A stretch of DNA of 37,157 nucleotides from Deltaproteobacteria bacterium (GTDB taxonomy: Bacteria; Desulfobacterota; Desulfobulbia; Desulfobulbales; VMSU01), in NCBI GenBank assembly GCA_021782655.1, contig JAJXUT010000014.1, positions 1 through 37,157 of the forward strand, given 5' to 3'. Positions within the stretch are counted from its first letter, which is position 1; every line of letters starts with the position of its first letter. The notes under the pieces were generated by a model. The model did no database searches and was not told where the DNA came from. It worked only from the letters and a program-made list of their open reading frames with translations. The translations under genes were made by a program, and so were the position numbers. Positions 1 through 37,157 of the stretch are shown piece by piece.

Positions 1-2126
1 GCGTGGCGGGTATCCTCGACGGCGTAGGCGCCCTTGTAGCCGTCGTAATCCTCGGGCTTGCCGTCCGAGAGGGTGACGAGCAACCGCACCCGGGCCTCGA
101 CCCCGGCCAGGATGGTGGTGGCATGGCGGATGGCGGGCCCCATGCGGGTGTACTCCTGGGGGGTGATGGCAGCGATCCGGCCCTTGATGGTCTCGCTGTA
201 GGGCTCGTCGAACTCCTTGATGCGGAAGATCTCGCACCTGAGCCGCCGCATCCCGGAAAAGCCGTAGATGGCGTAGCGGTCGCCCAGGACGCGCAGGCTC
301 TCGCACATCAGGATCAGGGACTCCCGCAGCGCCAGGCTGACCCAACCCTCGGTAGAGGAGGACATGTCGAGCAGGAAGAGGGCGGCGATCTGACGGTCGT
401 TCCTTTGCAGGCGGACGAACAGCCGCTCGGAAGGCGCCCGCCCGGCCTTGAGATCGGCCACTGCCTCCACCGCCGCGTCGAGGTCGATGTCGCTGCCCTC
501 CCGCTGCCGCCGGACAAAGGTCTCCTGGATGCTCATCATCTCGAACTGCCGCCTAAGCGTCGTCAGCACCCCCCGGTATTTACTTAAGGTATGGGCCACG
601 AAGTTGCCCGCCACCGGGGCGATCTCCTTGAGCCGCACCTGACACCAGCGTTTGCGGAATCCCAGCCGCCGGTAGTCCCACTCGTCGTAGGCCAGGGGGC
701 CGGCGGCCAAGGAACTGTCCGCCTCCTCCGCCGGGCTCACCCCCTGCTCCAGCCCCTGGCCGGCCCGCCCGGCGGCGCTGACCACCGCCTGGCCCGACAG
801 CCGCCCCTCCGCCGTCGCCATCTCCCGGAGCAGGCCCTTTAGCTCCTCGGTCAGTTCAAACTCCATGCCCCCCACCCGCAGCACCCCGGCGGCCAGCCGC
901 AACTCCAGCTCCTCGGGCCTGATCTCGGCCCCAGGCCGCAGGTCGAGCAGATTGCCGGCCTCTTTGGACAAGGCGGGCCGCTCCCTCGGTTCGCCGTTAT
1001 CCTCTAACTCCTCCTCGCGGTCGGCCGGGGATAGGCTGGGGGTGGCCGGCGTCCGCCCCAGGGCCTGGGCCAGCTTCTCCTCCAACGCCTCCCGCCGCCG
1101 CTCCATGCCCTGGTAGGCCTCGGCGACCGCCAGCCTGCCCATGAAGGGCAAGGCCGGTTCCCGGCGATACGGCCCCGGCAGACGGGCGGCATGCTCATAC
1201 AGCCGCCGGGTCAGGTCCAGGCTCTGCTCGGCGGCGCGGCCCGGATGCCGATGACGATCCAGTAACCGGACAATCGCCTCGGGCAGGGAGGCCTCCGTCT
1301 CGTCTTCACCCCTGAGCAAAAAACGCCGCAAGGCCCGCACGAATCCCGCCTGGTCGCAGGCCGCGTCAATCGCGTCCAGCCCAAGGGCCAGGGCCGGCGC
1401 AAGTCTGGCGAAATCGGCCATCAGGCCTGGGAAATCACGACGGAAACGGGCCAGGATCCGTACCGCCTCGGCCAGATAGAATAGGTCGGCGGCCAGTGGC
1501 GGCTCGGGGAAGGAGGCGAGAAAGGCGGCCAACGGACGCGGCTCGCGCCGGCCCTGCTCCTGGGCGCGAAAGGTTCCCAGCCGCTCCAGGGAGAGCAGGA
1601 AGGTGACGGTGAACTTGTAGAACAGGAAGTTAAGCTCGGGCTCCGGAAGGAGCTCGCACTCGGCGGGAAGAGAGATGACGCTGATGTCGAAGCTCGCCTC
1701 GCCCGAGGCGGCCAGCCTGACCTCCCGGCCCAAGAGGCCGCAGGCGTAAGGCAGGAGCCGGGACTCGACCTCGGCCAGCCGCACCCCCGCCTGGCCCCGC
1801 AGCTGGCAGAGAAAATTCTCCTCCACCTCGGCCAGGAAGACCTGCGCCGCCCTAAGGCCCTCGGCCTCGTAAACGTCAAGCGCCGCCTTGACCCAGGCGG
1901 GAAACTGACTGGGCCGCAGACAATCGCCCGCCTTATCCGCCTGCTCGACCAAGGTATGATAAAGGGCGTAGCTCACCGGCCAGACGACCGGCAACTGCCG
2001 TAGCACCTCCCGCCGCACTTCAGGCCGCAGGCGGGCCAGCCGCTCGGCCAGCTCCTGCCGCTCCCAGTCCGCCAGATCCTCACCCAGGAGGACGGCCAGT
2101 TGCGCGTTAACCCGCTCGACGCTCAT
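1..2126 (-). CDS. norD: NorD/CbbO-like VWA-domain protein (3' end cut by window edge)
   Basis: The frame is open from an ATG at 2126 to the left edge, giving 708 codons without a stop, so only the extreme C-terminus is missing. The last third is a von Willebrand factor A domain. Its metal-ion-dependent adhesion motif DMSSS lies at residues 587-591, and it is followed by GFSGM, IKEFDEPYS, EYTRMGPAIRHA and LSDGKPEDYDGY, all hallmarks of the NorD/CbbO family. The first 450 residues are helical and acidic, with no signal peptide or membrane segment. In known systems NorD/CbbO works with a NorQ/CbbQ AAA+ ring to remodel and activate a metalloenzyme (nitric oxide reductase or RuBisCO). The norQ-like gene ends 29 bases upstream, so the two are probably co-transcribed. 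No NorBC or RuBisCO gene is in view, so the client is unknown. Confidence 0.85.
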   Translation of the reverse strand, partial: MSVERVNAQLAVLLGEDLADWERQELAERLARLRPEVRREVLRQLPVVWPVSYALYHTLVEQADKAGDCLRPSQFPAWVKAALDVYEAEGLRAAQVFLAEVEENFLCQLRGQAGVRLAEVESRLLPYACGLLGREVRLAASGEASFDISVISLPAECELLPEPELNFLFYKFTVTFLLSLERLGTFRAQEQGRREPRPLAAFLASFPEPPLAADLFYLAEAVRILARFRRDFPGLMADFARLAPALALGLDAIDAACDQAGFVRALRRFLLRGEDETEASLPEAIVRLLDRHRHPGRAAEQSLDLTRRLYEHAARLPGPYRREPALPFMGRLAVAEAYQGMERRREALEEKLAQALGRTPATPSLSPADREEELEDNGEPRERPALSKEAGNLLDLRPGAEIRPEELELRLAAGVLRVGGMEFELTEELKGLLREMATAEGRLSGQAVVSAAGRAGQGLEQGVSPAEEADSSLAAGPLAYDEWDYRRLGFRKRWCQVRLKEIAPVAGNFVAHTLSKYRGVLTTLRRQFEMMSIQETFVRRQREGSDIDLDAAVEAVADLKAGRAPSERLFVRLQRNDRQIAALFLLDMSSSTEGWVSLALRESLILMCESLRVLGDRYAIYGFSGMRRLRCEIFRIKEFDEPYSETIKGRIAAITPQEYTRMGPAIRHATTILAGVEARVRLLVTLSDGKPEDYDGYKGAYAVEDTRH

Positions 2127-2155
2127 CGGGGATAGGCCCACAAGGCGCCGAACCG

Positions 2156-2968
2156 TCAGAAGATCGCCGAGATCATGTCGTTGATGGCCTTCCCCAGTTC
2201 GTGGTCGTCGGTCAGGGGCTCGGCTATCGCCACCCGGCAGGCCAGGCGGGCCAGGGTTCCGCCCCGGATCAGCAAGGCGGCGTGGATCAAAAGCCGGGTG
2301 CTCGCCCCCTCCTGTAGGCCCGCGTCCTTCATCCCCCTGGTCAGGGCCGCCAGCCGCACCAACGAGCTGGCAATCTCCCCTGGCACCCCGGTCTCGGAAA
2401 CGACTATCTCCGTCTCCAACTCCGGGGGCGGATAGCCGAACTCCACCGCCAGGAAACGCTGGCGGGTGGAGATCTTGAGGTCCTTCAAGACGCTCTGGTA
2501 ACCGGGGTTGTAGGATACCGCCAGACAGAACTCCGGCGGGGCGATCAAGAGCTCGCCCAGTTTCTCGATGGGCAACTCGCGGCGGTCGTCGGCCAGGGGA
2601 TGGATCACCACCAGGGTGTCCTTCCTGGCCTCGACGATCTCGTCCAGATAGCAGATGGCCCCGGCCCGCACCGCCAAGGTCAACGGGCCGTCCACCCATA
2701 CCGCCTCCCCGGCCTTAATCAGGTAGCGGCCCACCAGATCGCTGGTGGACAGGTCGTCGTGGCAGGAGACGGTGATCAGGGGCCGCTTGAGCTCCCAGGC
2801 CAGATGCCGCATGAAACGGGTCTTGCCGCAGCCGGTGGGGCCCTTGAGCATCAGGGGGATCCGGTGTTGATAGGCCGCCCGGGCAATCTCCAGCTCCTGA
2901 CCCTGGGGCAGGTAATAGGGCTCCTCCTCGATCAGGTGCCCGGCGAGTCGTTCACGGTGCAGGGACAT
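2156..2968 (-). CDS. norQ: NorQ/CbbQ-type MoxR AAA+ ATPase
   Basis: This 270-aa protein is a MoxR-family AAA+ ATPase of the NorQ/CbbQ group. Walker A is GPTGCGKT (residues 43-50) and Walker B is ICYLDE (105-110). The segment CHDDLSTSDLVGRY after Walker A and the helix-2 insert region are typical of CbbQ and NorQ. The C-terminal part (about 190-270) matches the CbbQ/NorQ C-terminal helical domain. A clear ribosome site, AAAGGAG, sits 5 bases before the ATG. It should form a hexameric remodeller with the downstream NorD-like protein. The pair lies beside a gliding-type ABC operon and not beside nitric oxide reductase or RuBisCO, so NorQ is a family label and not a proven role. Confidence 0.88.
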   Translation of the reverse strand: MSLHRERLAGHLIEEEPYYLPQGQELEIARAAYQHRIPLMLKGPTGCGKTRFMRHLAWELKRPLITVSCHDDLSTSDLVGRYLIKAGEAVWVDGPLTLAVRAGAICYLDEIVEARKDTLVVIHPLADDRRELPIEKLGELLIAPPEFCLAVSYNPGYQSVLKDLKISTRQRFLAVEFGYPPPELETEIVVSETGVPGEIASSLVRLAALTRGMKDAGLQEGASTRLLIHAALLIRGGTLARLACRVAIAEPLTDDHELGKAINDMISAIF

Positions 2969-2973
2969 GACAA

Positions 2974-3022
2974 CTCCTTTGTAAGGTCGGGATGGCGTTT
3001 ATACCCGGCCCTCGCCAGGCGA
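2974..3022 (-). promoter_or_regulatory. Candidate norQ promoter and RBS with a small palindrome
   Basis: On the minus strand a TATAAA box (plus positions 2998-3003) lies about 30 bases before the norQ start, followed by the ribosome site AAAGGAG (2974-2980). No good -35 hexamer is present. An 11-base palindrome, TCGCCAGGCGA (3012-3022), sits just upstream of the -10 box, where a regulator could bind. Evidence is by eye only. Confidence 0.3.
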
Positions 3023-3068
3023 AAGGGCAAGGCAACACGGCAAGACCTGCGGAACACAGGCACTCTGA

Positions 3069-4091
3069 CTATTTTCTATCCTTGACGGACGGGGAACTCT
3101 TGCCGGCCCCGGCGGCGGGCGGGGCAGGCGCCGCCGGGGAGCCTTTACCGCTGTCCTTGCCCTCCGGGCCGGGTTTTGCGGCCAGCAGGGAATCGGCCTT
3201 GGCAGTCAACAGCTCCTTGATCGCATACTCCTTGACCTTGGCGTACAGCGGACTGGCCGAGGATTTAATGGGCTGATCCAGGTCACCCGGCTTGTCCTTG
3301 TCCCAGATCTGGATGGTCAGGGGCGTCCCGCCCTTGGCCTCCCGGCAGGTGATGGTGGCCACTGGCTGACCCTTGGGGTTGAAGTCCTTGGGCAGATAGG
3401 AGGAGATGGTCACCTGGGTGGCGGCGTTGAGCAGGGTCTCCAACGGGTGGCGGTCCAGGGCCGCGTCCGGCTTGCCGGCCAGCCGCCAGTCCTGCTGGTC
3501 GTGACGCAGCTCGATGCCGCCCTGGGCGTTGGCGATGGTAAGCGCGGAGAGCTCCGCCGCCGGCAGGTTCACGTACTTGGTCTGCCACCAGGAGTCCTGC
3601 TCCGCCAGTACCTCCCAGGCGGCTAGGTCGCTGACCTGGTACACCTCTTTGGCCCCGGCCAGCCGCAGGTGGATGGACTTGGCGCTCGGGGCCGTGCCCA
3701 GGTAGAAGACGATCTGCTTGCCGTTGGCCTTAAGGGCCACCTTGCGGTTGAAGTCGCTATCCGCCACCTTCAGCCGGGCGTAGCTGGACGGGGTCTGGCT
3801 CACCAGCCGCGAGGCCTTCATGGCGGCGAACTTCTTGAGCAGGGTCTCGATCTTCTCCTGGTCGGCGGGGTAGTCGCTGCCGCTGATCTGCCAGTCCTTG
3901 CCCTTGGCCAGGGTCAGTGTCTTGCCCAGGCCGTCGGTGATGGCGAGGGAGGTGACCGACTCCGGCGCCAGATCCTTGATGATCGCCACCGCCGGCGGGG
4001 CCTGGTTCTGGCCGGGCCGGTAAAGGTAGGCGACTAGGCCCGCCTGCAAGATCAACAGCACCGCCAGGACGATATTCTTCGTGTTCTTCAT
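3069..4091 (-). CDS. DUF4340-containing membrane-anchored protein
   Basis: This 340-aa protein has an N-terminal hydrophobic helix (residues about 7-24) followed by a periplasmic-type domain that resembles the repeated DUF4340 fold: a short strand-rich unit ending in a WQ(I/V)SG-type motif, an ETLLKKF helix, and a second copy with WRLAG further on. The last 35 residues are a low-complexity Pro/Ala/Gly/Lys tail. Its ATG follows AAAGGAAG, and it starts 15 bases after the GldFG-like gene ends, so it belongs to the same operon. DUF4340 proteins commonly accompany GldF/GldG-type ABC systems. Their biochemical role is not established. The domain assignment is from motif resemblance. Confidence 0.75.
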   Translation of the reverse strand: MKNTKNIVLAVLLILQAGLVAYLYRPGQNQAPPAVAIIKDLAPESVTSLAITDGLGKTLTLAKGKDWQISGSDYPADQEKIETLLKKFAAMKASRLVSQTPSSYARLKVADSDFNRKVALKANGKQIVFYLGTAPSAKSIHLRLAGAKEVYQVSDLAAWEVLAEQDSWWQTKYVNLPAAELSALTIANAQGGIELRHDQQDWRLAGKPDAALDRHPLETLLNAATQVTISSYLPKDFNPKGQPVATITCREAKGGTPLTIQIWDKDKPGDLDQPIKSSASPLYAKVKEYAIKELLTAKADSLLAAKPGPEGKDSGKGSPAAPAPPAAGAGKSSPSVKDRK

Positions 4092-4106
4092 GGTCTTCCT
4101 TTCTCG

Positions 4107-7055
4107 TTAAATCAGGGGCCGTTCCTTCCGCCGCCGCCAACCGCCGTACAGGCTGACCGCCAAGAGCGCCAGCAGTGCCCCGCCGTAGTTTAGCCACTCC
4201 ACCAGGGCCTGCCGCTGCCGGCTCATCGGCTCAAGCAGCCGGGCGTAAGTCCCCCGCGAACGAATCCGCAAAAGGTCCTCGTCCTCCACCGACCAGTCAA
4301 CCAGGTTCTGCAACAAGGTCAAGCTGTTCAGATAACGATCCTGACTCATCGACTGGGAGATGCTAAACACCGTGTCATTCACGAAATCGGCGCTGCCCAC
4401 CACCGCCAGCCGGGCCGAATCCGGCGACTGCTTGATCACCGGCTCCTCGGGCAGGCTAACCTTCTCCTGCTCTTGGCCCTGGGCCTTGGCTAGCGGCGTC
4501 TTGTCGTCAGCCGGGCCGAGTGACTCCTCCTTGCCATTCCGTCCGGCGGCCTTCTCCTTGGCCTTTGCCTTGTCCTTGGCCGCCTGACGCGGGTCGGGCC
4601 GATCGGCGAAGTAGCTGGGGAAGGCCCCCTGGCTGCTCACCGCCAGCAGCTTGGCGCTCATCGGCTGGCCGGGCGGGGCGAAACCCAGATCCGGGTAGCG
4701 CTGGAAGTCGGGCTGGATATCCAACCCGGCCGTGGTCCAGGAGTTGGGGCTAGACTTGAGCAGTTCCACCACCTTGCGGCCCTTGGCCTGCTCGTCCACC
4801 TTCAACGGCGACACCCAGTTCAAGGTCACCGCCGGCAGGTTGGCCACCACCGGGCTGCCCTTGGCCATGCCGCTGGCGCGCACATCGACAAAAAACGGGT
4901 AGTTGATCTGCCGGATCTCCTGCACCGTAAGCCCCCCCAGGTTGCGGGTCACCGGGATGGGGAAGGGCTCGTTCTGCTGATCCATGACCAGCTTGTCCTC
5001 CACCGTGATCCCGTAATGGGCCAGCAGGTCGTCAATGCCGCCCGCCGCCTTCTTCACCGCCAGGGTCTGGGAGTACGGGGTCAGGTCGAGCAGATAGTTG
5101 CCGGCTAAGGCCACCACCGCCCCCCCCCGCATCAGGTACTGATCGACGGCGAAACGGGACAGGTCATCCATGCCCTGCGGGGCCGCCAGGAGCAAAACGT
5201 CGATGTTGTCCGGCACCCGGCCCGAGCGCAGATCCACCTTGGTCACGTTGTAGTTCTCAACCAACGCCTTCTCAATCGTCCGGTAGTTGTCCTGGGGCGG
5301 CGGCTGACCCATCATCGCCATCTGGGGAGGCGTCTCCGGCGACGGCGTCCACAGCCCCACGGTCTTTAAGAACCCCGACGAGCTGCGCTTCAAGATGGCC
5401 TCCACCTCCTTTCTGACCTCGGCCTCGCCCATGTCGGCAGCGAGATAGACCCGCTCGTTCTTGCCCTCCCCGGCGGTCAAGAACAGGTAGAGGTAGAAGG
5501 TGTCCTGGGAAAAGAAGGACACCGGCATCGCCTCGACGCCGAAGCGTTTCTTGATCTCGGCCTGCTTTTGGGGGTCGTTGCCGGGGTCAATGGTCTCGTA
5601 CTCCAGCTTGCCGCCCGACTCTTTGACCAGGGTCTTGGCCGCCGCGTCGATGGCGGCGGGCAGCTTGGCCAGTTGCTCGGGCAGGCTGGCCTTAGAGACC
5701 ACGGCGGTCAAGGTAATTTTACCCTTGACCTTCTCAAAAATTCCCCCCAGGCTCTGAAAGCCGTACACCGCCTTCTTGATCGACTTGGTCAGGTCATACT
5801 CCAGGTTACGCAGCCGGACGTCGATCTGGCCGTCGGGCCGGGGCTGCACCTCGATGATGTCGTTGAAGCCCAGGGTGACGTGCTGGTCGCCGTACTTGAC
5901 CAGGATATTGAAGTAGGAGTTGACCACCGAGGCCTCGTAGCGACCCGCCACCTGGAAGGGCACCGGCTTGATGCCATACTGCTGGTTGGCCTCGGCCTCC
6001 ATGTTCGGGTGATACTTGGGATCGACGAACTCCACCTTGACCTTGCCCCCGGAGGCGATGGCGTACTCCCGCAGCATGTCCTTGATCCTGGGCACCAGCG
6101 GCGAGAGCAGGGGGTGGGTCTTCTCCGAGAAATATCCCCGCAGCAGAAGCGGATCGGGAAGGTTCTTGATCAGGTCGCGGCTGGTCTGGGAGAGGGTGTA
6201 GTCGCGGTTTTCGGTCAGGTCCAGACGCAGGGTGTTGATCTTGTTCAGCCAGAGGTTCAAGGCCAGGAGGTTGGCGGCAATCAGGGTCACGGCCAGCACC
6301 CGGCCCCGCCGGTAGTGGACGGTGTTCTGGCCGCCGCTCCAGCGCTTGCGATCCAGGGAGAGGACGTTTAAGAGCAGGAACAGAAAGGTCAGGGAGGCGT
6401 AATAGGCCAAGTCGCGCACGTCCAGCACCCCCCGCTCGATGCTGGCGAAACGGCTGCCAGTGCCCAGGTCGCGGAGCAGGTCGCCGGCGGTGTTGCCCAT
6501 GAAGTGGGTGAGGCCGCTGGAGCCCAGGATGTAGAGCAGGCCGCTTAAGAGCACCGTGAGGATCAGGGCCACGATCTGGTTATCGGTGCGGGAGGATACG
6601 TAGAGCCCGATGGCGATGTAGGTCGAGGCCATGAGCATTGCCCCCAGGTAGCCGCCGATCACCGGCCCCCAGTCCAGGGGCCCGAGCAGGGAAACGGTGA
6701 GCGGCAGACCGAAGGTGAGGATCAGCGCCACCCCCACCAGGACCAGCACCGCCAGGAACTTGCCCAGCACCAGGTCCCAGAGCCGCACCGGCAGGGTAAG
6801 CAGGATCTCCAGGGTGCCCATCCGCTGCTCCTCGCTCCACTGGCGCATGGTGAGCGCCGCGACCAGGAAGACCATCAGGCTGGGCATCCAGCGAAACAGA
6901 GGCCTGACGTCGGCGGTGTTGCGGGCGAAGAAGGCCTCCAGCCAGAAGAAAGAAAACATCGTGGCCAGCAAAAAGGCGCCGATGAACAACGCCGCCATCG
7001 GCGAGCCGAAATAGGCCTTTAGCTCTTTCTTGGTGATCGACAGCGTCTGACTCAT
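4107..7055 (-). CDS. Fused ABC-2 permease / GldG-like auxiliary protein
   Basis: At 982 aa this is about the summed length of a GldF-type permease and a GldG-type auxiliary protein. Residues about 1-240 form an ABC-2 permease with several hydrophobic helices and the motif EEQRMGTLEILLTLPV, which is typical of this class. A further helix near residue 255 leads into a large periplasmic GldG-like region (DLTENRDYTLSQTSRDLI, then DLRSGRVPDNIDVLLLAAP and MRGGAVVALAGNYL). A final helix with an RRRKE tail closes the protein. A charged Lys/Glu/Ala linker lies near residues 815-860. The start overlaps the ATPase gene's stop by 4 bases. The system likely exports or moves something across the inner membrane. 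In Bacteroidetes the relatives serve gliding, but their role in this lineage is unknown. Confidence 0.82.
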   Translation of the reverse strand: MSQTLSITKKELKAYFGSPMAALFIGAFLLATMFSFFWLEAFFARNTADVRPLFRWMPSLMVFLVAALTMRQWSEEQRMGTLEILLTLPVRLWDLVLGKFLAVLVLVGVALILTFGLPLTVSLLGPLDWGPVIGGYLGAMLMASTYIAIGLYVSSRTDNQIVALILTVLLSGLLYILGSSGLTHFMGNTAGDLLRDLGTGSRFASIERGVLDVRDLAYYASLTFLFLLLNVLSLDRKRWSGGQNTVHYRRGRVLAVTLIAANLLALNLWLNKINTLRLDLTENRDYTLSQTSRDLIKNLPDPLLLRGYFSEKTHPLLSPLVPRIKDMLREYAIASGGKVKVEFVDPKYHPNMEAEANQQYGIKPVPFQVAGRYEASVVNSYFNILVKYGDQHVTLGFNDIIEVQPRPDGQIDVRLRNLEYDLTKSIKKAVYGFQSLGGIFEKVKGKITLTAVVSKASLPEQLAKLPAAIDAAAKTLVKESGGKLEYETIDPGNDPQKQAEIKKRFGVEAMPVSFFSQDTFYLYLFLTAGEGKNERVYLAADMGEAEVRKEVEAILKRSSSGFLKTVGLWTPSPETPPQMAMMGQPPPQDNYRTIEKALVENYNVTKVDLRSGRVPDNIDVLLLAAPQGMDDLSRFAVDQYLMRGGAVVALAGNYLLDLTPYSQTLAVKKAAGGIDDLLAHYGITVEDKLVMDQQNEPFPIPVTRNLGGLTVQEIRQINYPFFVDVRASGMAKGSPVVANLPAVTLNWVSPLKVDEQAKGRKVVELLKSSPNSWTTAGLDIQPDFQRYPDLGFAPPGQPMSAKLLAVSSQGAFPSYFADRPDPRQAAKDKAKAKEKAAGRNGKEESLGPADDKTPLAKAQGQEQEKVSLPEEPVIKQSPDSARLAVVGSADFVNDTVFSISQSMSQDRYLNSLTLLQNLVDWSVEDEDLLRIRSRGTYARLLEPMSRQRQALVEWLNYGGALLALLAVSLYGGWRRRKERPLI

Positions 7056-7990
7056 CGTCCGCCTCCAACCGTGCTGGTTAGTTCGTTAAATACCGCCTCT
7101 AGCGTCCGGGTCTCGTGCCGCAACTCCCAAAGCGGCCAGTCCTGGGTCTTGGCCAGCTTGAAGATGGCCGGGCAGAGCGCCAGGCCGTCGCCGTCGCCCC
7201 GCACCCTGAACATCACCGCGTCGGCCCGCTCGTCCATATCCACCCTGGTGACGCCGGGCATCCCGGCCAGGGCCGTCCTGATCGCCTCCGCCTGACCGGA
7301 TTTGGCGACCGTGAGCAGGGCCTGGGGGGTGGCGGCCATCTCCGAGAGCTTGGCGTCGGCCTTGAGTTCTCCCTGGATCAGGATCAGGGCCCGGTCGCAG
7401 GTGGCCTCCACCTCGGAGAGGATATGGGTCGAGACCATGACCGTGCTGCTTTTCGACAGGGTGCGGATCAGCCTTCTCACCTCGACGATCTGGGTGGGGT
7501 CGAGACCGTTGGTGGGCTCGTCCAGGATCAGAAGCCGGGGCCGGTGCAAGATGGCCTGGGCCAGGCCCACCCGTTGCCGGTAGCCCTTGCTCAAGGCGCC
7601 TATAGGGGTGACCAGCCGCTCCATCAACCCCACGGCGGTGACCGCCTCGCCGATCCGCGCCCGCTGCTCGGCCTCTGGGATGCGCCGCAGCTCGGCGATC
7701 ATCTTGAGGTAGGACTGCACGGTGAGTTCGGGATAGATGGGGGCGTTCTCCGGCAGGTAGCCGATCAGCTCCTGCACCTTCTCGGTCTCGGTCAAGACAT
7801 CGAAACCACCCACCCTGGCGGTGCCCGAGGAGGGGTGCAGAAAACCGGTGATGATCTTCATCAGGGTGGTCTTACCCGCCCCGTTCGGCCCCAAGAGACC
7901 AATGATCTCGCCCGGACGGATGGCAAACGACACCCCGCTCAGGGCCGCTACCTCGGCATAGTTCTTACAGAGTTCCTTGACCTCAATCAT
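7052..7990 (-). CDS. ABC transporter ATP-binding protein (GldA-like)
   Basis: This 312-aa protein carries a complete nucleotide-binding domain: Walker A GPNGAGKTT (34-42), the Q-loop region GYLPENAPIY, signature LSKGYRQRVGLAQ (about 132-144) and Walker B LLILDEPTNGLDP followed by the STHILSE switch histidine. The final 90 residues form the C-terminal accessory domain seen in ABC-2 exporters. It starts with an AAGGGA ribosome site. Its stop overlaps the permease start, so it should supply ATP hydrolysis for the fused GldFG-like protein and DUF4340 partner downstream. It is the first gene of the minus-strand operon and faces the divergent SpmAB-like gene. Confidence 0.9.
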   Translation of the reverse strand: MIEVKELCKNYAEVAALSGVSFAIRPGEIIGLLGPNGAGKTTLMKIITGFLHPSSGTARVGGFDVLTETEKVQELIGYLPENAPIYPELTVQSYLKMIAELRRIPEAEQRARIGEAVTAVGLMERLVTPIGALSKGYRQRVGLAQAILHRPRLLILDEPTNGLDPTQIVEVRRLIRTLSKSSTVMVSTHILSEVEATCDRALILIQGELKADAKLSEMAATPQALLTVAKSGQAEAIRTALAGMPGVTRVDMDERADAVMFRVRGDGDGLALCPAIFKLAKTQDWPLWELRHETRTLEAVFNELTSTVGGGR

Positions 7991-8139
7991 GACGTTCCCT
8001 TTTGCGCGAAAAATTCGGCGGAGTTGGAAGGATAAGGAGGAGGATGCCGCACGGGATGCTCGCTTCCTGCCGGGAAGAGGGGGGAGAGGCGGGTATCACC
8101 TGTGCGCTGTGCCCTTAAATACACAGGAAGATGGCGCCA

Positions 8140-8168
8140 TATTTAGCACTCGCCGAGAGGTTTGGCAA
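8140..8168 (-). promoter_or_regulatory. Candidate sigma-70 promoter for the ABC operon
   Basis: On the minus strand TTGCCA (plus 8163-8168) is separated by 17 bases from TAAATA (plus 8140-8145). The -35 box is close to consensus and the -10 box is weak. It would give a leader of about 140 bases before the ABC ATPase start at 7990. Confidence 0.3.
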
Positions 8169-8221
8169 GGGGTAAGGGCAGGGGCGAGTTGCAAGGCTCA
8201 AGGGGCAAGGGCTACGAGGGC

Positions 8222-8249
8222 TTGACAAAAAAGCGGATCTGGTTTTAAT
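8222..8249 (+). promoter_or_regulatory. Candidate sigma-70 promoter for the SpmAB-like gene
   Basis: A perfect TTGACA (8222-8227) is followed after 16 bases by TTTAAT (8244-8249), one mismatch from TATAAT. Transcription would begin near 8256, leaving about 87 bases before the start codon at 8343. Confidence 0.5.
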
Positions 8250-8342
8250 CCGGTCAACATGCCTCCCGCGCCGCTCGCCTCGCTCTTCTTCTCTGCCCGT
8301 TCCTTGCTTACCGGAACCCCTTACCCTTAAACAAACCCGGCC

Positions 8343-9635
8343 ATGCCCCGCAAGCCCGCCGCCATCAACCTCATCTGGCTGGTAATGATCCTCACCGCCA
8401 CCGTCACCGCCGCCTACACCGGTCGGATGCCCGAGGTCACCCAGGCCGTCTTCGCCTCGGCCAAGGAGGCGGTGACCTTGGCCATCGGGCTGATCGGCCC
8501 CATGGCCCTATGGCTGGGCCTGGTCAAGATCGCCGAGGCCGGCGGCCTGATGCACACCCTGGCCCGGGGCCTGCGCCCGGTCATGACCCGGCTCTTCCCC
8601 GAGATCCCCGCCGATCACCCGGCCCTGGCGGCCATGATCTTAAACCTAGCCGCCAACCTGCTGGGCCTGGGCAACGCCGCCACCCCCCTGGGGATCAAGG
8701 CCATGCAGGAGCTTGACCGGCTCTCCGCCGACAAGGGCACCGCCACCAACGCCATGTGCCTGTTCCTGGCCCTAAACACCGCCAGCATCACCCTCCTGCC
8801 CCTAAGCATCATCGCGGTGCGGGCCGGGGCCGGGGCCAGCGCCCCGGCGGCCATCCTCCTCCCCACCCTGCTGGCCACCCTCCTGGCCACACTGGTGGCC
8901 GTCACCGCCTGCCGGCTCCTGGCCACCCCGGACCAGACCATCGCCGCCGCTGACCCCTCACGCCCGGCAGCCGAGGCCCAAGACCAGCGCCCCAGCCATC
9001 ATCCCCCCGCCCCGCCGGAGAAACTCCTCGTCATCGCCACCCTCCTGGCCCTGACCGGAGGGGCGATCTGGCAACTTTACCGCCACCGACCATTAAGCCT
9101 CTCGCCCGCAGCGCTAAACGCCGCCTCCGCCTGGCTGACGCCGCTTCTGATCGTGGCCTTTCTGGTCTATGGCCTCCTGCGGGGGGTCAAGGTCTATGAG
9201 GTGGCCACCGAGGGCGCCAAGGAGGGCTTTGCCACCGCGGTGCGGATCATCCCCTTTCTGGTGGCCATCTTCGTGGCCATCGGCATGCTCCGGGCCAGCG
9301 GCGCCCTGGACCTCCTCATCCAGCTCCTGTCGCCCGTAACCAGCCGGATCGGGATGCCGGCCGAGGCCCTGTCCGTGGCCCTGCTCCGTCCGCTCTCCGG
9401 TAGCGGCTCCTTCGCCCTGATGTCGGAATTGGTGGCCAAGGCCCCGGACAGCTTCCTGTCCTTTCTGGTCTCCACCATGCAGGGTTCCACCGAGACCACC
9501 TTCTACGTTCTGGCGGTCTATTTCGGCAGCGTCGGCATCACCCGCACCCGCCACGCCCTGCCCGCCGCCCTCTGCGCCGACGCCGCCGGCCTGCTGGGCG
9601 CGGTCTTTATCTGCCGCCTCCTGTGGGCGGGATGA
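8343..9635 (+). CDS. Fused SpmA/SpmB-like membrane protein (nucleoside-recognition/Gate family)
   Basis: This 430-aa integral membrane protein joins two halves that are separate genes in Bacillus. The N-terminal half resembles SpmA, with NLLGLGNAATPLGIKAM at residues about 105-122. The C-terminal half resembles SpmB, with EGAKEGFATAVRIIPFLVAI, PLSGSGSFALM and MQGSTETTFYVLAVYFGSV. A Pro/Ala/Gln-rich linker (about 200-225) separates them. Both halves contain several hydrophobic helices and belong to the nucleoside-recognition (Gate) domain family. The Bacillus proteins affect spore core dehydration. Fused versions occur in many non-sporulating bacteria, where the substrate is unknown. The ATG at 8343 is the first in frame after a TAA at 8328, but no Shine-Dalgarno sequence precedes it. 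Confidence 0.85.
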   Translation: MPRKPAAINLIWLVMILTATVTAAYTGRMPEVTQAVFASAKEAVTLAIGLIGPMALWLGLVKIAEAGGLMHTLARGLRPVMTRLFPEIPADHPALAAMILNLAANLLGLGNAATPLGIKAMQELDRLSADKGTATNAMCLFLALNTASITLLPLSIIAVRAGAGASAPAAILLPTLLATLLATLVAVTACRLLATPDQTIAAADPSRPAAEAQDQRPSHHPPAPPEKLLVIATLLALTGGAIWQLYRHRPLSLSPAALNAASAWLTPLLIVAFLVYGLLRGVKVYEVATEGAKEGFATAVRIIPFLVAIFVAIGMLRASGALDLLIQLLSPVTSRIGMPAEALSVALLRPLSGSGSFALMSELVAKAPDSFLSFLVSTMQGSTETTFYVLAVYFGSVGITRTRHALPAALCADAAGLLGAVFICRLLWAG

Positions 9636-9692
9636 CGGCGCCTGCTGCGGATATAACGGGCAAAGAACCTGGCAATTTCACCGCCGGTCGGG

Positions 9693-9713
9693 TATAGTGT
9701 CCCAGTTCCTGGG
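9693..9713 (+). promoter_or_regulatory. Candidate -10 box and small hairpin before the GGDEF gene
   Basis: TATAGT (9693-9698) matches a -10 box at five of six bases, but no good -35 lies 16-18 bases upstream. It is followed by a short perfect hairpin, CCCAG/CTGGG with a 3-base loop (9701-9713), at the expected start of the transcript. The surrounding gap (9636-9751) holds no gene. Confidence 0.25.
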
Positions 9714-9751
9714 ATTGCCGCCGTTCGCCCCCTCACCTCCAACCCTCCGCC

Positions 9752-10903
9752 ATGCCCCTCGACACCATCAAGATCCTGGAGCTGCTCGCCACCATCCACG
9801 AGGACTTAGACACCGACACCGTGGAACGGCGCTTCTTCGCCCTGGCCGCCCAGGTCTTCAACTTCGACCGGCTGGCGCTTTTCTTCGTCAAGCACCAGAA
9901 GGCCCTGCTCCAGGGCAAGCTGAGCCGCGGCTTCGCCCCCCGCGAGATCGAGGCCTTAACCATCCCCCTCTCCGACCAGTTCATCCTCACCCTGCCGCTG
10001 ATCACCGGCATCCCGCTCTGGAACCAGATCGTCCTGAGCGACCCCTATGCCGGGGCGTTAAAACTCACCCACTTCGCGGTCATCCCGGTGATGAACCGCA
10101 AGCGGGTGCCCTGCTGGGAGATAACCGCCTGCGGGCAGGGGCAGTGCCCGGCCTACGGCAACCGTTGGCTGCGCTGCTGGCTGATCTCGGGCCGCAAGTG
10201 CGATCCCGACCCGGAACGGATGCTCCACAAATGCCAGGTCTGCCCGGTATTTCAGGAGGGCAGCGCCGAGAGCGTCGAAGGCATCCTGCTGGTGGATAAC
10301 TCCCTTTCCAAGCGCCCGATCCCCGACCACACCATCACCGTGCTGACCCTGATCGGCCAGACGGCGGGCTCGGCGGTCAACAACGCCAAGCGTTTCGCCC
10401 AGACCCTGCAAGTCTCGATCAAGGACGACTTAACCGGCATCCACAACCGCCGCTACTTCAACGAACGCCTAACCGACGAGCTGGAGCGGGTGGCCCGCTA
10501 CCCCAAGGAGCCGGCCAGCCTGGTGATGGTGGACATCGACCTCTTCAAGGCCGTCAACGACGCCCACGGCCACCAGGCCGGCGACGCGGTGCTGGTCTGG
10601 TTCGCCAAGCTACTGGCCGCAGGCCTTAGAAAGAGCGACACCGTGGCCCGCTACGGGGGCGAGGAGTTCGCCATCCTGCTGATCAACACCGGCAAGCAGA
10701 TGGCCCTGGAGGTGGCGGAAGACCTGCGCCGCCAGATCGAATCCAACTCCCTCCCCGAGACCGGGGTGCAGATCACCGCAAGCTTCGGGGTAGCCACCTT
10801 CGGCGAGGATGCCACCTCGGTCGAGCACCTGGTGGCCCAGGCGGACAAGGCCCTCTACGCCGCCAAGGCCCAGGGCCGCAACCGGGTCTGCCAGACCCCA
10901 TGA
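9752..10903 (+). CDS. GAF-like / cysteine-cluster / GGDEF diguanylate cyclase
   Basis: This 383-aa soluble protein should make cyclic di-GMP from two GTP. Residues about 15-215 look like a GAF sensor domain. Embedded in it is a cysteine-rich insert at about 119-166 with VPCWEITACG, CPAYG, RCW and KCQVCPVF, containing eight cysteines. The catalytic GGDEF domain fills residues about 220-383 with DDLTGIHNRRYFNERL, the metal-binding VDIDLFKAVND and the active-site GGEEF near 301-305. The product-inhibition site RKSD lies exactly five residues before GGEEF. The gene's stop overlaps the next ATG by 4 bases, so it heads the operon with the phosphoesterase and mutS. The cysteines may bind a metal or cluster and sense redox state; that is inference. 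Confidence 0.88.
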   Translation: MPLDTIKILELLATIHEDLDTDTVERRFFALAAQVFNFDRLALFFVKHQKALLQGKLSRGFAPREIEALTIPLSDQFILTLPLITGIPLWNQIVLSDPYAGALKLTHFAVIPVMNRKRVPCWEITACGQGQCPAYGNRWLRCWLISGRKCDPDPERMLHKCQVCPVFQEGSAESVEGILLVDNSLSKRPIPDHTITVLTLIGQTAGSAVNNAKRFAQTLQVSIKDDLTGIHNRRYFNERLTDELERVARYPKEPASLVMVDIDLFKAVNDAHGHQAGDAVLVWFAKLLAAGLRKSDTVARYGGEEFAILLINTGKQMALEVAEDLRRQIESNSLPETGVQITASFGVATFGEDATSVEHLVAQADKALYAAKAQGRNRVCQTP

Positions 10904-11421
10904 GCCCGCCGCCGGATATAAATACCAGACCCCTGGTGATCGGCATCCTCTCCGACACCCACTTAAGCCGCCCCACGCCCGAGTTCGCGGCCCTAGTCGA
11001 ACGCTGCTTCGCGGGGGTTAAGATCATCCTGCACGCCGGCGACCTGACCGAACTGGCGGTGCTCTCGGTCTTCGGCGACCGGGAGGTGCACGCCGTGGGC
11101 GGCAACATGTGCTCCGCCGCCACCCGCCAGGCCTTGCCCGCCAAAAAGGTGATCAACGTCGGCAAGTTCCGGCTGGGATTGATCCACCGGGCCGGGGACG
11201 ATTACGACTTCGAGGCCCGGCTGCCCTGGGAGTTCGACTCGGTGGACGCCATCGTCTACGGGCACACCCACCGGCCCGTTTGCCAGACCCAGGGCGGCGT
11301 CCTGTTCGTCAACCCCGGCTCCTTTAAGGCCACTGGCCGGCACGGCCACCCCGGCACCTATGCCCTTCTTGAGGTGGGACGCGGGCTTTCGGCCAGCATC
11401 CACGAGGTGCCGGGGGCATGA
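10900..11421 (+). CDS. YfcE/MJ0936-type metallophosphoesterase
   Basis: This 173-aa protein is a compact calcineurin-like phosphoesterase of the YfcE/MJ0936 group, which hydrolyses phosphodiesters with two divalent metals. Metal-ligand motifs are present in order: SDTH (18-21), HAGD (45-48), GGN near 67, GLIH near 92, GHTHRP (about 121-126) and the closing NPGS (about 137-140). The usual GNCD is replaced by GGNMCS and the usual GHG loop by IHRAG, mild departures at the metal-binding loops. It overlaps the GGDEF gene by 4 bases upstream and mutS by 4 bases downstream, so it is translationally coupled to both. The physiological substrate is not predictable. Confidence 0.88.
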   Translation: MSPPPDINTRPLVIGILSDTHLSRPTPEFAALVERCFAGVKIILHAGDLTELAVLSVFGDREVHAVGGNMCSAATRQALPAKKVINVGKFRLGLIHRAGDDYDFEARLPWEFDSVDAIVYGHTHRPVCQTQGGVLFVNPGSFKATGRHGHPGTYALLEVGRGLSASIHEVPGA

Positions 11422-14096
11422 ATCCCGACCTTCCGCCCCCGGCTGGCGTGCCCGACCAGGTCAAGATCACCCCCATGCTTCGCCAGTACCTGGAGATCAG
11501 GGCCCAGCACCCGGACGCCCTGCTCTTCTACCGCTTAGGCGACTTCTACGAAATGTTCTTCGAAGACGCCAAGACCGCCTCCCGGGTACTGGGACTGACC
11601 CTCACCTCCCGCAACAGCAAGGACGACGAGGATAGCCGGGTGCCCATGTGCGGGGTGCCCTGCCACGCCGTCCACGGCTACCTGGCCCGGCTGGTTCGGG
11701 CCGGGTTCAAGGTGGCGATCTGTGAGCAGATGGAAGACCCCAAGCTCGCCAAGGGGATGGTCAGACGCGAAATCACCCGGGTGGTCACCCCCGGCCTGAT
11801 TACCGAGGCGGGGCTCTTGGACGGCAAGAGCAACGTCTATGTCGCCGCCGTCCTGCCGCCCACGGGTGGCGGGTCCTGGGGTATAAGCCTGCTCGACCTC
11901 TCCACCGGCGAATTTCTGGCCGGCGAGTGCGAGGGGCCGGGGCTAGTCATCGACGAACTGTGCCGCCTGCGCCCCGCCGAGCTGGTGGTCCCCGATCCCC
12001 TACCCGAGGGGCTCTCCCGGTTGATCGAGGAGGCAAGGCAACTCCTGCCGCTTTGCATAACCCGCCGGCCAGAAGACGACTTTAAGACCCCCGCCGGCCG
12101 GGAACGGCTGCTGACGCACTTCGGCACCGCGAGCCTGGCCGGCTTCGGCTGCGAGGGTCTGGAACGCGGCGTCCAGGCCGCAGGCGGGCTCTTGGCCTAC
12201 CTGGCCGAGACCCAGAAGGCCAGTCTCGCCCACATCGAACGGCTCACCCCCCTGACCCCGGACAACCTGCTGATCATTGACGACGCCTCCCGCCGCAACC
12301 TGGAGCTGACCCAGACCATCGTCGGCGGCACCCGGGAGGGCTCGCTCCTGGCCACCCTCGACTTCACCCAGACCCCGATGGGCGCCCGGCTGCTCAAAAA
12401 AAATCTGCTCTTCCCCCTGCGGGACAGCGCCCGGATCAACCGCCGCCTGGAGGCGGTAAACCACCTGGTCCGCCAACCCGAACTGCGCGCCCAGCTACGC
12501 GAGCTTCTGGGCCAAGTTTACGACCTGGAGCGGCTAAACGGCCGGGTGGTGCTGGGGGCCGCCAACGCCCGCGACCTGCTGGCCTTGAAACAGTCGCTCG
12601 CCCAATTGCCGCGGCTGGGACAGCTCCTGGAGGGGGAACGGCCCACCCTCTTGGATGATATCCGTAACGGCCTCGACCCCCTACCCGACCTGGTGACGCT
12701 TCTGGAATCAAGCCTCAGGGAAGACGCCCCCCTCACCCTGCGGGACGGACACCTGATCAAGGAGGGCTTCGACCCCGAACTGGACGAGATCGTCCTCATC
12801 CTAACCGACGGCAAGCGGTTAATTCTCGACCTGGAGAACCAGGAGAAGGCCCGCTCCGGGATCAACAACCTAAAGATCGGCTTCAACCGCGTCTTCGGCT
12901 ATTACCTGGAGGTCAGCCGGACCCAGATGACCAAGGTGCCGGAGCACTTCCTCCGCAAGCAGACCTTAGCCAACGCCGAGCGCTTCATCACCCCGGAATT
13001 AAAGGAATTCGAGGCCAAGGTGCTGGGTGCCGAGGAACGGCGGGTGGAACTGGAATACGAGCTGTTTGCCCGCCTGCGGGCCAAGGCGGCGGAACACAGC
13101 GCCCGGATCCTTAACACCGCTGGCCAACTGGCCCGGCTCGACTTCCTGTGCTGCCTGGCCGAGGCGGCCCGCAAACGCAAATACATCCGGCCCCAGGTGG
13201 ACGAGGGTGAGGAGATCGTCATCGAGGAAGGCCGCCATCCGGTGATCGAGCTGGCCCTGCCGCCGGGCCGCTTCGTGCCCAACGACATCCGCCTCGATCA
13301 GGAGACGAGCGAGGTGCTGATCATCACCGGCCCCAACATGGCCGGCAAGTCCACCGTGCTCCGCCAGACCGCCCTCATCGTCCTCCTGGCCCAGGTGGGG
13401 AGCTTCGTCCCCGCCCAGACGGCCAGAATCGGGGTGGTGGATCGCATATTCACCCGGGTGGGGGCGATGGACAACCTACGTCAAGGCCAATCCACCTTCA
13501 TGGTGGAGATGAACGAGACCGCCAATATCCTGCACCACGCCACCGAAAAGAGCCTGGTCATCCTGGACGAGATCGGCCGGGGCACCAGCACCTTCGACGG
13601 CCTGGCCATCGCCTGGGCGGTCACCGAAGACCTGGTAAACAAAAACGGCCGGGGGGTAAAGACCATCTTCGCCACCCACTACCACGAGCTGACCGAGCTG
13701 GCGATCACTAACCCGCGGATAAAAAATTTCAACATCGGGGTGCGCGAATGGAACAACACCATTATCTTCTTACACAAACTCCTGGCCGGCGGCGCCAGCC
13801 GCAGCTACGGCATCCAGGTGGCGGCCCTGGCCGGGGTGCCGCCTAAGGTCATCGCCCGGGCCGAGGAGTTACTGCACAACATTGAAAAAGGCGAACTAAA
13901 CCAGTATGGTAAACCCCGCATCTCCCAATCCGGCCAAGAGCGGCCGGAGGGACCATGTCAACTTTCGCTGTTCGCCCCGGCCCCGGACCATCTGCACACC
14001 CGGCTGGACAAGGTGGAGCCCGACCGCTTAACCCCCATCGAGGCCCTGACCCTGGTGTATGAACTCAAAGCCCTGCGCGACGCCACCCCGGACTGA
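11418..14096 (+). CDS. mutS: DNA mismatch repair protein MutS
   Basis: This 892-aa protein has the length and motif order of MutS. The mismatch-binding domain carries the intercalating FYE motif in GDFYEMF (F43-Y44-E45). The C-terminal ATPase has Walker A GPNMAGKST (about 638-646), the signature region LRQGQSTFMVEM, Walker B LVILDEIGRGTSTFDG (about 713-728) and FATHYHEL. Together these indicate a functional mismatch-recognition ATPase that should act with MutL. It begins at an ATG overlapping the phosphoesterase stop by 4 bases. The amidase ATG follows its TGA by 4 bases. MutL is not in the window. Confidence 0.98.
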   Translation: MNPDLPPPAGVPDQVKITPMLRQYLEIRAQHPDALLFYRLGDFYEMFFEDAKTASRVLGLTLTSRNSKDDEDSRVPMCGVPCHAVHGYLARLVRAGFKVAICEQMEDPKLAKGMVRREITRVVTPGLITEAGLLDGKSNVYVAAVLPPTGGGSWGISLLDLSTGEFLAGECEGPGLVIDELCRLRPAELVVPDPLPEGLSRLIEEARQLLPLCITRRPEDDFKTPAGRERLLTHFGTASLAGFGCEGLERGVQAAGGLLAYLAETQKASLAHIERLTPLTPDNLLIIDDASRRNLELTQTIVGGTREGSLLATLDFTQTPMGARLLKKNLLFPLRDSARINRRLEAVNHLVRQPELRAQLRELLGQVYDLERLNGRVVLGAANARDLLALKQSLAQLPRLGQLLEGERPTLLDDIRNGLDPLPDLVTLLESSLREDAPLTLRDGHLIKEGFDPELDEIVLILTDGKRLILDLENQEKARSGINNLKIGFNRVFGYYLEVSRTQMTKVPEHFLRKQTLANAERFITPELKEFEAKVLGAEERRVELEYELFARLRAKAAEHSARILNTAGQLARLDFLCCLAEAARKRKYIRPQVDEGEEIVIEEGRHPVIELALPPGRFVPNDIRLDQETSEVLIITGPNMAGKSTVLRQTALIVLLAQVGSFVPAQTARIGVVDRIFTRVGAMDNLRQGQSTFMVEMNETANILHHATEKSLVILDEIGRGTSTFDGLAIAWAVTEDLVNKNGRGVKTIFATHYHELTELAITNPRIKNFNIGVREWNNTIIFLHKLLAGGASRSYGIQVAALAGVPPKVIARAEELLHNIEKGELNQYGKPRISQSGQERPEGPCQLSLFAPAPDHLHTRLDKVEPDRLTPIEALTLVYELKALRDATPD

Positions 14097-14100
14097 CCCC

Positions 14101-15945
14101 ATGTCGCAACACCCAAAAATCACCACCCGGCTGGGCCTCATAATGCTGGCCTTGCTGCCGCTCTGGCTCGCCTCCTCCAGCCAGGCAGGCCCGGATACCG
14201 ACCCGGCCGCCAAGGCCTACCACCTGGCCCAAGCCCGCTGTCATGCGCTCGATTTCGCCCCCCACCTGGCCCAAAATCGCCCCCGCTGGCTCGCCTGCGC
14301 CGAGGCCATGCAGCGCGCCTACCAGTTGAATCCCCACCAGCCGCAGGCCCCCGACATCCTCTACCGCCAAGGGGACCTGTACGCTGAGATGTACCAAAAA
14401 TTCGGGGAGGCGGGGGACCTGAATACGGCCTTAAACCTCTACCAGCAACTGGCATCCCGTTTTCCGCAACACCCCCTGGCCGCCGAGTCCCTGTTTAGAA
14501 GCGCCACCCTGCTGTCCGAAGACCGCCACGACCCCAAGGCCGCGGCCCAGACCTTAACCCGGCTCCTCGCCTCTAACCCCAAGCCCGACCTGGCCAAGGC
14601 GGCCAACGCCATGCTGAACAAGCTCGCGCAGACCCCGCCCGCCCCCCAGGCGGCCAGGGACGAGGCCCAACCCCCGGCCCGCCCGGCGGCGAAACCCGGC
14701 GAGCAGGCCGAGCTGACCGACATCCGGCCCTGGAGCAACAAGAGCTGCACCCGAGTGGTTATCGAGACCTCGGCGCCGGTTACCTTCTCCAGCCATCTAC
14801 TAAAAAAGACCGGCGACCAGCCCCGCCGGCTCTACGTCAACATCAAGAATTGCCGGCTCGCCCGTCGCGGACAGACGGCCATCCCGGTCAAGGACGGGCT
14901 TCTGCATCAGGTGCGCAGCGCCCAGTTCGATCCCCAGACGGTGCGGGTGGTGCTCGACGCCCAGACGATTTCGGATTACAAGATTTCCAACCTGGAGAAC
15001 CCCTTTAGGATCGTGGTCGATGTCAAGGGCACGGCCAACGCCACCCTGCCGCCCCTGCCCAGCCCCCCGGCTCGGGAGAACAGGGCCGAGGTCAGCCCGC
15101 CGACTACCGCCAAGCCCCTCCTCCCCTTGCCCAAGGCCCCGCCCGCTACCACCAGCTCCCTGGCCCAGCAACTGGGGCTGAGCATCCGCCGGCTGGTCAT
15201 CGACCCCGGCCACGGCGGTAAGGACCCGGGCGCCATCGGGGTGGGGGGCTTAAAGGAAAAAGACGTGGTCTTGAAGGTGGCAAAAAAGGTGGCTCGGGAC
15301 ATCGCCAACCAGATGGGCATCCAGGTGCTACTGACCCGCAGCACCGACGTCTTCATCCCCCTGGAGGAGCGAACCGCCATCGCCAACACCCAGGGCGGCG
15401 ACCTGTTCATCTCCATCCACGCCAACTCCTCCAAGTCGCCCAAGCCACACGGCATCGAGACCTACTACCTAGACCTGGCGGGCAACGACGCCGAACAAGG
15501 GGTGGCGGCCCTGGAAAACTCCGCCTCCAGCCACCAGGTGAGCGACCTGCAACACATCTTAAGCAGCCTGATGCAGAACACCAAGAAGGATGAATCGGCC
15601 CGGCTGGCCGGCATCGTCCAGACCCGGCTGGTCACCGACCTGGGCCGGAGCTATCCAGAGATCACCAGCCACGGGGTGAAAAAGGCCCCCTTCGTGGTGC
15701 TGATCGGCGCCCAAATGCCCTCCATCCTCACCGAGATCGCCTTTGTCAGCAACCCGCTCGAGGCCCGGCGTCTGCGGGACGAGCGCTACATCCAGGCCCT
15801 GGCGGACAGCATCACCGACGGGGTGGTGAAGTACGCCGCAAGCTTAAGCGTCGCCGGCTGCCACCCAGCGGTCCAGGTGCAGCGGGATCTAGCCGCCAGT
15901 TACCAGGAACCGTCGTCAAAGTCCCAAAAGGCGACGCCCCGCTGA
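14101..15945 (+). CDS. N-acetylmuramoyl-L-alanine amidase with TPR-like and AMIN domains
   Basis: The ATG at 14101 was chosen because it opens a good signal peptide (hydrophobic core LGLIMLALLPLWLASSS, then SQA). A start 14 codons upstream would lie inside mutS. The 614-aa product has a TPR-like helical region (about 35-180) and an AMIN envelope-targeting domain (about 205-311). A Pro-rich linker follows, then an Amidase_3 catalytic domain (about 364-580). Zinc-ligand and catalytic residues are visible: His in DPGHGG, Glu in LKEKDVV, His in FISIHANSS and the catalytic Glu in LTEIAFVSN. It should cleave peptide stems from peptidoglycan during cell separation, as AmiC-type enzymes do. It is probably co-transcribed with mutS. 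Confidence 0.92.
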   Translation: MSQHPKITTRLGLIMLALLPLWLASSSQAGPDTDPAAKAYHLAQARCHALDFAPHLAQNRPRWLACAEAMQRAYQLNPHQPQAPDILYRQGDLYAEMYQKFGEAGDLNTALNLYQQLASRFPQHPLAAESLFRSATLLSEDRHDPKAAAQTLTRLLASNPKPDLAKAANAMLNKLAQTPPAPQAARDEAQPPARPAAKPGEQAELTDIRPWSNKSCTRVVIETSAPVTFSSHLLKKTGDQPRRLYVNIKNCRLARRGQTAIPVKDGLLHQVRSAQFDPQTVRVVLDAQTISDYKISNLENPFRIVVDVKGTANATLPPLPSPPARENRAEVSPPTTAKPLLPLPKAPPATTSSLAQQLGLSIRRLVIDPGHGGKDPGAIGVGGLKEKDVVLKVAKKVARDIANQMGIQVLLTRSTDVFIPLEERTAIANTQGGDLFISIHANSSKSPKPHGIETYYLDLAGNDAEQGVAALENSASSHQVSDLQHILSSLMQNTKKDESARLAGIVQTRLVTDLGRSYPEITSHGVKKAPFVVLIGAQMPSILTEIAFVSNPLEARRLRDERYIQALADSITDGVVKYAASLSVAGCHPAVQVQRDLAASYQEPSSKSQKATPR

Positions 15946-15967
15946 CCAAGGGGCCAATGGGGCGTCG
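15932..15967 (+). terminator. Hairpin at the amidase end (possible terminator)
   Basis: A perfect 9-bp stem, CGACGCCCC paired with GGGGCGTCG, with an 18-base loop spans the amidase stop codon and the 51-base gap to the convergent gltD-like gene. No T-run follows on either strand, so intrinsic termination is uncertain. Confidence 0.35.
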
Positions 15968-15996
15968 TCGGGCAAGGCTACGGGCGCGGGATAAGA

Positions 15997-17406
15997 TCAG
16001 CTAACCACGACCGGCGGCGTCCGCCCCTCCTTCAACTCCCGGCCCTCGACAAACCGGTGGATGGACTCCGCCGCCACCTTGCCCTGATATACCGCCTTAG
16101 CCGCAGTCTGGGGGCCTAGCACCGCGTCGCCGCCGGCAAAGATCCAGGGAACGCTGGTTTGCAGGGTCTCCTCATCCACCGTGTAGGTGCCCCAGCGGCT
16201 GGTGGCGACCTCCTGCCCGGCGCTGGCCTCAAGGTCCACGTCCTGGCTGATGGCGGCGATGATGGCGTCGGCCTCGATCATGAAGTTCGAGCCCTCGATG
16301 ACCACCGGCCGGCAACGGCCCGAGGCGTCGCACTCACCCAGCCGCATCCGCAGGCACTCGATCTCTTTCACCCTGCCGTTTTCCCCATTAATTTTTACCG
16401 GCGCGGCCAGAAACTCTATCTTGACCCCCTCCTCCTCCAGATGATGGATCTCGGCCTTGGCGGCCGGCATCTCGGCCTTGGTGCGGCGATAGAGGATGAA
16501 GACCTGATCCGAACCCCGGCGCAGGGCGGTACGGGCCACGTCGATGGCCACGTTGCCGCCCCCCACCACCACCACCCGCCGGCCCAGGTCGATCTCGCGG
16601 CCCAGGTTGATCTCCCGGAGATAGTCCACCCCGTGCGAGACCCCGGACAAGTCCTCGCCCTCGATGCCCAGCTTACGGCTGCGATGCGCCCCCGGACTTA
16701 AGAACACCGCCGCAAAACCCTCGGCCCGCAACTGTTCCAAGGTCTTGTCCTGGCCAATTCTTAAGTTGTTAACGATCCTGACCCCGCAATTTTTCAAGGC
16801 ATCGAACTCGGCCTTGACGATCTCCCTCGGCAGTCGATAGGCGGGGATGCCCACCGAGAGCATCCCGCCCAGCACCGGCAGGCTTTCGAAGATGGTGCAA
16901 TCGTATCCCAAATGGGCCAGGTGGTAGGCGACCGTCATCCCCGCCGGCCCGGAGCCGACGATGGCCACCTTCTTGCCGTTGGGCAGGGCGCAGGGGGTGG
17001 TCAGGTCCTTGCCCCTCGCCACCATCCAGTCCACAATGTGGCGCTCCAGCATGCCGATGGCCACCGCCTCGCCCTTCTTGGCCCGCACGCAGTGGCCCTC
17101 GCACTGAAACTCGTGAGGGCAAACCCGGGAGCAAACCGCCGGCAGCGAACTCTGCTCGCGGATGGCCCAGTAGGCCTCCTCCATCCTCCCCTCCCGAAGC
17201 AGGGCGATAAACTTGGGGATCTCGTTATGAATCGGACAGCCCTCCCGGCAGGTAGGCTTCTTGCATTGCAGGCAACGCTCCGCCTCCAGCCTGGCGGTCT
17301 GCTCGTCTAAGTCAGCGACCACCTCGGCAAAACTCTTAACCCGTTCCGCCGGGCTTAACTCCTTGGGTTGTTGGCGTGCAATCGCCATCCTCTCCGCTGG
17401 TTTCAT
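15997..17406 (-). CDS. gltD: Glutamate synthase small-subunit-like FAD/Fe-S oxidoreductase
   Basis: This 469-aa flavoprotein starts at the ATG at 17406, preceded by GAGGGAGAG; an ORF start 13 codons upstream lacks such a site. The N-terminal region has two Cys-rich motifs, CLQCKKPTCREGCP and CSRVCPHEFQCEGHC, which bind 4Fe-4S clusters in this family. An FAD fold begins at AIVGSGPAGMT (about 144) and an NADPH fold at VVVGGGNVAID (about 275). These are the features of GltD/GltA. Such proteins pass electrons from NADPH to a glutamate synthase large subunit, or act as NfnB/SudA with a ferredoxin-NADP reductase partner. Neither partner is adjacent: neighbours are divergent cheX and the convergent amidase. 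The exact reaction is therefore open. Confidence 0.85.
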   Translation of the reverse strand: MKPAERMAIARQQPKELSPAERVKSFAEVVADLDEQTARLEAERCLQCKKPTCREGCPIHNEIPKFIALLREGRMEEAYWAIREQSSLPAVCSRVCPHEFQCEGHCVRAKKGEAVAIGMLERHIVDWMVARGKDLTTPCALPNGKKVAIVGSGPAGMTVAYHLAHLGYDCTIFESLPVLGGMLSVGIPAYRLPREIVKAEFDALKNCGVRIVNNLRIGQDKTLEQLRAEGFAAVFLSPGAHRSRKLGIEGEDLSGVSHGVDYLREINLGREIDLGRRVVVVGGGNVAIDVARTALRRGSDQVFILYRRTKAEMPAAKAEIHHLEEEGVKIEFLAAPVKINGENGRVKEIECLRMRLGECDASGRCRPVVIEGSNFMIEADAIIAAISQDVDLEASAGQEVATSRWGTYTVDEETLQTSVPWIFAGGDAVLGPQTAAKAVYQGKVAAESIHRFVEGRELKEGRTPPVVVS

Positions 17407-17573
17407 CTCTCCCTCGCAAAAAAACGTTGATCTGTGGCTAGACAAGCTCGGTATTTTTAGCTAGCCTTAAATGGTGTAAAGACGGCCAAACGGCGTCTCC
17501 GCCCTGTCCGCTCACCAACCCGCCGGGCCTATCCCGCCCTGCAAACGGCCTATCAAATCCCACAGGAAGCCCC

Positions 17574-18044
17574 ATGAAAGTTGAATTCATCAATCCCTTC
17601 CTCTCCGCCACCAAGAACGTGCTGGAGACCATGTGCCAGACTGCGGTCAAGGCCCATAAACCCTCCCTGAAGGAGGACACCTACTCCTACGGGGCCATCA
17701 CCGGCATCATCGGCATGGCCTCCGACAGCATCAGCGGCTGCATGGTGCTGAGCTTCTCGGAGTCCTGCATCCTGCGGGTGGTGGCCAACATGCTCTACGA
17801 GGAGCCCAAGGAGAAAATCGACGACGAGGTGGTGGATGCGGTGGGCGAACTGACCAACATGATCTGCGGCGGCGCCAAGGCCCAGCTCGCCAAACTGAAC
17901 CACAAATTCGACCTCGCCACCCCCACCATGGTCACCGGCCAGGGGATCGAGATCGCCTACCGCACCGAGGCCCCCACCATCGTTATCCCCTTCTCCACCG
18001 AATACGGCGACTTTGTGGTCGAGGCCAACCTGGCGGAAAAATAA
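17574..18044 (+). CDS. cheX: CheX-like chemotaxis phosphatase
   Basis: This 156-aa protein matches the single-domain CheC/CheX/FliY phosphatase family in length and motif. The active-site helix reads DAVGELTNMICGGAKAQL (about 86-103), with the E..N pair that attacks CheY-phosphate. The N-terminus, FINPFLSATKNVLETM, is a typical CheX start. It should dephosphorylate a CheY-like response regulator. An AGGAAG ribosome site precedes the ATG. It is a single gene, with gltD divergent upstream and a strong terminator downstream, and no other chemotaxis gene is nearby. The orphan rod-like gene at 34238 is the only other motility-related gene in view. Confidence 0.88.
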   Translation: MKVEFINPFLSATKNVLETMCQTAVKAHKPSLKEDTYSYGAITGIIGMASDSISGCMVLSFSESCILRVVANMLYEEPKEKIDDEVVDAVGELTNMICGGAKAQLAKLNHKFDLATPTMVTGQGIEIAYRTEAPTIVIPFSTEYGDFVVEANLAEK

Positions 18045-18060
18045 CCCGGCCACCGGACAC

Positions 18061-18096
18061 GAAAAAGCCGCATCTATTGCTAGATGCGGCTTTTTC
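18061..18096. terminator. Perfect bidirectional intrinsic terminator
   Basis: A perfect 16-bp inverted repeat (18061-18076 with 18081-18096) encloses a 4-base loop, TTGC. The arms run from GAAAAAGCC at one end to GGCTTTTTC at the other, so either strand yields a stem followed by a U-run. It lies between cheX (ends 18044, plus) and atpC (ends 18117, minus) and should stop transcription from both sides. Confidence 0.9.
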
Positions 18097-18116
18097 TCTG
18101 CGACTTACGGCCAGAG

Positions 18117-18533
18117 TTATTTGGCGGCCTGACTCACCTTGAGCCGGGCGATGGCCCGTTGCAAAGCCGCCTCGGCCCGAGCCTGACTGAGATTCTCCTC
18201 CTGACGTTGAGCGGCGGCCAGGCGTTTCTCGGCCCGCTCCTTGGCCCGCAAGGCCCGTTCGACATCAATGTCGCGCCCCCGTTCCGCCGCCTCGACCAGG
18301 AAGGTGATCTTGTTGTTGGACACCTCGCAGAACCCCCCGCTGACCATGAGGATCTCGGAGGCGTTGCCCTGCTTGTAGGTCAAGGCCCCGATCTTTAGGG
18401 TGCTCAAGAAGGGGGCGTGATTGGCAAGGACGCCGAATTCGCCGTCCACCCCCGGGGCGGTGACGATATCGACCGTATCGCTCACCACCGGCCCGCTCGG
18501 GGTCACGACTTCAAGCTGTATTCTCTCTGCCAT
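18117..18533 (-). CDS. atpC: F1F0 ATP synthase epsilon subunit
   Basis: This 138-aa protein is the epsilon subunit, part of the rotating central stalk of F1. The N-terminal beta-sandwich has [20 protein letters not shown] and [22 protein letters not shown]. The C-terminal helical hairpin (about 90-138) is the segment that can inhibit ATP hydrolysis. The ATG is preceded by AAGGA and sits 9 bases after the atpD stop. It is the last gene of the operon before the bidirectional terminator. Confidence 0.96.
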
Positions 18534-18542
18534 CGGAGTTCC

Positions 18543-20036
<1,494 letters not shown>

Positions 20037-20044
20037 CTAACTTC

Positions 20045-20917
20045 TCAGCCCTTCAAGGCCTCGGCGCCGCCCACAATGTCCATCAGCTCGGAGGTGATGC
20101 TGCTCTGGCGCACCTTGTTGTAAACCAGAGTCAGGTTGTGAATCATGTCGGAACAGGCCTTGGTGGCATTGTCCATAGCGGTCATCCGGGCCGCGTTTTC
20201 CCCCGCCGACACCTCCAGCATGGCGTGATAGACCATGACGTTCAGATACAGGGGCTGCAACACCTCCATGATCTGCTCCGGGCTGGGCTCGTAGAGGTAA
20301 TCCCCCTTGGCGACCGCCGCCTCCGACGCCTGGGCCGCCGGCTGGATGGGCAACAGGGCCAGGGTGTCGGGCCGCTGTATCCCCACGCTGTGGAACTTGC
20401 CGTAGATGAGCTGCACCAGGTCGGACTCGCCGGCCAGGAAGTTCTCGGCTACGTCCTGGGCGATGGCCCGGGCGTTGAACATCTGGAAGGTGCCCATGAG
20501 ATCGGCATACTGCTTGCGCACCAGGCCGGTCTTCCGAAGTTTGCTGATCGACTTCTTGCCGATACAGACCAGCGACACCTTCTTACCCTCGGCCTGGTAC
20601 TTACGAAGCAGCTTCTCAGCGGTGTTGATGATATTGGCGTTGAAGCTGCCGCACAGACCGCGGTCCGAGGTGACCACCACCAGCTCGACTACCTTGATAA
20701 CCTCTCTGGCCTCCATCAGCGGAAACGCACCCGAGTCCATGCCCGAGGAGAGATTGCCCATCGCCTGGTTGAACTTGGCGGCGTAGGGCCTGAACTTCTC
20801 CATCTTGGCCTGGGCGCCGCGCAGCTTGGCAGCGGCGACCATGTTCATGGCGCTGGTGATCTGCGAGGTCTTCTTGACCCCGCCTATCTTGCTCTTTACG
20901 TCTTTAAGACTGGCCAT
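20045..20917 (-). CDS. atpG: F1F0 ATP synthase gamma subunit
   Basis: This 290-aa protein is the central-shaft gamma subunit. It has the conserved N-terminal helix MASLKDVKSKIGGVKKTSQITSAM split across residues 1-24, the internal TSDRGLCGSFNANI segment, and a C-terminal helix (SDMIHNLTLVYNKVRQSSITSELMDIVGG in part) that enters the alpha-beta hexamer. It lies 21 bases after atpA on the same strand, in the canonical A-G-D-C order. Confidence 0.97.
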   Translation of the reverse strand: MASLKDVKSKIGGVKKTSQITSAMNMVAAAKLRGAQAKMEKFRPYAAKFNQAMGNLSSGMDSGAFPLMEAREVIKVVELVVVTSDRGLCGSFNANIINTAEKLLRKYQAEGKKVSLVCIGKKSISKLRKTGLVRKQYADLMGTFQMFNARAIAQDVAENFLAGESDLVQLIYGKFHSVGIQRPDTLALLPIQPAAQASEAAVAKGDYLYEPSPEQIMEVLQPLYLNVMVYHAMLEVSAGENAARMTAMDNATKACSDMIHNLTLVYNKVRQSSITSELMDIVGGAEALKG

Positions 20918-20938
20918 TATCGTTGCCCCAAGTCAATA

Positions 20939-23012
<2,074 letters not shown>

Positions 23013-23013
<1 letters not shown>

Positions 23014-23609
23014 CAGCGGGCCCCCACCTTGTCAAGATATTCGCTCACCAGCTTGGCCTGGTCGGCGTCGGTGAGGTTTTTACGGATCAGGGCCTCGGCC
23101 ATCTGGGCCGCCTGCTCGGCGACCTCGTCCCGCAGGGTCTTCTTGGCCTGGCTCAACTCGAACTGCACCGACAGCTCGGCCTTGCGCTTGATGTCGGCAG
23201 CGGCCCGATTGGCCTCGTCGATGATCTTCTGTTTCTCCAACTCGGCCTGGGCCCGAGCGGTCTCCAGGATGGCCTGCACCTCCTGGTCGATCCGGCCCAA
23301 TTTTTCCTCATATTTTTTGTATGATTGCTCCACCTCGCTCCGCCGGGTGGTGAGATCGTCAAAGCGTTGCACGATCCCCAGCCGACGGCCCTCCAGGGCA
23401 CTGACGATAGGCTTGGAGCCAAACTTGACCAGGACGATCACCAGGGCGACAAAGTTGGTGGTGCGCCACAGGAGGTCCATGAGCTTCGCGTGGGACAACG
23501 GATCCGCCGCCTCGCCATGCCCCTCGGCATAGGCCAAGGCCGCGCCCAATAAAACCATGCCTGCGGCGGCGAAGAGCGCGAGCCTGCCTTTCTTAACCTG
23601 CCAATTCAT
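23013..23609 (-). CDS. atpF: F1F0 ATP synthase b subunit with signal-peptide-like N-terminus
   Basis: This protein of about 198 aa starts at the ATG at 23609. A TTG at 23615, overlapping the b' stop, is an alternative that sits better with the upstream GGAGG. It has a hydrophobic, signal-like N-terminus ending in ALAYAEGHGEA, then a membrane helix (FVALVIVLVKFG), then a long charged coiled coil with SYKKYEEKLGRI. This is the peripheral-stalk b subunit. An extra N-terminal hydrophobic segment of this kind is known in deltaproteobacterial b subunits. It pairs with the b' gene immediately upstream. Confidence 0.93.
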
Positions 23610-23611
23610 AA

Positions 23612-24037
23612 TCAAACCGTCCTCCCTAGAATCTTGTTGGCCATCTCTCCGGCGAAACTCCCCATCTCCCCCGCCAGCACCTGACGGGCCGCCGCGAACT
23701 GGCCCTGAATCTTGCCCAGCTGCTCGGCCTTCTCCGCCTCCGCCTCCTTGCGGATGGCGGCCAACTTGTCGCCGCTCTCGCTTTGAGCGACGCCCTTGAC
23801 GGTCTCGAATTCCGCCTTCCCCTTGCCGCGGGCCTCGGCCAGCTTGCGGTTGAATTCCTCCAGCCGCAGGTTGGAGTTCTTCTCAAAGGTCTCGATATCC
23901 TTGGACAAACCGCTTAACTTCTTCTCCCGCTCCAAAAGGATGGAGCGGATGGGCCGATAAAGCACCACGTTCATAATCACGATCAACAGCAGCATGTTGA
24001 TGATGTGAAGCGGCATGGTAAGGTCAATGGTAATCAT
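23612..24037 (-). CDS. F1F0 ATP synthase b' subunit
   Basis: This 141-aa protein begins at the ATG at 24037, chosen because AAGGAG lies five bases before it; the longer open frame above it has no such site. One membrane helix (HIINMLLLIVIMNVVLYRP, residues about 11-29) is followed by a long Glu/Lys/Ala-rich coiled coil, as expected of a b-type stalk subunit. Together with the next gene it gives an asymmetric b/b' stalk. It is the first gene of the operon. The a, c and AtpI genes are not upstream, so the F0 rotor genes must lie elsewhere. Confidence 0.92.
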   Translation of the reverse strand: MITIDLTMPLHIINMLLLIVIMNVVLYRPIRSILLEREKKLSGLSKDIETFEKNSNLRLEEFNRKLAEARGKGKAEFETVKGVAQSESGDKLAAIRKEAEAEKAEQLGKIQGQFAAARQVLAGEMGSFAGEMANKILGRTV

Positions 24038-24086
24038 GAAATCTCCTTGGTTCGATGATGCCCGCCAGGTCGGCTCAGACAAAAAT

Positions 24087-24106
24087 CATCTAAAATCAAC
24101 TAGATG
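24087..24106 (-). other. Small hairpin in the atp leader
   Basis: CATCTA and TAGATG (plus 24087-24092 and 24101-24106) pair around an 8-base loop in the predicted atp 5' leader. On the minus strand the stem is followed by ATTTTTG. A weak attenuator is conceivable, but the stem is short. Confidence 0.25.
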
Positions 24107-24155
24107 TCGCGCAGCAGCCCAGAAATGAATTATGCTTCAAAAAAAATTACGCATT

Positions 24156-24184
24156 TTCTTATCAGATATAATTTTGCCTGTCAA
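24156..24184 (-). promoter_or_regulatory. Predicted sigma-70 promoter of the atp operon
   Basis: On the minus strand a perfect TTGACA (plus 24179-24184) is separated by 17 bases from TAAGAA (plus 24156-24161), which is preceded by TG in the extended -10 position. It lies in an AT-rich island (about 24080-24240) between alaS and the b' gene, and would give a leader of roughly 110 bases. A second TATAAT (plus 24234-24239) lies upstream without a good -35. Confidence 0.65.
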
Positions 24185-24254
24185 CGTTTTACTCGGTGTT
24201 TTTCCCGACAGTGCCCTTTTTATTTTATGAGCAATTATACCCAGTTCCGCGACC

Positions 24255-26891
24255 CTAGCCGACTTGGGCAGCCACAATGTCGTACACGGAGGCCAGGGCC
24301 TCCCGCAGCTTATCGGGCATGGAACCGCCGGCCTGGGCCATGTCTGGACGCCCGCCGCCGCTGCCACCCACCACCACTGCCACCTCCTTGATGATCTTGC
24401 CGGCGTGACACTTACCGGTCAGATCCTGGGTGACGATGACCAAGAGCGCCGCCTTGCCCTGCAATTCGCCGCCCAAGACCACTACCCCGCTACCGATCAG
24501 CTCCCGCATCCGATCACCGATCTCGCGCAGGGTCTTGGGCGAATCCAGGGGCACCTGGGCGCAGGCCACCTTGATGCCGCGCACCTCCCGCGCCCCGCTC
24601 AGGATGGCCTCGACCCCGGCCAGGGAAAGTCTGGCGGTTAGCTGACCGACCTCTCGCTCCAGTTCCCGCTGGCGGACGAGCATGGTTTTAAGCTTGCCGG
24701 GCAAGTCCTCGGTCGCGGTCTTCATGGTTTCCGCCAGGCCCGCAACCGTCCGTTCCAGCTCCTGATAGCGCTCCAGGGCCGCCCGGCCGGTGACCGCCAA
24801 TATCCGGCGCACCCCGGCCGCCACCCCGCTCTCGCCCACGATCTTAAACAGCCCGATCTGGCCGGTGGCCTCCACATGGGTGCCGCCGCACAACTCCCGA
24901 CTCACCCCGCCGAAAGCAACCACCCGCACCCGGGCCTCGTATTTCTCGCCGAACAGGGCGGTGGCCCCGGAAACCTTGGCCTCCTCCAGTTCCATCTCCC
25001 GGCTGTCGCGCCGGAGGTTGGCCCTAATCCCCTCGTTGACCAAGGCCTCGACCCTGGTCAACTCCTCGGCGGTCAGGGGGGAAAAATGGGTAAAGTCAAA
25101 GCGCAGCCGCCCCTCCTCTACCAGGGAGCCGGACTGGTTCACGTGCTCGCCCAACACCTGCCGCAAGGCCGCCTGCAAGAGATGGGTGGCGCTGTGGTTG
25201 GCCTCGATCTCGGCCCGGCGGGCGGCGTTAACCGTAAGTTCCACCGCCTCTCCCCCGGCCAGGCGTCCGGTCACCATCCGGGCCTTGTGCAGGATGACCT
25301 TGCCGGCCTTGACGGTGTCTAACACCTGGGCGATACCTTTAGCGCCCACGATCTGGCCACTATCACCCACCTGACCGCCGGATTCGGCGTAAAAGGGCGT
25401 CTTGCGGCAGGCGATCACCACCTCCTCACCCTCCCCGGCCTCCCCAAGTTCCTCGCCGGACTCGGACAGGAGCAGACCGATCTCCGAGCTGGCCTGCCGT
25501 TGATCGTACCCCACAAAGACCGTGCCCCCGGCCCGTCCTTCCAGATCGATACCGGAGCGCAGGGTCATGGCCGTGGACTTCCAGGCCTTCCGGGACTGCT
25601 GGCGCTGGCTCGCCATCGCCCGCGCAAAGCCTGGCTGATCCACCCCCAGACCCTGCTCCAGGGCCATGTCGCGTACGATGTCCACCGGGAAGCCGAAGGT
25701 GTCGTAAAGCTTGAACATGAAGTCGCCCGGCACCGTCTTTTCACCCGCCCCTTGCAGGCGGGCAAATTCCTCCTGCAGCATGGCCAGGCCGTGGTCGATG
25801 GTCTCCAGGAAGCGCTCCTCCTCGTTGGTCACCACCTTGTCGAGCAACTCGCCCGCCCCGGCCAGATGCGGATAGGCCCCGGCCATCTGACGGGCCACGG
25901 CGGCGGTGATGGCGCTCATGAAGGGCCGGACGAGCCCCAGGGAGCGGCCGTAGCGGATGGCCCGCCGCATGATCCGGCGCAGGACATAGCCCCGCCCCTC
26001 GTTGGAGGGCAAGACCCCATCCGCCACCAGAAAGGTGGTGGCCCGGGCGTGGTCGGCAATGACCTTGAGCGCCGTGTCGCTCTTGGGGCTTGCGCCGTAA
26101 GGTACGCCCGAGACCTGGGAGATGGCCTCCATCACGGTGGTAAAGAGGTCGGAGTCGTAGTTGGTACCCTTGCCCTGCATCACCGCCGCCACCCGCTCCA
26201 GGCCCATGCCCGTGTCGATGCTGGGCTTGGGCAGCGGGCTCAAGGCCCCGGTCTCGTCCCGGTAGAACTGCATGAACACCAGGTTCCAAAGTTCGAGAAA
26301 ACGGTCGCAGTCGCAGCCCAGTTGACATTCGGGCCGACCACAGCCCGCCGCCGCCCCCTGGTCGTAATGAATCTCGGAGCAGGGGCCGCAGGGGCCGGTG
26401 TCGCCCATGGCCCAGAAGTTGTCCTTTTCCCCCAAACGCACGATCCGGCCCGGCAGCAGGCCTTCCGCCTTCTCCCAGAGGGCGAAGGCCTCGTCATCGT
26501 CCTTGTACACCGTGACCCACAGCCGCTCAGTGGGCAGCTCCAGCACCTTGGTCAGGAACTCCCAGGCGTAGGCGATGGCCTCGCGCTTGAAGTAGTCGCC
26601 AAAGGAGAAGTTGCCCAGCATCTCGAAAAATGTATGATGGCGGGCGGTGTAGCCGACGTTCTCCAGGTCGTTATGCTTGCCCCCGGCCCGGACACTGCGC
26701 TGGCAGGTGGTGGCCCGCAGATAGTCGCGCCGCTCCTCGCCGGTGAACACCTTCTTAAACTGCACCATGCCCGAGTTGACGAAGAGCAGGGTCGGGTCGC
26801 CGTGGGGCACCAAGGACGAACTCTCCACCACCCGGTGCTCGCGGGCCGCGAAGAAGTTTAGGAATTTTTCTCGAATTTCGTTGCCGTTCAT
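24255..26891 (-). CDS. alaS: Alanine-tRNA ligase
   Basis: This 878-aa class II synthetase starts at the ATG at 26891 (MNGNEIREKFLNFF), preferred over a GTG five codons earlier. It charges tRNA-Ala. The catalytic core has REHRVVESSSLVPHGDPTLL (in part), the QRSVRAGGKHNDLENVG region and PSIDTGMGLERVAAV. The editing domain supplies the zinc ligands HSATH (about 565) and CGGTH (about 665). The C-terminal domain ends in VVVGGSGGGRPDMAQAGG, the C-Ala glycine-rich motif. An extra Cys-rich stretch, CGRPECQLGCDCDRFLELWN, lies in the aminoacylation half, as in most bacterial AlaRS. It sits between the broken tautomerase and the atp operon. Confidence 0.97.
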   Translation of the reverse strand: MNGNEIREKFLNFFAAREHRVVESSSLVPHGDPTLLFVNSGMVQFKKVFTGEERRDYLRATTCQRSVRAGGKHNDLENVGYTARHHTFFEMLGNFSFGDYFKREAIAYAWEFLTKVLELPTERLWVTVYKDDDEAFALWEKAEGLLPGRIVRLGEKDNFWAMGDTGPCGPCSEIHYDQGAAAGCGRPECQLGCDCDRFLELWNLVFMQFYRDETGALSPLPKPSIDTGMGLERVAAVMQGKGTNYDSDLFTTVMEAISQVSGVPYGASPKSDTALKVIADHARATTFLVADGVLPSNEGRGYVLRRIMRRAIRYGRSLGLVRPFMSAITAAVARQMAGAYPHLAGAGELLDKVVTNEEERFLETIDHGLAMLQEEFARLQGAGEKTVPGDFMFKLYDTFGFPVDIVRDMALEQGLGVDQPGFARAMASQRQQSRKAWKSTAMTLRSGIDLEGRAGGTVFVGYDQRQASSEIGLLLSESGEELGEAGEGEEVVIACRKTPFYAESGGQVGDSGQIVGAKGIAQVLDTVKAGKVILHKARMVTGRLAGGEAVELTVNAARRAEIEANHSATHLLQAALRQVLGEHVNQSGSLVEEGRLRFDFTHFSPLTAEELTRVEALVNEGIRANLRRDSREMELEEAKVSGATALFGEKYEARVRVVAFGGVSRELCGGTHVEATGQIGLFKIVGESGVAAGVRRILAVTGRAALERYQELERTVAGLAETMKTATEDLPGKLKTMLVRQRELEREVGQLTARLSLAGVEAILSGAREVRGIKVACAQVPLDSPKTLREIGDRMRELIGSGVVVLGGELQGKAALLVIVTQDLTGKCHAGKIIKEVAVVVGGSGGGRPDMAQAGGSMPDKLREALASVYDIVAAQVG

Positions 26892-26966
26892 GTTGTCGCA
26901 AACCACTTTTAGGATAAAATTTGGCGGACGTATGGTTATGCCGGGTGCGCCGGGTCGGATCGCCGG

Positions 26967-27197
26967 TCAGCGCGCACCGCTTTTTGATGCGGCCTTTCCA
27001 AATCCTGCCCCGAATTTGTCAACATGCAACTCGCCAGCGGTTGACCAGTTCTCCCTATCAAACTCCTCGATGAGGACTGACACCCATTCCGGCTGGACGT
27101 CTAAAGCGGAGACGACGGCATCGGTAATCGCCTTGGCGAGCTCCCGTTTTTACTCTATCGAACGACCTTTGGCGATTTTTATCGACACGATCGGCAT
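26967..27197 (-). pseudogene. 4-oxalocrotonate tautomerase-like gene with in-frame TAA
   Basis: Reading from an ATG at 27197 gives MPIVSIKIAKGRSIE, a TAA at codon 16, then KRELAKAITDAVV and further in-frame family-like sequence (VLIEEFDRENWSTAGELHV, DKFGAGFG) to a TGA at 26967. The total is 76 codons. This is the 4-oxalocrotonate tautomerase fold: catalytic Pro2 and the Arg of KGR are present. The usual residue after IE is Gln, so a single CAA-to-TAA change would explain the stop. A ribosome site, GAGG, overlaps the recA stop, so the gene was probably translated as part of the recA unit. With the TAA the product would be a 15-residue peptide. Sequencing error is the main alternative. Confidence 0.8.
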
Positions 27198-27206
27198 ATT
27201 ATAACC

Positions 27207-28226
27207 TCACACCTTGGCCTCAACCGCCGCCCCGATCCCAAAGCCCAGCCGCACCTTCTTGTCGATTTCCTCCGCCATCGCAGGATGCTCCTTCAGGAAG
27301 GTCTTGACGTTCTCCCGGCCCTGGCCGATACGCTCGGCGTTGTAGGCATACCAGGCCCCGCTCTTCTCGATGATGTTTTGCCCCACCGCCAGATCGATCA
27401 TGTCGCCGATCCTGGAGATCCCCTCGCCGTACATAATGTCGAACTCCACCTCCTTGAAGGGCGGGGCCAGCTTGTTTTTCACGATCTTGACCCGGGTGCG
27501 GGTGCCGACCACGTCCGTGCCGTCCTTCAGGGCGCTGATCTTGCGGATATCGAAACGCATGGAGGAGTAAAACTTAAGGGCGTTGCCGCCGGTGGTGGTC
27601 TCCGGGTTGCCGTACATCACCCCGATCTTCATCCGAATCTGGTTGATGAAAATGAGCGCCGTGTTGGTACGGTTAAGCACCCCGGCCAGCTTGCGCATCG
27701 CCTGGGACATGAGCCGGGCCTGGAGGCCAACGTGGGAGTCGCCGATATTGCCGTCGATCTCGGCCTTGGGCACCAGGGCGGCCACCGAGTCAATGACGAT
27801 GACGTCCACCGCCCCGCTGCGGCAGAGGATCTCCGCGATCTCCAGGGCCTGCTCGCCGAAATCCGGCTGGGAGATCAACAGGTCGTCAATGTTGACCCCT
27901 AGCCGACCGGCGTACTGCACGTCCAATGCGTGCTCGGCGTCGATAAAGGCAGCGGTGCCGCCGTTCCTCTGGGCCTCGGCGATGGTGTGCAGGGCGAGGG
28001 TGGTCTTACCAGACGACTCGGGGCCGTAAATCTCGGTGACCCGGCCCTTGGGGATGCCGCCCACCCCGGTGGCGATGTCGAGGCTAAGACAGCCGGTGGA
28101 GATGACCGGCACCGCCTCCACCGTGTCCGAACCCATGCGCATGATCGAGCCCTTACCGAACTGCTTCTGGATCTGCAACACGGCGGAATCAACCGATTTT
28201 CTCTTCTCGTCGGATGGCGATGCCAT
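27207..28226 (-). CDS. recA: Recombinase RecA
   Basis: This 339-aa protein is a complete RecA. It has the P-loop GPESSGKT (68-75), FIDAEHALD, the Walker [16 protein letters not shown], the L1 region of [20 protein letters not shown] (in part) and L2 with [20 protein letters not shown] (in part). It forms the ATP-dependent filament for homologous recombination and triggers LexA cleavage in the SOS response. No intein is present. A strong AAGGGAGG precedes the ATG. No LexA box of the CTGT-N8-ACAG type is visible between cinA and recA, so SOS control, if any, would act further upstream or through another motif. Confidence 0.99.
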
Positions 28227-28310
28227 TGGCGTTCCTCCCTTGGCCTAATGTTTTTGATGGTCGCTGGCTAATGAATAGACCCGGCGGGGCCGACCCAGCG
28301 TGGGCTGCTT

Positions 28311-29582
28311 TTAACCCAAAGCCTGGGTTTGCTCAAGAAGTTTGCGCCGGACAAGGTCAAGACCGGTATGGGCGCTCACGGCCTGAATCTCCTCCCGGCT
28401 GCCGGCAAACTGATAGCGCGCGCTGACCACCTCACCCTTAAGGTCGAGCCCAAAAAACACCGTGCCCACCGGTTTTTCGGCGCTTCCCCCCTCCGGCCCG
28501 GCGATGCCGGTGACCGCGAGTCCCAGGTCGGCCTCGGTCAACCGGCGGATACCGCAGGCCATCTCCTCGGCGGTGGCGGCGCTGACCGCCCCCTGGCTGG
28601 CGATGATCTCCGGCGGCACGCCCAGGGCCTTGCTCTTCAGGGCATTGCTGTAGGCGCAGACCCCTCCCTGGTAATAGGCCGAACTGCCGGCCACGGTGGT
28701 GATCTGCTGGGAAATCAGGCCGCCGGTGCAGGATTCGGCCAGGCCCAGGGTCAGGCCGCGCTTGCCAAGCAGGCGGCCCACCACGGCGGCCAGGGTGTCG
28801 CCATCCGCGCCATAAATGAACAAACCCAAGGCCTCCCGAATCTTGGCCTCCACCAGACCCAGCAGCCCCTCCGCCTCCTCGGGGCTGACGCCTAAGGCGG
28901 TCAAATTCAGGTGCACTTCGGGGAAGACCGGGTAATAACCCAACCTAATCATGGAGTTATGGGCCTCAAGATGCCCCACCCGCCGGTTGACCTCCGACTC
29001 CGAGAGTCCGAAGATGCGAAAGAGCCGTTGCCGCACCGCCCGGCTCTCCCCTGGCCGCCAGCCGGAGAGCCGAGGGATGACGCTGTCGGTCAGCAGTTCC
29101 TTCATCTGCTCCGGCACGCCGGGCAGGAAAAAGATGGGCTTGCCGTTGTGCACCAGGGCATAACCGGCCATGCGTGATTCAGGCTTCAAGACCTCGGCCC
29201 CGGCGGGCAGCCAGGCCAGCTTTTCCAGGCTTACCCCCACGGCCCGCGCCTGGCCCTGGGCGGCGGTCTCGGCCAGATAGGCCTCAACCTTGGTCAGGAT
29301 CTCGGGATGCAGGGTCGGAGGACGATTCAGGGCCGAGGCCACCGCCTCGTTGGTCAGATCGTCGCTAGTCGGCCCCAGCCCGCCGGTGACGATGACGAAA
29401 TCGGCCCGCTCCAGGGCCTTGATCAGGGCGGAGCCGATCAGCTCCGGCGAGTCGCCGATGGTGGACATGGCCACGATCTCGTGCCCTACCGCGAACAGAT
29501 GGTGGGCCGCAAAATGGCTGGTCAAGTTCAGAATCCGGCCCGAGGTCAGCTCGTCGCCGATGGCGATTATCTCTCCCAACAT
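28311..29582 (-). CDS. cinA: CinA family protein (nicotinamide-nucleotide amidase type)
   Basis: This 423-aa protein has both CinA halves. The N-terminal molybdopterin-binding-like domain (residues 1-170) has EIIAIGDELTSGR, VTGGLGPTSDDLTNEA and PVFPEVH-like elements. The C-terminal CinA domain (about 265-423) has LAESCTGGLISQQIT, YQGGVCAYSNALKSKALGV and VTGIAGPEGG, which in relatives deamidates nicotinamide mononucleotide. It ends 84 bases before recA, a frequent pairing. The start ATG has no Shine-Dalgarno sequence; instead a TATAAT box lies 7 bases upstream (separate entry). Confidence 0.93.
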   Translation of the reverse strand: MLGEIIAIGDELTSGRILNLTSHFAAHHLFAVGHEIVAMSTIGDSPELIGSALIKALERADFVIVTGGLGPTSDDLTNEAVASALNRPPTLHPEILTKVEAYLAETAAQGQARAVGVSLEKLAWLPAGAEVLKPESRMAGYALVHNGKPIFFLPGVPEQMKELLTDSVIPRLSGWRPGESRAVRQRLFRIFGLSESEVNRRVGHLEAHNSMIRLGYYPVFPEVHLNLTALGVSPEEAEGLLGLVEAKIREALGLFIYGADGDTLAAVVGRLLGKRGLTLGLAESCTGGLISQQITTVAGSSAYYQGGVCAYSNALKSKALGVPPEIIASQGAVSAATAEEMACGIRRLTEADLGLAVTGIAGPEGGSAEKPVGTVFFGLDLKGEVVSARYQFAGSREEIQAVSAHTGLDLVRRKLLEQTQALG

Positions 29583-29589
29583 GGCGATT

Positions 29590-29595
29590 ATTATA
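29590..29595 (-). promoter_or_regulatory. Possible -10 box immediately upstream of cinA
   Basis: A consensus TATAAT on the minus strand (plus 29590-29595) ends 7 bases before the cinA ATG, in the 22-base gap after mtaB. If used, transcription would begin at or next to the ATG and give a leaderless mRNA. No -35 hexamer is recognisable 16-18 bases upstream. Confidence 0.3.
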
Positions 29596-29604
29596 CGATA
29601 TAAA

Positions 29605-30921
29605 TCAAATCAGCCGGCCAAAGACCTCCAGGCCCCTGACCTCTTCAATCCGCACCTCGACCACCTGGCCCGCCAGGCCAGGGTCGGCCTGAAAGCACAC
29701 CGGCACGTAGTTTTCGGCAAAGCCCCGCATCAGCTTACTCCGGCTGTCCCGGCCCTCGGCCAACACCCGCCTCAGGGCACCCTGCTGCCGGGCGTAAAAG
29801 CGCCGCCGCTTCTCCTGGCCCAAGGCCAAGAGCCGCGCCGCCCTCTCCTCCTTAACCGGCCCCGGCACCTGAGCGGGCATCAGGGCCGCCGGGGTACCAG
29901 GCCGCCGGGAGTAAGGGAAAACGTGCAGGTAGCTGATCTCCAGCCCCTCGATCAGCTTTACGGTCTGCTCAAACTCGGCCTCGCCCTCGCCAGGAAAGCC
30001 GGTTAGGACATCGAGCCCGATCGCCGCCTCGGGCAGCGTGGCCAGGATCATCTCCACCACCCGGACGAAATCGGCCACCGTATAGCGGCGGTTCATCCGC
30101 CGCAGCACCTCCGGGGCGCCGCTCTGCAGGGGCAGGTGGAAGTGGGGCATGAAGCAGTGTGCTTGGGCCATCAGCGCCAAGAGCTCCCGGGACACCTCGC
30201 CCGGCTCCAGGGAGCTGATCCGGTAACGCGGCCCCTCCGTCTGCCCGGCCAAGCGCCGCGCCAGGGACAGAAGGGAAGCGCGGGGGGTGAGGTCCTGGCC
30301 GTACATGCCGACATGGATGCCAGTCAGCACCAGCTCCCGGCAACCCGCCGCCGCCAGTTCCCTCGCCTTGGCCAACACCCGCTCCGGGGCCAGACTGCGG
30401 GCCCGGCCCCGGGCGTGGGGCACGATGCAGTAGCTGCAAAAGTTGTCGCAGCCGTCCTGAATCTTCAGATAGCCCCGGGTGCGGCCCGGCAGTCGCCGGG
30501 CCGGCAGGTCGTCGAATAGCCGCTTAGCGCAGAGGTCACTTGCGCACGGCCCCCGCCCGTCGCCCCCCTCGGCCAGGGCGAGAGGCACCAGGAGGTGCTT
30601 GCTGTCGTTGCCCACCAGACAGACCTCCCGGCCCGCCATCTCCCGCACCTCCGGCCCCGCCACCTGGGCGTAACAGCCGGTGACCACCACCTTACCCTCC
30701 GGGTTGGCCCGCAAGGCCCGGCGGATGAGCTGGCGGGACTGGGCCCCGGCCTTGGCGGTCACCGCGCAGGTGTTGATCACGTAGATGTCCGCCGCCGCCC
30801 CGAAGGGCACCACCTTAAGCCCCCGCTCCTCGAAACCGGCGCTAATGGCGGCGGATTCGCACTGGTTGACCTTACAGCCCAAGGTGGTAACGGCGACGGT
30901 TCGAAGGGATGCTTCAGACAT
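29605..30921 (-). CDS. mtaB: MtaB-type tRNA methylthiotransferase
   Basis: The ATG at 30921 was chosen because the family N-terminus follows at once (VAVTTLGCKVNQCES); the longer open frame above is shadow of the PAS gene. The 438-aa protein has the UPF0004 domain with its three cysteines, the radical-SAM motif CDNFCSYC (about 156-163) and a C-terminal TRAM-like domain (about 375-438). It should methylthiolate t6A37 to ms2t6A in tRNAs reading ANN codons, using SAM and two 4Fe-4S clusters. It belongs to a run of minus-strand genes with mnmA upstream and cinA-recA downstream. The ribosome site is weak. Confidence 0.93.
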   Translation of the reverse strand: MSEASLRTVAVTTLGCKVNQCESAAISAGFEERGLKVVPFGAAADIYVINTCAVTAKAGAQSRQLIRRALRANPEGKVVVTGCYAQVAGPEVREMAGREVCLVGNDSKHLLVPLALAEGGDGRGPCASDLCAKRLFDDLPARRLPGRTRGYLKIQDGCDNFCSYCIVPHARGRARSLAPERVLAKARELAAAGCRELVLTGIHVGMYGQDLTPRASLLSLARRLAGQTEGPRYRISSLEPGEVSRELLALMAQAHCFMPHFHLPLQSGAPEVLRRMNRRYTVADFVRVVEMILATLPEAAIGLDVLTGFPGEGEAEFEQTVKLIEGLEISYLHVFPYSRRPGTPAALMPAQVPGPVKEERAARLLALGQEKRRRFYARQQGALRRVLAEGRDSRSKLMRGFAENYVPVCFQADPGLAGQVVEVRIEEVRGLEVFGRLI

Positions 30922-30958
30922 GGGGGAAGGCGTCACGGAGGATCTCCGCGGCTCGGGC

Positions 30959-31672
30959 TCAGTCCGTCTTCCCCTTCCGGGAGACGACGAACTGCGGATA
31001 GAGGGTTTTGGCGCAATCCGGGCAGATGCCGTGGGTGAAGTCGGCATTGGTGTGGGTGCGGAGGTAATCTTCAAGCTGCGTCCAATAGCCCTGATCGTCA
31101 CGAATCTTCTTGCAAGAGGCGCAGATCGGCAGGTATCCCTCCAGGGCCTTGACCCTGGCCAGGGCCTCCTTAAGGTCGGCAATCAACGCCTCCCGCTCCG
31201 CCTCCAACCTCTTACGCTCGGAGATGTCCCGGAAGATGCCCAAAAGCTCCACCGCCCGACCATCCTCGAACTTGGGGGTGCAGCGGCCCTCAACCATAAT
31301 CCTGCGCCCGTCCTTGGTGATAAAGATGGTCTCGGTGGGCGGGGTACGCTCACCGCGCATCAGGGAGGTGAAGATCCCCTGGCACTTGCCGCCGCAACTG
31401 GGATCAACGATATCGAAAATCCGCAGCCGCCTGGCCTCCTCCTCGGAATACCCCAGGGTCTGCCGCCAAAGGCTGTTGACATAGAGGATGCGGCCCTCGC
31501 TGTCCAAGGAGTGCACCAGGTCGTTGGCCTGCTCGAAGACCTCACGGTAGCGCCGCTCGCTCTGGCGCAGGGTCTCGATCTCCGCCTGCTGGCAAGCGAC
31601 TTGCCGTTCAAGGGCCGCCAGCCTCTCCCCCGCGCTCTCATCGGTCTGCATCTCAGGCGCCTTAGTCTTCAA
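30959..31672 (-). CDS. PAS-domain protein with C-terminal cysteine cluster
   Basis: This 237-aa soluble protein has a short coiled coil (about 15-40) and one PAS domain (about 42-160; YREVFEQANDLVHSLDSEGR, LGYSEEEA, IFRDISERKRLEAE). A second helix leads to a C-terminal module with LPICASCKKIRDD, GYWTQLEDYL and THGICPDCAKTLYP. No histidine-kinase, GGDEF or DNA-binding output domain is present. The two CxxC pairs look like a metal-binding site, and the same tail is common at the ends of PAS sensor proteins in this lineage. The ATG overlaps the mnmA stop by 4 bases, so it is translated with a tRNA-thiolation enzyme. Function is unknown; a redox or metal sensor acting through protein contacts is possible. 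Confidence 0.85.
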   Translation of the reverse strand: MKTKAPEMQTDESAGERLAALERQVACQQAEIETLRQSERRYREVFEQANDLVHSLDSEGRILYVNSLWRQTLGYSEEEARRLRIFDIVDPSCGGKCQGIFTSLMRGERTPPTETIFITKDGRRIMVEGRCTPKFEDGRAVELLGIFRDISERKRLEAEREALIADLKEALARVKALEGYLPICASCKKIRDDQGYWTQLEDYLRTHTNADFTHGICPDCAKTLYPQFVVSRKGKTD

Positions 31673-32724
31673 ATAATCTCCCCGCCGCCGACCACCTCGT
31701 CCTCCCGGTAAAGGACGGCGAACTGACCAGGGGTGACGGCCCGCTGGGGCTCGGCGAAGCGGATCTGCAATCCCCCCGCCCCCCGGCTGACCACGGCGAC
31801 CGCGGGCCGGTGCCGGTAGCGGATCTTGACCATGAACTCCTGGGGCAAAAACGGCTCCTGGCCGGAAACCCAGTTCATCTCGGCCACGGCCAGGGCCTCA
31901 CGCCAGAGATCGGACTCCTTGCCGATAAGCACCTGGTTCCTGGCCGCGTCCAGAGCCACGACGTAGAACGGGGTGACATCGGGTATCCCCAAGCCCCGCC
32001 GCTGGCCCACGGTATAGTGGCAGAGCCCCCGGTGCCAGCCCCGGCCTTCGCCGCTTAAGGTGACGAACTCGCCGGGTGGGCAAGGCGAATCGGCGAAAAA
32101 ATCTGCCATCTCCCGGCCCTTAAGAAAACAGACATCCTGGCTCTCCGGCCCGTGCAGGCCGGAGAGCCCCATCTCTTCCGCCCGCCGGCGCACCTTGGCC
32201 TTGCTCATCCCGCCCAGCGGCAACTCCAGACCGGCCAGATGCCCTTGAGTCAAACCGGCCAGGAAGTAGGACTGATCCTTGCCGGCATCAAGCCCGGCGA
32301 GCAGCCGGATCAGGCCATCCTGGCCAGGCTCGACGCGGGCGTAATGGCCGGTGGCCAGGACGGGGAACCCCAGTCCTTGAGCCGTCTCCCGCAGCAGGCC
32401 AAACTTGATCGTCCGGTTGCAGACCAGGCAAGGATTGGGGGTGCGGCCACGCCGGTAGGAGCTTACGAAGTAATCCAGCACCCGCTGCTTAAATTCAGCC
32501 CGCAGATCGACCACCACCAGCGGCAGGCCAAGCCGCCGGGCCAGCCGCTGGGCCGGCTCGGCCTGCTGCGGGCCATCCTCGGGGGCGATAAGCATGAAGA
32601 CCCCAGCCACCTCCAGCCCCCGGCTCGCCAGCAGGGCGGCGGCCACCGCGCTATCCACCCCGCCGCTCATCGCCACCATGACCCGCCCGCCGGCGGCGGG
32701 ACTTGCTGTCCGTATCCCAGTCAT
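31669..32724 (-). CDS. mnmA: tRNA 2-thiouridylase MnmA
   Basis: This protein of about 351 aa converts U34 to s2U34 in tRNA-Lys, -Glu and -Gln. It has the PP-loop AMSGGVDSAVAA and the two catalytic cysteines in RTPNPCLVCNRTIKF and ESQDVCFLKGREMADFF, along with TGHYARV and VGQRRGLGI. The ATG at 32724 was preferred to a GTG 21 codons upstream, because the extra residues do not resemble the family and include a GGCAAC/GTTGCC hairpin that fits a leader. The PAS gene overlaps its end, and mtaB follows after that, so this is a tRNA-modification operon. It diverges from the U32 gene. Confidence 0.93.
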   Translation of the reverse strand: MTGIRTASPAAGGRVMVAMSGGVDSAVAAALLASRGLEVAGVFMLIAPEDGPQQAEPAQRLARRLGLPLVVVDLRAEFKQRVLDYFVSSYRRGRTPNPCLVCNRTIKFGLLRETAQGLGFPVLATGHYARVEPGQDGLIRLLAGLDAGKDQSYFLAGLTQGHLAGLELPLGGMSKAKVRRRAEEMGLSGLHGPESQDVCFLKGREMADFFADSPCPPGEFVTLSGEGRGWHRGLCHYTVGQRRGLGIPDVTPFYVVALDAARNQVLIGKESDLWREALAVAEMNWVSGQEPFLPQEFMVKIRYRHRPAVAVVSRGAGGLQIRFAEPQRAVTPGQFAVLYREDEVVGGGEII

Positions 32725-32800
32725 CCTAGTGCCCGCCCCCTGGCGGCAACTTGGTTGCCCTTTAGGATAAAAAGGGTTAACAGCCACCGTTGGGGCATGG

Positions 32801-32824
32801 TAAAAGGTAATCGCTAAAAGGTAA
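32801..32824 (+). repeat. Direct repeat TAAAAGGTAA x2 in the mnmA/U32 divergent region
   Basis: The 10-base sequence TAAAAGGTAA occurs exactly twice, at 32801-32810 and 32815-32824, with a 14-base period. A related TAAAAAGGGTTAA lies at 32768-32780. All sit between mnmA (minus) and the U32 gene (plus), so they could be regulator sites acting on either gene. Confidence 0.5.
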
Positions 32825-32854
32825 AGAGATTATCTCGTTCAAGGAAAAACAAGG

Positions 32855-34180
32855 ATGACGACCACTGATTGTGCGGGCAAACCGGGAGTCAAGCCCGTCT
32901 TGCCGGAACTGCTGGCCCCCGCCGGCAGCCTGGACAAACTGAAAATCGCGGTGCATTACGGGGCGGACGCCGTCTATCTGAGCGGCGGCCCCTACAGCTT
33001 ACGCTCCCGGGCGGCCCTGTCGTCCGAGGAGCTGGCCGCAGGCGTGGCCTACGCCCACCGGCACGGGGTCAAGGCCTACGCCACCGTCAACATCCTGGCC
33101 CACAACCGCGACCTGAACGGCCTGCCAGAGCATCTCGACCTCCTGCGCCAAACCAGGGTCGACGCCATAATCGTCGCCGACCCCGGCGTCTTCTCCCTGG
33201 CCCGGCGCCTGGCGCCGGAGATGCCCATCCACCTAAGCACCCAGGCCAACGTCACCAACCTGGAGAGCGCCCGCTTCTGGCAGGCGCAAGGGGTAAGGCG
33301 TCTGAATCTGGCCCGGGAACTTGGCCTTTCCGAAATCTCCGAGATCCGCCGGGCGGTGGGCCTCGAGCTGGAGATCTTCGTGCACGGGGCGCTTTGCGTC
33401 TCCTACTCGGGGCGCTGCGCCTTGAGTCTCTACTTAAATGGCCGCGACGCCAACCTCGGCCAGTGCACCCACCCTTGCCGCTACCGTTACGCCCTGATGG
33501 AAGAGCGGCGTCCGGGACAGTACTTCCCGGTGGAGGAGGACGCTCGCGGCGCCTACATTTTCAACAGCAAGGACCTCTGCCTGCTACATCGGCTGCCGGA
33601 CTTGATCGCCGCCGGGGCCGATTCCATCAAGATCGAGGGTCGGATGAAAAGCGCCTACTACGTGGGCGCCACCGTCCGCCTCTACCGGACGGCCCTGGAC
33701 ATCATCTCCCGGAGGCTCGATCAGGAGGGGGCCGAGGCCTTGGCCGCCCTTAGCCTACCGTCCGCCTTTGCCGAGGAGTTGACCAAGATCGGCTCCCGGG
33801 GCTATACAGAAAACTTTCTTCACCACCCGCCAGGGGCGGAAGACATGCAGCACCAAGGCAGCGACTACCAGCCCACCCACGTCCCGGCGGGAATCATCCG
33901 GCGGGCCGGCAACCCGCCCCTGGTGGAGGCAAGAAGCTCCATCCTCCTGGGCGACGGCCTTGAATACCTAGCCCGGGATCTAAAAAACGCCCGGGCCGTG
34001 GTCACCGGGATGACCAACGCCGACGGCGAGGCCATCCTCCGAGCCAACCCCGGGGCGCTGATCCAGCTCGCCACCGACCCGCCCCTGAACGAGGTCGCGG
34101 AGTTCGGCCTGCTCCGCAAGGAGCCGCCATCAACCGACGCCCCCGAGGCCAGACTTGCCGGTGGCACGCAAAATGCTTAA
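32855..34180 (+). CDS. U32 peptidase-family protein (TrhP/YegQ-like)
   Basis: This 441-aa protein is a U32 family member. Its signature ELEIFVHGALCVSYSGRC lies at about 172-189, followed by LGQCTHPCRYRYAL, giving the four-cysteine iron-sulfur arrangement of the TrhP/RlhA group. LLAPAGSLDKLKIAVHYGAD near the N-terminus and KIEGRMKSAYYV in the middle are also typical. Characterised relatives hydroxylate tRNA U34 or 23S rRNA with prephenate. Protease activity was an early and probably wrong label. Next to mnmA and mtaB, a tRNA-hydroxylation role would fit. The gene is plus strand, divergent from mnmA, and its end contains the sigma-54 promoter of the next gene. Confidence 0.9.
   Translation: MTTTDCAGKPGVKPVLPELLAPAGSLDKLKIAVHYGADAVYLSGGPYSLRSRAALSSEELAAGVAYAHRHGVKAYATVNILAHNRDLNGLPEHLDLLRQTRVDAIIVADPGVFSLARRLAPEMPIHLSTQANVTNLESARFWQAQGVRRLNLARELGLSEISEIRRAVGLELEIFVHGALCVSYSGRCALSLYLNGRDANLGQCTHPCRYRYALMEERRPGQYFPVEEDARGAYIFNSKDLCLLHRLPDLIAAGADSIKIEGRMKSAYYVGATVRLYRTALDIISRRLDQEGAEALAALSLPSAFAEELTKIGSRGYTENFLHHPPGAEDMQHQGSDYQPTHVPAGIIRRAGNPPLVEARSSILLGDGLEYLARDLKNARAVVTGMTNADGEAILRANPGALIQLATDPPLNEVAEFGLLRKEPPSTDAPEARLAGGTQNA
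34162..34177 (+). promoter_or_regulatory. Predicted sigma-54 (-24/-12) promoter
   Basis: TGGCACG (34162-34168), four bases, then ATGCT (34173-34177) matches the sigma-54 consensus TGGCACG-N4-TTGCW with one mismatch, and the obligatory GG-N10-GC spacing is exact. It overlaps the last codons of the U32 gene. Transcription would begin near 34188, about 50 bases before the rod-like gene, whose AAGGAGA ribosome site follows. Sigma-54 control of rod and hook genes is common in flagellated proteobacteria. Confidence 0.65.
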
Positions 34181-34237
34181 TTTTTCGACAGAGGCGCCGG
34201 GCATCCCGGCCACCCCCAACCCGCAAGGAGACCTGCC

Positions 34238-34591
34238 ATGCTGATGGGAATCGACTCCGGACTCTCCGCCCTGATGGCCATTCAGACCCGCGTCCAGTCC
34301 ACGGCCAACAACACCGCCAACGTCAACACCGAAGGCTTCAAGAAGACCCGGGTGACCTTCAACGAGGGCGCGGGGCAGACGGTTACCGCCAACGTCCAGA
34401 CGGTGAACACCCCCGGCCCCCTGGTTTCCGAACCCACCCAGAACGGCGAGGCCTTGGTCGAGCAGTCAAACGTCGATCTGGCCGAGGAACTGCCCACCAT
34501 GATGATCGATCGCCGGACCTTTGAAGCCAACATCAAGATGGTGCAGACCCAAGACGAGATGCTAGGCAGCCTACTGGACATCAAGGGATAA
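34238..34591 (+). CDS. Minimal flagellar rod-like protein (FlgB/FlgC/FlgG family)
   Basis: This 117-aa protein holds only the two conserved ends of flagellar axial proteins. The N-terminal rod domain (residues 1-40) has GIDSGLSALMAIQTRVQSTA and NNTANVNTEGFKKTRV. The C-terminal domain (about 75-117) has QSNVDLAEELPTMMIDRRTFEAN (in part) and IKMVQTQDEMLGSLLDIKG. The middle is about 35 residues. FlgC is slightly longer (about 135-150 aa) and contains its own middle; this looks like a pared-down paralogue. It is not in a flagellar cluster. A sigma-54 promoter and an AAGGAGA ribosome site lie in front. It may form part of the rod or be an accessory axial protein. It ends 5 bases from the convergent pyrC. 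Confidence 0.85.
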   Translation: MLMGIDSGLSALMAIQTRVQSTANNTANVNTEGFKKTRVTFNEGAGQTVTANVQTVNTPGPLVSEPTQNGEALVEQSNVDLAEELPTMMIDRRTFEANIKMVQTQDEMLGSLLDIKG

Positions 34592-34596
34592 GCCCC

Positions 34597-35880
34597 CTAA
34601 CGCCGCAGCACCACCCTCCCCCCGACGATGACCAACACCGCCTGACCGGTGAACCGCCAATCCAGGAAGGGCGAATTCCTGCTCTTGGACACCACATCTG
34701 TAATCCCGTAGGTAAACTCCCGCTCCGGATCGATAACCGTGACATCCGCCGGCCCACCCTCAGCCAGGGTGCCGCCCGGCACCCCCAAGATGCGGGCGGG
34801 ATTGACCGACATCAGCTCCACCAGCCGGGCCGGGCCAATCGCCCCGTCGCGCACCAGCCGCAGGGCCAGGGGCAAGGAGGTCTCCAGCCCGATGATGCCG
34901 TTGGCGGCCCGGTCGAACTCCACCTCCTTTTCCAGCTCGCCGTGCGGGGCGTGATCCGAGGCGATGGCGTCGATGGTGCCGTCCTTGAGCCCCTTGATAA
35001 CCGCATCGACATCCGCTTTTAGGCGCAGGGGCGGATTCATCTTGGCCCGGGTGTCGTAGCGGCCCACCGCCTCCTCGGTCAGGGTGAAATAGTGGGGCGC
35101 GGTCTCAGCAGTCACCGGCCAGCCCTGGGCCTTGGCCCAGCGAATCAGGGCCACCGATTCCCGGGTGCTGATGTGGGCCAGGTGCAGACGGTGGCCGGTG
35201 AGGGCGGCAAGCGCCAGGTCCCGGTACACCATGATCGACTCGGCGGCGTTGGGAATGCCGCCCAGGCCCAGACGGGTCGAGAGCTCGCCCTCGTTCATGG
35301 CCCCATGCTGGCTTAAGCTCAGTTCCTCGCAGTGCGAGATCACCGGCAGATCGAAGTTCCCGGCATACTCCAAGGCGCGGCGCATCATCTGGCTACTCAC
35401 CACCGGCCGGCCGTCGTCGCTGACCGCCACCGCCCCGGCCCGGCGCATCTCACCAAACTCCGCCAACTGCTCGCCCTGGCTCGACTTGCTGATCGCCCCC
35501 ACCGGATAGACCCGCACCAGGGCCTCCCGGGCCCGATCCGCCACTAGGGCGATCCCGGCCTCGGCATCCAAAACCGGCTTGGTGTTGGGCATACAGGCCA
35601 CCGCCGTGAAACCGCCCGCCGCCGCTGCCTGGGCGCCGCTGACGATGGTCTCCTTGTACTCCTCGCCCGGCTCCCGCAGGTGGACGTGCATGTCGATTAA
35701 GCCCGGCATGACCCACTTGCCGGAGAGATCGATCCGCTCCACCTCCGCCGGCAGCCGGTCGTAATCCACCGCCAGCCGGCAGACCCCATCGAGCAAAAGC
35801 AGGCTGGACACCTGATCCACCCCGCGCACCGGGTCGATAACCCGACCGTTTTCCAGCAGAATCGGATGAGCCCCCCGCAT
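34597..35880 (-). CDS. pyrC: Dihydroorotase (class I)
   Basis: This 427-aa amidohydrolase closes N-carbamoyl-aspartate to dihydroorotate in pyrimidine synthesis. The zinc motif DMHVHLREPG lies at 63-72, followed by CMPNTKP (substrate-binding Asn), AVSDDGRPV with the bridging Asp of class I enzymes, ISHCEE, HLAHISTRES and SDHAPHG. Length and motifs fit the class I type that often associates with aspartate carbamoyltransferase. Its ATG shares bases with the pyrB stop (TGATG), so the two are translationally coupled and may form a complex. Confidence 0.96.
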   Translation of the reverse strand: MRGAHPILLENGRVIDPVRGVDQVSSLLLLDGVCRLAVDYDRLPAEVERIDLSGKWVMPGLIDMHVHLREPGEEYKETIVSGAQAAAAGGFTAVACMPNTKPVLDAEAGIALVADRAREALVRVYPVGAISKSSQGEQLAEFGEMRRAGAVAVSDDGRPVVSSQMMRRALEYAGNFDLPVISHCEELSLSQHGAMNEGELSTRLGLGGIPNAAESIMVYRDLALAALTGHRLHLAHISTRESVALIRWAKAQGWPVTAETAPHYFTLTEEAVGRYDTRAKMNPPLRLKADVDAVIKGLKDGTIDAIASDHAPHGELEKEVEFDRAANGIIGLETSLPLALRLVRDGAIGPARLVELMSVNPARILGVPGGTLAEGGPADVTVIDPEREFTYGITDVVSKSRNSPFLDWRFTGQAVLVIVGGRVVLRR

Positions 35881-36815
35881 CAGTCGCTACCTCCCAGCAC
35901 CAGATAGAGCAGGGCCATGCGAATCGCCACCCCGTTGGTCACCTGCTCTAAGATCACCGATTGTCCGCCGTCGGCCACCTCCGGGCTCATCTCCACCCCC
36001 CGGTTGATGGGGCCGGGGTGCATGATCAGGGCGTCGGGCCTGGCCAGGGCCGCCACCTCCCGATTAATGCCGAAGATGGTGGCGTACTCCCTGAGCGACG
36101 GGATCAAGGGGTCTCGCTGCCGCTCCTTCTGGATGCGCAGGGCCATGACCACGTCGGCGTCCCGCACCGCGCTGGTCACCCGCCGATGGCGGACAGCGCC
36201 CATCGCCTCCAAGCCGGGCGGCAGCATGGTGTTGGGGCCGCAGACATGCACCCTAGCCCCCATCTTGGTGAAACCGATGATGTCGGAATGGGCCACCCGG
36301 CTGTGGGTGATGTCGCCGACGATGGCCACCTTTAACCCCTCCAGGCGGCCCTTTCGTTCCTTGACGGTCATCAGATCGAGCAGGGCCTGGCTGGGATGCT
36401 GGTGAGTGCCGTCGCCGGCGTTGATGATCGAGGCCTGGACATGGTTCTTGAGCAGGTTGGGCGCCCCGGAGGATGCGTGACGGATGATGATGGCGTCCGG
36501 CCCCATGGCCTGCAGGTTGCGGGCGGTGTCGATCAGGGACTCGCCCTTGACCGCGGAACTGGTGGTGGCCGAGATATTGTAGGTGTCGGCGCTCATCCGC
36601 TTGGCGGCGATCTCGAAGGACAGCCGGGTGCGGGTGCTGGGCTCGAAAAAAAGATTGACGATGGTCTTGCCGCGCAGGGTCGGCACCTTCTTGATGGCCC
36701 GAGTCGAAATTTCCTTCAGGGAGTCGGCGGTCTGCAAGATATGGTTGATGTCGGACACCGACAGGTCATCCATACTGATAATATGCCTGTGAGCAAAACG
36801 GTACTCGCCTTGCAT
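35880..36815 (-). CDS. pyrB: Aspartate carbamoyltransferase catalytic subunit
   Basis: This 311-aa enzyme joins carbamoyl phosphate to aspartate. The ATG at 36815 has GGAG upstream and gives the usual length; the open frame above belongs to lepB shadow. The carbamoyl-phosphate motif [13 protein letters not shown] (57-69), [23 protein letters not shown] and [12 protein letters not shown] are all present. No regulatory pyrI gene is in view. It lies 17 bases after lepB and overlaps pyrC, forming a lepB-pyrB-pyrC run. Confidence 0.96.
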
Positions 36816-36832
36816 ACGGCCGGCTCCAGTCC

Positions 36833-37157
36833 TTAATGGATTAATTTGCCGATCCGGGAAAAGCGCACCGGAAAGGAGCCGCTGCCCCACTTCCACTGGC
36901 TGTCCCAAGACCAATAGAGGATAATGGCCTTGCCCTTGACCGCACTTAGCTTGACGAACTTCCAGAACCGGCTGTCGTAGCTGTTGTCCCGGTTGTCGCC
37001 CATAACGAACAGCGAATCCTTGGGCACGGTGATGGGGCCGAAGTTGTCCCGAGGCTGAACGTTGCCGGGATAGATGTGGTGATCGCGATAGACGGCATTC
37101 TTCACTTCAAAGGGCTGGCCGTTGACCAGCAATTGCTTGTCCACCATCTGCACCGTG
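36833..37157 (-). CDS. lepB: Signal peptidase I (5' end cut by window edge)
   Basis: The C-terminal 107 or so codons of a type I signal peptidase are present, open to the right edge. The conserved box [17 protein letters not shown] is clear, preceded by VPKDSLFV and followed by [11 protein letters not shown]. The catalytic Ser and Lys lie in the missing N-terminal part, so activity cannot be judged here. A GTG at 37153 is in frame but internal. The enzyme would cleave signal peptides on the periplasmic side of the inner membrane. It is the upstream neighbour of pyrB. Confidence 0.93.

Follow-up and report, generated by a model that had tools for sequence, protein, structure and literature searches.

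Many flagellated Desulfobacterota encode a conserved family of very small axial proteins, nameless and with no known job, that has the look of an extra component or regulator of flagella and not of a broken gene. The member analysed here is a 117-residue protein encoded in a 37,157 nt stretch of DNA (the window: contig JAJXUT010000014.1 of the Deltaproteobacteria bacterium assembly GCA_021782655.1), and we give about an even chance to its being an accessory flagellar axial protein that would be exported and placed in the axis beyond the proximal rod. The flagellar axis is usually regarded as having a complete parts list (FliE, FlgB, FlgC, FlgF, FlgG, FlgE, FlgK, FlgL, flagellin, and caps); in the literature on second, short, or orphan FlgE proteins and related subjects we found no description of the family.

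The mini axial gene and its surroundings

The gene has an ATG start with a Shine-Dalgarno-like AAGGAG 6-7 nt upstream, and its product reads MLMGIDSGLSALMAIQ...DEMLGSLLDIKG. The relevant features of the window are these:

29605-31182, minus strand: MtaB, a tRNA-modification gene upstream of the mini axial gene
31669-32787, minus strand: MnmA, a tRNA-modification gene upstream of the mini axial gene
32855-34180, plus strand: U32-family gene of the TrhP-like tRNA hydroxylase family (Pfam PF01136, partial NCBIfam TrhP match)
34162-34177, plus strand: sigma-54 (-24/-12) box TGGCACGCAAAATGCT, with GG at 34163-34164 and GC at 34175-34176
34224-34237, plus strand: leader with the Shine-Dalgarno-like AAGGAG, from the sequence
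34238-34591, plus strand: mini axial gene, 117 aa (Pfam, alignments, AlphaFold2, Foldseek)
34597-35880, minus strand: pyrC, convergent, ending 5 nt from the mini axial gene and kept as its neighbour in relatives

The sequence-only reading of this DNA had placed the gene away from any flagellar cluster, beside a tRNA-modification gene and pyrC, and so it lies: U32/TrhP-like, MnmA, and MtaB genes are upstream, and convergent pyrC and then pyrB are downstream. Positions 29605-34180 hold three consecutive tRNA-modification genes (MtaB, MnmA, and TrhP-like U32).

Both ends of the axial superfamily are present, an N-terminal Flg_bb_rod domain at residues 5-35 (30.0 bits against a Pfam cut-off of 20.7) and a C-terminal Flg_bbr_C domain at residues 74-114 (52.2 bits against 23), and the protein falls far under the cut-off of each of the full-length NCBIfam models for FlgG, FlgE, FlgC, FlgF, and FlgB. 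The earlier description of a protein retaining only two helical ends is right about the ends but not about the middle, where residues 37-75 form a conserved, predicted four-stranded beta region.

Predicted fold and relation to known axial proteins

An AlphaFold2 model made with a 96-sequence alignment (pLDDT 84.7, pTM 0.68) was used in preference to an earlier 30-sequence run (pLDDT 60, weak matches), which we rejected. The model has a helix at residues 2-27, strands at 37-43, 49-55, 62-67, and 70-75, and a helix at 81-116, corresponding to an N-terminal D0 helix, a beta middle with a conserved TPGP turn, and a C-terminal D0 helix; Foldseek matches to rod and hook chains agree with a beta domain enclosed by D0 helices. 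Comparison of the model with the rod structure, as the sequence-only reading had proposed, gave Salmonella proximal-rod chains of 127-132 residues (7cg0, 7bin) and the FlgC chain 8z5s_g as best matches (TM 0.82-0.86); the 7cg0 and 7bin chains are probably FlgC, judging partly from their length. The top FlgC-type match (TM 0.84/0.76, rmsd 2.7) has the same type of fold, and in length too the mini protein is of FlgC type (117 aa versus 144 aa for the FlgC of the source genome).

The ends suggest a different lineage. In a sequence search of solved structures they are closest to FlgG and FlgE, and a tree built from 77 proteins on their D0 ends places the family as sister to FlgE and separate from FlgG, FlgF, and FlgC; support is moderate (82/79), and the FlgC and FlgF branches are long. 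Taking the known proteins in turn: i) the mini axial protein is close to FlgC in general architecture and size, both having D0 helices and a small beta domain (28% identity across 128 columns), and aligns with the FlgC profile over its full length, but reaches only 32.8 bits against the TIGR01395 cut-off of 102.1, lies outside the flgBC-fliE operon of a genome with a separate flgC, and does not group with FlgC by D0; ii) it resembles FlgE in its moderately supported D0 grouping, in its C-terminal 60 residues (42% identical to the FlgE profile), and in having relatives with an FlgE body at the same locus, but lacks D1, D2, and any outer, hook-surface domain, with about 40 residues between its ends, and differs further in lacking a gate-recognition motif, in being encoded by a solitary gene, and in scoring far under the NCBIfam cut-offs; iii) among solved structures FlgG is nearest by sequence (1.6e-20, both ends), but the mini protein is about 140 residues shorter, has no D1, falls in a separate clade, and is encoded in a genome that has its own flgG; and iv) FliE, a short axial protein at the rod base, is likewise very small and without outer domains, but belongs to another sequence family and is itself encoded in the flgBC operon of the source genome.

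Flagellar genes of the source genome

Flagellar genes of the source assembly (2.41 Mb in 140 contigs, 92% complete) were named from their sequences and matches. One cluster, behind an NtrC-type regulator, contains flgB (137 aa), flgC (144 aa), fliE, fliF, fliG, and fliI; a second contains flgF, flgG, flgA, flgH, flgI, flgK, and flgL; flgE is on a third contig; and both RpoN and FliA are encoded. Two features of the first cluster are:

L122 4781-6217: NtrC-type response regulator directly upstream of flgB, a candidate activator of sigma-54 flagellar promoters
L122 6780-7214 (contig C8): the true flgC, in the flgB-flgC-fliE cluster

Identity of the mini axial protein with the genome's FlgC, which would have made it an ordinary rod protein, was ruled out: a separate flgC stands in a complete flgB-flgC-fliE-fliFG operon, and flgF, flgG, flgE, and flgK are present besides. 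The genome also encodes two divergent flagellin-like proteins (L228 and L229; contigs C107 and C108) away from the main flagellin, one of them on a small contig.

Distribution and conservation

Orthologues occur in 36 of 58 relatives, all 36 with FliF, and in none of the 12 genomes lacking FliF (p 7e-7). The search across Desulfobacterota suggested by the sequence-only reading gave the same association with flagella: in a phylum sample of 395 genomes, 90 carry the mini axial gene, 240 carry FliF, and 81 carry both (p 8e-12), and 87 of the 90 carriers have at least one other flagellar marker. Among the nine carriers without FliF, five have FlhA and one has flagellin, so these six genomes are probably incomplete; in the other three (G278, G099, and G287) no flagellar marker was found. 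G278 is estimated to be 100% complete and has the mini axial gene (L168 9805-10185, minus strand), yet FliF, FlhA, flagellin, and any further rod-type protein were all missing from it; either its flagella were lost or the assembly misses flagellar genes. The presence of the gene in only about a third of the flagellated genomes of the phylum sample (81/240) marks it as accessory: a flagellum can be built without it.

A scan of named genomes gave 80 loci, mostly in Desulfobulbales and their relatives with a few in Desulfobacterales. Two copies per genome were seen in SZUA-615 (L111 and L112) and in G133 (contigs C389 and C59). Orthologue length is nearly constant (111-120 aa in nearly all, mostly 117-118); conservation extends beyond the ends to the middle, as ..VT..V..V.TPGP.V.EQT..G..LVE.SNVDL; and dN/dS is about 0.1 for close orthologue pairs with enough changes (0.02/0.14, 0.06/0.67, 0.17/1.72), indicating purifying selection.

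A frequent arrangement, in the order of the window, is dnaG-rpoD-U32-gene-pyrC-pyrB-lepB-pilM.., and among named loci a U32 gene lies within 1.5 kb upstream in 38 of 70 and a convergent PyrC gene within 1.5 kb downstream in 37 of 71. U32 and pyrC-pyrB are neighbours of the gene in the window as in relatives, though the U32 gene there, at 441 aa, is shorter and is preceded by mnmA; distant family members adjoin other housekeeping genes. Throughout about 100 neighbourhoods the mini axial gene is solitary, with no other gene matching reference rod, hook, or basal-body proteins. Phylum-wide conservation, low dN/dS, constant length, solitary location, and the flagellar-type promoters described below all argue for a functional gene and bear out the proposal that this is a regulated, separately expressed member of the axial superfamily and no stray fragment.

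Sigma-54 and sigma-28 promoters

The claim that the gene has its own -24/-12 promoter in the end of the U32 gene was well founded. A near-perfect box, TGGCACG-CAAA-ATGCT, lies within the last codons of the U32-family gene, 60 nt upstream of the mini axial ATG; at 16.7 of a maximum 18.9 bits it is the best match in the window, and transcription from it would be expected to start near 34188. The strict pattern TGGCACRNNNNWTGCW has three matches in the 2.41-Mb genome (one for the reversed-pattern control), and this box is the only one of the three ahead of a recognisable flagellar gene. Three congeners (L008, L009, and L018) have a box at the same position (16.7, 10.2, and 10.1 bits). A suitably spaced box conserved in the genus, in an organism with RpoN, is what a sigma-54-dependent gene should have, and boxes are also found in the source genome at flgF, flgI, and flgB (16.4, 15.6, and 10.3 bits). 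The stretch around its main flagellin contains a putative sigma-28-like box (16.2 bits).

A sigma-54 box precedes 21 of 95 non-identical orthologues and a sigma-28 box (TAAA..GCCGATAA) precedes 25, so that 45 have at least one, compared with 13 of 308 regions upstream of neighbouring genes; the p value of 1e-21 is indicative, since the scoring matrices were built by hand from what is known of the consensus, thresholds were picked after a first look, and related sequences are non-independent. The use of sigma-28 in some lineages and sigma-54 elsewhere implies that the gene has moved between two classes of flagellar regulation. The mini axial genes of G050 and G043 (L044 and L057) have sigma-28 boxes of 18.1 and 15.3 bits, and strong sigma-54 boxes (15.5-16.1 bits) stand at flgF of both genomes and at flgB of G043; a late sigma-28 promoter where rod operons use sigma-54, as in several lineages, argues against a part needed during rod building. 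Flagellar operons of Geobacter and Desulfovibrio are RpoN-controlled (PMC2725144, PMC4641369), and none of the passages found in these studies names a mini axial gene. We infer that the mini axial gene is regulated in the cell as a flagellar gene.

Export signals

The gate-recognition motif has the form FxxxPhi. Early rod and hook subunits dock at FlhB through this motif, around residues 36-43 (PMC8983047). Counted on ungapped sequences, it is present at the corresponding position in 22 of 22 FlgE, FlgG, and FlgF proteins of relatives, in 1 of 107 mini proteins, and in none of the 4 full-bodied and intermediate forms described below. Its loss from 106 of 107 members makes export of the family by the usual early route doubtful. 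In the C-terminal export signal of Salmonella FlgE the key residues are I376 and R380 (PMC10936197), and an arginine positionally matching R380 (R93) is retained in over 90% of the first alignment. Judged from these sequences, export of the mini axial protein probably differs from that of standard rod and hook subunits.

Full-bodied relatives at the same locus

In three relatives (G015, G016, and G027) the identical locus, dnaG-rpoD-U32-X-pyrC-pyrB-lepB-pilM, holds a protein X of 493, 774, and 493 aa, respectively, and each genome also has a normal flgE elsewhere. A shorter form is found in G033 at a different genomic place:

L117 7443-8924, minus strand: full-bodied FlgE-like protein of G015
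L118 6504-7985, plus strand: full-bodied FlgE-like protein of G027
L119 6477-8801, plus strand: full-bodied FlgE-like protein of G016
L120 7072-7923, minus strand: 283-aa intermediate form of G033, with part of the hook body

The middle of X matches the FlgE of its own genome at about 57-64% identity, and its C-terminal end is closer to the mini proteins (mean 57-62% identity) than to FlgE (47-53%). An FlgE-type body between family-type ends at the same locus suggests that such ends can work in a hook-like subunit. In the tree the full-bodied and intermediate forms are nested as one clade inside the mini proteins (100/99), which suggests that a mini protein acquired a hook body and not that a body was lost; AU tests of the direction of evolution did not reject the alternatives (p 0.195, 0.306), so body gain is favoured, not shown.

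Discussion

As an accessory axial protein, the product would be a compact subunit in which the two D0 helices enclose a small beta hairpin domain, without outer D1 or D2, joining D0 sequence of the FlgE lineage to a FlgC-like overall shape. It would be transcribed alone within the flagellar regulon, by sigma-54 in the source organism and by sigma-28 or sigma-54 elsewhere; would most likely be exported through the flagellar secretion channel; and would join the axial structure beyond the proximal rod, at the hook, the hook-filament junction, or the tip, where a body-less subunit could serve as a junction or filler piece. Incorporation into the axis is what we infer from the family, its fold, and its flagellar associations.

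Among structural options a rod filler is the less likely. The sequence-only reading had called the product a rod protein, possibly a filler or adaptor, which would put it in the proximal or distal rod beside FlgB, FlgC, FlgF, and FlgG; we consider this improbable. Its fold and size are indeed nearest FlgC, and in the source organism its box is of the sigma-54 type, like those of the flgB and flgF operons, but the genome already has a full rod set, the D0 helices group (with moderate support) with FlgE and not with rod proteins, the gate-recognition motif is missing, and in G050 and G043 a sigma-28 mini gene accompanies sigma-54 rod operons, with late sigma-28 promoters in several lineages; "rod protein" is too specific a label. 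The missing motif could instead mean that the protein stays in the cytoplasm as a regulator or decoy, binding export components or other subunits and tuning early export or the hook-to-filament export switch. The motif is gone from 106 of 107 members and from the full-bodied relatives, but the hydrophobic N-terminal stretch and the conserved C-terminal arginine are kept; Salmonella hook subunits with unbalanced export signals block export (PMC8983047, PMC10936197), and the family tolerates sigma-54 and sigma-28 timing alike. We nevertheless think it unlikely, if deserving of serious attention: purifying selection acts on the whole D0 and beta fold, which seems in excess of what a decoy requires, and the relatives that carry an FlgE body at this locus look structural.

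A non-flagellar assembly, also raised in the earlier reading, or co-option for some other surface function might be suspected for a solitary gene that lies a few genes from pilMNOPQ in one synteny group and persists in G278, G099, and G287. The pil genes are several genes off and do not adjoin the gene in distant lineages, even distant family members often have flagellar sigma boxes, and all but three of the phylum-sample carriers show another flagellar marker, so that we regard this as quite improbable; a link to pili, limited as the synteny is to one group of relatives, was rejected. Finally, FlgE-like D0 ends with the middle removed are what a decaying flgE or flgC duplicate retained by chance might leave behind, an explanation made very improbable by constant length, a conserved TPGP middle, dN/dS of about 0.1, occurrence in many families, and dedicated promoters.

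Extending the accessory axial protein to the whole family, we tentatively suggest, as a plausible reading somewhat less secure than the placement itself, that these proteins form an unrecognised axial class: body-less, of FlgE lineage, without an FlhB docking motif, under flagellar control (often with the late sigma-28 genes), and Desulfobacterota-wide, which would modify the finished hook or filament, or its export, and which in one lineage may have given rise to a second hook protein by regaining a hook body. A conserved extra axial member with only the inner D0 and a hairpin would test what D0 alone does in assembly, and an axial member without its relatives' docking motif would test what determines export class. 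Thanks to the sigma-54/sigma-28 swap and the hook-bodied relatives at the same locus, the question can be tested in cultured Desulfogranum, Desulfobulbus, and Desulfatibacillum species.
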